From the NCBI GenBank assembly GCA_021791535.1, contig JAJYWI010000010.1:1-41506 (forward strand): a stretch of 41,506 bases of DNA, written 5' to 3'. The stretch is from Microcaldota archaeon. Its GTDB lineage: Archaea > Micrarchaeota > Micrarchaeia > Micrarchaeales > Micrarchaeaceae. Position numbers and translations under genes: made by a program. Shown piece by piece: positions 1 to 41,506 of this stretch (position 1 is the stretch's first letter; each line of letters opens with the position of its first letter). The notes below the pieces were generated by a model. The model made no database searches, had not been told where the DNA came from, and saw only the letters and a list, made by a program, of their open reading frames with translations.

Positions 1-684
1 GACGATGTCACCGACGTAGACTTTTCTAAAAGGCCATTCAAGGTGAAAACGGCAGGCAAGGAGTACGAGGCGCAAACCGTCATAGTTGCAACAGGTGCAA
101 GTTCTAGGATGCTTGGCATGCCTTCAGAGGCGAAGTTCATAGGTCACGGAGTGAGCACATGCGCAACCTGCGACTCCCCATTCTATAAGAACAAGGACAT
201 CGTAGTGATCGGGGGCGGGGACACTGCGATGGAGGACGCGCTGTTCTCCACCCGCTTCTGCAAGAGTGTTACGATAGTGCACAGGCGTGATGCATTCCGT
301 GCTAGCAAGATAATGCAGGACAAGCTCATGAGCAACCCAAAGATAAAGGTGATATGGAACAGCGAGGTCATCGAGATACTTGGAGACAATGCGGTAAGAA
401 GCATAAAGCTCAAAGATAATACCGGCAAAGTTACCGAGATGCCGATAGACGGAGTATTCCTTGCAATAGGCCATGTACCAGCGACAGGATTCCTGAAGGG
501 GAAGCTCAAGCTCGACGACCAGGGCTACATAGTGACAAAGGAAGAGGTACTCACCGATATAGACGGCGTGTACGTCGCAGGCGACAATGCAGACAGGTTC
601 TACAGGCAGGCGGGCACAGCATCATCTTCAGGCATAAAGGCGGCCCTGCGCGTCAGGGAATACTTCCAGAAGATGCAGAAATGA
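1..684 (+). CDS. trxB: Thioredoxin reductase (C-terminal part, 5' truncated by window edge)
   Basis: The open frame runs in from base 1 (Asp-Asp-Val-Thr...), so the gene starts outside the window; the GTG at 43 is internal. The product is an NADPH- and FAD-dependent thioredoxin reductase that keeps cytoplasmic thioredoxin-like proteins reduced. The redox-active CATC motif is at nt 160-171, followed by the NADPH-binding GGGDTAMEDA stretch and a HRR motif. The C-terminal FAD-binding block has the TDIDGVYVAGD signature and a QAGTASSSG tail. The missing part would be the N-terminal FAD-binding GxGxxG region. The gene converges on the polymerase gene with no spacer. A peroxiredoxin lies about 5 kb away and may be a downstream client (inference). 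Confidence 0.95.
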   Translation, partial: DDVTDVDFSKRPFKVKTAGKEYEAQTVIVATGASSRMLGMPSEAKFIGHGVSTCATCDSPFYKNKDIVVIGGGDTAMEDALFSTRFCKSVTIVHRRDAFRASKIMQDKLMSNPKIKVIWNSEVIEILGDNAVRSIKLKDNTGKVTEMPIDGVFLAIGHVPATGFLKGKLKLDDQGYIVTKEEVLTDIDGVYVAGDNADRFYRQAGTASSSGIKAALRVREYFQKMQK

Positions 685-1737
685 TCAGAAAAGGTTCCTC
701 TGGCCCTTCACGCTTATCAACGATGACACCCTCACGCCGATCTTCCGCACAGGCTTCTCGCCGAAAAGCCCCCTGAACAGCGACATCGCAGTTGTAACGA
801 CCGTTTCCTTCGAGTCGGTGTAGCTATTCAGGCTCCTGCTCTTCAGCCTGTCAGTGAAGTCGAAGTACCTCGCTTTCACGCCTATGCTCTTGAACATCAG
901 CTTCTGCCTCTTCACCTCTGTTATCACCTCGTCCGCCAGCAAGTTCAGCGTGGCCTCTATGTCAGCCACGCTCTTAGCATTCCTCTCCAACGTCCTTTCC
1001 CTGCTTATCGAGATGACGCCGGCGTTCTCCTCTACAGTGCTCTCATCTGTGCCGTTCGCTATAAGGAATAGCTCCCTGCCGAACGAGCCTAGCGCATCTA
1101 TGAGCACCATAGGGTCGATTTTGGCAAGATCCCCTATCTTCCTCACCTTCAGCGCGGCAAGCTTCTCTGCCGTCTTCTTCCCAACACCTGGTATCGATTC
1201 GACATCCTTGCCCTTCAGGAAGTCTTTTATGCCATTTGCTTCAACAGCTTCCATGCCGTCTGGCTTTGCGCTGTCGCAAACCATTTTTGCGATCACTTTG
1301 CCTGTGCTTATCCCAACTGTGCAAGGCAATCCCAAATCCCTCTTTATCCGCTCTTTTATCTTCCTGCCCTCCTCCAAAGCTTCGGCGTACCCGCCGGCCT
1401 CTATCTCAAGCGCAGCCTCGTCTATGCTGTCCACCTCCATTCTTTTCGCGTAGCCGGAGAGAAGCTCCATTATCCTCTTCGATACCTCCTCATAATACGC
1501 GTCGTCCGGCGGGCTGTACTGCAGCTCCTTGCACAGCTTGAATGCGTCCATTGTTGGCATCGCGCTGTGTATACCGAACTTCCTCGCATCGTAGTTAGCT
1601 GCCTGCACAACCCCGCGCAGCTTGTCCTTCTCGCTGCCTGTGCCGACTATGAGAGGCTTTCCTTTCAGCTCGGGGTGCCTGGCCTCCTCGCAAGCCGCAA
1701 AGAAGTAATCCATGTCAACATAAAGAATGAGCATCAT
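685..1737 (-). CDS. dinB: Y-family DNA polymerase (DinB/Dpo4-type, translesion)
   Basis: Translesion DNA polymerase of about 350 residues, the usual size for the Dpo4/DinB family. The N-terminal palm has the metal-binding LYVDMDYFFA motif (Asp8), and the second catalytic motif DSIDEAALE lies near residue 105. A helix-hairpin-helix segment with IPGVGKKTAEKL and the little-finger domain follow. The protein ends in KGQRNLF, a short glutamine/leucine/phenylalanine tail resembling a PCNA-interacting peptide. The frame opens at a GTG at 1752, but two tandem ATGs at 1737 and 1734 sit directly before the conserved start, so 1737 is used. It is divergent from the MEMO gene and converges with trxB. Confidence 0.95.
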   Translation of the reverse strand: MMLILYVDMDYFFAACEEARHPELKGKPLIVGTGSEKDKLRGVVQAANYDARKFGIHSAMPTMDAFKLCKELQYSPPDDAYYEEVSKRIMELLSGYAKRMEVDSIDEAALEIEAGGYAEALEEGRKIKERIKRDLGLPCTVGISTGKVIAKMVCDSAKPDGMEAVEANGIKDFLKGKDVESIPGVGKKTAEKLAALKVRKIGDLAKIDPMVLIDALGSFGRELFLIANGTDESTVEENAGVISISRERTLERNAKSVADIEATLNLLADEVITEVKRQKLMFKSIGVKARYFDFTDRLKSRSLNSYTDSKETVVTTAMSLFRGLFGEKPVRKIGVRVSSLISVKGQRNLF

Positions 1738-1768
1738 TGGACCCACTCTCACAATAAGCCATCGAAAT

Positions 1769-1796
1769 GTTATAAGGTTTTTGATTGATATATAAG
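1769..1796. promoter_or_regulatory. Probable TATA elements between the divergent dinB and MEMO genes
   Basis: Two TATA-like elements, TATAAGG at 1771 and ATATATAAG ending at 1796, lie in the short divergent gap. The first is about 30 bases before the MEMO ATG at 1804, which would give a nearly leaderless transcript. Read on the minus strand, the same element could serve dinB. This rests on spacing only. Confidence 0.4.
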
Positions 1797-1803
1797 CGAT
1801 GGA

Positions 1804-2628
1804 ATGAGGGAGCCTGCTGTATCAGGAACGTTCTACCCTCCTGGCAAGGACGAGCTCGCCAACATGATAGACGGCTTCATCAAGGAGGCAAGGCTATCGC
1901 AGGATGTCGAGAATGCGGTCTCGTATGTCGCGCCCCATGCCGGTTACGTGTACTCCGGGAGGACCGCCGCCTATGCGTTCTCAGCCATGCAAAGCAAGAA
2001 GGGCATAGAGAGCATCGAGAGCTTCGTTGTCATAGGGCCGAACCATACAGGTCACGGCAAACCTATGGCGGTATCAATGCAAGACTGGAAGATACCGCTT
2101 GGAGTGATGCAGAACGACAAGGAGCTCTCCAGCCTCATCGCAAAAGCGGACGGCATTGACAGGGACGAGGAGGCCCACAGGGATGAGCACTCAGTCGAGG
2201 TGCAGCTTCCGTTCATCAAGCAGCTTTTCCCAGATGCGAAATGCTGCTTCATCTGCATGGGCAACCAGAGCATAGAGGCCGCCCACGCGCTTTCCGATGC
2301 GGTAGCCGATGCGGTGAAGAGGCTGGGCAGGAAGGCGATAGTGCTTGCAAGTTCCGACTTCAACCACTACGAATCTAGGGCTGTTGCGCAAAGGAAGGAC
2401 CGCCCGCTCTTCGAACTGCTCGAGAAGATGGACGTTGAAGGGTTCTACAGAAGAAAAGGCGAGCAGAACGAGAGCGCATGCGGGTACGGGCCTATATCAA
2501 CTGCGCTGCTGTACGCCAAGAAAGTCCATAATGCCAGCAAAGGGGTTCTTCTTCACAATTCTGATTCCGGGGACGAGACCGGGGATACAGAAAACGTGGT
2601 GGATTACGCGTCGCTGTGCTTCCTGTAG
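1804..2628 (+). CDS. MEMO-family protein (COG1355-type)
   Basis: Full-length (274 aa) MEMO-family protein; the fold is related to extradiol dioxygenases but its archaeal function is unsettled. Conserved blocks are visible in order: REPAVSGTFYP at the N-terminus, the histidine motif APHAGYVYSG, VVIGPNHTGHG, DEEAHRDEHSVEVQLPF and SSDFNHYES, then a late Cys in ESACGYGP. These match the positions of the metal-site residues known for the family. The ATG at 1804 opens directly on the conserved N-terminus. The gene stands alone, divergent from dinB and convergent with the cysN-like gene four bases downstream. Confidence 0.9.
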   Translation: MREPAVSGTFYPPGKDELANMIDGFIKEARLSQDVENAVSYVAPHAGYVYSGRTAAYAFSAMQSKKGIESIESFVVIGPNHTGHGKPMAVSMQDWKIPLGVMQNDKELSSLIAKADGIDRDEEAHRDEHSVEVQLPFIKQLFPDAKCCFICMGNQSIEAAHALSDAVADAVKRLGRKAIVLASSDFNHYESRAVAQRKDRPLFELLEKMDVEGFYRRKGEQNESACGYGPISTALLYAKKVHNASKGVLLHNSDSGDETGDTENVVDYASLCFL

Positions 2629-2632
2629 TACC

Positions 2633-3853
2633 TTATTTGACTATCCCTATGCCTGCGAACTCCTTCCCCGAATAGAGGACAAACCTGCCAAGCTCCCTTG
2701 TCTCTGCGAAGCTCTCTGCAGGTATCTTCTTCACGAGCTCCAGTTCGGCATCTATAGCGTTAAGCGCCTTGACTCTCTTATTGCCTATCGGCTCCCCTGT
2801 TGTGGTGTCTATCTGAGAGGCCATCTTGATCGAGCTACACTCAACTTCCATCCCATTGAAACGTATGCTAAGCCTTCCGTTCAGCCTGCCTGTGACAAAT
2901 ATTCTTGCATTTATCCTCGCTCTTGCTATAGGGCAATACGATTCCCCGCATATTATTGCCCCCCTTGGGTCTTTGTTCACCTCCTTGTCAAGCTCAAGCG
3001 CCACGCTTTCGCCCACCCTCGCGCTTTTTACCCGCTTCCCCTTGACTATGATGCCCTTTACAGATACATTTACGTTCAGCGGCACTATGCACGTGCCCTT
3101 CTCGCCTACCTTTATATGGCCCCTTACTATCCTGCCTGCCACCAGGTCCTTTCTGTCGTTGAGGAGCCCCTGGAGCGTTATCCTGAGCGCGCCGTCGTCC
3201 TTTGCGCCCTTATGCTTTGAATTCTCGTACAGCAGCTCAAGCAAATGCCTCCCTCTGTACCACCGCATATTCCCGCTCCTTTTAACAAGGTTGTCCCCTA
3301 TGTATGCCGACACAGGCACAAACGATACATTGCTTCTATCAAATCCTATCTTGGTTATGAAATCCATAAGCTCTTCTTTTATAGATTCAAAAGGCTCTCT
3401 CAAGTATCCAACGGTATCCATTTTGTTTACAGCGACTACAAGATAATCTATGCCCATCATCTTCGCTATGAAGAGGTGCCTCTTTGTCTGATCGTTTATG
3501 CCTTCGCTCTTCTTAGCAGATACAAGGAGCAATGCTATCTCGCCATAAGACGCACCGCTTATCATATTCTTTATAAGTTCCTCGTGTCCAGGTACGTCTA
3601 TGAGTGCAAATGCAATGTCCTTGTACTTGATTTCCCCCCTCGTAGTATCATAAGTCATACCTCCCTCTCTTTCTTCAGAAAAGCTGTCCAGTATAAATGC
3701 TGGTTCAAACTGCTTATGTAGTTTTTTGCTGTAGTGTTCGGCTTCTTTCATTCTGACCTGTGTTGCTGCTCCTGTTTTTATTAGCAAGTTTCCGATTAAA
3801 GTCGATTTCCCATGGTCTTTATGCCCTAATAATGCAATATTAACTACTTTCAA
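2633..3853 (-). CDS. cysN: CysN-like GTPase (ATP sulfurylase large subunit, EF-1alpha/EF-Tu superfamily)
   Basis: Translation-factor-type GTPase of about 406 aa. It has the P-loop GHKDHGKST near residue 10, a switch-I-like DTTRGEI segment, DVPGHE (G3) and NKMD (G4), followed by two beta-barrel domains. On sequence alone it could be an EF-1alpha/SelB-like factor. Its operon partner is a CysD-like subunit, so a GTPase subunit of ATP sulfurylase, which forms adenylyl sulfate, is the best reading. The start is a TTG at 3853 preceded by GGTGA with a four-base spacer, the same layout as other genes here. A NUMOD3-type fragment separates it from cysD. Confidence 0.75.
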   Translation of the reverse strand: MKVVNIALLGHKDHGKSTLIGNLLIKTGAATQVRMKEAEHYSKKLHKQFEPAFILDSFSEEREGGMTYDTTRGEIKYKDIAFALIDVPGHEELIKNMISGASYGEIALLLVSAKKSEGINDQTKRHLFIAKMMGIDYLVVAVNKMDTVGYLREPFESIKEELMDFITKIGFDRSNVSFVPVSAYIGDNLVKRSGNMRWYRGRHLLELLYENSKHKGAKDDGALRITLQGLLNDRKDLVAGRIVRGHIKVGEKGTCIVPLNVNVSVKGIIVKGKRVKSARVGESVALELDKEVNKDPRGAIICGESYCPIARARINARIFVTGRLNGRLSIRFNGMEVECSSIKMASQIDTTTGEPIGNKRVKALNAIDAELELVKKIPAESFAETRELGRFVLYSGKEFAGIGIVK

Positions 3854-3857
3854 ATGC

Positions 3858-4100
3858 TCACCATCTTAAATTCAACTTTAAAAACTGAGAGGTAACAAAA
3901 GCGCATTTTTTAACATCCTCCTCAGAGTGACGTTTACCTATGTGTGATGCTACTATCAATTTTCTTTGTTTCCGAGTCCACTTATGGCCATAAAAAGGAT
4001 TGTTTTTTCCTTTAACATTTCTACGGCGCAACTTTATTTTTCTTTTAGTCTCTTCAGAGTGATGCAACAAGTAATGAGGGCGCCCCGTTTTGAATACCAC
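3858..4100 (-). CDS. NUMOD3-motif small protein, probable homing-endonuclease remnant
   Basis: About 80 residues, very basic, from a GTG at 4100. It contains two or three copies of the NUMOD3-type DNA-binding motif: HSEETKRKIKLRR, then GKNNPFYGHKWTRKQRK, then GKRHSEEDVKK. NUMOD3 repeats normally form the DNA-binding tail of GIY-YIG or HNH homing endonucleases, but no catalytic domain is visible, so this looks like the surviving tail of such an enzyme. It sits between the cysD-like and cysN-like genes on the same strand, and the DNA is more AT-rich than its neighbours, which fits insertion. It may or may not be translated. Confidence 0.55.
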   Translation of the reverse strand: MVFKTGRPHYLLHHSEETKRKIKLRRRNVKGKNNPFYGHKWTRKQRKLIVASHIGKRHSEEDVKKCAFVTSQFLKLNLRW

Positions 4101-4110
4101 TAAATGTCAC

Positions 4111-4899
4111 CTACATGTAACCAAGCGATCTGAGCCGGGACATTACGTATTCACTTTCTTTGTCCATGCTCCTACCAGAACGCTCTTCAATTTTGGTTGT
4201 TTCAAGCTCTTTTATTATATCAGTAACGTTTTTCGCGCTGGATTTAACAGGAACCGTGCAGTTTGAACAGCCCAAACTCCTATACCTAAAGCCGTTCCTC
4301 GAGAAGTAAAGTGGATTAACTGGTATTTTTTCCTCTTTTATGTAACTCCATACGTCAATTTCATTCCAATCCAACAATGGATGTATTCTGATATGGCCTC
4401 CTTCGTCTAGCTTGGAAGAATAATCATCCCACAGTTCTGCAGGCTGGTCTTTATATTTCCATTCGAAATTCTTGGTCCGCGGGCTCGCATATCTCTCCTT
4501 GCTTCGAATGCCATGTTCGTCTCTTCTTATTGATACTATCAGCGCATCGAAGCCGTATTGTTTCATTACTCTCTTCAATGTGTCTGGTTTGTTCTGGCCA
4601 CAACATGCCGATCCTATAGAATCCGGTTTTATATCACTGTATGCAACTATCAGATTAAGTTTCCACTTCTTTGTTAAGTATTCTCTAAAAGTATATGTTT
4701 CTGGAAAATCTATCCTATTGTCTATATGGATGACTGGGAATGGAACTTCCCCAAGAAATGCCTTTCTCGCTAATGCAAGCATAGTTGTTGAATCTTTACC
4801 CATTGACCACAGGGCAGCCACATTCTTGAACTTCTGTTTTGCCTCTCTGAGTATAAAAATGCTCTTCTCTTCTAGGACTTTTGTATCTTGCTTAATCAT
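4111..4899 (-). CDS. cysD: CysD-like PP-loop protein (ATP sulfurylase small subunit)
   Basis: PAPS-reductase/CysD-family adenylyltransferase of about 262 aa. The PP-loop reads SMGKDST (SGGKDS in most relatives), followed by LARKAFLGEVPFPVIHID, which matches CysD closely. Further CysD blocks are RRDEHGIRSKERY, IRIHPLLDWNEIDVWSYI, IPVNPLYFSRNG, a SLGCSNCT segment and the C-terminal ERSGR..D..SEYVM motif. It is slightly shorter than bacterial CysD (about 300 aa). The ATG at 4899 overlaps the upstream stop as ATGA, so it is probably translationally coupled; a GTG at 4908 is the alternative. With the CysN-like GTPase it would activate sulfate as APS. No PAPS reductase is visible here. Confidence 0.85.
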   Translation of the reverse strand: MIKQDTKVLEEKSIFILREAKQKFKNVAALWSMGKDSTTMLALARKAFLGEVPFPVIHIDNRIDFPETYTFREYLTKKWKLNLIVAYSDIKPDSIGSACCGQNKPDTLKRVMKQYGFDALIVSIRRDEHGIRSKERYASPRTKNFEWKYKDQPAELWDDYSSKLDEGGHIRIHPLLDWNEIDVWSYIKEEKIPVNPLYFSRNGFRYRSLGCSNCTVPVKSSAKNVTDIIKELETTKIEERSGRSMDKESEYVMSRLRSLGYM

Positions 4900-5204
4900 G
4901 TTACCCACTCCTTGTAATCCTTGTTGGTGTTAAGCAGCTCCTTGAAGTAAATCGTCGCTCCCTGTATGCCCTTCTTGGTCTTCATTATCACAGGGATCCT
5001 GAACATCGGGACATACCTTGGGTCGTATATTATGACATAAGCGGCATAAAGGTCGTCCTTTTTCCTGAGCTTTCTCGGGTAGAACACCTTGTAGTACTTC
5101 GCCTTGGTCTTCAGCAGGTACCTCCTGAAGGCCTCCCAGCGCTTCTCGTCAGGATTGGCTCTAAGGTCCGTTACCACCTTGTTCTCCTTGTTTATTTTCA
5201 CCAT
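4896..5204 (-). CDS. Conserved-looking hypothetical protein, first gene of the cysDN-like operon
   Basis: 102-aa basic soluble protein with a RRYLLKTKAKYYKVFYPRK segment and a YVIIYDPRYVPMFRIPVI strand-rich core; I do not recognise the family. The ATG is at 5204 and its TGA overlaps the cysD start (ATGA), so it is co-translated with the sulfurylase genes. Its position suggests a role linked to them or autogenous control, but nothing in the sequence proves this. Confidence 0.7.
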   Translation of the reverse strand: MVKINKENKVVTDLRANPDEKRWEAFRRYLLKTKAKYYKVFYPRKLRKKDDLYAAYVIIYDPRYVPMFRIPVIMKTKKGIQGATIYFKELLNTNKDYKEWVT

Positions 5205-5214
5205 CTAATCAGCA

Positions 5215-5246
5215 ACTATGTATAGTTAATTACTATGTATAATTAA
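5215..5246. promoter_or_regulatory. Two direct repeats ACTATGTATARTTAA, candidate RHH operator
   Basis: ACTATGTATAGTTAA (5215-5229) is repeated as ACTATGTATAATTAA (5232-5246), 17 bases apart. The first copy contains the dyad ACTAT-GT-ATAGT. The repeats sit between the divergent cysDN-like operon and a ribbon-helix-helix gene and overlap TATA-like sequence, a normal place for a repressor operator. Confidence 0.5.
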
Positions 5247-5282
5247 ATATAAGAACCTTTCTATCGAAACTATTATGGTTAA

Positions 5283-5507
5283 GTGAGGGTCAAGAGAGAG
5301 AGCAAGATTACTTTCACGTCCGTATCCATACCTACGGCGCTGTTCAAGAAAACGGAGAAGCACATCGAGAATACTGGCTTCCCATCGGTGTCGAGCTATG
5401 TCGCCTTCCTGCTCAGGATGGTGCTGAGCGACAGGAAGAGCTCCGACACATCCAACTACGAGACGGAGATGATAAAGAGGAAGCTGAAGGAGCTAGGCTA
5501 CGTCTAG
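5283..5507 (+). CDS. Ribbon-helix-helix (CopG-like) DNA-binding protein
   Basis: 74-aa protein with a ribbon-helix-helix layout: a basic strand KITFTSVSIPTALFKKTEK, a helix, a turn at GFPSVSSY and a second helix VAFLLRMVLSDRK. Such proteins bind short repeated operators as dimers. The start must be the GTG at 5283, because the nearby ATG at 5275 runs straight into TGA. It is divergent from the cysDN-like operon, and paired direct repeats lie in the gap, so it may regulate that operon and itself (inference). Its stop overlaps the end of the convergent peroxiredoxin gene by three bases. Confidence 0.7.
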   Translation: MRVKRESKITFTSVSIPTALFKKTEKHIENTGFPSVSSYVAFLLRMVLSDRKSSDTSNYETEMIKRKLKELGYV

Positions 5508-5953
5508 CTGTTCCTTATGTAGTCCATAACTATGCTGGCGTCCTTCATAGGGTCTACCTTCCTGAATATTTTTTCCACCTTCCCGCCTTTAATCAGATAA
5601 GTATTCCTGAGCGTGCCCTTGCCGAATATCCCCCTGTCGCCATACGCGCCGTAGGCCTTGATCACCTTGCTGGTAGGATCCGACAGCAGCAATATCTTGA
5701 GGTTGCAAGTGCTCTTGAACTTCCTGTGCAGCGCAACGTCATCCTTGCTGACCCCGACTACCGTCGCGCCGAGCCTTTTCAGCTTCTGAACGCTGCCGGA
5801 GTACTTCTTTGCCTGTATAGTGCAACCTGGGGTAAGGTCCTTCGGGTAGAAGTAAAGCACAACATACCTGCTCTTGAACTCCTTGAGGCTGTGCGCCTTT
5901 CCGTCAACGCCCCTGAGCCTGAAATCGATAACCTTTGCTCCTTCCTTTATCAT
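5504..5953 (-). CDS. bcp: Peroxiredoxin, Bcp/PrxQ family
   Basis: Thioredoxin-fold peroxidase that reduces peroxides. The peroxidatic cysteine is Cys44 in the FYPKDLTPGCT motif, and the length (149 aa) is typical. The resolving cysteine usual in bacterial Bcp/PrxQ at +5 is replaced by Lys49. The only other Cys is Cys83 in FKSTCNLK, which could act as an alternative resolving residue, or the enzyme may be 1-Cys type. The ATG at 5953 is chosen over a TTG at 5971 because the conserved domain begins directly after it. It could use reducing power supplied by the thioredoxin reductase at the window start (inference). Confidence 0.9.
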   Translation of the reverse strand: MIKEGAKVIDFRLRGVDGKAHSLKEFKSRYVVLYFYPKDLTPGCTIQAKKYSGSVQKLKRLGATVVGVSKDDVALHRKFKSTCNLKILLLSDPTSKVIKAYGAYGDRGIFGKGTLRNTYLIKGGKVEKIFRKVDPMKDASIVMDYIRNS

Positions 5954-6030
5954 GCCACCACGCAAGTGCAACGCATTAGACTTTTATATAGTTGTGTGCA
6001 ATCTAAGATTACTTCGCTTCAAATGATGCC

Positions 6031-6732
6031 ATGGGATTCGACGTAAGGAAACTTTTCAAGAGGAAAGGCGACAAGAAGGTCACCATAACTAGCGTAAACA
6101 TACGGTGGATGGGGCAGATGCACGCTATGGAAGGGTTCGAGGTGGAGACAAACCCTTTCACAATCACCATACCCTTCCAGAACAAGACGCAGCAGGATGC
6201 GCTGCCGTTCGAGGCCCTCAAAGAGAAGCTGAAGGCGCAGGAGAAGGCCCCGATAAGGATAATTGGCATAGAGTCGTCAACCCCTTTCAAGCTTATCTCG
6301 GTTTACCCCAAACTGCCGGTCGATGTGCCAAGCAGCGTGAGGGTTGAGTTCAAGATAACGCTCCAGGCGCCTGATTACACGTACACTGGCCCGGTCACAA
6401 TATCGCTGGGCTCTGAGGAGGCTGGCATGATAAAGGTGCAGATAAACAAGGTGATAGTCACAACCCCTATGAAGAGCGTCGAGATAGAGAATTCAGGTGT
6501 AATACTCAACATGCCAAAGGGAGGGATCTTCAAGAACTCGATACAGATGTACAAGGCGATGAGCTACGGGGAGAGGGTGGACAAGGTGACTTTGGAGAAG
6601 CCGTTCGAGTTCGTCAGCTGCGACCACCAGATACCTTTCACTATAAACGAGCCGAGCAGCTACCTCGTCACTTTCTACATAAAGGCGCCGGATGTCGACT
6701 ATGCCGGCCCTATGGAGATAAAATTAGAGTAG
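6031..6732 (+). CDS. Hypothetical beta-rich protein with two repeated halves
   Basis: 233-aa protein with no signal peptide or membrane segment; family not recognised. It appears to contain two related beta-sandwich units. 'TPFKLISVYPKLPVDVPSSV' leading to 'LQAPDYTYTGPVTISL' resembles 'KPFEFVSCDHQIPFTINEPS' leading to 'KAPDVDYAGPMEIKL' near the C-terminus. The basic N-terminus (DVRKLFKRKGDKK) precedes the first unit. The ATG at 6031 is the only one of three nearby ATGs in this frame. Its stop abuts the stop of convergent rfcS with no spacer. Confidence 0.75.
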   Translation: MGFDVRKLFKRKGDKKVTITSVNIRWMGQMHAMEGFEVETNPFTITIPFQNKTQQDALPFEALKEKLKAQEKAPIRIIGIESSTPFKLISVYPKLPVDVPSSVRVEFKITLQAPDYTYTGPVTISLGSEEAGMIKVQINKVIVTTPMKSVEIENSGVILNMPKGGIFKNSIQMYKAMSYGERVDKVTLEKPFEFVSCDHQIPFTINEPSSYLVTFYIKAPDVDYAGPMEIKLE

Positions 6733-7698
6733 TCACTTTCCCTTTGCTATCAACGCAATCCCGGCGAGCATCGCCTCCAGCTGTATACGCTCGTTCGCGC
6801 CCTCGACTACCCTGAAGTTCGCCTCTCCCAGCTCCACCACTATCTTGAGCTTTGCCCTTTCGTCCACGTTGAGGCCCTGCACCTCCTTGTAGCATTGTGA
6901 GAGTATGTCCTCGGCGCTCATGCCGTGCCCAAGCATGAGGCTGTCGAGCTCCTTCCTAGCGTTCTCAAAGTCTCCGGTAACCGCATACCTGAGCATAGAT
7001 GCGATTTCCTTCGGCCTAGCCCTCGAAGCTATCTCGTAGATTTGGGCCTCTGATATCCTGCCGCCCTGCATCGCAGCGCTCTGCAGGGTGTTGCTTATTT
7101 TCCTTAGGTCGCCATCGCCCACGTATATGAGCGCATTCACCGCCTTCTCATCTATCTGAAGGTTCTCGCCCTTAGCAATCCTCTCTATATACTCCTTCAT
7201 CTCCAGCTCCCCGAGCTGCTTGAACCTGAAGACTACGCATCTGCTCTGTATCGGCTCTATTATCTTGCTTGCATAGTTGGCGCTGAGTATGAAGCGCGTC
7301 ACCTCTGAATACTTCTCCATAGTCCTCCTGAGCGCGTGCTGCGCGTCTGCGGTCAACGCATCAGCCTCGTCAAGGAATATTATCTTGATCGGCACCTTGG
7401 CGAGCGAAATCGTCTTAGCGAACTCCTTCACTGTGCCTCTTATTACGTCTATGCCCCTAGTATCAGACGCGTTGAGCTCGCGGAAAGCGCTCGATATGTC
7501 CTCCCCGTAGAGGTCATGCGCCATGGCGAGGGCGCAGGATGTCTTGCCTATGCCTGCCGTGCCAGCGAATATCATGCTGGGGAAGTTGCCCCTCTTCACG
7601 AACGAGGCTAGCTTCTCCACTACGGCCTTCTGGCCTATAACCTCGGATAGGCTACTTGGCCTGTATTTCTCAGACCATGGGAGATCTAAAGTACTCAT
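6733..7698 (-). CDS. rfcS: Replication factor C small subunit (clamp loader)
   Basis: AAA+ ATPase of 321 aa, the usual size of archaeal RfcS, which with RfcL loads PCNA on DNA. The N-terminal RFC box is LPWSEKYRPSSLSEVIGQ. Walker A is GTAGIGKTS (46-54), Walker B is FLDEADAL (108-115), sensor 1 is ILSANYASKI, and the SRC arginine-finger motif is at 152-154. The C-terminal collar domain is present and there is no intein. The start ATG at 7698 opens on the conserved N-terminus. The upstream gap leads to tRNA-Pro on the other strand. Confidence 0.97.
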   Translation of the reverse strand: MSTLDLPWSEKYRPSSLSEVIGQKAVVEKLASFVKRGNFPSMIFAGTAGIGKTSCALAMAHDLYGEDISSAFRELNASDTRGIDVIRGTVKEFAKTISLAKVPIKIIFLDEADALTADAQHALRRTMEKYSEVTRFILSANYASKIIEPIQSRCVVFRFKQLGELEMKEYIERIAKGENLQIDEKAVNALIYVGDGDLRKISNTLQSAAMQGGRISEAQIYEIASRARPKEIASMLRYAVTGDFENARKELDSLMLGHGMSAEDILSQCYKEVQGLNVDERAKLKIVVELGEANFRVVEGANERIQLEAMLAGIALIAKGK

Positions 7699-7798
7699 TT
7701 TTGACCCTGCAAAACAGATAAAAGCAGTAAGCAGAAACTATACTGCAACAAGGTATTTATTAGCTAGCCTTAAAGTAGTTGATTCCTATACTAACACA

Positions 7799-7871
7799 GG
7801 GGAGTTACGCTAACCTGGTAGACTTCCAGCTTTGGGAGCTGGACACCCGAGTTCAAATCTCGGACTCCCCA
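7799..7871 (+). tRNA. tRNA-Pro (anticodon TGG), boundary of an integration hotspot
   Basis: The acceptor stem GGGGAGT pairs perfectly with ACTCCCC and the discriminator is A; CCA is not encoded. The anticodon stem is CCAGC/GCTGG with loop TTTGGGA, giving anticodon TGG, and the T arm is CCGAG-TTCAAAT-CTCGG. The D stem is poor: position 10 is C and only one Watson-Crick pair plus a G-T pair can form. The 3' end (TCGGACTCCCCA) recurs at the end of four repeats in the following 4 kb, and the stop codon of the cytidine deaminase gene on the other strand lies inside the T loop. Confidence 0.85.
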
Positions 7872-8380
7872 CTCCTTTTCAGTGTCCTATATTTCGATAC
7901 ATCTATGCCTAGGTCAAGCGGTCCGAACGCACCCTGTAATAGCTCATGTACGCTTATGATTAGCACCTTTGTCTTCATTGTATTCGAGATTATTAGCTCT
8001 ATATCATTTCCAGATACCTGCGCAGCCTCGTATAGTGATTGCCTGCAATATCCGCATGATGGGGTGGGCACCTCCGTATCGAACGTTTCCCCACGGGCTA
8101 TTATCGCCATAGCCCAAAACTCTCTAACGCCCTGCGCGTATGCGTTTGCTATAGCCGTTGTTTCTCCGTGCTGGGTGTTCGTATAGTTTGCATTCTCTAT
8201 ATTGCAACCAGGGAACACCCGCCCGTCTTTAGCTAGAAGAGATGCCCCTACCCTAAAATGCGAGTAAGGGCTGTATGCAAGCTCCATATTTTTCTCTGCT
8301 GCATCAAGAACCATCCTCTGTTTGGGCGTCAGTTGTTCGTAAGTTACGTATCTTGTTGGAGTTGCCGTAGTATCTGACAT
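7853..8380 (-). CDS. Cytidine deaminase-family protein with variant zinc site
   Basis: 175-aa zinc-dependent deaminase of the cytidine/blasticidin deaminase superfamily, acting on free nucleosides or related compounds. It has YSHFRVGA, GCNIENANY, the catalytic HGE (His71-Gly-Glu73) and PSCGYCRQ with Cys109 and Cys112. In classical small cytidine deaminases the first ligand is Cys (CAE), so His is a variant. The start is ATG 8380, preceded by AGGTGA with a four-base spacer and a TATA-like AATAAATATTATG. The last six codons and stop lie antisense over the tRNA-Pro 3' end, so the gene arrived with, or was completed by, the integration junction. It is module 1 of the tRNA-Pro island. Confidence 0.85.
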   Translation of the reverse strand: MSDTTATPTRYVTYEQLTPKQRMVLDAAEKNMELAYSPYSHFRVGASLLAKDGRVFPGCNIENANYTNTQHGETTAIANAYAQGVREFWAMAIIARGETFDTEVPTPSCGYCRQSLYEAAQVSGNDIELIISNTMKTKVLIISVHELLQGAFGPLDLGIDVSKYRTLKRSGESEI

Positions 8381-8539
8381 CAAATCACCTAAGCTAAACT
8401 CATTCTGTTTTTCATAATATTTATTACTTATGATCGTCTTGCTGTGTTGAATAATTTCACTATTTCTCTAGGGTTTTAACCCTTGGGTCATATTAGTATG
8501 TTTCCTGTGCACAAAGAAGTGAATACGGGCATTTACTAT

Positions 8540-8590
8540 CATTCACTATAGAAAAATCAACGTCCCTCAGGCTTTAGTGTCGGACTCTCC
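8540..8590 (+). repeat. tRNA-Pro island repeat, copy 1
   Basis: About 50 bases: CACTATAG-AAAAATCAACG, then CCTCAGG, then GCTTTAGTG, then TCGGACTCTCCA. The last 12 bases match the 3' end of tRNA-Pro with one change. CACTA and TAGTG form an inverted pair around the centre. Read as an attachment-site (attR-like) scar. Confidence 0.75.
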
Positions 8591-8601
8591 ATTACCAGAT
8601 T

Positions 8602-8666
8602 TTGTCGTCGCGCGGCATTCCTATCAAAAAATCTTGTCGTCGAAAAATAACGCGAGTTCAAATCTC
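8602..8666 (+). repeat. Secondary att-like sequence with tRNA-Pro T-arm fragment
   Basis: Right after repeat 1, TTGTCGTCG occurs twice (8602-8610, 8634-8642), followed by AAAAATAACG and CGAGTTCAAATCTC (8653-8666). The last 14 bases are identical to the T arm of tRNA-Pro at 7848-7861. A related CTTGTCGTTG stretch follows repeat 3, and a TCGAAAGTATAACGCG stretch follows repeat 2, so the repeated unit extends beyond the 50-bp block. Confidence 0.5.
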
Positions 8667-8718
8667 CAACATTTCACTTTATTGGAGTGCAGATATTTTA
8701 TTGCAGGCTCTTGTATTC

Positions 8719-9006
8719 TTATGCATAGCCTTGCTGTGAATCGGAGCGAGGTGGAATGTAATGTTCGTATTTAACCTTGAGGTGATCCAACATTTCGATT
8801 TGCTCTTCATTCACAAGGGTAACACGCAGATTGCCGACTTTTCTCTGAGTTACCCTACCCAATTCTGCAGCAGCGTCAATTCCCCTTCTATTGTCTTCCT
8901 TAGTTCTGAATACAATCTTGTGGGTACTAACAAGATGCTGCTCCGCTCTCCTAGATGACGCCCCTCCTGTTTCCGGTCTTGTATGTTCCATAGTTATCAG
9001 GTCCAT
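8719..9006 (-). CDS. Hypothetical small protein (tRNA-Pro island, module 2)
   Basis: 95-aa hydrophilic protein, not recognised. The N-terminus is rich in Arg, Glu and Ser; the C-terminal half (GNLRVTLVNEEQIEMLDHLK) looks folded. The ATG at 9006 follows a GAGGTGTTAGA purine-rich leader. It is the last of up to three small minus-strand genes between island repeats 1 and 2, likely one transcript. Confidence 0.5.
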   Translation of the reverse strand: MDLITMEHTRPETGGASSRRAEQHLVSTHKIVFRTKEDNRRGIDAAAELGRVTQRKVGNLRVTLVNEEQIEMLDHLKVKYEHYIPPRSDSQQGYA

Positions 9007-9061
9007 TCTAACACCTCATCATACTTTCAAATACCTAAATCTTATCCCATATCTCAGTTAT

Positions 9062-9196
9062 TCAAGTTCTTATTTTGACAGGCTCATCTATGAATGTAAT
9101 CTCAGCCTGCTCAATCACTATAATGTCTTGCTCCATGCCGTGTTCTCTCGCGCGCATATACAATCCTCTCTTCAAATCCCTAAAAAACTCCACCAC
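9062..9196 (-). CDS. Possible small protein, start uncertain
   Basis: An open frame ends at TGA 9062-9064 with protein-like composition (REHGMEQDIIVIEQAEITFI). The frame stays open upstream to about 9255, and the extra residues (KHALYEIYAQR) also look coding, but the only usual starts are tandem GTGs at 9196 and 9193. A TATA-like ATAAATTATAAT lies near 9265. Either a GTG start is used or the 5' end is damaged. It lies between the two other small genes of module 2 on the same strand. Confidence 0.35.
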   Translation of the reverse strand: MVEFFRDLKRGLYMRAREHGMEQDIIVIEQAEITFIDEPVKIRT

Positions 9197-9391
9197 ACTC
9201 GTACTTCGCTGAGCGTAAATCTCGTAAAGTGCGTGCTTGTTGACTACGGTTTTCTTAGTAACGTAATTATAATTTATGCTTATTATACTACTACATTACT
9301 TACTACTGTATATACCTTCGAAAACTAGCCTTTGGGACAGCGTTTTTACTACAATACGCCTCTCAGGGACTACACATCGGTCTGGCGTGGT

Positions 9392-9694
9392 TTAGGTGTA
9401 GTCTGGACCTTTCTTAAAATCCTGAAGTACGCCTATATCATGTAAGAACTCAAGGTATACTTCCCGGTCGGCATCTGTTCCAATATTATTGTTTAGGCGG
9501 TAAGACGCGTCGGGGTAGATTTCAATTAGGGATCGACCGCCACCACAATCATCATCCTTCGGCTCCCATTGCGGATTTGGTCCCCACCCCGTTGGGGTTT
9601 TGACCAATGGACCTTCGCTTACTTTCCCTGCTTCCCCACGAGCTTGTATTTTTGGTGAAGTCTGCTCTTTTGGTGCTCTTGTAAGACTCGGCAT
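9392..9694 (-). CDS. Hypothetical small protein (tRNA-Pro island, module 2)
   Basis: 100-aa protein with a flexible Pro/Lys-rich N-terminal half (about residues 1-50) and an acidic C-terminal half containing SLIEIYPDASYRLNN and YLEFLHDIGVLQDF. Family not recognised. The ATG at 9694 follows GTGGTAAC. A TATA-like TTTAAATAT centred near 9726 is about 30 bases upstream, supporting real expression and making this the first gene of the small module-2 cluster. Confidence 0.5.
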   Translation of the reverse strand: MPSLTRAPKEQTSPKIQARGEAGKVSEGPLVKTPTGWGPNPQWEPKDDDCGGGRSLIEIYPDASYRLNNNIGTDADREVYLEFLHDIGVLQDFKKGPDYT

Positions 9695-9819
9695 GTTACC
9701 ACAATAGTGCTCACTTTGTCCACATATTTAAACACTCCTTTGGCCTAGTTCTATCGCCGCCTAGTGCAGGCTCACGAGAGGTAAGCTTGTCAACACAATC
9801 ATATACTATTAATAACCTG

Positions 9820-9869
9820 CATTTACTATCGAAAAATCAACGCCCTTAGGCTTTAGTGTCGGACTCCCC
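9820..9869 (+). repeat. tRNA-Pro island repeat, copy 2
   Basis: CATTTACTATCG-AAAAATCAACG, CCTTAGG, CTTTAGTG, TCGGACTCCCC. The final 11 bases are identical to the tRNA-Pro 3' end. One base shorter than copy 1 in the middle. It is followed by two further CATTTRSTATC motifs and a TCGAAAGTATAACGCG stretch up to 9926. Confidence 0.75.
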
Positions 9870-9941
9870 GCATGATAGCATTTAGTATCGTTTGATAACA
9901 TTTGCTATCGAAAGTATAACGCGCGCGGGGTTCCAACAGAT

Positions 9942-10829
9942 TTATGTTGCGTATCTCTTGCATGTCTTCTCGTAGCTTCTGAAAAACCAAGAAATAAATA
10001 TCGAATCCGTTTTCTTCGTCTGCGCCCTTTCTAATGCGTTGTAATAGCCTTTTCTATTGGTGTAGGGTATGTTTAGCATAGGATAACCGTACTTATGCAG
10101 TGTAAAGTTCATCAGGAGCCTCGAAATGCGGCCGTTTCCATCGGAAAACGGATGTATCGTTACAAACTTTAGGTGTACCAAAGCGGCTAACTCTATAGGG
10201 TTAATTTTGTTCTTATTCCTATTGTACCACTTAAAGAAGTCAGCGAGTTCTGCCGAAACTTCGGAAGGCGGTGGAGGTATAAACTTACTTCCTGCTATCC
10301 AAACTTGTCTTGTCCTAATCTTCCCAGCTATGTCCGCTTTCGTATCCTTGAAGAGTCTGTAATGCCATTCCAGTACCATCTGGAGACTCAAATCCTTCTT
10401 TGAATCAAGCATTTCATAGAAGAGTTTGGAATGTGACTCTGCCTCATGGACATCTCCGCTAGGCTTATTCGCGGGGGTTATGCCGTGCTGGAGCAGATTC
10501 GCCGTTTCCCTTAGGTTTAGCGTTGACCCCTCTATCCTCTGTGTGTCATACGTGAACTTTATAACAAACTGCTCGAGCTCCTTCTCTCTCTCTGAAGGTT
10601 TTGCAGATGCCAGATCTCTCTCATAGCCAGCCTTTATCTTATTGAATAGGGCATACCATTTTTGATTATATACTTCGAATAGGAAATCTTCCTTTACTTC
10701 ATTTATATTTTTAGGGATCTGTTTCCCAAGATAAAGCTCCTTTTTTACGACCTTGCCGCCAAGCCTGAACGAGTGCTCAAGATAGTAGTAAGTATTTTCA
10801 CCTATCTTTCTTTGCCTTATTTCTACCAT
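9942..10829 (-). CDS. Fic-domain protein (AMP-transferase family), class II inhibitory motif
   Basis: About 295-aa Fic protein. The catalytic motif HPFSDGNGRISR (226-237) is complete, so transfer of AMP or a related nucleotide group to a protein hydroxyl is expected. An N-terminal TQRIEG (96-101) fits the inhibitory (S/T)xxxE(G/N) helix, so the enzyme is probably autoinhibited without a separate antitoxin. The N-terminal ~90 residues resemble the Fic/DOC N-terminal domain. The frame opens at 10892, but the ATG at 10829 lies about 26 bases after the TATATATAAAT box, so a leaderless start there is preferred. A perfect 11-bp inverted repeat brackets the promoter. Module 3 of the tRNA-Pro island; target unknown. 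Confidence 0.9.
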   Translation of the reverse strand: MVEIRQRKIGENTYYYLEHSFRLGGKVVKKELYLGKQIPKNINEVKEDFLFEVYNQKWYALFNKIKAGYERDLASAKPSEREKELEQFVIKFTYDTQRIEGSTLNLRETANLLQHGITPANKPSGDVHEAESHSKLFYEMLDSKKDLSLQMVLEWHYRLFKDTKADIAGKIRTRQVWIAGSKFIPPPPSEVSAELADFFKWYNRNKNKINPIELAALVHLKFVTIHPFSDGNGRISRLLMNFTLHKYGYPMLNIPYTNRKGYYNALERAQTKKTDSIFISWFFRSYEKTCKRYAT

Positions 10830-10838
10830 AGTGGTATT

Positions 10839-10889
10839 TACCCCTACACATTTATATATATTCGCTATGTCTAGTAAAGTGTAGGGGTA
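10839..10889. promoter_or_regulatory. Fic promoter inside a perfect inverted repeat
   Basis: TACCCCTACAC (10839-10849) and GTGTAGGGGTA (10879-10889) are exact reverse complements. The Fic TATA box (TATATATAAAT on the minus strand) lies between them. The geometry suggests a looped or two-site operator controlling the Fic gene. Confidence 0.6.
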
Positions 10890-10928
10890 CATTATCGAGC
10901 TGCATGCTATCTAATAGTGTTTACCCCC

Positions 10929-10977
10929 ATTCACTATCGAAAAATCAACGCCCCCTAGGCTTTAGTGACGGACTTCC
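10929..10977 (+). repeat. tRNA-Pro island repeat, copy 3
   Basis: CATTCACTATCG-AAAAATCAACG, CCTAGG, CTTTAGTG, then ACGGACTTCC, a diverged version of the tRNA-Pro 3' end. CACTA/TAGTG form the outer inverted pair. It is followed by CTTGTCGTTG as in copy 1. Confidence 0.7.
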
Positions 10978-11393
10978 AATTTTGCTCTTGTCGTTGTAAA
11001 GTAATGTGTTCAGAGTTACAGAAATAGAAGGTTTTTGACTCGTTTTTGCCATACTTAAGCCACCTTGCTCGGTTTATTACTACAAATGAAAGGCTTATAC
11101 GGGGTATGTGTTTAGATTTTAGTGGCAAGGAGATTATGGGCGATATAATTACCGTGCTTCCCTGTCCCACAACCACGGTTTAATATCCTTCTAAGTTCCT
11201 TTGCTCTGAAGACCTGTTTGACTTTTGGGTAATTTTTGGATGGAAGATAAGCACCTTTATAATAACCGCTTCCACGCCAGGGCTCATTTTTTTGTTTCTG
11301 TGGATTTTTGTTGTTTCATTTATTAAGTTTTATACAAAACATTTATATAATATTTAACTTAGTCTTAACAAGAAATTACTTAAAGGTGAATAA
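10978..11393. other. Gene-poor stretch between repeat 3 and the Nudix gene
   Basis: No convincing gene. A 73-codon minus-strand frame (10955-11176) has a FYFCNSEH segment that faintly recalls a zinc-finger tail, but it reads through repeat 3 and is probably a decayed or chance frame. The right end holds a TATA-like TTTATATAAT (11341-11350) for the Nudix gene. Confidence 0.5.
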
Positions 11394-11831
11394 TTGAAAG
11401 AGAAAAATAGGATTGGCCTTGGAGTTTTTGTATGTGTCTTTAACAAGGATCTTTCTAAGATAATGCTGATAAGGAGGAATACAGAGAAAAGGAAAAAATG
11501 GAAAGCCGACTGGGGAAATGTCGGAGGTAAGATAGAATTCGGCGAAACATCAGTGGATGCATGCATTAGAGAGGTAAGAGAAGAGACGGGATTAAAATTA
11601 AAGCGCTCCAATCTTACCTTGATACATATCAAAGAAACGCCATATCTCCTTCCATACCTCCACGCGGTGCATTTTGTCTACGTTACCTCTATCAATGAAA
11701 GCTCCAAGATTGTGCTGAATGCCGAGTCTGAGAGCTATAAGTGGTTCAAGATAGGAGCATTACCTCAAAAGACCCTAGATAAGAAAAAGGATATTATCGC
11801 GTGGTGGAGAGAAGCCAAGCAAAAGATTTGA
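11394..11831 (+). CDS. Nudix hydrolase
   Basis: 145-aa Nudix pyrophosphohydrolase that would cleave nucleoside diphosphates linked to another moiety. The Nudix box is complete: Gly45, Glu51, Arg59-Glu60-Val61, Glu63-Glu64 and Gly66-Leu67, with LIRRNTEKRKKWKADWGNVG before it. Substrate cannot be told from sequence. The start is TTG 11394, supported by GGTGA with a four-base spacer and a TATA box about 45 bases upstream. It is module 4 of the tRNA-Pro island and the only island gene on the plus strand. AT-richer than the housekeeping genes nearby. Confidence 0.9.
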   Translation: MKEKNRIGLGVFVCVFNKDLSKIMLIRRNTEKRKKWKADWGNVGGKIEFGETSVDACIREVREETGLKLKRSNLTLIHIKETPYLLPYLHAVHFVYVTSINESSKIVLNAESESYKWFKIGALPQKTLDKKKDIIAWWREAKQKI

Positions 11832-11956
11832 CAGCTCAAGAGCCTTTGAAGGGATAGTTGGTGGAAAGCTCTTTTTAGGGTACTTGAAAAGAGAATATGT
11901 GAAAATTAATGAAAATTAGCATAGAGAAATCGAAAGTGATAAGGTATATGTACTTG

Positions 11957-12011
11957 CGTTGATTTACCTTAGAAAAATCAACGTCCCTCAGGCTTTAGTG
12001 CCGGCCTCCCC
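11957..12011 (+). repeat. tRNA-Pro island repeat, copy 4, with extra hairpin
   Basis: GAAAAATCAACG, CCTCAGG, CTTTAGTG, then CCGGCCTCCCCA, a diverged tRNA-Pro 3' end. Unlike the others it carries CGTTGATTT (11957-11965), which pairs exactly with AAATCAACG (11975-11983). This is the distal end of the island. Confidence 0.7.
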
Positions 12012-12087
12012 AATGAACTTAATGGCCGAGCATTGTGCATAGAACAGCAGGCTGGCTATGCATTAAGATTGTGCTTTGAAGGTCGAA

Positions 12088-12444
12088 TCATCTACGAAGT
12101 GATTCTTCTGGTGCTACAAACAGAAGCGGAACTGCTCTTTTCAAGGCCTTCATTATAATCTTTTTTTGCTCGTTGGTTACTTTTGTATGCCCAAAAGCTG
12201 CAAACCCTAATCCGTATGTAAGTTCCAAATTCTTCGCACCAATGAGGTCCGCACCCCTAAGATCCGCCTCCCTAAGGTCCGCACCCCTAAGGTTCGCACC
12301 CCCAAGGTCCACACCACCAAGGTCCGCCCCCCGCTCAAACACTACGCCCGAAAAGTCGCGCCTTCCTCCATCATACAATTTTTTGAATGTCCTTGTGCTC
12401 ATCGGCTTTTGAGCTGTCCCTTCTGTTATAGTAATTGGCTTCAT
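12088..12444 (-). CDS. Pentapeptide-repeat protein (short)
   Basis: 118-aa protein with about eight pentapeptide A(D/N)LxG units around residues 30-70 (FSGVVFERGADLGGVDLGG and on), predicted to form a short right-handed beta helix. The flanks are a Lys-rich N-terminus and a C-terminal helix. Pentapeptide proteins have varied roles, and eight units is short for a DNA-mimic type, so no function is assigned. The ATG at 12444 lies about 30 bases after a TATA-like CATATAAATATC. It lies just outside repeat 4, so it may be chromosomal or belong to an older insertion. Confidence 0.75.
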   Translation of the reverse strand: MKPITITEGTAQKPMSTRTFKKLYDGGRRDFSGVVFERGADLGGVDLGGANLRGADLREADLRGADLIGAKNLELTYGLGFAAFGHTKVTNEQKKIIMKALKRAVPLLFVAPEESLRR

Positions 12445-12867
12445 ACCGTCACACTAACCTACCGATTTACGAGATATTTATATGTTCGTTTTTTGTGCAA
12501 AATGCTAATGCGAAATTGTCATTTTGCAGCCCTGCCGAAAGTAAAGTAGATACCAACAGCCAAAGCTCCATTCCGGGTGATGCTCCTAGGTTCCCGTTGG
12601 GTTTGCCCTGATAAAAATGGAAGAAGAAAACCAGCGACTTACAGATTTCAAGTGCCTAAATCGCAAAAGCGCTTTAAGGATCCCAAAACTTTCCGCTCAG
12701 GGAACTTAATTTTATAGCTTTCTTTACTTGAGTTTAGGATAAGATTTATTCACTGCTTACCTTACCTGACTTTCTTCTTCACATACGGTATGGTAAGGCA
12801 GATATATATGCCTTTGCTATTGCCCGGGTTTGGGACAAAACCCTGCTACTTCTTTTGCCTGTCGTGT
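12445..12867. other. Intergenic stretch without a supported gene
   Basis: No coding frame I trust. It contains GCAAAATG (12497-12504) paired with CATTTTGC (12520-12527), a possible hairpin just upstream of the pentapeptide promoter. The rest has no recognisable repeat or RNA. Confidence 0.5.
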
Positions 12868-13392
12868 TCAGCCCTTGCCGAACTCGGCCAGCTTCCTCCA
12901 CCACCTCACCCTTTTCTCTATCTTGTAGTCGAGAGAGTACCTGCTCGGCCCTCCCATCGCGTTCACAGCTATGAGGAGCAGGAACACAATCGCGTATATT
13001 ATGCCAGTGCCTATATCGGTTGAGCTCGGCCCGTACGGGCCGCCGAATCCCTCTGGCACGCTCCATATCAGCAGGCTGTAGAAGAAGCCACCGATGTAGC
13101 CGACCTTCCTCATGATCCCGAATATCAGCGAGATGGCTAGGGCGAGCTCTATGATGGCTATAGCATATGCCCAGAATGCTGGATTAGATGATGTCACGGA
13201 TATCCAGAAGCTGAACCATCCTGAGAGCCATTGCGGCTGGCCGGCAGCCCCGCTGGCTATCAGCGAGGAAAAGCTCCTCAGGAAGCCGTTCTGCAGCTTG
13301 AAATACGCATCGATCAGCCAGACTAGCCCGAACGCTATGCGCAATGCACCCTTGATCGGCGCTATGTTGCGCGCCACAAAGCCCTTTGGCAT
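12868..13392 (-). CDS. DoxX-like membrane protein
   Basis: 174-aa integral membrane protein with about four hydrophobic helices: APIKGALRIAFGLVWLIDAY, then around SNPAFWAYAIAIIELALAIS, then KVGYIGGFFYSLLIWSVPEG, then IGTGIIYAIVFLLLIAVNAM. The first helix with its R...W..DA..K pattern and the overall layout match the DoxX/DoxD superfamily, whose members are small membrane partners in quinone-linked redox chemistry; the exact role is open. The frame opens at 13479, but ATG 13392 lies about 25 bases after TATA-like TTTATAAAG and avoids overlap with the divergent ABC gene. Confidence 0.75.
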   Translation of the reverse strand: MPKGFVARNIAPIKGALRIAFGLVWLIDAYFKLQNGFLRSFSSLIASGAAGQPQWLSGWFSFWISVTSSNPAFWAYAIAIIELALAISLIFGIMRKVGYIGGFFYSLLIWSVPEGFGGPYGPSSTDIGTGIIYAIVFLLLIAVNAMGGPSRYSLDYKIEKRVRWWRKLAEFGKG

Positions 13393-13449
13393 ATTTCCAT
13401 CTGTCAATGAAGCTTTATAAAATATCCGACAAAACTCTATACTGTTTGT

Positions 13450-13868
13450 ATGCCGGGTCATATAATAGAAGTTAGCCACGTCTCTAAAAGGTTCAAGACA
13501 TATGAGACGAAGTCAGGCAGCGGCTTCTTCGCCACTCTCAGGAGGAGGTACTACATGAAGGCCGCGCTTGCCGATGTCAGCTTCTCGATAAAGGAAGGCG
13601 AGATAGTCGCCCTGCTGGGGCTCAACGGCAGCGGTAAGTCCACTCTCGTCAAGATAATAATAGGGATACTCTATCCCGACGAGGGCAGCTCGCGTTCACG
13701 CTGCTCTTCCCGATAGGCCTCGCGTACTACTATCCATCCACTGTGCTGCTCGGCGAGGTCTCCCTCGGAGCGTTTGCTGCCGTGGCAGGCCTCTCGGTGC
13801 TTATGATGGTGCTTAGCTACAGCGCGTGCAATCGCCTCGTGAAAAAGTACACCAGCGGTGGAGGCTGA
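13450..13868 (+). pseudogene. Collapsed ABC exporter: ATPase N-terminus joined to permease C-terminus
   Basis: Bases 13450-13692 encode the start of an ABC ATPase ([19 protein letters not shown] onward) with a good Walker [10 protein letters not shown], ending after GILYPDEGS. It has no Q-loop, signature or Walker B. From 13695, in another frame, 57 codons encode [20 protein letters not shown] to NRLVKKYTSGGG, the typical C-terminal end of an ABC-2 permease of the multidrug/daunorubicin exporter type. The simplest history is one internal deletion that removed most of the ATPase and permease genes. The remaining 88-aa product should be inactive. The junction is near 13690-13694. Confidence 0.8.
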
Positions 13869-13872
13869 GCGC

Positions 13873-15057
13873 TTATGGCGCCTGCCCGGCTGCTATCCTT
13901 ATGTTTTTCCTGTAGAACCTACCGAACATGCCCTCTATGTTGGCCCTCGCTGCCTCCTTAGCCTTTTCTATCCTTGCAAGCTCATCCTTCAGCTCGCTTG
14001 CTGCTGTCACCTTCCTCATCTTCTCCCCCTCGATCCTCTCTACATCGCGGATCGCCCTCTCTAGCTCAGATGCCTCCTGCAATGCAGCTTTCCTTTTGCT
14101 CCTCAGTATCCCTATCTCTTCAATGAACCGCGGAAGGTCCTCGTTGATTACGAAATCGGCTGCCTGCAGCACCTCCCCGGTATTCTTCACCGCTATCCTG
14201 TTCTCCTGCACCTCTTTCTTGAGCGATATCACGTGCTTCGTGAACTCGCGCACTCCATCCTCCTTTCCAGAGAGCGCGTTCACCGGGTCCTCAAGATAGT
14301 ATGTCAGGTGCATCTTTGACGTAGCCCCGTGTTCGTACTTCCTTGCTGGCTTCTCAAGCGGGGCAAGCCTAGACGCTATGGTGCTCCTTGCATCTGATAT
14401 TGCTCGGTCGATGTTTGATATCTCAACCAATTTAGCTGACAGGCTCTCCCTGAGCGGCCCTGCTGAATCTGTGCTCCCCGCTTTTGCAGTGCTGGCCTCA
14501 GCATCTACCTCCTTCACCGCCCTTTCCAGCTCCTCAAGCTCCCTGGTGAAGGCTGCGAACCTCTCTATCTCCTGCAGCAGCGTGTCGTACTCCTTCAGCT
14601 CCGCCCCCTTAGTCTCAAGCCTAATGCCTAGCTCCTTCACAGCCCTTTCCATTGCGCTGTAGGCGCTCCTGAACCTGCCAAGCTCGTTGGCGTAAGCTTC
14701 GAGCACTATCCTGAACTTGTTGTTCACCTTCAGTATCTCGTCCATCAGCGTCCTCGCTGCGACGAGCTTCGAGTGGTACGAGGTGTAAAGGTTGCTCTCG
14801 TCCAACGGCCTTTCCGCGCCTATGAGCCTGCGGAGCGAGGATGTGTACACCGACTTCTGCTCCACCACGTAGCTCTCGCTTGCTGCGCGTATGCTCTCCC
14901 TGTCTGGCGGCGCGTTGCTTTTGTCAAAGCGGTCGCATGCCCCCGCAAGCATTGACTTAGCCTGCTCTATGCTCAGGATAAGCCCAGAGGCCTTTGAGTT
15001 GATCGATGATAGCTTCTCATCGAAGGCGCTGTTGAGCAGTCCCTCTAACTCCTGCAT
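13873..15057 (-). CDS. Long coiled-coil protein of unknown function
   Basis: About 394 aa, highly charged, no membrane segment. Long heptad-rich helices run through most of it (for example ELEELERAVKEVDAEAS and LERAIRDVERIEGEKMRKV), with a central non-coil insert around KMHLTYYLEDPVNALSGK. It looks like a structural or SMC-like scaffold without ATPase domains. The frame opens with GTG at 15090, but ATG 15057 has GGAGGT just upstream and is preferred. The stop is four bases from the end of the convergent ABC remnant. Confidence 0.7.
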   Translation of the reverse strand: MQELEGLLNSAFDEKLSSINSKASGLILSIEQAKSMLAGACDRFDKSNAPPDRESIRAASESYVVEQKSVYTSSLRRLIGAERPLDESNLYTSYHSKLVAARTLMDEILKVNNKFRIVLEAYANELGRFRSAYSAMERAVKELGIRLETKGAELKEYDTLLQEIERFAAFTRELEELERAVKEVDAEASTAKAGSTDSAGPLRESLSAKLVEISNIDRAISDARSTIASRLAPLEKPARKYEHGATSKMHLTYYLEDPVNALSGKEDGVREFTKHVISLKKEVQENRIAVKNTGEVLQAADFVINEDLPRFIEEIGILRSKRKAALQEASELERAIRDVERIEGEKMRKVTAASELKDELARIEKAKEAARANIEGMFGRFYRKNIRIAAGQAP

Positions 15058-15216
15058 CCTGACCTCCTTCTCTCCACTGTTGAAAAGCACTCCCCCACCA
15101 GTGTAATACCATACGCTCTAAAGGAATAAATTGCTAACTAGTCCGTTTTATGCCACTTACCAAATAGTATTTATATCTCCTCATCTCGATTCTATTACGA
15201 CAAGGGTGCGCTATAG

Positions 15217-15642
15217 ATGATAGATAGCATACAGTTTGTGCATTGCGCAATACCTGACATGGCGCTCAGCGAGGCCGACACTGCGTACAGGCTCAGCGAA
15301 GGCTTTACGCTGCCTTGCCCTATGGCGGTGCAGGCATCAAGCGAGAGCGATGCGGTGCAGCTTTCTGGCAGCGGCGCAATGCCATCTGTGTTCCAGAAAA
15401 GCGTGTTCGTTGGCGGCAAGCTGGCAGGCAGGCTCCAGTCCAGCCAAACTGTCGAGGTCGAGGACGGGCTTGATGCAGCCAGGGCGATAAGGCTGCTTGG
15501 CAACTCCGTGCTCCCGTGCATAAAAAGGACTGACGCTGACAAGGCCGGCATGCTCATAAGGCAGCTCAGGATTGCCATGTTCTTGACTAATTCAATCAAC
15601 ATAGGTGCGCTCAGCCAGGCGCCGATATACAGGTTCAAGTGA
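15217..15642 (+). CDS. Hypothetical protein upstream of type 2 IPP isomerase
   Basis: 141-aa soluble protein, not recognised. It has a strand-rich first half (FVHCAIPDMALSEADTAYRL), a Gly/Ser-rich middle and a C-terminal helix KAGMLIRQLRIAMFLTNSIN. I considered a KEOPS Cgi121-type identity because of size and archaeal context but see no diagnostic motif. ATG 15217 follows TATA-like TATTTATATC near 15170. Its 3' end overlaps the fni frame by up to 38 bases, so the two genes are probably co-translated. Confidence 0.65.
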   Translation: MIDSIQFVHCAIPDMALSEADTAYRLSEGFTLPCPMAVQASSESDAVQLSGSGAMPSVFQKSVFVGGKLAGRLQSSQTVEVEDGLDAARAIRLLGNSVLPCIKRTDADKAGMLIRQLRIAMFLTNSINIGALSQAPIYRFK

Positions 15643-16699
15643 GAGCATACCGGACAATAGCTCGACCCAGGAAAGGAAGATCCAGCATATCCAGATAATA
15701 GTCGATGAGAAAACCCAGTACAGGAAAAAGACGACGATGCTGGAGCTGGTCGAAGTCCAGCCTAACGGTGGCGCAATTGCGCCCAGAGAGGTTGACATAG
15801 AATCCGAGCTGCTGGGCAAGCCGGTGTTAGCCCCGATGTTCATATCTGGCATGACCGGCGGGCACCCCGCCACATTGGAAATAAACAAGAACATAGCCAT
15901 GGCCGCGGCCCGCTTCAGCATACCGATGGGCATAGGCAGCCAGCGCTCCATGATGGAGAACGGCGACCTTCTTTACACCTATGCTATGAAGAAGTTCGCC
16001 AAGGAGCTCATACTGATAGGCAACATAGGGGCGTCGAAGTTGCTCATCTACCAGGACGAGCGCATTCAGGAGATGATCGACTCGATAGAGGCCGACATCC
16101 TTGCCGTGCACACAAACCCTGGCCAGGAGAGCATACAGCCCGAAGGTGACCTCGATTTCAGGGGAGTGTTGAAGAGGATAATAGAGGTCGCAAACGGGAT
16201 ACGCCAGCCTGTGATAGTGAAGGAAGTCGGCAACGGGATATCGAAGGAGGTTGCCGCGAGGCTCGACGGCAAAGTTTATGCGATAGACACCCAGGGCGCC
16301 GGCGGCACCACATGGATAGGTGTCGAGACCTACAGGAACAAGAGCAAGTACGGCGACGCGTTCTGGGACTGGGGGATACCTACTGCGCTATCTGTGCTGG
16401 AAGCGAAGAGCGCGTTCAGCGGGCCGGTCTGGGCAAGCGGCGGGATAAGGACGCCGCTCGACATAGTTAAGGCCATAGCGATCGGTGCGGAGCGCTGCGG
16501 GATTGCGCAGCCGGTGATCAGCAGCGAGAGGAAAGGAGGCAGCGAGGGCGTTTACAGGTTCCTGAGCGAGACATCTGAAGGTGTCAGGAAGGAGATGGCA
16601 AGGCTGGGTTTTTCATCGCTCAAGGAGCTCGCCAAGGCGAAGGTAACCTTCAAAGACCCTCTGAAAAGTGCGCTCATCGACAGGAACATCAAGCTATAA
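15605..16699 (+). CDS. fni: Isopentenyl-diphosphate delta-isomerase, type 2 (FMN-dependent)
   Basis: FMN- and NAD(P)H-dependent type 2 isomerase interconverting IPP and DMAPP for archaeal lipid synthesis. Conserved blocks are ERKIQHIQI and RKKTTMLELV near the N-terminus, PMFISGMTGG, GIGSQR, HTNPGQESIQPEG, VIVKEVGNGIS, DTQGAGGTTW and the phosphate-binding WASGGIRTPLDIVKAIAIGA. About 364 aa, family size. No ATG or TTG is available before the conserved N-terminus; the only usual in-frame start is GTG 15605 inside the upstream gene, giving a short nonconserved lead. The true start may be later at a rare codon. Confidence 0.95.
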   Translation: MRSARRRYTGSSESIPDNSSTQERKIQHIQIIVDEKTQYRKKTTMLELVEVQPNGGAIAPREVDIESELLGKPVLAPMFISGMTGGHPATLEINKNIAMAAARFSIPMGIGSQRSMMENGDLLYTYAMKKFAKELILIGNIGASKLLIYQDERIQEMIDSIEADILAVHTNPGQESIQPEGDLDFRGVLKRIIEVANGIRQPVIVKEVGNGISKEVAARLDGKVYAIDTQGAGGTTWIGVETYRNKSKYGDAFWDWGIPTALSVLEAKSAFSGPVWASGGIRTPLDIVKAIAIGAERCGIAQPVISSERKGGSEGVYRFLSETSEGVRKEMARLGFSSLKELAKAKVTFKDPLKSALIDRNIKL

Positions 16700-16779
16700 A
16701 GGCCGCGGGCGGCTGGATGCCATCAAACGGGTATTGCCAACAAATCCGTCAGTTAAATTGTAGTGTCGTATTCGTCAGT

Positions 16780-17151
16780 TCACTTCAGAAGTTTAAATCT
16801 TATTACTTTGAGTTTGGTTTCTGGTGTTATTGGGATACCCAGAGCTTTATAATAGCCAGAAAAGGTTCTATACATTTCTTCATCAGAGGCAAACTTTTCG
16901 TGTCCCTCCCTCTCCTCTTTGTTAAGCAGTCCAAAAGTAGTCGATTCTATTGACACCACAATGCCTTTACCAAACTCCTTATAATCATTTCTACATAGAG
17001 AAAGTTTATCTCCCACAGTAAGATTCAGACTCACAAAGGGGATATTTCTTGGGTCATCAACCCTACATGTAGTTGTCTTTGTTCCTTCAAGAACGAGTTC
17101 TGGTAAAGGCTCAGCAAATAAGAGGACTTTTTCTTTTTTTGTTGTTATTAT
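16780..17151 (-). CDS. ASCH-domain-like protein with no canonical start codon
   Basis: The minus-strand frame reads KVLLFAEPLPELVLEGTKT, then TTCRVDDPRNIPF, then LTVGDKLSLCRNDYKEFGKG, ending KVIRFKLLK. This is the ASCH pattern (conserved G-x-K-T-x-T-x-R and following beta barrel); ASCH proteins bind RNA or nucleotides. The first in-frame GTG (17034) lies inside the domain and would delete its start. Above it the frame stays open to a TGA at 17152-17154 with only ATA ATA ACA codons. Either ATA is used, or a one-base slip in the A-run near 17134-17140 has cut off a TTG start. It could be a fresh pseudogene. Confidence 0.6.
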   Translation of the reverse strand: MITTKKEKVLLFAEPLPELVLEGTKTTTCRVDDPRNIPFVSLNLTVGDKLSLCRNDYKEFGKGIVVSIESTTFGLLNKEEREGHEKFASDEEMYRTFSGYYKALGIPITPETKLKVIRFKLLK

Positions 17152-17155
17152 TCAA

Positions 17156-17355
17156 TCACACTTTTGTAATATTATGGTTGTTAAGTTTTATTAGGCTTAA
17201 CCATCTGTTCCTTTCGTTTCCTATGCTTGTGCTTGCTACCTGAGAGAGCGTGTTGGTCCGTTAAAGGCCATGTACGACTTTATGAAATTGTAATATGTTC
17301 TCCAGTTCTTTATGTATTGCTCGGCTGTTTTATCAGTCTTCAGATTGCGGCTTAT
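17156..17355 (-). pseudogene. Relic of a DDE transposase C-terminus
   Basis: The frame from about 17346 reads KTAEQYIKNWRTYYNFIKSY then MAFNGPT, the typical end of IS-type DDE transposases ('YYNFIRPHMALNGKTP'). It stops early at 17236. In the shifted frame the sequence continues TLSQVAS then NERNRWLSLIKL to TGA 17156-17158, matching the usual tail. So this is a ~65-codon fragment with a frameshift near 17250. No upstream catalytic part and no inverted terminal repeats are visible. It ends immediately upstream of the damaged ASCH gene. Confidence 0.6.
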
Positions 17356-17495
17356 CTTACCTGCTCCGCTCATCCATCCACCCAAAACCCAGAGATGACG
17401 AATGCGACAGCCCGATGGAACTGACGAAAAGGCGAAAATACCATCAAACGCAACAAATATATATCTGATAAAAACAGTGTTTACTGGGTCGTGAA

Positions 17496-18074
17496 ATGAG
17501 GACAATCGCCAGAAGCACTACTGACTATGCAAGCGCTCTTATAGCTGTGGAAAACGAGTACTACGATAATGTACTCATGCGCGGAATGAGTAGGGAGAAG
17601 GGCGACGACACCCAACTCTCTTACGTATCTAGGATACGCGGGCTGCTTGAATATTTTAAGGAGGAGCCTACGCTGGACCAGCTGCGGAGGTATTTCGGCA
17701 ATCCAGTCGAGATACCGTTTGTAGACAGGCTCGCGAACGTGCTCAGGCACACCCACCCGAGGTGCGAAGTCATAGAGGCGATTTATGGCACGCCTGCGAT
17801 AAAGACGAAGCATACAGCATCGCAGATAGCCGCAGCCGCGAGCGGAGGCGTCCTCGAGATATCGATTGGCGGCAGCGGAAGTTACATGCCTATACAATAC
17901 CGCACGCGTAAAGAGATGCTCTCCGACGCAGATATGGCGATCAGGGAAGGATCCAAAGCGCTTGCAGCGCACCTGTACCATGCTAAGACCCAAGAGGCGT
18001 ATCTTAAAAATGAATATTATGCGCTCCGCGCCGCCTCTTTGCCTGCATTAAAGAGGGCAGGCGCAGACGCTTGA
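17496..18074 (+). CDS. Hypothetical protein
   Basis: 192-aa, mostly helical, no signal peptide or membrane helix; family not recognised. The first half is helix-rich (YVSRIRGLLEYFKEEPTLDQ), the middle has a small-residue stretch (ASQIAAAASGGVLEISIGGS), and the C-terminus is an Ala/Tyr-rich helix. ATG 17496 follows TATA-like AAATATATATC (about 17453-17463), giving a short leader. Codon use resembles the housekeeping genes. Stands alone between the transposase relic and the heat-shock operon. Confidence 0.65.
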   Translation: MRTIARSTTDYASALIAVENEYYDNVLMRGMSREKGDDTQLSYVSRIRGLLEYFKEEPTLDQLRRYFGNPVEIPFVDRLANVLRHTHPRCEVIEAIYGTPAIKTKHTASQIAAAASGGVLEISIGGSGSYMPIQYRTRKEMLSDADMAIREGSKALAAHLYHAKTQEAYLKNEYYALRAASLPALKRAGADA

Positions 18075-18160
18075 CGCAGCCTGCCTGCAATCTCCTCCTA
18101 ATCCCTGCCGGCCTTCATACAGCTTTTATTTGATATGTCAATAAAATCTACTACAAAACG

Positions 18161-18178
18161 TAAGATATTTATATCTTA
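18161..18178. promoter_or_regulatory. Perfect 8-2-8 palindrome over the heat-shock operon TATA box
   Basis: TAAGATAT-TT-ATATCTTA is an exact inverted repeat and includes the TATA element about 30 bases before the first gene. The first gene encodes a winged-helix-like protein, so autoregulation of the grpE-dnaK-dnaJ operon through this site is likely. Confidence 0.65.
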
Positions 18179-18203
18179 GCTCCGTAATACTTGGTTGGAT
18201 GCT

Positions 18204-18665
18204 ATGGAGAAGATAGAGATTAGGGCCATCGAGAAGCCTGACGAGAAGGATCCGGAGAAGATGCTCAGGTGGTTCGTTGCTGCGCTCGGGCTCTCCGGCG
18301 ACGAGAAGAACAGCATAGAGGAGCAGATCCTCAGGGACTTTGCTGTCGCGACGAGAGAGGGCTGCGAGGGGCTATCGAGCTCCGAGCTTAAGTTCGACAG
18401 GGATGTCGCCAGGAGCACGGTCATATACCACCTCAACAGGTTCATCGATGCAGGCATAATAGTAAAGCACGGCCGCAAGTACCACCTCAGGGCTACAGAG
18501 ATGTCAAAGGTGATAGAGGAGCTGGAATACGACATAAACAGGGAGATGCAGCGCATGCTCGACATGGCAAAGGAGTTCGATAGGATATTCTACGGACAGC
18601 TTCAGGGACAAAAGGAAAGGAAGGTGATAGCATTACCGAGAACGAGGAAGAAAAGGCAAAAGTAG
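18204..18665 (+). CDS. Winged-helix DNA-binding protein heading the heat-shock operon
   Basis: About 153-aa regulator. Residues about 35-100 form a helix-turn-helix domain with SSELKFDRDVARSTVIYHL as the probable recognition segment, then a wing (AGIIVKHGRKYHLRATEM). The C-terminus is a long helix and a basic tail (PRTRKKRQK). The domain order resembles ArsR/MarR-like archaeal repressors. It precedes grpE and lies about 25 bases after a perfect palindrome overlapping the TATA box, so I infer a repressor of the chaperone operon. ATG 18204 is used; TTG 18195 is an in-frame alternative. Confidence 0.8.
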   Translation: MEKIEIRAIEKPDEKDPEKMLRWFVAALGLSGDEKNSIEEQILRDFAVATREGCEGLSSSELKFDRDVARSTVIYHLNRFIDAGIIVKHGRKYHLRATEMSKVIEELEYDINREMQRMLDMAKEFDRIFYGQLQGQKERKVIALPRTRKKRQK

Positions 18666-18712
18666 ACGCCAAGGACGGCAAGGAGGAAAAGCCAAAGGAG
18701 GAGCAGGCCGAG

Positions 18713-19132
18713 ATGAAAGAGCGCATGCTTCGCCTCGCCGCCGAGTTCGACAACTACAAGAAGCGGGTGAAGTCTGACATAGAGAAGGCCCAAACTATGG
18801 GCAAGGCCGAGGTCCTGAAAAACCTGCTGCCAGTTCTAGATGAGTTCGAGCTCGCGATGCTCTCGATAAGCTCGTCGCAGGACAAGAACCTTGCGAAGGG
18901 GGTGGAGATGGTGTACTTGAACTTCCTGGATTCCCTTGAAAGGGAGGGGCTTACTGAAATAAGCACCAACGGCGTGTTCGACCCGTACAAGCACGAGATA
19001 GTAGTGTCGAAGGCGGAGAGCGGCAAGAAGCCAGGCACGATACTCGAGGTTGTGAAGAAGGGATACACATTCAACAGCATAATGCTCAGACCAGCATCTG
19101 TCATAATAGCAAGAGAGGAGGAGAAGAAATGA
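18713..19132 (+). CDS. grpE: GrpE, nucleotide exchange factor for DnaK
   Basis: GrpE-family protein releasing ADP from DnaK. It has the coiled-coil segment MLRLAAEFDNYKKRVKSDIE, the hinge KNLLPVLDEFELAM and the C-terminal beta domain with GVFDPYKHEIV and ILEVVKKGYTFN. The conservative start is ATG 18713. The frame is open further upstream and encodes an acidic/Lys-rich tail (ENEEEKAKVDAKDGKEEK) typical of GrpE N-termini. A GGTGA at 18623-18627 lies four bases before an in-frame ATT at 18632, so a longer ATT-initiated form (167 aa) is plausible. The stop overlaps the next gene as ATGA. Confidence 0.93.
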   Translation: MKERMLRLAAEFDNYKKRVKSDIEKAQTMGKAEVLKNLLPVLDEFELAMLSISSSQDKNLAKGVEMVYLNFLDSLEREGLTEISTNGVFDPYKHEIVVSKAESGKKPGTILEVVKKGYTFNSIMLRPASVIIAREEEKK

Positions 19133-19350
19133 AACACCAGCATCATCTATACCATACGTGGTCCTACGCGAAGAAAGGCTACGACAACTACTCATGGCTG
19201 TTCTTCATAGGCGCGATAGGCACAATCCTAGGCACCTCTCTTCACATTGGCGGGGGAATCGCTGCCGTGCTCGTCGCATTTGTGTTCTTCTACATCATGG
19301 GAAGATTCCATACGAAACTTGAAAAGAGAATTCAGCAATGGCAAAAATGA
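19129..19350 (+). CDS. Small two-helix membrane protein inside the chaperone operon
   Basis: 73 aa with a His-rich N-terminus (MKHQHHLYHTW), a hydrophobic stretch FFIGAIGTILGTSLHI and a second GIAAVLVAFVFFYIMG, then a basic tail. The start overlaps the grpE stop (ATGA), so it is coupled to grpE, and dnaK follows 15 bases later. I do not recognise a family. The position suggests a membrane adaptor or stress sensor for the DnaK system, but this is only context. Confidence 0.75.
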   Translation: MKHQHHLYHTWSYAKKGYDNYSWLFFIGAIGTILGTSLHIGGGIAAVLVAFVFFYIMGRFHTKLEKRIQQWQK

Positions 19351-19365
19351 TATTTAGGTGAGAAA

Positions 19366-21207
19366 ATGAAAATAATCGGAATAGACCTGGGCACATCCAA
19401 TAGTGCGGCTGCCGTGCTTGAAGGAGGGCGCCCGACTATAATACCAAGTGCGGAAGGTACATCGCTTTACGGCAAGGCTTTCCCGAGCTTTATCGCGTTC
19501 ACGAAGGACGGGCAGCGCCTGATAGGCGAACCAGCAAGGAGGCAGGCTGTGGCGAACCCGGATGGAACTGCATACGCGTTCAAGCGAAAGATGGGAACGG
19601 ATTACAAGTACAAGATATACGGCAAGGAGTACTCACCGCAAGAGCTATCCGCGATGCTGCTCCAGAAGATAAAGAAGGACGCGGAGTCGTTCTTGGGCGA
19701 GGAGGTCAAGGAGGCTGTCATCACCGTGCCAGCGTACTTCAACGACAACCAGAGGCAGGCAACCAAGGATGCAGGAGAGATAGCGGGGCTTAAGGTGGTA
19801 AGGCTAGTGAACGAGCCTACCGCGGCATCACTGGCGTACGGCCTCGACAAGGCAAACAAGGAGATGAAGATACTTGTCTATGATTTCGGAGGCGGAACGC
19901 TAGACGTCACTGTTATGGATTTTGGAAAGGGGGTCTTCGAGGTGGTCTCAACAAGCGGGGACACGCAGCTTGGCGGGACCGACATGGACAACGCTATAGT
20001 TGACATGCTTGTCAAGGAGATTAAGGAGAAGACTGGCGTGGACATAACGAAGGACCACCAGGCGATGCAGAGGCTTAGGGAATCCGGCGAGCGTGCCAAG
20101 ATAGAGCTGTCGACGGTGCTAGACACAGAGATAAACCTGCCGTTCCTGACGAAGGACGCGAAGGGCAACCCTGTGAACTTCACCTACAAGTTCACAAGGG
20201 CGAAGCTTGAGGCGCTTGTCGTCCCGATAATAGAGAAGTCTGCGAAGTCCGTCATGCAGGCGCTCAAGGACGCTAAGATGGAGCCAAACCAGCTTGACAA
20301 GGTGATACTTGTGGGAGGGCCTACAAGGATGCCGATCGTGCAGAGATACGTAGAGCAGCTGCTGGGCAAGAAGGTGGAGCGCGGCGTGGACCCGATGGAA
20401 TGTGTGGCTCTTGGCGCGGCAATACAGGCAGGGGTGCTGACCGGCGAGGTGAAGGACATAGTGCTGCTCGACGTCACACCGCTCTCCCTGAGCATAGAGA
20501 CTCTCGGAGGCGTCGCGACGAAGCTTATAGAGAGGAACACGACCATACCTATCAAGAAGTCGCAGGTATTCACAACGGCCGGTGACATGCAGGACCGGGT
20601 AGACATAGTTGTAACGCAGGGAGAGCGCGCACTGTCGAAGGACAACATACAGCTCGGAAGGTTCACCCTTACTGGCATACCGCCAGCAAGGCGCGGCATT
20701 CCGCAGATAGAGGTAACGTTCGACATCGACTCCAACGGCATACTCCATGTTACGGCCAAGGACGTCAAGACAGGAAAGTCGCAGGGCATGGATATAGTGG
20801 CACCGCACAAGATGGGGAAGGATGACATAGACAAGAAGATAGCTGAGGCGCAGCAGTACGAGGAGGTAGACAAAAAGATACGCGAGCAGGTGGAACTGAA
20901 GAACAGCGCGGAGTCGCTCATCTACGCCTCGGAGAGATCTCTTGAGGAGTACAAGGACAAGGTGCCTAAGGACACGGCCGAGAAGATAACCAAGGCGAAA
21001 GAGGCCCTGAACGATGCGGTGAAGAAGGATGACTACGATGACATAAAGGCGAAGATGGACGAGCTGAAAAGCGCGATGGAGGAGATCGGGGCCAGCATGT
21101 ACAAGGGCGGAGAGGGTGGGCAGCAGGCTGGACCGGGCCCCGGGCCAGAGCCGGATCAGGGATCCGACCCGAACGCTACAGACACGGACTTCAAGGTAGA
21201 GAAGTGA
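19366..21207 (+). CDS. dnaK: DnaK (Hsp70) chaperone
   Basis: 613-aa Hsp70. The ATPase domain opens with [18 protein letters not shown]; further signatures are [35 protein letters not shown] and [19 protein letters not shown]. The substrate domain contains [14 protein letters not shown] and the linker VLLDVTPLS. The C-terminus is a Gly/Pro-rich tail ([16 protein letters not shown]) ending DFKVEK. GGTGA with a four-base spacer precedes ATG 19366. Hsp70 is patchy in archaea and usually of bacterial origin, so this operon was probably acquired laterally at some time. Confidence 0.98.
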
Positions 21208-21213
21208 TAACAA

Positions 21214-22329
21214 GTGGCAGGGAAGCGAGACTACTATGACATTCTAGGGATATCTAGGAATGCGAGCGCAGCCGAAATAAAGAACGCGTTCAGGAAGCTG
21301 GTCCTCAAGTACCATCCTGATTTAAACAAGGACAAGCAGACCGAGGAAAAGATGAAGGAGCTGAATGAAGCATACGCTGTGCTCAGCGACCCTGAGAAGC
21401 GCAGGCAGTACGACACCTTCGGCCCGGAGGGATTCAGCCAGAGGTTCACCCAGGAGGACATCTTCAGGAACTTCAACATAGACGAGATATTCCGCCAGAT
21501 GGGCATACAGTTCGGCTTCGGGGACAGCGATCTCTTCAGCATGTTCAACTTCGGTGGCGGCGCATCGAGGGGCATGGACATCGGCAGCGACATCCTCGCC
21601 AGCGTTGACGTGACGCTGCGAGAGGCTGCAACAGGCACGAACAAGAAAGTGTTTGTGAGCCACGTGAAGCAGTGCGAGACGTGCGGCGGAGCAGGCGGCA
21701 CCGGAGTGCAGAAGTGCAGCAGGTGCAACGGCACCGGGCAGGCGAGTACGACCAGGAGGACGCCGTTCGGCGTGATGAAGACGATAACGCCGTGCCCAGA
21801 CTGTGGCGGCTCAGGCAAGACCGTAGAGAAGGCCTGCAGGAGATGCAATGGCAAGGGAAGGGTCCGCGCTGAGGACAAGATAGACTTCAAGGTGCCTCCG
21901 GGGGTCGACACCGGCACCAGGCTCAGGGTCCGCGGGATGGGGGATTACGGCAAGGACAGGCAGGGGGACCTATACGTTGATATAAATGTGCTGAAGGACA
22001 AGACATTCACCAGAAGGGGCAACGACCTGCTCATAGACCTGCATGTGCCGTTCTATGTAGCTGCGCTTGGGGGCACCGCACAGGTCGAGACCCTGGACGG
22101 GCAGGAGAAGGTAAAGATAGAGCCTGGCACGCAGACAGACGCTAAGCTCTACTTGGAGGACATGGGGATACCGAAGTTTAACGGAGGAGGGCGCGGTGAC
22201 GAGGTGATACGCGTCATAGTGGATACTCCAAAATGGATGAGCGCGGAGCAGCGGTCCCTTATTGAAAGGTTCGCCGAGCTCGATTCAGGAAAAAGGCCTG
22301 ATGGGAAGAAGAAGTTCGGTATATTCTGA
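21214..22329 (+). CDS. dnaJ: DnaJ (Hsp40) co-chaperone, type I
   Basis: 371-aa type I J-protein that stimulates DnaK ATPase and delivers substrates. The J domain at 1-70 has the HPD motif (KYHPDLNKD). A short Gly/Phe region follows ([17 protein letters not shown]). Four zinc-binding CxxCxGxG repeats are present: [24 protein letters not shown] and CRRCNGKG. The C-terminal peptide-binding domain is complete. The start is GTG 21214, six bases after the dnaK stop. Its stop abuts the aCPSF1 stop on the other strand with no spacer. Confidence 0.97.
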
Positions 22330-24285
22330 TTATTTCAACCTTATCGTATCAAGGTTCATCGGCGCCCTCGCATCGACGTGCATCAGCCTTCCCAAGGTCC
22401 TAGCAAGGTCCTCGCACTTCTGTTCCTCTCCGTGCATCGTGAAAATCGTCTTTGGCTTCGGCCTCAGGTTCTCTGCGAACCCTACCAGCTGGCGCCTGTC
22501 GCTGTGGCCGGAGAAGCCCTCAACGGTTACTACGTTCATATTCACCTTTAGCGGCGTGAGCTTTCCGTCCTGGTCAGGCAGGACAACTTCCCTTAGGCCG
22601 TTCTGCAGCCTCCTTCCCAGTGAGTTGGCGCTATTGAACCCTACGAATATTAGCGTGTTCTTCGGGTCCTCGGCCAGCATGCGGAAGTATTCTACGCTGG
22701 CGCCGCCATTCATCATGCCCCCGCTCGCCACAACTATCGAGGGTCCCTTCTCCATGAGCTCCGACCTCTCGCCCTTAGCTATCTCGAATATCTCGCTCTC
22801 GAACGGGCTCCTGTTGTTCAGTATCCTGTTCCTTAGGCTCTCCTTCAGGTATTCCGGATATGCGGTGTGTATGGCGCTAGCCTCTAGTATCATGCCGTCG
22901 AGGTACACAGGAACGTCCATCTTGTACGGGCCCTCATTGGCGAGGTAGCTCTCAAGCACCAGCTGTATCTCCTGCGCCCTCCCAACCGCGAAGACAGGTA
23001 TCAGCACCTTGCCACCGCCCTGCAAAGTCCTCTTTATAGTCTCCATGAGCATTCGCTCCTGCTCGTGCCTGTTAGGCGTTATGTCGTTCTGGCCTCCATA
23101 AGTGCTCTCCATGAACAGAGAGTCAACTCTAGGGTACCTGATGTTGGCCGAGTCGAACAGCCTGGTGAATCCGTATTTCATGTCCCCCGTGTGCACTATG
23201 TTGTGCATCCCCTCGCCTACGTGCAGGTGCACTGTCCCGCTGCCAAGTATGTGGCCAGCATTGTGGTACGTGAGCTTCATCTCGTCGGTTATGTTCGTAA
23301 CCTCGTTGTACTCCCTGGTTATCGTGTGGAGCAGCATCTTCCTGACATCCTTCTCATCGTATAGCGGCGTGCCTCCGGACCTCTGCACAAGCTTCGTGTA
23401 GTCCTTCAGGAGCAGCGCAAAGAGGTCCCTTGTCGGCGGCGTGCAGTAGACCGGCCCATCATACCCGTACTTGAACAGGTACGGGATGAACCCCATATGG
23501 TCCATGTGGGAGTGCGTTATGACCACTGCGTTAAGATCGTTTATCGAAAGGTTAGCGCTGTCAAGGTAGGGGAACGCCCTGCTCGCCTCTGCGTCGCTCC
23601 CTCTGGCAGACGGCTCTGGGCTGATCCCGCAGTCAATGAGTATCTTGGAGTTCGGGGTCTCGAGGAGCAGGCTGCTCCTCCCGACCTCCCTGTAGCCCCC
23701 AAGCGCCGTCGCCTTCAGCCAGTCGCTCTTGGCTATCACCCTGTTTATGTCCCTGCCTACGTTCGCCAGGAACTTCTTCCTGAAATCCTCCTCGTTGAAC
23801 ATCAGCTGCCTTACCCCCGATATGGTCTCGCTGCTCATCGTCGGGGTGCGCAGCACCTTCGGGCACCATCCTGTCTGCACCGATATCGACTTCAATGTGG
23901 ATCCGCCCTTGCCTATGACTAGGCCAGGCTTCATCGCCTCTATGTAAACCTCAGAGAATTTAGGCATGAACCTTATGCTCGCTATCACCGCCTCCTTCGG
24001 GACGATCGCAGATATAGCTTCCTTGGCCTTCTCCGGCTCCATAAGGTGCGCCTCGTCGCTCCTGATTATGAGCTTCTTCTTCACAGCCGAGGCTATGCTC
24101 CTCACTATCATGTCGTCCTGGTAGACCGCCTTCGCGTTCTTCAGGTATATCACTATGTCGGGGCCCTCGAACTCCGCCTTGATGAACTCTGCTTCGCTCG
24201 GCATCATCGACTTGATCTTGTCGAAAAGCTGGCCCATCTGCTCCTTGGTCTTTTCTTTCGATTCTTTCTCGTCCAAAATTATCAC
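22330..24285 (-). CDS. aCPSF1/FttA-type KH-metallo-beta-lactamase-beta-CASP ribonuclease
   Basis: 651-aa RNA endonuclease of the archaeal CPSF1 family, which in other archaea cuts nascent RNA downstream of U-rich signals and drives transcription termination. The N-terminal region carries KH modules, with GKGG at 125-128. The metallo-beta-lactamase motif THSHMDHMG is near residue 260, followed by HTGDMKYG, FMESTYGGQND, the beta-CASP domain (VLIPVFAVGRAQE), SGGMMNGG and the C-terminal GHSDRRQL. All metal ligands look present. The start is GTG 24285. Confidence 0.95.
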   Translation of the reverse strand: MIILDEKESKEKTKEQMGQLFDKIKSMMPSEAEFIKAEFEGPDIVIYLKNAKAVYQDDMIVRSIASAVKKKLIIRSDEAHLMEPEKAKEAISAIVPKEAVIASIRFMPKFSEVYIEAMKPGLVIGKGGSTLKSISVQTGWCPKVLRTPTMSSETISGVRQLMFNEEDFRKKFLANVGRDINRVIAKSDWLKATALGGYREVGRSSLLLETPNSKILIDCGISPEPSARGSDAEASRAFPYLDSANLSINDLNAVVITHSHMDHMGFIPYLFKYGYDGPVYCTPPTRDLFALLLKDYTKLVQRSGGTPLYDEKDVRKMLLHTITREYNEVTNITDEMKLTYHNAGHILGSGTVHLHVGEGMHNIVHTGDMKYGFTRLFDSANIRYPRVDSLFMESTYGGQNDITPNRHEQERMLMETIKRTLQGGGKVLIPVFAVGRAQEIQLVLESYLANEGPYKMDVPVYLDGMILEASAIHTAYPEYLKESLRNRILNNRSPFESEIFEIAKGERSELMEKGPSIVVASGGMMNGGASVEYFRMLAEDPKNTLIFVGFNSANSLGRRLQNGLREVVLPDQDGKLTPLKVNMNVVTVEGFSGHSDRRQLVGFAENLRPKPKTIFTMHGEEQKCEDLARTLGRLMHVDARAPMNLDTIRLK

Positions 24286-24338
24286 TGGTAGGACTTAGCG
24301 TATTTGCGATCGCTTCCTGTACTGCGGCAAGCTGGTTC

Positions 24339-24974
24339 TTACTTCGCCGCCACGACCTTCTCGACGTCCTTTCCGCTATATTCGGTATAGCCGGACTTTG
24401 TTATCGCTGCAACTATCATGCCGTCTCCTGTCGCCGAGTCGCGCCTCATCGCTATGCTTAGCGCCTTGGCCACCACCTTCACTGCATCCTTGGTGGTCAT
24501 TCCTTTCTTGTAAGCATCCTCTATGTAGCCTAACGCTGTCTCAGAGCCGCTGCCGACAGACGCGAACTTTGACTCCTCTGTGACGCCGCCGAACGGGTCG
24601 ATTGAGTAGAGCTGCGAATCGTCGCCGTCTAGCCCTGCTACCAGGTTCGCCACCATATACGGCATCATCTTGTTCTGCTGGAATATTATCGAAAGCAGCG
24701 ATATAGCAGATTTAGGGGAGAGCGGCCTGCCCTCGTTCATCTTGTATATCTCGTTCTGCGCTTTGAGTATCCTTATTATCTCCTGGGCGTCACCAACGGC
24801 CCCTGCTATAGTTATGCCTAGGTTGTTGTCTATCTTGAATACCTTCCTGGACTCAGAGTTCGCTATTATGTTGCCCATCGTGGCCCTTGTATCGCCGCCT
24901 ATCACGACGCCGTCGCTGCAGACCACACCGATGGTGGTTGTGCCTTTTAGATATTTCACATAGTCAGACTTCAT
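24339..24974 (-). CDS. psmB: Proteasome beta subunit
   Basis: 20S proteasome catalytic subunit. A short propeptide (MKSDYVKYLKG) precedes the processing site, exposing Thr12 of GTTTIG as nucleophile. Asp of GGDTRATMG and the lysine of ESRKVFKI are present. It also has the ASVGSGSETALGYIE segment and the terminal GDGMIVAAIT strand. 211 aa, family size. The frame extends to 25010, but ATG 24974 gives the normal propeptide. It lies just upstream of aCPSF1 on the same strand; no alpha subunit is in the window. Confidence 0.95.
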   Translation of the reverse strand: MKSDYVKYLKGTTTIGVVCSDGVVIGGDTRATMGNIIANSESRKVFKIDNNLGITIAGAVGDAQEIIRILKAQNEIYKMNEGRPLSPKSAISLLSIIFQQNKMMPYMVANLVAGLDGDDSQLYSIDPFGGVTEESKFASVGSGSETALGYIEDAYKKGMTTKDAVKVVAKALSIAMRRDSATGDGMIVAAITKSGYTEYSGKDVEKVVAAK

Positions 24975-25089
24975 CGAAACGACCGGTAAGAATGAAATAA
25001 AACAATGCACTCAAGCATGGAATTTGATGCTTAAGTTCACGCCCAATAAGGTTAACACCATTAAGTATATAAGGCTATCTGATTCAGCT

Positions 25090-25332
25090 TCAGAATTCAA
25101 GCTGGCTTCCGTTGCCTATTATCTCACGCATGCCGCCGTTGAGCTCTGCATAAGCGAAGGTCCTGTGCACCTTTGTCACCTTGACCTTGTAGTTGTTTCC
25201 TATCCTTGTCTTCGCGTTGTTTACAAAGACAACCAGGCTCCCTATGCGGCCGATGCCCTCGCCGCGCGCGCCCTTCGCATTCACGCGCAGGTCATATATT
25301 CCCCCCTCTTCTACGAATTCCTTCTCGTCCAT
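25090..25332 (-). CDS. TRAM-domain RNA-binding protein
   Basis: 80-aa single TRAM domain, a small OB-like beta barrel: GGIYDLRVNAKGARGEGIGRI, then GSLVVFVNNAKTRIGNNYKV, then VTKVHRTFAYAEL. Free-standing TRAM proteins in archaea bind RNA and act like cold-shock proteins. The ATG at 25332 opens a few residues before the domain, and a short C-terminal tail follows. It is a single gene between psmB and TFB on the same strand, with over 200 bases before TFB. Confidence 0.9.
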   Translation of the reverse strand: MDEKEFVEEGGIYDLRVNAKGARGEGIGRIGSLVVFVNNAKTRIGNNYKVKVTKVHRTFAYAELNGGMREIIGNGSQLEF

Positions 25333-25556
25333 TCTCTACACCCTTTAAGTGATCCATCCGTGGTTGTAGTCTCGCCAGAGTGAACTACCCTCCACCTAAC
25401 CCTTGAATGGTTTTCTACAGCAGATTATTTAAAGCTGCTCTACAAACTCAGGAAAATTCGCCATCTGTCTAACATAACCGGAAGGGTTTGCGCTGCATGC
25501 CAGGCGCAAGGCGCAGCTGCAGCGAAAAGTGGGAAGATACCGACGAAAAACTCCGC

Positions 25557-26675
25557 TCAGAGGTTCACATCGATGTTGAGCTGGTCCTTCAGCTCCCTGT
25601 ACCTGTTCCTTATCGTCACTTCAGTCACGCCTGCAACATCCGCGACCTCCTTCTGCGTGCGCCTCTCCCCGCAAAGCGCACCGGCTATGTATACTGCGGC
25701 TGCGCTCACGCCGGTCGGGCTCCTCCCGGATACAAGGCCTTTCCTCATCGCCTGCCTGAGCAGCTCGACAGACTTCTCCTGCGCCTCACCGCTCAGTTTG
25801 AGCGAGTTCACGTATCTCGGTACATAGCTTATCGGATCAGTAAGCGGTATCTTGAGGCCGAGCTCGTGGGATATTACCCTGTAGGCGCGGCCGATCTCCT
25901 TCTTCGGTAGCCCGGATATGCTTGATATCTCATCAAGAGTCCTCGGCATGCCGGCGCTCCTGCACGCTGCGTATATGACTGCCTGCACCACAGTCTCTAT
26001 AGGCCTTCCGCGTATCATGTTGCTCTGCACGCACTTCCTGTAGAGAAGCGCAGCGTTCTCGCGTATGTTCTCCGGCAGCCCAAGATAGCTCGAGACCCTG
26101 TTGAGCTCAGGCAGCGCTATCAGGTAATTCCTCTCGCTTGAGCTGGATATGCTGGCCCTCTTGTGCCATTTCCTCATGCGGTATAGCTGCGCCTGCCTCT
26201 TTGATGGGATCCTGACACCACGTATGTCCTTGTTGTAGAGGTCTATCTCGGTAACTAGGCCTCTATTCGGCTTGGTGTACTTTATTGGCGCTCCGGTCCT
26301 GGCGCGCGCGTTCCTCTGGTCCGCGTCAAAAGCCCTCCATTCCGGGCCAGCATCAGTTGCGTTCTCCTCTATTACAAGGCCGCAGTTGTTGCAGACGCGC
26401 TCTCCCCTTTCGCTATCGAATATTATGTCTACCGAGCCGCAGCTCGGGCACTTCCTCTGCACCTCCTGGGATTCTGGCTCTCCGCCAGGCATGCCTGGCA
26501 GCTGAAGCCCGGGCAGGTACGCGCTCTCGCCGAAATTGCTCTTCGGCCTGCCGCGCGGCCTCCTAGCGGAGCTGTCCTCTATGCTAAGTTTGTTGTCACT
26601 CAAGACTATCCTTCTTGTGGCTGTTTGATGAACCCCCTTGGATGATTTGCTCTTGGTATGCCTTTTCGCTGCCAT
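25557..26675 (-). CDS. tfb: Transcription initiation factor B (TFB)
   Basis: About 372-aa archaeal TFIIB homologue that recruits RNA polymerase to TBP-DNA. It has a zinc ribbon (CPSCGS...CNNCG), a B-reader region (DAGPEWRAFD) and two cyclin folds with ESxxAGLxx-type helices, ending in the helix-turn-helix EVADVAGVTEVTIRNRYREL. An unusual N-terminal extension of about 75 mostly basic residues (KRHTKSKSSKG...ARRPRGRPKS), including an AT-hook-like PRGRP, precedes the ribbon. ATG 26675 follows GGTGA with a five-base spacer; a GTG at 26684 is the alternative. Confidence 0.96.
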   Translation of the reverse strand: MAAKRHTKSKSSKGVHQTATRRIVLSDNKLSIEDSSARRPRGRPKSNFGESAYLPGLQLPGMPGGEPESQEVQRKCPSCGSVDIIFDSERGERVCNNCGLVIEENATDAGPEWRAFDADQRNARARTGAPIKYTKPNRGLVTEIDLYNKDIRGVRIPSKRQAQLYRMRKWHKRASISSSSERNYLIALPELNRVSSYLGLPENIRENAALLYRKCVQSNMIRGRPIETVVQAVIYAACRSAGMPRTLDEISSISGLPKKEIGRAYRVISHELGLKIPLTDPISYVPRYVNSLKLSGEAQEKSVELLRQAMRKGLVSGRSPTGVSAAAVYIAGALCGERRTQKEVADVAGVTEVTIRNRYRELKDQLNIDVNL

Positions 26676-26911
26676 CGTTTTCACCGTCTACTTGTTCTGG
26701 TTTCGTTTTGAGGAAACGGGAACTTTTTTAAATTTTACTAAAAATAGCCACTAATATACTGAACAAATAGATATTTAAATCTTTCGGTGGGCTGCTCTCG
26801 GTAAAAACTGTGCGCTGGTTGCTTGGGCGGCTGGCCAGGCCTGCACTTCCAGTCAATAGCCGCATGCATAAGATATTTAAGCATGCCATACGAGGGAATG
26901 CCGGCGATTAG

Positions 26912-27199
26912 ATGAAGATCAGCGAGATATACAGCATGGACATATACGGCGACAATGGGCAGTACCTCGGCGAGGTTAGGGATGCTATAGTCGACCTTGA
27001 GAGGGGAGAGGTGAGCAGGCTGCTGATGCAGGAATGGAGGAGCTCGGACAAGGCAGAGGTAAGGAAGATACTGCAGCAGAAGAGCGTGCTGTTCAAGAAC
27101 GTCAAGAACATAGGCGATGTAGTCCTGGTATCCGGCTCTGGGCAGTCCAACAGGCAGGAGAGCGCAGCTAGCCCTGAAGTGACTGACCTCTCGAAATAG
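26912..27199 (+). CDS. PRC-barrel domain protein
   Basis: 95-aa small protein with a PRC-barrel: EIYSMDIYGDNGQYLGEVRD then IVDLERGEVSRLLM, and a KSVLFKNVKNIGDVVLVSG strand pair. PRC-barrel proteins are abundant in archaea, and some act in RNA processing or cell division; the precise role here is unknown. ATG 26912 follows TATA-like AGATATTTAAG (about 26871-26881). The C-terminal 15 residues are low-complexity. Divergent from tfb. Confidence 0.85.
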   Translation: MKISEIYSMDIYGDNGQYLGEVRDAIVDLERGEVSRLLMQEWRSSDKAEVRKILQQKSVLFKNVKNIGDVVLVSGSGQSNRQESAASPEVTDLSK

Positions 27200-27282
27200 C
27201 GAACGCCTTACATGCCATGCATGGATATTAAATAGTCGCACCTCCCTATTGTGGTTCAAGCCGGCCAATCGGAGGTGAGTAG

Positions 27283-27903
27283 ATGGCAAGGGGGAAGCTG
27301 ATAGTCATAGAGGGCATAGACGGCTCAGGGAAGAGCACTCAGGCGAAGATTCTCTTCGACGAACTTCTTAGGAAAGGCCATAATAACGTTATGCTGACCG
27401 CGGAGCCCACAAATAACGGCATCGGCGCTATAATAAGAAATGACCTAAAAGCGACCGGAGGTAATCTGGATCCGCGCACAATGCAGCTTGTTTTCACTGC
27501 AGATCGATCGCAGCATGTATTGCAGATAATAGAGCCGCGGCTTGCAAACGGAAGCACCGTCATATGCGACAGGTATTATTATTCGACTGCGGCATATGCG
27601 TACGCATTCGGCCTAAACATGGAGGAGTTCCTGCATGTGAACGAGGTGCTATTCCCCAAGCCTTCTGTAGTCCTCATATTCGATCTTCCTGCTGAGGTTG
27701 CAGCCGGGAGGATTGAGGTCAGGAACAAGAAGCCAGAGAGGTTTGAGAACACAGAACTCCAGAAAAGGGTCAGGGAAGGATATATGAAGCTGGCCAGGCT
27801 GCCTAGGCCGCAGAGGGGAGCAGTCAGGGTTATAGATGCAACTGCCAGCGCAGATGAAGTGCACAGCAGGGTAATGGAGGAGGTATCAAGGCACATATCT
27901 TAA
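27283..27903 (+). CDS. tmk: Thymidylate kinase
   Basis: dTMP kinase of 206 aa, making dTDP for DNA synthesis. The P-loop is GIDGSGKST near the N-terminus. The DR(Y/H) motif is DRYYYSTAAY near residue 97. AEPTNNGIG and FDLPAEVAAGRI are conserved, and the lid region has RFENTELQKRVREGY. ATG 27283 follows GGAGGTGAG closely. It lies immediately before the tRNA-Glu insertion locus. Together with dCTP deaminase at 29.2 kb it would support dTTP supply. Confidence 0.95.
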   Translation: MARGKLIVIEGIDGSGKSTQAKILFDELLRKGHNNVMLTAEPTNNGIGAIIRNDLKATGGNLDPRTMQLVFTADRSQHVLQIIEPRLANGSTVICDRYYYSTAAYAYAFGLNMEEFLHVNEVLFPKPSVVLIFDLPAEVAAGRIEVRNKKPERFENTELQKRVREGYMKLARLPRPQRGAVRVIDATASADEVHSRVMEEVSRHIS

Positions 27904-27929
27904 TTAACCTGATTTCCTATTTCTAAAAA

Positions 27930-28004
27930 GCTCCCTTCGTCTAGTCCGGCCAAGGACATGGGGCTTTCAACCCCAGAACCCGGGTTCGAATCCCGGGGGG
28001 AGCA
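27930..28004 (+). tRNA. tRNA-Glu (anticodon TTC), intact copy at integration site
   Basis: Acceptor GCTCCCT pairs with GGGGAGC and the discriminator is A. The D stem is GTCT/GGAC. The anticodon stem TGGGG/CCCCA with loop CTTTCAA gives TTC. The T arm is CCGGG-TTCGAAT-CCCGG. The 34 bases from 27961 are repeated exactly at 29161-29194, marking this tRNA as the target of a 1.2-kb insertion. Confidence 0.95.
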
Positions 28005-28014
28005 AGGTAATCTT

Positions 28015-28578
28015 ATGAAGGCAATGATTATACCGGGGAATGGAAATGCGGACATGTCGGAGATATGGTTCCCCTATATAAAGGAAAGGCTCGAGGAGCT
28101 AAATATTCAGGTCATAGCAAAGAATATGCCCGACCCGGAGCTTGCGAGAAAAAGCTACTGGCTTCCATTCATAGAACAGGAAGTAGGCGAAGGGGCGGAC
28201 GTTATCTTAATAGGGCATTCCTCAGGTGCTGTAGCCATAATGCGATATTTAGAGACCCGCAAGATTAAAGGGGCGGTGCTCGTAGGTGCCTGCTATACTA
28301 ACCTCGGCTCAGAAAATGAAAAATTAGCGGGATATTACGACGAGCCATGGAAATGGGACACCATAAGAGGAAACGCCGAATGGATTATACAATTTGGATC
28401 TTTGAACGACCCGTATATACCCATACAGGAAATGCGATTTATACACAGCAAGCTAAACACCGAATACTATGAATACAAAGACCAAGGGCACTTCTCCTCA
28501 GATGTGAACAAGACGGAATTTCCAGAGCTGATAGCCGCGTTGAAGAAACACTTGTTAAGCGGCACAACAAACCCCTAG
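28015..28578 (+). CDS. Serine hydrolase, RBBP9/YdeN-like alpha/beta fold
   Basis: 187-aa alpha/beta hydrolase. The N-terminal MKAMIIPGNG matches RBBP9/YdeN proteins. The nucleophile elbow is GHSSGA. Later come an Asp in LNDPYIP and a His in DQGHFS, completing the catalytic triad. Substrate unknown. The frame extends back into the tRNA, but ATG 28015, just after tRNA-Glu, opens on the conserved strand. First of two genes between the tRNA-Glu and its duplicated 3' half. Confidence 0.9.
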   Translation: MKAMIIPGNGNADMSEIWFPYIKERLEELNIQVIAKNMPDPELARKSYWLPFIEQEVGEGADVILIGHSSGAVAIMRYLETRKIKGAVLVGACYTNLGSENEKLAGYYDEPWKWDTIRGNAEWIIQFGSLNDPYIPIQEMRFIHSKLNTEYYEYKDQGHFSSDVNKTEFPELIAALKKHLLSGTTNP

Positions 28579-28618
28579 CAATATAAAGATCTACTGCGAC
28601 CAATACGCAGATTGCTTT

Positions 28619-29161
28619 ATGGAGATTACTCCAGGATTCATTAAGTCCCTGCTCAACCCGCTCAGGGAGCGCACCGAGAACCCCGCTGTGCTCATACCGT
28701 CTAACATGATAAGCAACAAGGTGGTCGCCGACCTGGGATGCGGGGCCGGCTACTACAGCAGGTACCTGTCGATGTATGCTGCAAAGCTATACGCGATAGA
28801 CGATAGCGAGGAGATGCTCGCCAAGGCTATCGAGGTTGCTGGCGGCAGCAACGTGGAGTTCATAAAGTCCGACATAGCGAACACGCGCCTGAAGTCAGGG
28901 TCGATAGACGTGGTCCTGCTCGCGAACGTCTTCCACGACGTAAAATCCGCGGATGTAGTTAACGAGATAAGAAGGATACTGAAGGACAGCGGCACCCTGA
29001 TAATAATAGACTGGAAGAAAGAGCAGACGGACATAGGCCCTCCGTACGAGTTGAGGATGGATGCGGATGATTACAAGAGGTACTTCAACGGCTTTTACAC
29101 GGTCAAGGTGACCGAGGCGAGCGAATACCAGTACGAGATACTGATGAAAAAAAGCGCGTAG
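28619..29161 (+). CDS. SAM-dependent methyltransferase (class I)
   Basis: 180-aa class I methyltransferase. Motif I is VADLGCGAGYYS, motif II is LYAIDDSEEML, and the motif IV region is DVVLLANVFHDVK, followed by RILKDSGTLIIIDWKKE. The closest visible type is the UbiE/arsenite methyltransferase-like group, but there is no Cys set for arsenic, so the substrate is open. ATG 28619 lies about 30 bases after TATA-like AATATAAAG, so it is near-leaderless. The stop codon TAG uses the first G of the duplicated tRNA-Glu half, so the gene ends exactly at the junction. Confidence 0.88.
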   Translation: MEITPGFIKSLLNPLRERTENPAVLIPSNMISNKVVADLGCGAGYYSRYLSMYAAKLYAIDDSEEMLAKAIEVAGGSNVEFIKSDIANTRLKSGSIDVVLLANVFHDVKSADVVNEIRRILKDSGTLIIIDWKKEQTDIGPPYELRMDADDYKRYFNGFYTVKVTEASEYQYEILMKKSA

Positions 29162-29203
29162 GGCTTTCAACCCCAGAACCCGGGTTCGAATCCCCAGGGA
29201 GCA
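29161..29203 (+). repeat. Duplicated 3' half of tRNA-Glu (attR-like scar)
   Basis: Bases 29161-29194 are identical to 27961-27994 of tRNA-Glu, spanning the anticodon 3' side, variable loop and T arm. They then continue as CAGGGAGCA, matching the acceptor end with small changes. With no 5' half it cannot be a tRNA. It is the distal boundary of a 1.2-kb insertion. Confidence 0.9.
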
Positions 29204-29221
29204 TTTGAGATTTTGGGTTAG

Positions 29222-29785
29222 CTACCTGTCCTTGCCTGATGCTGATTCCCACTTTATTACCTTCGGTATCCTGATTCCGCGCTGGCCCAGGTACCTGCCG
29301 GAATAGACATTGTCAACCCTGTTGTTTACTTTCTCAAATATGATGTGCGCAAGCCTCTGTTTCGGCCTCAGCGCTATTGCGTACGGCGCGTTGTTTATCA
29401 CCTCGAGGGTTATGTCGCCCTTGAAGCCCGCGTCTATTATGGTCGGAGGCATCGAGAGGCCGTGCCTAGCCCAGGTGCTCCTTATCTCCACGAACCCCAT
29501 CACGTCGTCAGGAAGCTCCACATACTCGTTTGTAGAGAGCAGTACCTGCTCCCTCGAGCCTATCACGATGTTCTTCGCCCTCTTGACGATCCTGTACGAG
29601 CTGCGGACATGCCTGGGGTTTGCCGGGTCAAGGACGAATCCCTTCTTGAACTCGTTGTGGTGGGCGACCTGGTCTGTTATGCGCAGGTCTATGCCATTCT
29701 CGCGCAGCGTCTCTTTGTCGAAAGGCCTTATCACTATGCGCTTGTTCCTTATCGCGTTCATCAGGTCGTAATCCGAAAGTATCAT
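29222..29785 (-). CDS. dcd: dCTP deaminase (Dcd/DUT family)
   Basis: 187-aa trimeric deaminase turning dCTP into dUTP, possibly with dUTPase activity as in the bifunctional archaeal type. MILSDYDLMNAI opens the protein. The central motif GFVEIRSTWARHGL and TIIDAGFKGDITLEVIN hold the catalytic Glu and substrate residues, and the C-terminal YLGQRG loop is present. ATG 29785 opens on the conserved N-terminus and is preferred to TTG 29797. It supports pyrimidine supply together with tmk. Confidence 0.93.
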   Translation of the reverse strand: MILSDYDLMNAIRNKRIVIRPFDKETLRENGIDLRITDQVAHHNEFKKGFVLDPANPRHVRSSYRIVKRAKNIVIGSREQVLLSTNEYVELPDDVMGFVEIRSTWARHGLSMPPTIIDAGFKGDITLEVINNAPYAIALRPKQRLAHIIFEKVNNRVDNVYSGRYLGQRGIRIPKVIKWESASGKDR

Positions 29786-29877
29786 GCTCCCACGCAACGC
29801 ATGCGCGTTAAATCTTTATTAACCTGCCTGAAGCCCACATATCCAAAAGGAAAACGCAACCTCTAAATTACGTATCA

Positions 29878-29979
29878 ATGAAACCTATGCAAGGTGGTTG
29901 AACGGCCGCAGGGCTCGTATCCGGTATCATAATAGGGTTCCTAATAGCTGTTGCGCTCTTCTACCTCTATTACAACGGC
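29878..29979 (+). other. In-frame leader of the CAP-domain gene interrupted by TGA
   Basis: ATG 29878 starts MKPMQGG, then TGA at 29899-29901, then in the same frame TAAGLVSGIIIGFLIAVALF and YLYYNG running straight into ATG 29980. This is a classic signal-anchor leader broken by one stop codon. No usual start lies between the TGA and 29980. Either a nonsense mutation, a sequencing error or recoding. Confidence 0.6.
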
Positions 29980-30966
29980 ATGCTCTCAGGAATCCTGAGC
30001 TTGATACCATCTGGCATGCCACAGCAGGGCAGCACTACGCCTGTGTCGTCAAACTACACCAGCACGCAGACCAGCACAGCAGGGACGTCAAACGCAAGCC
30101 AGCCTGTGCTGTACGCGCTCTCGCTCATAAACCAGGTGCGCTCCTCATACGGGCTGCAGAACGTGAGCCTGTCTGGAGAGCGGTCAGGCCAGCAGCATGC
30201 TGACAGCATGCTCCAATACGGCTACCTGAGCCACTGGGACATATACGGGATGAAGCCTTACATGAGGTACACGCTGCTTGGCGGGACTGGCGCTGTAGAG
30301 GAGAATGTCGCGTACATAAGGAACGAATCCTGCAGCCTCTTAGGTTGCCGCGGCACGATAAACGTCGATTCAGCGATAAGGAGCATGGAGGACAGCATGC
30401 TCTACAACGATTCGCAGTGCTGCAACAACGGCCACAGGTACAATATACTCAACCCCAACCACAACCAGGTGAGCATAGGCGTCGCATACAACTCAAGCAC
30501 TGTGTACCTTGTGGAGGACTTCATAGACAACTATATAGCATGGAGCGGTGGCACGCCAGCGTATTCGAACGGATATGTCTCGCTCTCAGGAAGCGCGCAA
30601 AGCGGCTACAGCATATCGCAGGTGCTGGTCTCCTACGACGCTCCGGTGAGCAACATGAGCGCGGCGCAGCTGTGGAACACCAGCTCCTACAGCTACGGTC
30701 AGGAGATAGCCGGGGTGGCGAGCAGCCCCCTATATTACTACCAGGGCATCGAGACGATAGATGCCAACAGGTATTCGATAAACGGGCAGTCGTTCTCGAT
30801 CTCTTTCAACATAAACAAGCAGGTATCGCAGTACGGCCCAGGCGAATACACCCTAATGGTATGGCTGTCGAACGGCGGCAGCGGAGAGAACAGCACATTC
30901 GTAGGCGCTACCTATACGATATTCATAAACGGGAGCGGTGGGAGCTACACCCCGAAATTCGTGTGA
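29980..30966 (+). CDS. CAP/SCP-domain secreted or membrane-anchored protein
   Basis: At least 328 aa from the first ATG. The CAP (SCP/PR-1) domain covers about residues 40-190: LINQVRSSYGL, YLSHWDIYGMKPYMRYTLLGG with its His, an EEN Glu motif, and HRYNILNPNHNQVSIGVAY with the second His. Several Cys (CSLLGCRG, SQCCNNG) suit an extracytoplasmic location. Before the domain is a Ser/Thr-rich linker (PQQGSTTPVSSNYTSTQTS), and after it a beta-rich C-terminal domain of about 130 residues. Starting at 29980 omits the hydrophobic anchor, which is encoded in frame just upstream but behind a TGA. Confidence 0.85.
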   Translation: MLSGILSLIPSGMPQQGSTTPVSSNYTSTQTSTAGTSNASQPVLYALSLINQVRSSYGLQNVSLSGERSGQQHADSMLQYGYLSHWDIYGMKPYMRYTLLGGTGAVEENVAYIRNESCSLLGCRGTINVDSAIRSMEDSMLYNDSQCCNNGHRYNILNPNHNQVSIGVAYNSSTVYLVEDFIDNYIAWSGGTPAYSNGYVSLSGSAQSGYSISQVLVSYDAPVSNMSAAQLWNTSSYSYGQEIAGVASSPLYYYQGIETIDANRYSINGQSFSISFNINKQVSQYGPGEYTLMVWLSNGGSGENSTFVGATYTIFINGSGGSYTPKFV

Positions 30967-31018
30967 GCCTTTGTATAAGGTATTTAAAGATATCGATTGA
31001 AAGCTAATCGGTGTTGGG

Positions 31019-31357
31019 ATGGCAAAGCGTGGACCTACAGCTGCATTCGTGCTTGTACTGATAGGAGGGATACTCACCCTGATAGGGGGCATAGCTGTAG
31101 CCGCTATAGGCGCATCGCTGTTCTCCCTTGTAGCGCTCGGCGCAGTCGGCAGCCTGCTAGGCATAATCGGCATAATCTCAGGCATAATAATGATAGTCGC
31201 GTCTTTAATGATAAGGTCCGGCAATGCCAGCAGCATACGCCTCTGGTCTGTAATAGCCCTTGTATTCACTATAATAGGCCTGGCTAACGGCGGCGGCTTC
31301 ATAATAGGGTTCGTGCTCGGCCTTGTCGGCAGCATACTTGGCCTTGCTTACAAATAA
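31019..31357 (+). CDS. Small four-helix membrane protein, paralogue A
   Basis: 112 aa, almost entirely hydrophobic, with about four membrane helices and a short basic N-terminus (MAKRGPT). It shares a C-terminal block with the next gene: a WSVIALVFTIIGLANGG motif then a GF(V/G)L.L.GSI.G tail. It resembles small DUF4064-like membrane proteins but I cannot name the family. ATG 31019 follows TATA-like GTATTTAAAG (about 30979-30988). Likely co-transcribed with its paralogue 13 bases downstream. Confidence 0.75.
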   Translation: MAKRGPTAAFVLVLIGGILTLIGGIAVAAIGASLFSLVALGAVGSLLGIIGIISGIIMIVASLMIRSGNASSIRLWSVIALVFTIIGLANGGGFIIGFVLGLVGSILGLAYK

Positions 31358-31370
31358 TTGATGTGATAAC

Positions 31371-31727
31371 ATGGCAACTAGAGCTAGGAGCGAAAAGCCA
31401 ACGCAGGCGTTTGCATTCGTACTGGTTGGCGGGATCCTCGGAGTGCTTGGGAGCCTGCTTCTCCCTTTCATAGGCATAGGGCTTAACCCTATACCAGGAT
31501 ACTCTATCGGATTTGCAGGCGCGTTTTGGCTAGCCATAGTATCAGCAGTGGTACTTGTCATAGTGGCTGTTGCGATGCACCACCCGCACAAGACAACCGT
31601 GCACATCTGGTCAACTGTTGCGCTGATATTCAGCATACTGGGTCTGGCTAACAGCGGCTCATACGGCCTTATGATAATAGGGTTCGGGCTAGCGCTCATA
31701 GGGAGCATAATGGGAATAACGCACTGA
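31371..31727 (+). CDS. Small four-helix membrane protein, paralogue B
   Basis: 118 aa, four predicted membrane helices. The C-terminal half matches the upstream gene (IWSTVALIFSILGLANSGSY, then IGFGLALIGSIMG), so this is a tandem duplication that has diverged in the loop between helices 1 and 2, which here has NPIPGYSIG. The ATG at 31371 follows GTGATAAC. Function unknown. The stop lies a few bases from the convergent Nre gene. Confidence 0.75.
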   Translation: MATRARSEKPTQAFAFVLVGGILGVLGSLLLPFIGIGLNPIPGYSIGFAGAFWLAIVSAVVLVIVAVAMHHPHKTTVHIWSTVALIFSILGLANSGSYGLMIIGFGLALIGSIMGITH

Positions 31728-31731
31728 GAGC

Positions 31732-32994
31732 TTATTTCATGTAGCTCTGAAGTTTCCTCTGCATCAGCATATCCCTCAGGATGCGGCAGTTCCTGATCCA
31801 ATCAGCTAATGGTATGCCCATCTTGCCTTTTATGTAGCTGAAGACATCGTCTGTGCTGTGCAGCACATCCGGCTTTTTCCCCAGAGCCTCCCTTACGTGC
31901 TCGCGCACGTTCCATACCCCTACTGGCATCAGGTAGCCCTCGTGCACCTCCCTGAGGATGAGCACAACAGCCTGCCTTTTGAGCTCCTTGAGCCTCTCGC
32001 TCACAGCGAGCCTGGCCGCATAGTAGCACCCGCCTATCTCGGCGTAGTCCTTCCTGCCGTTGTAGCCCTCGTACGACGAGTATATCGAGATGCTTGTCCC
32101 ATCGGCATTCCAAACTGTCTTCGGCCACCACGCCTCCGCAGATTCGTATTCCCAGTTGCCTGGCATGAAGAAGATCAGCCATCTGTTGTCCAACGACACA
32201 TGGTAGTAAGCGTAGACGACATCCATCGGGCTGTAGCTCTTCACCTCGGCGAGGTTGTCCTTGCCTAGCGTGTCGTCGACTGCGGTTATGCTCCACCTTG
32301 TAGGGACGAACCTCCTGTTCCTTCCTATGCCGAAAAGCCCTGCAGATAGCGATTTCTGTATCTTCGAGACCTGTATGCCCTTGTGGTAGAGCTCTTTTAT
32401 CGCAGTGTTGGCCTTCGCGTCTGTGTCCAGGTAAAGCCGCTCCACTTTCCTGTCAGCGCTCACGTTCGAGACCTCCATGCTCTTCATCAGCGCGCTGGGG
32501 CCGAAAGGCTGCACCTCGTCCATTAGCGTCATCTTCACGAAAGGCTTCCTTGAGAAATGCACCTCAGAGTCTGCCGGCCTGCCGGCAAGCGCGAGGTCTG
32601 TTATCTGCTGCTGCATCTTGCCCCTGTTCACATCAGTGACCCTCGATAGGTGCATGCCCCTGACAAGCCTTGACCTGAAGTCCACTATGGTCTCCATGGA
32701 GAAGTGGACCCACCCCTCAGGCATGCCCATCAGCGAAGTGTCGCCGAATTCGGGAGGGACCATTGGACCTATGTAAACGTTCGGGTAGTTGTGCCTGCCT
32801 ATGAAGATGTCTGTTGGCGACGATCCGTATATCTCGAGACTGTCTGTCATCGGCTGCATCTTCATGCGGTAATACTGCCTAAGCAGCGCGGGGTCGCGCA
32901 TGTGCTGGTAAGCTATCTGCGATCTCTTGACCGAGTAGCCCACCTTCTCCATCTGCATCTTTGCTATTTCATCAAGTATCTCCTTCCTCTCCAT
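31732..32994 (-). CDS. Nre-family DNA repair protein
   Basis: 420-aa protein matching the archaeal Nre (NreA/NreB) family, which acts in DNA damage repair with PCNA. Recognisable blocks are SSPTDIFIGRHNYPNVYIGP, ETIVDFRSRLVRGMH, GRNRRFVPTRWSITAVDDTL and a central WLIFFMPGNWEYESAEAWWP. The C-terminal end QRKLQSYMK fits the PCNA-interacting peptide (Q..L..YM) described for the family. No N-terminal zinc motif is present. ATG 32994 opens directly on the domain. Confidence 0.9.
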   Translation of the reverse strand: MERKEILDEIAKMQMEKVGYSVKRSQIAYQHMRDPALLRQYYRMKMQPMTDSLEIYGSSPTDIFIGRHNYPNVYIGPMVPPEFGDTSLMGMPEGWVHFSMETIVDFRSRLVRGMHLSRVTDVNRGKMQQQITDLALAGRPADSEVHFSRKPFVKMTLMDEVQPFGPSALMKSMEVSNVSADRKVERLYLDTDAKANTAIKELYHKGIQVSKIQKSLSAGLFGIGRNRRFVPTRWSITAVDDTLGKDNLAEVKSYSPMDVVYAYYHVSLDNRWLIFFMPGNWEYESAEAWWPKTVWNADGTSISIYSSYEGYNGRKDYAEIGGCYYAARLAVSERLKELKRQAVVLILREVHEGYLMPVGVWNVREHVREALGKKPDVLHSTDDVFSYIKGKMGIPLADWIRNCRILRDMLMQRKLQSYMK

Positions 32995-33046
32995 CGCTAT
33001 ATATCAGCATAGCAGGCTTTTATCCTTTACAGTGCAATATTTTACC

Positions 33047-34132
33047 ATGATGAGCATAGCCCCAAGGCTTGAAAGGATATTCAGCAACACAGACGCGGAA
33101 AGGATACTGCTGATGAACACGACGCAGAAGGACAGCTACTTCACCTACCTCACCGGGCTGTACGCCGGCTCTTTCGAGAGCTCAATCCTGATAGCCCATA
33201 GGAAGAAGGCGGAGCTGATTACCACAGTCCTGGAATACGACGTCGCAAAGAGGATGTGCCCGAAGGAGATCGATGTGATTGCGGCCGAATCGCGCAGCAA
33301 GACTATGGAGCTGTTAAAGGGCAGGCTTATGGGCAAAGCCGTCGGAATAAACGGGACGTTCCTCCCAGTAAATCTGTACAGGAGCATAAGAAAAACCGGA
33401 AAGCCGAAAAGGATGACTGATGTAAGCAAGGCGCTTGCCAGCGCAAGGCAGATCAAGGACTGGCCTGAGGTCGAGCTGATAGGTATAGCAAACAACATAG
33501 TCAAGAAGGCGTTTTCGAAGATAACCGGGAATTTCAGAGTCGGAATTACAGAGAAGGAGCTTGCATCGGAGTTCGAATCGCTTATGAAGAAGTACGGAGC
33601 CGATGAGCCCTCTTTCGAAACGATTGTGTGCTTCGGAGCCAATTCTGCAGTTCCGCACCACGTGCCAGGCAGGACGAAGCTGGAGCCAAATAGCTTTGTG
33701 CTCATCGATGCAGGAGCAAGGTACCTGGGCTACTGCTCTGATGTCACCCGCACATTCATATTCAAGCCTGACATGAAGTCGGATAAATACCGGAGAATGC
33801 TAGAAATGTACAACACGGTCAAGGAGGCGCAGGAGATCGCCCTGAAGAGCATAAGGCCCGGCGTCAGGTGCGAGGTGCCTCACAACAAAGCAATGGAATA
33901 CATAAACAAGGTGCACAATGGCATCTACAAGGGCAGGTTCATACATGGGCTTGGCCACTCTCTAGGCATAGACGTACATGACGTAGGCCCTAACCTCTCT
34001 CCAGGCTACAAGGAGAAGATTCAGGAAAACATGGTCTTCAGCGACGAGCCTGGCATATACATAGAGGGTTTCGGCGGTGTGAGGATAGAGGACGATGTGC
34101 TTGTTACGAAGAGCGGCGGCAAGTTCCTCTGA
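33047..34132 (+). CDS. M24 family aminopeptidase (Xaa-Pro dipeptidase type)
   Basis: About 361-aa metallopeptidase of the prolidase/aminopeptidase P class, cleaving N-terminal Xaa-Pro bonds. The creatinase-like N-terminal domain covers about 1-140. The pita-bread domain carries all five metal ligands: Asp in LIDAGARYLGYCSD, Asp in DVTRTF, His in HGLGHSLGIDVHD, Glu in DEPGIYIEG and Glu in VRIEDDV. The frame opens at GTG 33032, but tandem ATGs at 33047 and 33050 are nearer the conserved start. Confidence 0.93.
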   Translation: MMSIAPRLERIFSNTDAERILLMNTTQKDSYFTYLTGLYAGSFESSILIAHRKKAELITTVLEYDVAKRMCPKEIDVIAAESRSKTMELLKGRLMGKAVGINGTFLPVNLYRSIRKTGKPKRMTDVSKALASARQIKDWPEVELIGIANNIVKKAFSKITGNFRVGITEKELASEFESLMKKYGADEPSFETIVCFGANSAVPHHVPGRTKLEPNSFVLIDAGARYLGYCSDVTRTFIFKPDMKSDKYRRMLEMYNTVKEAQEIALKSIRPGVRCEVPHNKAMEYINKVHNGIYKGRFIHGLGHSLGIDVHDVGPNLSPGYKEKIQENMVFSDEPGIYIEGFGGVRIEDDVLVTKSGGKFL

Positions 34133-34529
34133 ATGTTATGCCTAGCGTGAAGCCAGGCACAGGGTGTATCGTGAGATTCAAGAATCTGTGCCTGGCGCTC
34201 CGGCATATTATTCCTTTTTTGAGATATTTGCGCTTTCTATTTCTAAGATGCACAGGAATCCTACCGCATACCTGTGGCACATACATGCATGTGACCTGGA
34301 GGCAACAGGCGGTTCAGCGCTAGTGAAGGATGCCACCAGGCAGCGGGCAATTGCAAGAGGATAATAACATGCACTACCTCCTCTACTATGGAAGGCTACT
34401 GAAGACAAAATGGGAAGGTCGTAGAGCAACCTATGTGTGTATATATATATTGTGATTACGAAATTGAGATAAATGAGAGAAGCACATAAACAGGGATTTT
34501 GGTGAACTGCTGAACGGCTAGGTGAGCAC
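34133..34529. other. Intergenic stretch with an 11-bp hairpin; no supported gene
   Basis: GCCAGGCACAG (34152-34162) and CTGTGCCTGGC (34186-34196) form a perfect 11-bp inverted repeat with a 23-base loop just after the M24 stop, perhaps an RNA hairpin or protein site. A 66-codon GTG frame (34164-34364) has no recognisable features. A GTGTATATATATATTG stretch near 34435-34451 may serve as TATA for the next gene. Confidence 0.45.
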
Positions 34530-35660
34530 ATGAATCCACTATATATAGCAAACCCTGACCATACGCTTGGATACGGAGGAAACAAGATCTACAAGCCGTT
34601 AAAGAAGATATCTGGAATTATAGCGACGAATGCCTTTGAGAATAGGCTTTCAGAGCTGAGGGAGAATAAGTTCTGGTACCATATAGTAAGGATAAACCAC
34701 AGGATAAACAAGGCGGCAAACGACTATTTCAACGACCTCGGTAGCCAGTTCGCACTTCTCCCCCTTACCACGAGGATGATTTCCTCGCCAGGCGCCATAT
34801 ATGGTAAGGAGCACATTGATTACACATCAGACACCGTACCCATAAAGTTGAAGTGGTTTGATCTGGACCGGGATGTTTTCCTAGCTGAGTCATCGCAGAT
34901 ATATCTGGAGCTGTACCTTATGATAAATGGGATAGACAGCGTGTACTCAATATACAACTCCTTTAGGAAAGAGCCAGCGGACCACACACACCTGTCTGAA
35001 TTCCACCACATAGAATACGAGGGCAAGGTGTCCCAAGCCGAGAACAAAAAGATAATACTTAACCTGCTGGCACGCATAGCGAAGGAGCTACTCTCCCATA
35101 ATAAGGATGATCTTGCGTTCTTCCTAGAAGACGATGACATCGATGAACTGAAGAGGCTGGCCGACAAGAGACTAGGCAAGGAGATAACTTTCGAGCAGGC
35201 CCTCGACATCCTTTACATGGCAACAAAGGATGAGAAATACAAGAAGTTCTCCACCCAGAATTTCGGTACCTGGGAGGAGGTGAAGCTGACCTCAGAGCTG
35301 GATGACATGGCTATAATATCAGAGTTCCCACTTTACGAAGTGGCATTCTACCACGCCCCGATATCAAGAAGCGGCAGTCAGGTCGCGGAAAATACGGACT
35401 TCATATGGCCCTACTACAGGGAGGTTGTTGGATGCGGCCACAGAGTAAGGTCGCTGGACGAGCTGCTGAAGAAAGCGAAGGTATTCAACTTGCCGTTGGA
35501 GGACTACAAGTACTATCTAGAATCAAGGAAGTCAAAGAATTATAAGGAAACCTCCGGTTTCGGAGTCGGATGGGAGAGGCTGCTGCAGGGTATGTTGAAG
35601 ATGCCGTACATCTACTCCGCATCAACATTCCCGAGAGTGCATTCGACGATATACCCATAA
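34530..35660 (+). CDS. AsnA-like asparagine synthetase related to AsnRS (class II aaRS core without anticodon domain)
   Basis: 376-aa class II synthetase catalytic core with no OB anticodon-binding domain. Motif 2 region is FRKEPADHTHLSEFHHIEYE and motif 3 is GFGVGWERLLQG. The first third (RISSPGA-like MISSPGAIYG, TSDTVPIKLKWFD) resembles archaeal AsnRS-derived asparagine synthetases known from Pyrococcus, which amidate aspartate rather than charge tRNA. ATG 34530 follows GGTGA with a four-base spacer. A full AsnRS lies 0.9 kb downstream, so free asparagine could be made here and then used directly. An orphan paralogue with another role cannot be excluded. Confidence 0.8.
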   Translation: MNPLYIANPDHTLGYGGNKIYKPLKKISGIIATNAFENRLSELRENKFWYHIVRINHRINKAANDYFNDLGSQFALLPLTTRMISSPGAIYGKEHIDYTSDTVPIKLKWFDLDRDVFLAESSQIYLELYLMINGIDSVYSIYNSFRKEPADHTHLSEFHHIEYEGKVSQAENKKIILNLLARIAKELLSHNKDDLAFFLEDDDIDELKRLADKRLGKEITFEQALDILYMATKDEKYKKFSTQNFGTWEEVKLTSELDDMAIISEFPLYEVAFYHAPISRSGSQVAENTDFIWPYYREVVGCGHRVRSLDELLKKAKVFNLPLEDYKYYLESRKSKNYKETSGFGVGWERLLQGMLKMPYIYSASTFPRVHSTIYP

Positions 35661-35718
35661 ACTTGGCCAAACACACAATGTTTAAATATGATTATAGAGC
35701 CACTATCTCAAGATTATC

Positions 35719-36177
35719 ATGGTTAAAAAAGACTGCACATTCTGCAAAATCGCGAAGGGAGAGAGTCCAGCATATATTGTATACAAGGACAAAAACTACA
35801 TTGCATTTTTGGATATATTCCCAAACATAAAGGGACAGACCCTTGTTATAACGCGCAGGCACACCGAGAGCTACGCATTTGACATGAATGACAAAAAGCT
35901 GGCTGACCTTATCAGAGTGTCGAAAAAGGTCGCGAAGATATTGGAAGCAAAACTTGGAGTGGCAAGGATCCACCTCGTGCTTGAGGGCACCGGAATCAAC
36001 CACATGCACGTGAAGCTGTACCCTGCAATAGGGTTGAAAAGTCGCAGGTTCAAGGAATTCGTAGTGAAGAAAAATGTTTATTTTAACCGCTATCCCGGAT
36101 ATGTGACAACATTGATGGGGCCCAAGGCCGGAGACCAGATGCTGAAAGCGTTGCAGGATAGAATAGTAAAGAAGTAA
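35719..36177 (+). CDS. HIT-family nucleotide hydrolase/transferase
   Basis: 152-aa HIT protein. It has a zinc-type CTFC at 6-9, FLDIFPNIKGQTLVITRRH, and the histidine triad region as INHMHVKLYP. His95 and the nucleophile His97 are present, but the third triad position is Lys99. The C-terminal segment is longer than in minimal HINT proteins. Likely acts on AMP-linked or dinucleoside polyphosphate substrates. ATG 35719 lies about 27 bases after TATA-like TTTAAATATG, so it is probably leaderless. Confidence 0.88.
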   Translation: MVKKDCTFCKIAKGESPAYIVYKDKNYIAFLDIFPNIKGQTLVITRRHTESYAFDMNDKKLADLIRVSKKVAKILEAKLGVARIHLVLEGTGINHMHVKLYPAIGLKSRRFKEFVVKKNVYFNRYPGYVTTLMGPKAGDQMLKALQDRIVKK

Positions 36178-36259
36178 CATCTATGAGGAATGCCTGAATG
36201 GAAGGCAAAGCCCATCAAAAAACATAAATATCATAAGACTATAAGAAAAAGGGGATAGA

Positions 36260-36388
36260 ATGAGCGAACAAGAAATGCGCACAACAAGGCGAGTCATAGG
36301 GCTGCGTCAGGATGATGCTCTGATCATGGAATCCAACAACGAATCAAGTCACGGAGTCGCACTTTACATAAGAGATGCGGCTGGCTGA
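36260..36388 (+). CDS. Very small RHH-like protein (42 aa)
   Basis: MSEQEMRTTRRVIGLRQDDA to DAAG, 42 codons. The RRVIGLRQDDALIMES pattern followed by a short second helix (VALYIRDA) resembles a minimal ribbon-helix-helix DNA-binding unit. TATA-like ATAAATATCATAAG lies about 30-40 bases upstream, and a GGGGAT purine leader precedes the ATG. Its TGA is followed directly by the ATG of the next tiny gene, a layout common for antitoxin-toxin or regulator pairs. Confidence 0.45.
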   Translation: MSEQEMRTTRRVIGLRQDDALIMESNNESSHGVALYIRDAAG

Positions 36389-36529
36389 ATGAGAACCATC
36401 TTTAGAATGCAAGACACAAAAGGCGCAACTGTGCATTATGCTGACGATGAGATTAATTCTGGCCTAACAAAGTTCTGCGTGGAAAAAGGGAGAGTAAGAT
36501 ACGTGATTGAACTCAGGAGACGCGGTTAG
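36389..36529 (+). CDS. Very small protein (46 aa) paired with the upstream RHH-like gene
   Basis: MRTIFRMQDTKGATVHYADD to LRRRG, 46 codons starting immediately after the previous stop (TGA-ATG). Basic, strand-rich (GRVRYVIELRRRG). Not recognised. It precedes the AsnRS gene by about 20 bases, so the three may form one transcript. Confidence 0.4.
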   Translation: MRTIFRMQDTKGATVHYADDEINSGLTKFCVEKGRVRYVIELRRRG

Positions 36530-36549
36530 AAACTTACAATGTGGTATTT

Positions 36550-37950
36550 ATGACACAAAGGATGATCCAGAATAAGACAGATCTCCTAAGAACCTCATCG
36601 GAAAAACAGGCGACGGCTGGTATCAATCCAGTGGCGGCAAGAGCTGATGCACCTTCCAGCATCGACCTGAGTGAAGGTAAAAAGATCTTCATAAAGGATT
36701 TGCTGGATGGGGAGCACGCAGGCCAGCGGGCTAGCATATTAGGCTGGGTGTGGAGGAGGAGGCAGCACGCAAATGCACAATTCATCGTACTGAGGGACTC
36801 CACAGGGGTTATGCAGACTGTTGTACCTATTGCCGTGACCGCGCAGCCTTTGTACATAGAGTCAGCAGTCGAAGTCGTTGGTACTATTGTTAAAGATGAC
36901 AGGGCGCCAGGCGGCTATGAAATACGTGCGGATAAAGCTGTAGTGATAGGGCAATCGCACGAATACCCCATATCAAAGAACTTCTCCTCCGATTTTCTGC
37001 TTGACGTAAGACACCTGTGGAACAGGTCCTCCAAGATTAAGAACGTCATGATAGTAAGGGAGAGGGTACTTGAGGGTGCGAGAAACTGGTTTAGGTCGAA
37101 AGACTGGCACGAGGTGAACCCTCCAATAATAAGTGGTAGCACTGCTGAGGGCGGGGCCACGTTGTTCGAGCTGGACTATTTTGGGAAGAAGGGCTACCTC
37201 TCGCAATCAGCGCAGCTCTATCTAGAGTCGCTGATCTTCCCACTGGAAAAGGTGTGGTCGCTGACCCCATCGTTCAGGGCGGAGAAGAGCAGGACAAGCC
37301 GGCACCTTATGGAGTTCTGGCACCTTGAAGGGGAGGTCGCCTGGTTGGATTTCGAGGGGATACTAAAGGTCGAAGAGCAGCTTCTAGCATCAACGTTGCA
37401 TCATGTTGCCGAGACCGCTCCGGCGGAACTGAAGGCGATAGGCAGGGACGCGGAGGACTTGCTCAGGATCAATCCGCCGTTCAAGCGCGTACACTATGAA
37501 GAGGTCTTAAGGAGGGTAAATTCTGCCGGCATGGATATGCGCCCAGGTGACGATCTATCCACAGAGCACGAAAGGTTTCTTACTATTGAAGAAAAGTCCC
37601 CAGTGTTTGTTGTAGAGTACCCAAAAGCAGTCAAACCGTTCTATGCTAAGATAGATCCGGACAGGCCGGAGCTAGTGTACTCAGCTGACATGCTTGCGCC
37701 AGAGGGTTACGGGGAGATAAGCACAGGGGGGCAGCGCGAAGAGGATCTAGAAGCAATAGTCGAAAGGATAAATGCCGAAGGATTCAACATCGACAATTAC
37801 TCATGGTATCTAGACCTCAGGAAGTACGGCAGCGTGCCTCATTCCGGCTTTGGGTTCGGGATAGACAGGATAGTGAGATGGGTCACAAAAAGGGAGACTA
37901 TTCTGGACACAATACCGTATCCAAGGACGCTTACAAGAATCTATCCTTGA
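36550..37950 (+). CDS. asnS: Asparaginyl-tRNA synthetase
   Basis: About 466-aa class IIb synthetase charging tRNA-Asn. After a nonconserved N-terminal tail of about 45 residues, the OB anticodon-binding domain reads ILGWVWRRRQHANAQFIVLR. The catalytic domain has the AsnRS-type STAEGGATLFELDYFGKKGY, LSQSAQLYLE, motif 2 PSFRAEKSRTSRHLMEFWHL, and motif 3 GFGFGIDRIVRW. The start could be GTG 36541, ATG 36550 or a later Met; the extension makes this unclear. The presence of AsnRS means Asn-tRNA can be made directly, without tRNA-dependent amidation. Confidence 0.95.
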   Translation: MTQRMIQNKTDLLRTSSEKQATAGINPVAARADAPSSIDLSEGKKIFIKDLLDGEHAGQRASILGWVWRRRQHANAQFIVLRDSTGVMQTVVPIAVTAQPLYIESAVEVVGTIVKDDRAPGGYEIRADKAVVIGQSHEYPISKNFSSDFLLDVRHLWNRSSKIKNVMIVRERVLEGARNWFRSKDWHEVNPPIISGSTAEGGATLFELDYFGKKGYLSQSAQLYLESLIFPLEKVWSLTPSFRAEKSRTSRHLMEFWHLEGEVAWLDFEGILKVEEQLLASTLHHVAETAPAELKAIGRDAEDLLRINPPFKRVHYEEVLRRVNSAGMDMRPGDDLSTEHERFLTIEEKSPVFVVEYPKAVKPFYAKIDPDRPELVYSADMLAPEGYGEISTGGQREEDLEAIVERINAEGFNIDNYSWYLDLRKYGSVPHSGFGFGIDRIVRWVTKRETILDTIPYPRTLTRIYP

Positions 37951-37977
37951 TAAACATTCGCTGCAGAACAGCATGGG

Positions 37978-39057
37978 ATGAATATGGCCAGAAGCACCGT
38001 AACGCATTATGGGCGGGTGCCTAGCGCTTTATTGAGAGCGGAGGTCACAGACCCCGAAGTCCACGTAGGCAAAAACCTGTTTGGCGCCACATCAGACTTG
38101 GAGGTTTTTAAGCACCAGATACCCAGGTTCAACATCGTGAATGCAATTGTGATACCAGAGTCGACCTATGAGCTCAGGCTGTCTGACGGTCGAACGGAGA
38201 GGTCTTGCTTATGGCGCGTTGACGAGGCAACAGGAAATGTCGTGTATACAAAAGAACTAATGAGGGGAGAAGAGAGATTTGAAGAGATAAATCCCAGATC
38301 TCCCCTGTTAAACTCAAATAAGCACTTCTTGGAGTTGCTGAAGCTGGAAAATAAGAAGCGCGCAGGATTTATGTTTTACTTTGCGCCTGTACTGCATCCA
38401 AAATTAGATATCCAATGGGACATAGAGCAGTTTCTAAACGACGACATCACGGTGGGAATCAAGATGCACGGAATAAGCGGCCACTATGTACCGAAAGATG
38501 TGCCGGGGTGGGTGGTGAGGCTAGCTAAGAGGTATGATGTCCCCTTCATAATACACACGGATTTTATCGGTGATCCTCTCGCTGGAGCAGTGGAAGGCGC
38601 AGCCAAGATGATGTTGCGCAGGCAACCGATCTCCGAAGACATGGCTAATCTTAGAAGGGCGAACCGCCCGCTGAAGTGGGCGAGGTGGGTCATAGATAAC
38701 GGAGTTGCTGCTTATCTAGCACACGGTATCCGGCTCGACTCCGACGCCGCTAGAATAGTAAACCACGAAGAATCCATAATTGTTGGAACTGGACCGGATT
38801 ATTCAATAAATTCTGAAAAAGAGCGACTGTTCATAAAGGACAGAGACTACCTCACGTGCTTGTTCGAGATGCTAGATCCAAAAAGGATAGCCTTTTCTAG
38901 TGATTTTGCATGGAATTGGTTCGACGCCTCCAACATGGCGAATCTGGACTGGGGAATGAAAAGAAGGGTCATAGCAGCCGGCATGGCTCGAGGACTTAGC
39001 GACGATGAGATAAGGGCGGTGCTAAGTGCTAATTCGGTAAGATTTTTTGGGCTTTAA
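37978..39057 (+). CDS. Amidohydrolase-superfamily metal-dependent hydrolase
   Basis: 359-aa TIM-barrel hydrolase resembling amidohydrolase 2/TatD-type enzymes. Visible strand-end motifs are GIKMHGISGHY, FIIHTDFIGD, YLAHGIRLD and FSSDFAWNW, giving His, His, His and Asp metal or catalytic ligands. The usual N-terminal HxH appears only as EVHVG. Substrate unknown. ATG 37978 follows the AsnRS stop by 27 bases on the same strand, so co-transcription is likely. A second in-frame Met two codons later is an alternative start. Confidence 0.8.
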   Translation: MNMARSTVTHYGRVPSALLRAEVTDPEVHVGKNLFGATSDLEVFKHQIPRFNIVNAIVIPESTYELRLSDGRTERSCLWRVDEATGNVVYTKELMRGEERFEEINPRSPLLNSNKHFLELLKLENKKRAGFMFYFAPVLHPKLDIQWDIEQFLNDDITVGIKMHGISGHYVPKDVPGWVVRLAKRYDVPFIIHTDFIGDPLAGAVEGAAKMMLRRQPISEDMANLRRANRPLKWARWVIDNGVAAYLAHGIRLDSDAARIVNHEESIIVGTGPDYSINSEKERLFIKDRDYLTCLFEMLDPKRIAFSSDFAWNWFDASNMANLDWGMKRRVIAAGMARGLSDDEIRAVLSANSVRFFGL

Positions 39058-39383
39058 GGTTTACCACAGACCAGACTTTGTATAATTCCTGTAAATTGCA
39101 GAAAACGAGAAGTTTACTTGGATGCCAGGGACTGACGCATAACATTGCCACATTGGCTAAATTAGGGAAGTTACGCCAGGCAGCTGTTCAGCTCGCTGCC
39201 ATCCACATTGAGCCTGTGCCTTGACATTATCTCCTTTTTTATCTGGTCTTTGTTATCTGTTTAGGACAGATGGTAAACACGCAGTGATGCGCGGTCGAGC
39301 ATGGCTATGAGGCCGGCATTTTTATTTTTCAGTCTAGCGGCAGGTACGCCTCTTTTTATTTGTTATTGCCATGTAGGTAGCGT
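39058..39383. other. Intergenic stretch before tRNA-Gly
   Basis: No gene seen. Contains T-rich tracts (CTCCTTTTTTATC near 39230, TTTTTATTTTTC near 39320, CTCTTTTTATTTG near 39352). These could terminate the upstream transcript and supply a TATA-like promoter about 28 bases before the tRNA. Confidence 0.45.
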
Positions 39384-39457
39384 GCGATCGTAGTCTAGCC
39401 TGGTTAGGACTTTGCCCCTCCAAGGCAAAGACCCGGGTTCAAATCCCGGCAATCGCA
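39384..39457 (+). tRNA. tRNA-Gly (anticodon TCC)
   Basis: GCGATCG pairs with CAATCGC with one C-A mismatch at the sixth pair; the discriminator is A. The D stem is GTCT/GGAC. The anticodon stem TTGCC/GGCAA with loop CCTCCAA gives TCC, but position 33 is C instead of the near-universal T. The T arm is CCGGG-TTCAAAT-CCCGG. The sequence continues CC after A73. The flanks also allow a longer GTGCGAT/ATCGCAC pairing. Confidence 0.9.
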
Positions 39458-39526
39458 CCTTGCTGTTGGAAAACCGCGCCCGCAAAGGTATTTATATTAG
39501 GTTTAATCGATAATCCATGTGTGTAA

Positions 39527-41116
39527 ATGGGGGCGCAGGCAGCTGCGAGCCGAAGCGGGCCGTTTCCTATAGAAACTACCGCACCGGCGCGGCAGCACGA
39601 TGTGAATGGTACATTCCAGGCAGGTTACACCGCCTTCAGGGAAGCGGTGTCTAGGCTTGAGAGGGCGAACGGCAGCATCTCCCAAGAGCTGATAAGCGCG
39701 ATAAGGTCGACCGGCATATACCTTTACAGGGAGTACCAGGCGCACCAGCAGCACGCGGCAAACCTGCCGGTCGATTCCGAGGTGCAGGGCATAAGGGCTG
39801 GCAGGGCGCAAATATTCAGTAACTTTAGCAAGCTCAAGACCGCGATGGCAGGCATTACCATAAGCGTGACGCTCACACAGCCCATTGAGTTTGACGGCAA
39901 CGAGGTGGCTCTGAATGAGCTGCGCGCCTCCCTTAAGTTGATGTGCGGGTGCGATGGCTTTGAACCGTCGCAGTTCGCGCAGGAGGCGGTGTCATGCGTA
40001 GAATCCACCATAGCACATTCAATAGACATGTACACCAATATAGCGAGGTTCAGCAACTCCTCAATCGCTACATTCTCGCAGGAGAGGGCGTGCGAGGCGA
40101 GGAATGCAATGCTGAGGGACCTGGACAGCTACACGCTTGGAATGGAGAAGCAGCTCAGCCCGGATTTTGACACTTTTGTTTCGCCACAGAAACCGAAGCA
40201 GCACAGAGTGAGGTCGGTTTTCCGCACCACAAGTACCGAGCAAAGAGCGGAGGTGCAGGAGACTGCTGCAATAACCTCCACAGCGCCCGAAACAGATACT
40301 ACCGGGGAACAAGCTGAAAGAGCAGCAAAAGATAGGCAACGCAACTCCAGCCAGAAGGGCAGGCCGCCTTTGACCGACGCCATGCTTAAGGAGGCCCTTG
40401 AGACGATGCCTGTTAAGAAGGTGGCCGAGCGCTTCGGAAGAACATTGGCAGCCATATACATTAGGAGAAAGAAGTTGGGACTTGACAAGGTTGTTGCAAG
40501 GAAGGAGAAGGAACCAGAGCCGGAGCGGACAATTGAAAAGCAAAAGGCCGAAGTCGCAGCCGAATCGCGGCATCAACTTCAGCAGCACGCTGCTGCCGGA
40601 AGCGGGAAGTTGGCCGGCAGGGAGAATGAGCTTGCAGAAGCGTTCAAGACCATGTCCGGACCAGAGGCTGCCAGACATTTAGGCGTTACAGACTCGGCGA
40701 TCCACCGCAAATGGAAAAAGATGGGGTTGGACGTGAGAAGCAAGGCACATCCGGTCAGCCATGTGCCAAGGCGTGAGCTACCCAAAAGACCGATAGGTAG
40801 ACCAAGCGTGCGCATCCCTATGGGTGAGATGATCAGAGCGATGCAGGAGGGCAGGGTCCCGGAGCTTGCGAGCAGGTATCACATACAAAGAGAAACAATA
40901 TACCGCCACCTCGGTGGCGCTGGGGCAATAGTTAGCGGGCTCAAACAAACTACCAGATACCTGGAGGAACTGGACAGGCGGATAGAGAAGGGAAGCAAAG
41001 AGCTTATGTGGCTAAAGCGGGAACGGGACACGGTTGTGAACGAGTTGAGGGCTGCTGAAAGTAAGGTTCACGACCTGCTGCGCGGAAGAAGCAATAAGAC
41101 AAATCGCGCTGAATGA
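39527..41116 (+). CDS. Protein with three helix-turn-helix repeats and AT-hook-like motifs, DNA-binding
   Basis: 529 aa, family not recognised. Residues 1-220 are helical with no named domain. A disordered Thr/Glu/Gln-rich linker follows. Then come three resolvase-like helix-turn-helix units at about 275-318 (LETMPVKKVAERFGRTLAAI), 365-403 (FKTMSGPEAARHLGVTDSAI) and 430-466 (VPELASRYHIQRETIYRHL). KGRPP and IGRPS before the first and third resemble AT-hook cores. The C-terminus (about 475-520) is a coiled coil. ATG 39527 follows TATA-like GTATTTATATTAGG. It looks like a multivalent DNA-binding or chromatin protein. Confidence 0.75.
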   Translation: MGAQAAASRSGPFPIETTAPARQHDVNGTFQAGYTAFREAVSRLERANGSISQELISAIRSTGIYLYREYQAHQQHAANLPVDSEVQGIRAGRAQIFSNFSKLKTAMAGITISVTLTQPIEFDGNEVALNELRASLKLMCGCDGFEPSQFAQEAVSCVESTIAHSIDMYTNIARFSNSSIATFSQERACEARNAMLRDLDSYTLGMEKQLSPDFDTFVSPQKPKQHRVRSVFRTTSTEQRAEVQETAAITSTAPETDTTGEQAERAAKDRQRNSSQKGRPPLTDAMLKEALETMPVKKVAERFGRTLAAIYIRRKKLGLDKVVARKEKEPEPERTIEKQKAEVAAESRHQLQQHAAAGSGKLAGRENELAEAFKTMSGPEAARHLGVTDSAIHRKWKKMGLDVRSKAHPVSHVPRRELPKRPIGRPSVRIPMGEMIRAMQEGRVPELASRYHIQRETIYRHLGGAGAIVSGLKQTTRYLEELDRRIEKGSKELMWLKRERDTVVNELRAAESKVHDLLRGRSNKTNRAE

Positions 41117-41214
41117 TACCTTTTTATTATTTGCAGACATATTAGTATAAGAAAATACGGCAGTTATTTGCTTGTTCTGCCCTGTTTAACTTGCTACTGA
41201 TTCAGGTGAATTGT

Positions 41215-41506
41215 GTGAAGATAGTTTATTCAGACCCAAAGAGCGGAAGGACAGCTCAGGCGGAACTTGGCAAGGACAAGGCCGGCCTAGTGCTAAACTA
41301 CAAGATCGGCGACACGATAGATGGCGGCATAATAGGATTGACGGGCTGCAAGCTCAAGATCACCGGCGGCAGCGACAACAGCGGTTTCCCGCTGGAAAGG
41401 AGCATACAGGGCACTATAAAGACGAGGACCAGCAGGATAACTGCTACAGGCAGGTCTGCCGGAAAGCCAAAGATGCAGACAGTTAGGGGTAACATGGTAA
41501 GCACCG
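41215..41506 (+). CDS. rps6e: Ribosomal protein eS6 (3' truncated by window edge)
   Basis: N-terminal 97 codons of small-subunit protein eS6: KIVYSDPKSGRTAQAEL, then KIGDTIDGGIIGL, then the signature GCKLKITGGSDNSGFPL and TATGRSAGKPKM. The start is GTG 41215, preceded by AGGTGA with a five-base spacer. The gene continues beyond the window. Archaeal eS6 is about 125 aa, so roughly a quarter is missing. Confidence 0.95.
   Translation, partial: MKIVYSDPKSGRTAQAELGKDKAGLVLNYKIGDTIDGGIIGLTGCKLKITGGSDNSGFPLERSIQGTIKTRTSRITATGRSAGKPKMQTVRGNMVST

Follow-up and report, generated by a model that had tools for sequence, protein, structure and literature searches.

The DNA behind the tRNA-Pro(TGG) gene of this archaeon is a ladder of four small modules, each closed by a block of ~50 nt that ends in a copy of the tRNA 3' end. 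Since the arms are shared with other sites, copies of tRNA ends recur and a recombinase family stands beside the same motif, we consider it likely (probability about 0.8) that the modules arose by serial accretion and are single-gene, non-autonomous relatives of an integrase family that targets tRNAs. The window (the whole stretch that was analysed, 41,506 nt) and its genome are contigs of a draft assembly; its assignment as archaeal rests on an RFC small subunit of archaeal type and on numerous tRNA introns. The features of the ladder are the following:

7799-7871, plus strand: tRNA-Pro(TGG), from ARAGORN (which prints the end as 7872)
7859/7860-7871, plus strand: duplicated core O, the last 12-13 bases of tRNA-Pro(TGG)
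7872-8591, no strand: module A, 720 bp, cargo cytidine deaminase
7853-8383 as called, minus strand: cytidine deaminase gene of module A
8540-8579, plus strand: P arm 1, CATTCACTATAGAAAAATCAACG...CTTTAGTG, GAAA at 8551, 41 nt from the O end
8580-8591, plus strand: O copy 1, TCGGACTCTCCA, 11/12 against the tRNA-Pro end
8592-9870, no strand: module B, 1279 bp, two or three small orphan genes
8592-8704, plus strand: P' arm of module B, with TTGTCGTCG boxes (8602, 8634) and, at 8652-8664, a T-arm-like GAGTTCAAATCTC
8719-9006, 9062-9196 and 9392-9694, minus strand: orphan ORFs of module B
9820-9858, plus strand: P arm 2, CATTTACTATCGAAAAATCAACG...
9859-9870, plus strand: O copy 2, TCGGACTCCCCG, 11/12
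9871-10979, no strand: module C, 1109 bp, cargo Fic
9871-9924, plus strand: P' arm of a second type, GATAGCATTTAGTATC..TTTGATAACATTTGCTATCGAAA, similar to the DNA after tRNA-Ala-type sites
9942-10892, minus strand: Fic-domain gene of module C
10928-10967, plus strand: P arm 3, GAAA at 10939, 41 nt from the O end
10968-10979, plus strand: O copy 3, ACGGACTTCCAA, 9/12
10980-12012, no strand: module D, 1033 bp, cargo Nudix
10980-11010, plus strand: P' arm of module D, degenerate, with TTGTCGTTG at 10988
11394-11831, plus strand: Nudix hydrolase gene of module D
11961-12000, plus strand: P arm 4, GAAA at 11972, 41 nt from the O end
12001-12012, plus strand: O copy 4, CCGGCCTCCCCA, 10/12, the distal end of the ladder
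12013-13872, no strand: further variable DNA, ending before the first gene common with the sister genome G001
12088-12444: pentapeptide-repeat gene, in the variable DNA beyond the ladder
12868-13479: DoxX-like gene, in the same variable DNA
13873-15090: first gene common to the window and G001

The last 12 bases of tRNA-Pro (7860-7871) are TCGGACTCCCCA, and a copy with 9-11/12 identity closes each of the blocks at 8540-8591, 9820-9870, 10928-10979 and 11961-12012. The column consensus of the four copies is exactly the tRNA-Pro sequence, and matches of ≥9/12 are met by random 12-mers of the window at only about 4 in 10,000 positions (further apparent O copies with 3-4 mismatches were left out of the count). 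The gene adjoining tRNA-Pro, that of the RFC small subunit, keeps this arrangement in the genus; the neighbourhood of the tRNA is different in every sister species examined. The tRNA gene is named here as the likely integration platform (attB). The block pattern AAATCAACG-N4-12-CTTTAGTG has four matches in the 741-kb genome, all at the tRNA-Pro ladder (control 0), and no other in a search of 164 genomes of the order; a 20-letter version gave four bacterial matches in genome contigs (GTDB), about the chance number, and none in viral contigs (IMG/VR). An earlier note, made from the sequence without database searches, had claimed the four blocks with their tRNA-Pro ends, single-gene modules of about 0.7, 1.3, 1.1 and 1.0 kb with cytidine deaminase, small orphan genes, Fic and Nudix as cargo, and the lack of an integrase in any of them. 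All of this held: the lengths are 0.72, 1.28, 1.11 and 1.03 kb, and HMM and tblastn searches at full sensitivity found neither an integrase nor an integrase remnant in modules A-D. These modules keep their att sites without recombination or conjugation genes, and Pfam identified no conjugation gene among the tested proteins near the island. What the note had missed are the degenerate arms at 8602/8634, 9880-9924 and 10988, and the T-arm-like piece at 8652-8664.

The same upstream arm, TATCGAAA, stands at a fixed 40-41 nt from the tRNA-copy end outside the tRNA-Pro ladder as well. At tRNA-Ala(GGC) of this genome it closes a 1.2-kb one-gene module carrying a methyltransferase, and a 13/13 copy of the tRNA-Ala(GGC) end comes after it; at position 9335 of contig C6 it is found with a tRNA-Ala(TGC)-like end and AAAA in place of GAAA. 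The ~40 nt upstream of P arm 2 are also common to this copy and the C6 site. The spacing from GAAA to the end of O is 41 nt in 5/6 sites and 40 in copy 2, and the ~15 nt adjoining O vary from one tRNA target to another, in contrast with the conserved arm at 41 nt. The earlier note would have taken repeats dispersed away from tRNA-Pro with unrelated flanks as refuting serial insertion; they were met only as copies carrying the 3' end of another tRNA, and this strengthens the insertion idea. Outside this genome, the contexts inspected in a P arm search of 162 genomes look like chance matches, mostly inside genes. P arms are conserved within a genome (three kinds of site in this one) and mostly not between genomes, whereas the P' arm is shared across genera.

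Around 90 nt of the module B P' arm are homologous to arms that stand directly after tRNA-Glu in G004 (another species) and, twice, in G010 (another genus), with z values against shuffles of 16.2, 9.6 and 11.7, respectively. The cargo after tRNA-Glu in these other taxa differs. An nhmmer search with a model of this arm gives E 8e-26 for the window copy (which the model itself includes); the same model also picks up the stretch behind tRNA-Pro in G010 (E 1.4e-6) and, only weakly, the one behind tRNA-Ala in the window's genome (E 0.019). In the tRNA-Glu module of G004, too, TATCGAAA stands 41 nt away from the end of O. No P' motif is recognisable in module A, and the sequence after O copies 2 and 4 is of another type than the module B arm.

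The core motif TTGTCGTCG stands after tRNA 3' ends in the order at large. The pattern GTTCRANTC-N12-36-TTGTCGTCG occurs at 28 places in 23 of 162 genomes, the reversed-pattern control at none, and a GTTCR-type T-arm mimic follows the motif at 12/28 against a background of 6%. Downstream of the motif-bearing tRNAs, at 0.2-3.5 kb, there are 10 O copies on the same strand where 0.9 are expected, and none on the opposite strand within 3.5 kb; direct repeats of a tRNA 3' end are thus found at further tRNAs besides the window. Further ladders were identified at tRNA-Pro of G004 and at tRNA-Val of G113 and G163. A Fic gene 75% identical to the one in module C is the sole gene of a 1.3-kb module behind tRNA-Glu in another genus, where its orientation is reversed.

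These comparisons bear on another origin of the ladder, in which one segment of arm plus O was duplicated in tandem by homologous recombination and the genes came in afterwards by some other route, the tRNA match being the trace of one ancient insertion only. In its favour, the four Pro blocks are mutually 78-93% alike over 27 nt, closer than they are to the tRNA-Ala arms. Against it, the inter-block DNA of one module is unrelated to that of the next and the P' sides differ too, and the ladders at tRNA-Pro of G004 and tRNA-Val of G113 are independent, with other arms (that of G004, ACAACATCTATTTTACGGGAGA, was found at its two rungs only). We regard this origin as unlikely. Serial site-specific insertion with a common attP arm, proposed in the earlier note, is supported and favoured by all comparisons.

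The likely enzyme is a family of XerA-like tyrosine recombinases of ~300 aa, whose activity here is inferred and not shown. The family, with its catalytic motifs kept, is present in 102 of 162 genomes, with up to 12 copies each, many of them broken. Of 49 family members inspected, some at overlapping loci, 29 have a tRNA 3' end no more than 500 nt away, usually at 77-130 nt, and many of the tRNA-proximal copies have CGACGACAA or TTGTCGTCG at that end. In integrase-bearing relatives the integrase gene adjoins the tRNA; tRNA-Val of G144 has a 2-kb module of this kind. The best curated match is the archaeal XerA model NCBIfam NF040815 (68.9 bits, cut-off 220), from which the family departs in being multicopy, beside tRNAs and often broken; it is probably a mobile-element enzyme rather than a single dimer-resolution enzyme. 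A pattern-limited search did not find it in viral contigs. The earlier note had suggested an SSV-type integrase, and this is corrected: the 413-aa integrase at tRNA-His (contig C4) is of a different group, with no such arms in its flank.

In the reading that we prefer, each element would lack an integrase and consist of a single gene, or a small group of genes, flanked by a P' arm and a P arm, and the core O of 12-13 nt would correspond to tRNA positions 61-73. Integration would restore the tRNA, and the displaced O, with the incoming P arm before it, would mark the distal end; repeated use of one tRNA would stack modules as a ladder, the newest adjoining the tRNA, with the recombinase supplied in trans. 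The sequence itself shows the ladder, the shared arms with their fixed spacing, the homology of arms between tRNAs and between genera, the varied cargo, and the recombinase family next to the same motif; the enzyme in trans, an intermediate in circular form, the insertion order and whether the cargo brings any benefit are inferred. Mobilisation in trans, as the earlier note had put it, remains an inference also in that the window's genome has only a 91-aa C-terminal piece of the recombinase, cut by a contig end. No module has been seen as a circle and there is no strain pair with and without a given module. The lack of a P' motif in module A, the other sequences behind copies 2 and 4, P arms that are mostly unlike between genomes and the draft state of the contigs also speak against this reading.

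The most serious rival is decay: larger integrase-bearing elements would have lost all but one useful gene, nothing having moved in trans, and integrase loss after integration would look much alike. Such loss is the usual explanation in archaea (PMC8371274), and CIMEs, integrase-less units that keep att sites and stack behind one target gene by tandem ICE/IME accretion, are by definition decayed forms of ICEs or IMEs (PMC7563491). The order has many broken integrase copies, and the window O copies carry 1-3 mismatches. Against decay, none of eight modules has an integrase remnant at full sensitivity, the modules are compact and the spacing of their arms is fixed, and one-gene modules recur across genera, such as Fic at tRNA-Glu. 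Moreover, module B keeps ~110 nt of P' arm; the integrase gene adjoins the tRNA in relatives, so its loss would usually remove the P' side too. CIMEs are found beside ICEs or IMEs and measure 1.2-13 kb when bearing cargo (PMC7563491), whereas here no conjugative element is seen nearby, the units span 0.7-1.5 kb and hold a single gene or a small group of genes, four of them stand in a row with no integrase-bearing one among them, and several tRNAs share the same arms. On balance decay appears to us less probable than not; derivation of the modules from integrase elements is plausible but unproven. The cryptic integrated elements of Thaumarchaeota and other archaeal tyrosine-recombinase elements likewise use the tRNA 3' end, short att sites (median 17 bp) and tandem insertion (PMC6563490, PMC8371274), but they span 2.6-98 kb and an integrase is part of their definition; the present modules are smaller and have none.

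Two other systems resemble the ladder. A casposon-like Cas1-type integrase would insert at tRNA 3' ends with a 14-15-bp target duplication, and family 2 casposons do target the tRNA-Pro 3' end, need TCAAATC in the T arm and leave duplications of 14-15 bp (PMC6614799), alike in target and in the length of duplicated tRNA end. However, no Cas1 was found in nine genomes of the genus and G010, terminal inverted repeats are lacking (by inspection the two ends are unlike), and variable nucleotides next to O with a conserved distal arm are what one would expect from a site-specific recombinase. An array of archaeal integron cassettes (CALIN), with the blocks as attC sites, would also place single-gene modules between recurring sites, as small accessory-gene arrays with one site per gene and the recombinase elsewhere; archaeal CALINs exist (PMC9668308), and the recombinase matches a model named 'XerA/integron integrase', though below cut-off. 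But it scores 30.8 bits against the IntI model TIGR02249 (cut-off 265), the cargo lies on both strands, and the sites are double-arm att sites ending in the sequence of the neighbouring tRNA, different at each tRNA platform. Folding of the blocks, suggested by the earlier note and done on the plus strand only, was no better than shuffles for three of four (z 0.58, -0.59 and -0.27), the fourth reaching z -2.54 by a different hairpin, and an attC-like or RNA element was rejected. Both explanations are very unlikely.

A bolder reading, to which we give slightly less than even credence, is that the tRNA genes of the whole order dock a pool of one-gene cassettes with att arms only, moved in trans by the multicopy recombinase, as a functional counterpart of the integron with the tRNA 3' end as platform. 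The arms, the recombinase family and the 13-nt core are defined sequences that make movement in trans directly testable, and the analysis provides a route to modules that integrase-based searches for genomic islands would miss. The data suggest that these archaea collect spare genes singly at tRNA genes. If true, the cassette scheme would explain the lone toxin-antitoxin, Fic, Nudix and methyltransferase genes behind tRNAs, and would provide archaeal genomes of ~0.7 Mb with the gene gain that they need without large mobile elements.

Downstream of tRNA-Pro(TGG), four direct repeats are found, each made of an upstream (P) arm (CATTTACTATCGAAAAATCAACGCCCTTAGGCTTTAGTG in copy 2) and an immediately adjoining version of TCGGACTCCCCA, the terminal 12 bases of the tRNA gene. 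They form a ladder of four modules:

7799-7871, tRNA-Pro(TGG)
First module, 720 bp, cytidine deaminase
Second module, 1279 bp, orphan ORFs
Third module, 1109 bp, Fic
Fourth module, 1033 bp, Nudix

The tRNA-end copies match at 11, 11, 9 and 10 of the 12 positions (copies 1-4), and their column consensus is the exact tRNA sequence. The earlier note had proposed that four repeats ending in the tRNA-Pro 3' end bound modules devoid of integrase, and both claims held; not even a detectable integrase remnant was found in any of the four modules. The block pattern occurs four times in this genome, always at this ladder, and nowhere else among the 164 genomes of the order searched. When the four blocks were folded, a strong hairpin (CGTTGATTT...AAATCAACG, window 11957-11983, z -2.5) was confined to the fourth, because its left flank holds an inverted copy of the ATCAACG of the arm.

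The P arm itself is not bound to tRNA-Pro. A search of the same genome with GCATTTACTATCGAAA located additional sites on two contigs, C21 and C6. The earlier note had named dispersal of the repeats away from tRNA-Pro as a refutation; here the dispersed copies carry tRNA-Ala-type ends, which strengthens its idea. The C21 site, found 1.2 kb downstream of tRNA-Ala(GGC), bounds a module whose only gene encodes a HemK-like methyltransferase; the site terminates in CCCGCCAAGTCCA, a 13/13 copy of the end of that tRNA. The C6 site terminates in TCCGCAGAGCCCA (11/13 against the end of tRNA-Ala(TGC)); the contig of tRNA-Ala(TGC) itself breaks off 1.5 kb downstream of the tRNA. The spacing between GAAA and the last base of the tRNA copy is 41 nt at all six sites except copy 2, where it is 40 nt. 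The arm is constant and the DNA between arm and core varies with the target tRNA, a pattern consistent with an enzyme that uses both an arm-type and a core site, but not with a transposon end. Elsewhere in the genome (L092 132-204, contig C8), close to the contig start, there is a degenerate second tRNA-Ala(TGC) with an altered T arm, possibly a copy displaced by an element at tRNA-Ala(TGC).

The arm following the tRNA end (P') connects the window with other taxa. Copy 1 is followed by TTACCAGATTTTGTCGTCG, an altered version of which lies directly after tRNA-Ala(GGC) in the same genome. The combination of a tRNA T arm with TTGTCGTCG behind it was found at 28 places, spread over 23 of 162 genomes and 14 genera, the reversed control giving none, and in 23 of these places the motif starts 7-11 nt past the tRNA end. 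Window 8592-8704 aligns to the sequence immediately behind tRNA-Glu of G004, of the same genus (z 16.2), and to two tRNA-Glu loci of G010, of another genus (z 9.6 and 11.7); a model built from these four arms independently recovered the DNA after tRNA-Pro of G010 (E = 1.4e-6). The cargo behind these homologous arms differs: the window has orphan ORFs, G004 an ATPase-like gene together with an Asp/Glu racemase, and G010 Fic.

A candidate enzyme family is associated with such sites. The tRNA-Val module of G144 (2 kb) encodes a tyrosine recombinase whose family occurs in 102 of the 162 genomes, at up to 12 copies per genome, many of them broken. Among the 49 copies with flanks available (some loci overlap, so that the counts are not all independent), 29 lie less than 500 nt from a tRNA 3' end, usually 77-130 nt away on the same strand, the tRNAs being those for Glu, Val, Ser, Gln, Lys, Trp, Pro and Arg; many of those adjoining tRNAs have CGACGACAA or TTGTCGTCG some 8-14 nt past the tRNA. 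The catalytic residues are conserved in the alignment, and the best curated match is archaeal XerA, well under the cut-off of that family. The window's own genome gave a fragment of this family, lying where contig C10 ends (51% over 91 aa). An intact 413-aa integrase of a different group lies directly after tRNA-His (L052 7798-9177, contig C4), where the contig stops before the distal att site.

We also surveyed same-strand copies of tRNA positions 61-73 (the core, O) 0.2-3.5 kb downstream of tRNAs, taking the expectation from shuffled cores. Such copies were found at 9 of 22 tRNAs with the motif (10 copies, none on the opposite strand, 0.9 expected) and at 8 of 81 without it (9 copies, 2 opposite, 2.6 expected), the latter including the tRNA-Pro and tRNA-Ala of the window's genome. 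Motif-bearing tRNAs tend to have modules. The cargo of modules identified by this survey includes PIN-domain genes, Fic, a radical-SAM gene and, at tRNA-Asp of the window's genome, a 0.72 kb VapBC module. The VapBC at tRNA-Asp of G155 is 88% identical within a longer unit; alternatively, the pair could be old and inherited. Three tRNAs of the window's genome have a longer copy of their own 3' part 0.7-1.5 kb downstream:

L076 142-1613, tRNA-Asn unit, PIN-domain gene(s)
L076 6911-8398, tRNA-Lys unit, unknown gene(s)
L077 6677-7393, tRNA-Asp unit, VapBC genes

The genome also has two tRNA-Gly(TCC) genes (window 39384-39459 and L086 9624-9699), the former with a mismatched acceptor stem (GCGATCG/CAATCGC).

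Within the genus, the tRNA-Pro locus is a hotspot. The RFC small-subunit gene remains adjacent to the tRNA, and the contents behind it differ in all four relatives: a short-chain dehydrogenase-like gene in G001, an apparent restriction-modification cluster in G005, different genes in G006 (names for these three read off translations, without family searches), and in G004 a ladder of its own with three tRNA-end copies and a different arm, the arm being 91% identical between its two distal rungs. The gene following the island in the window (13873-15090) is found in G001 about 1.7 kb farther on behind tRNA-Pro. At tRNA-Pro of G141 and G143 (L058, L059) there are integrase-bearing elements of 8-9 kb with a 60-nt tRNA duplication, far exceeding the core found in the small modules, which is 13 nt.

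Cargo appears to move between these frames. The Fic genes of the window and of a G010 tRNA-Glu module resemble each other over about 925 nt, promoter included (71% nt, 75% aa). Relative to their tRNAs the two genes point in opposite directions, and they have no att flanks in common; cargo therefore switches frames as well as tRNAs, by a route of entry between arms that is not known. An inverted repeat, TACCCCTACAC ... GTGTAGGGGTA, surrounds the Fic promoter (window 10836-10892) and is likewise found before the G010 gene, probably an operator travelling with it. Directly behind the G010 module, after a P'-like CGACGACAG motif, lies a second Fic gene (L214 1511-2389, 35% identity), probably an additional rung.

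The most economical reading, and a likely one, is that an integrase recombines the tRNA 3' end (attB) with circular modules (P-O-P'), and that repeated recombination at the same tRNA adds further insertions. The anatomy, arms, spacing, arm homology across genera and recombinase association are shown; the circles and the order of events are inferences, and so is mobilization in trans, already suggested in the earlier note. The main rival, to which we give rather less than even credence, is that every rung is a decayed integrase element. Against it, compactness, fixed spacing and the lack of remnants favour modules moving as such, without proving it.

Related systems are known. Tandem accretion and integrase-less cis-mobilizable elements (CIMEs) are described in bacteria (PMC7563491), and tandem insertion, integrase loss and short att sites in archaea (PMC6563490, PMC8371274). 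The smallest thaumarchaeal element listed there is 2.6 kb and has an integrase, whereas the window modules are smaller (720-1279 bp against at least 2.6 kb) and lack one. In the open-access literature searched, we found no description of single-gene units under 1.5 kb in such arrays, nor of the arm family.
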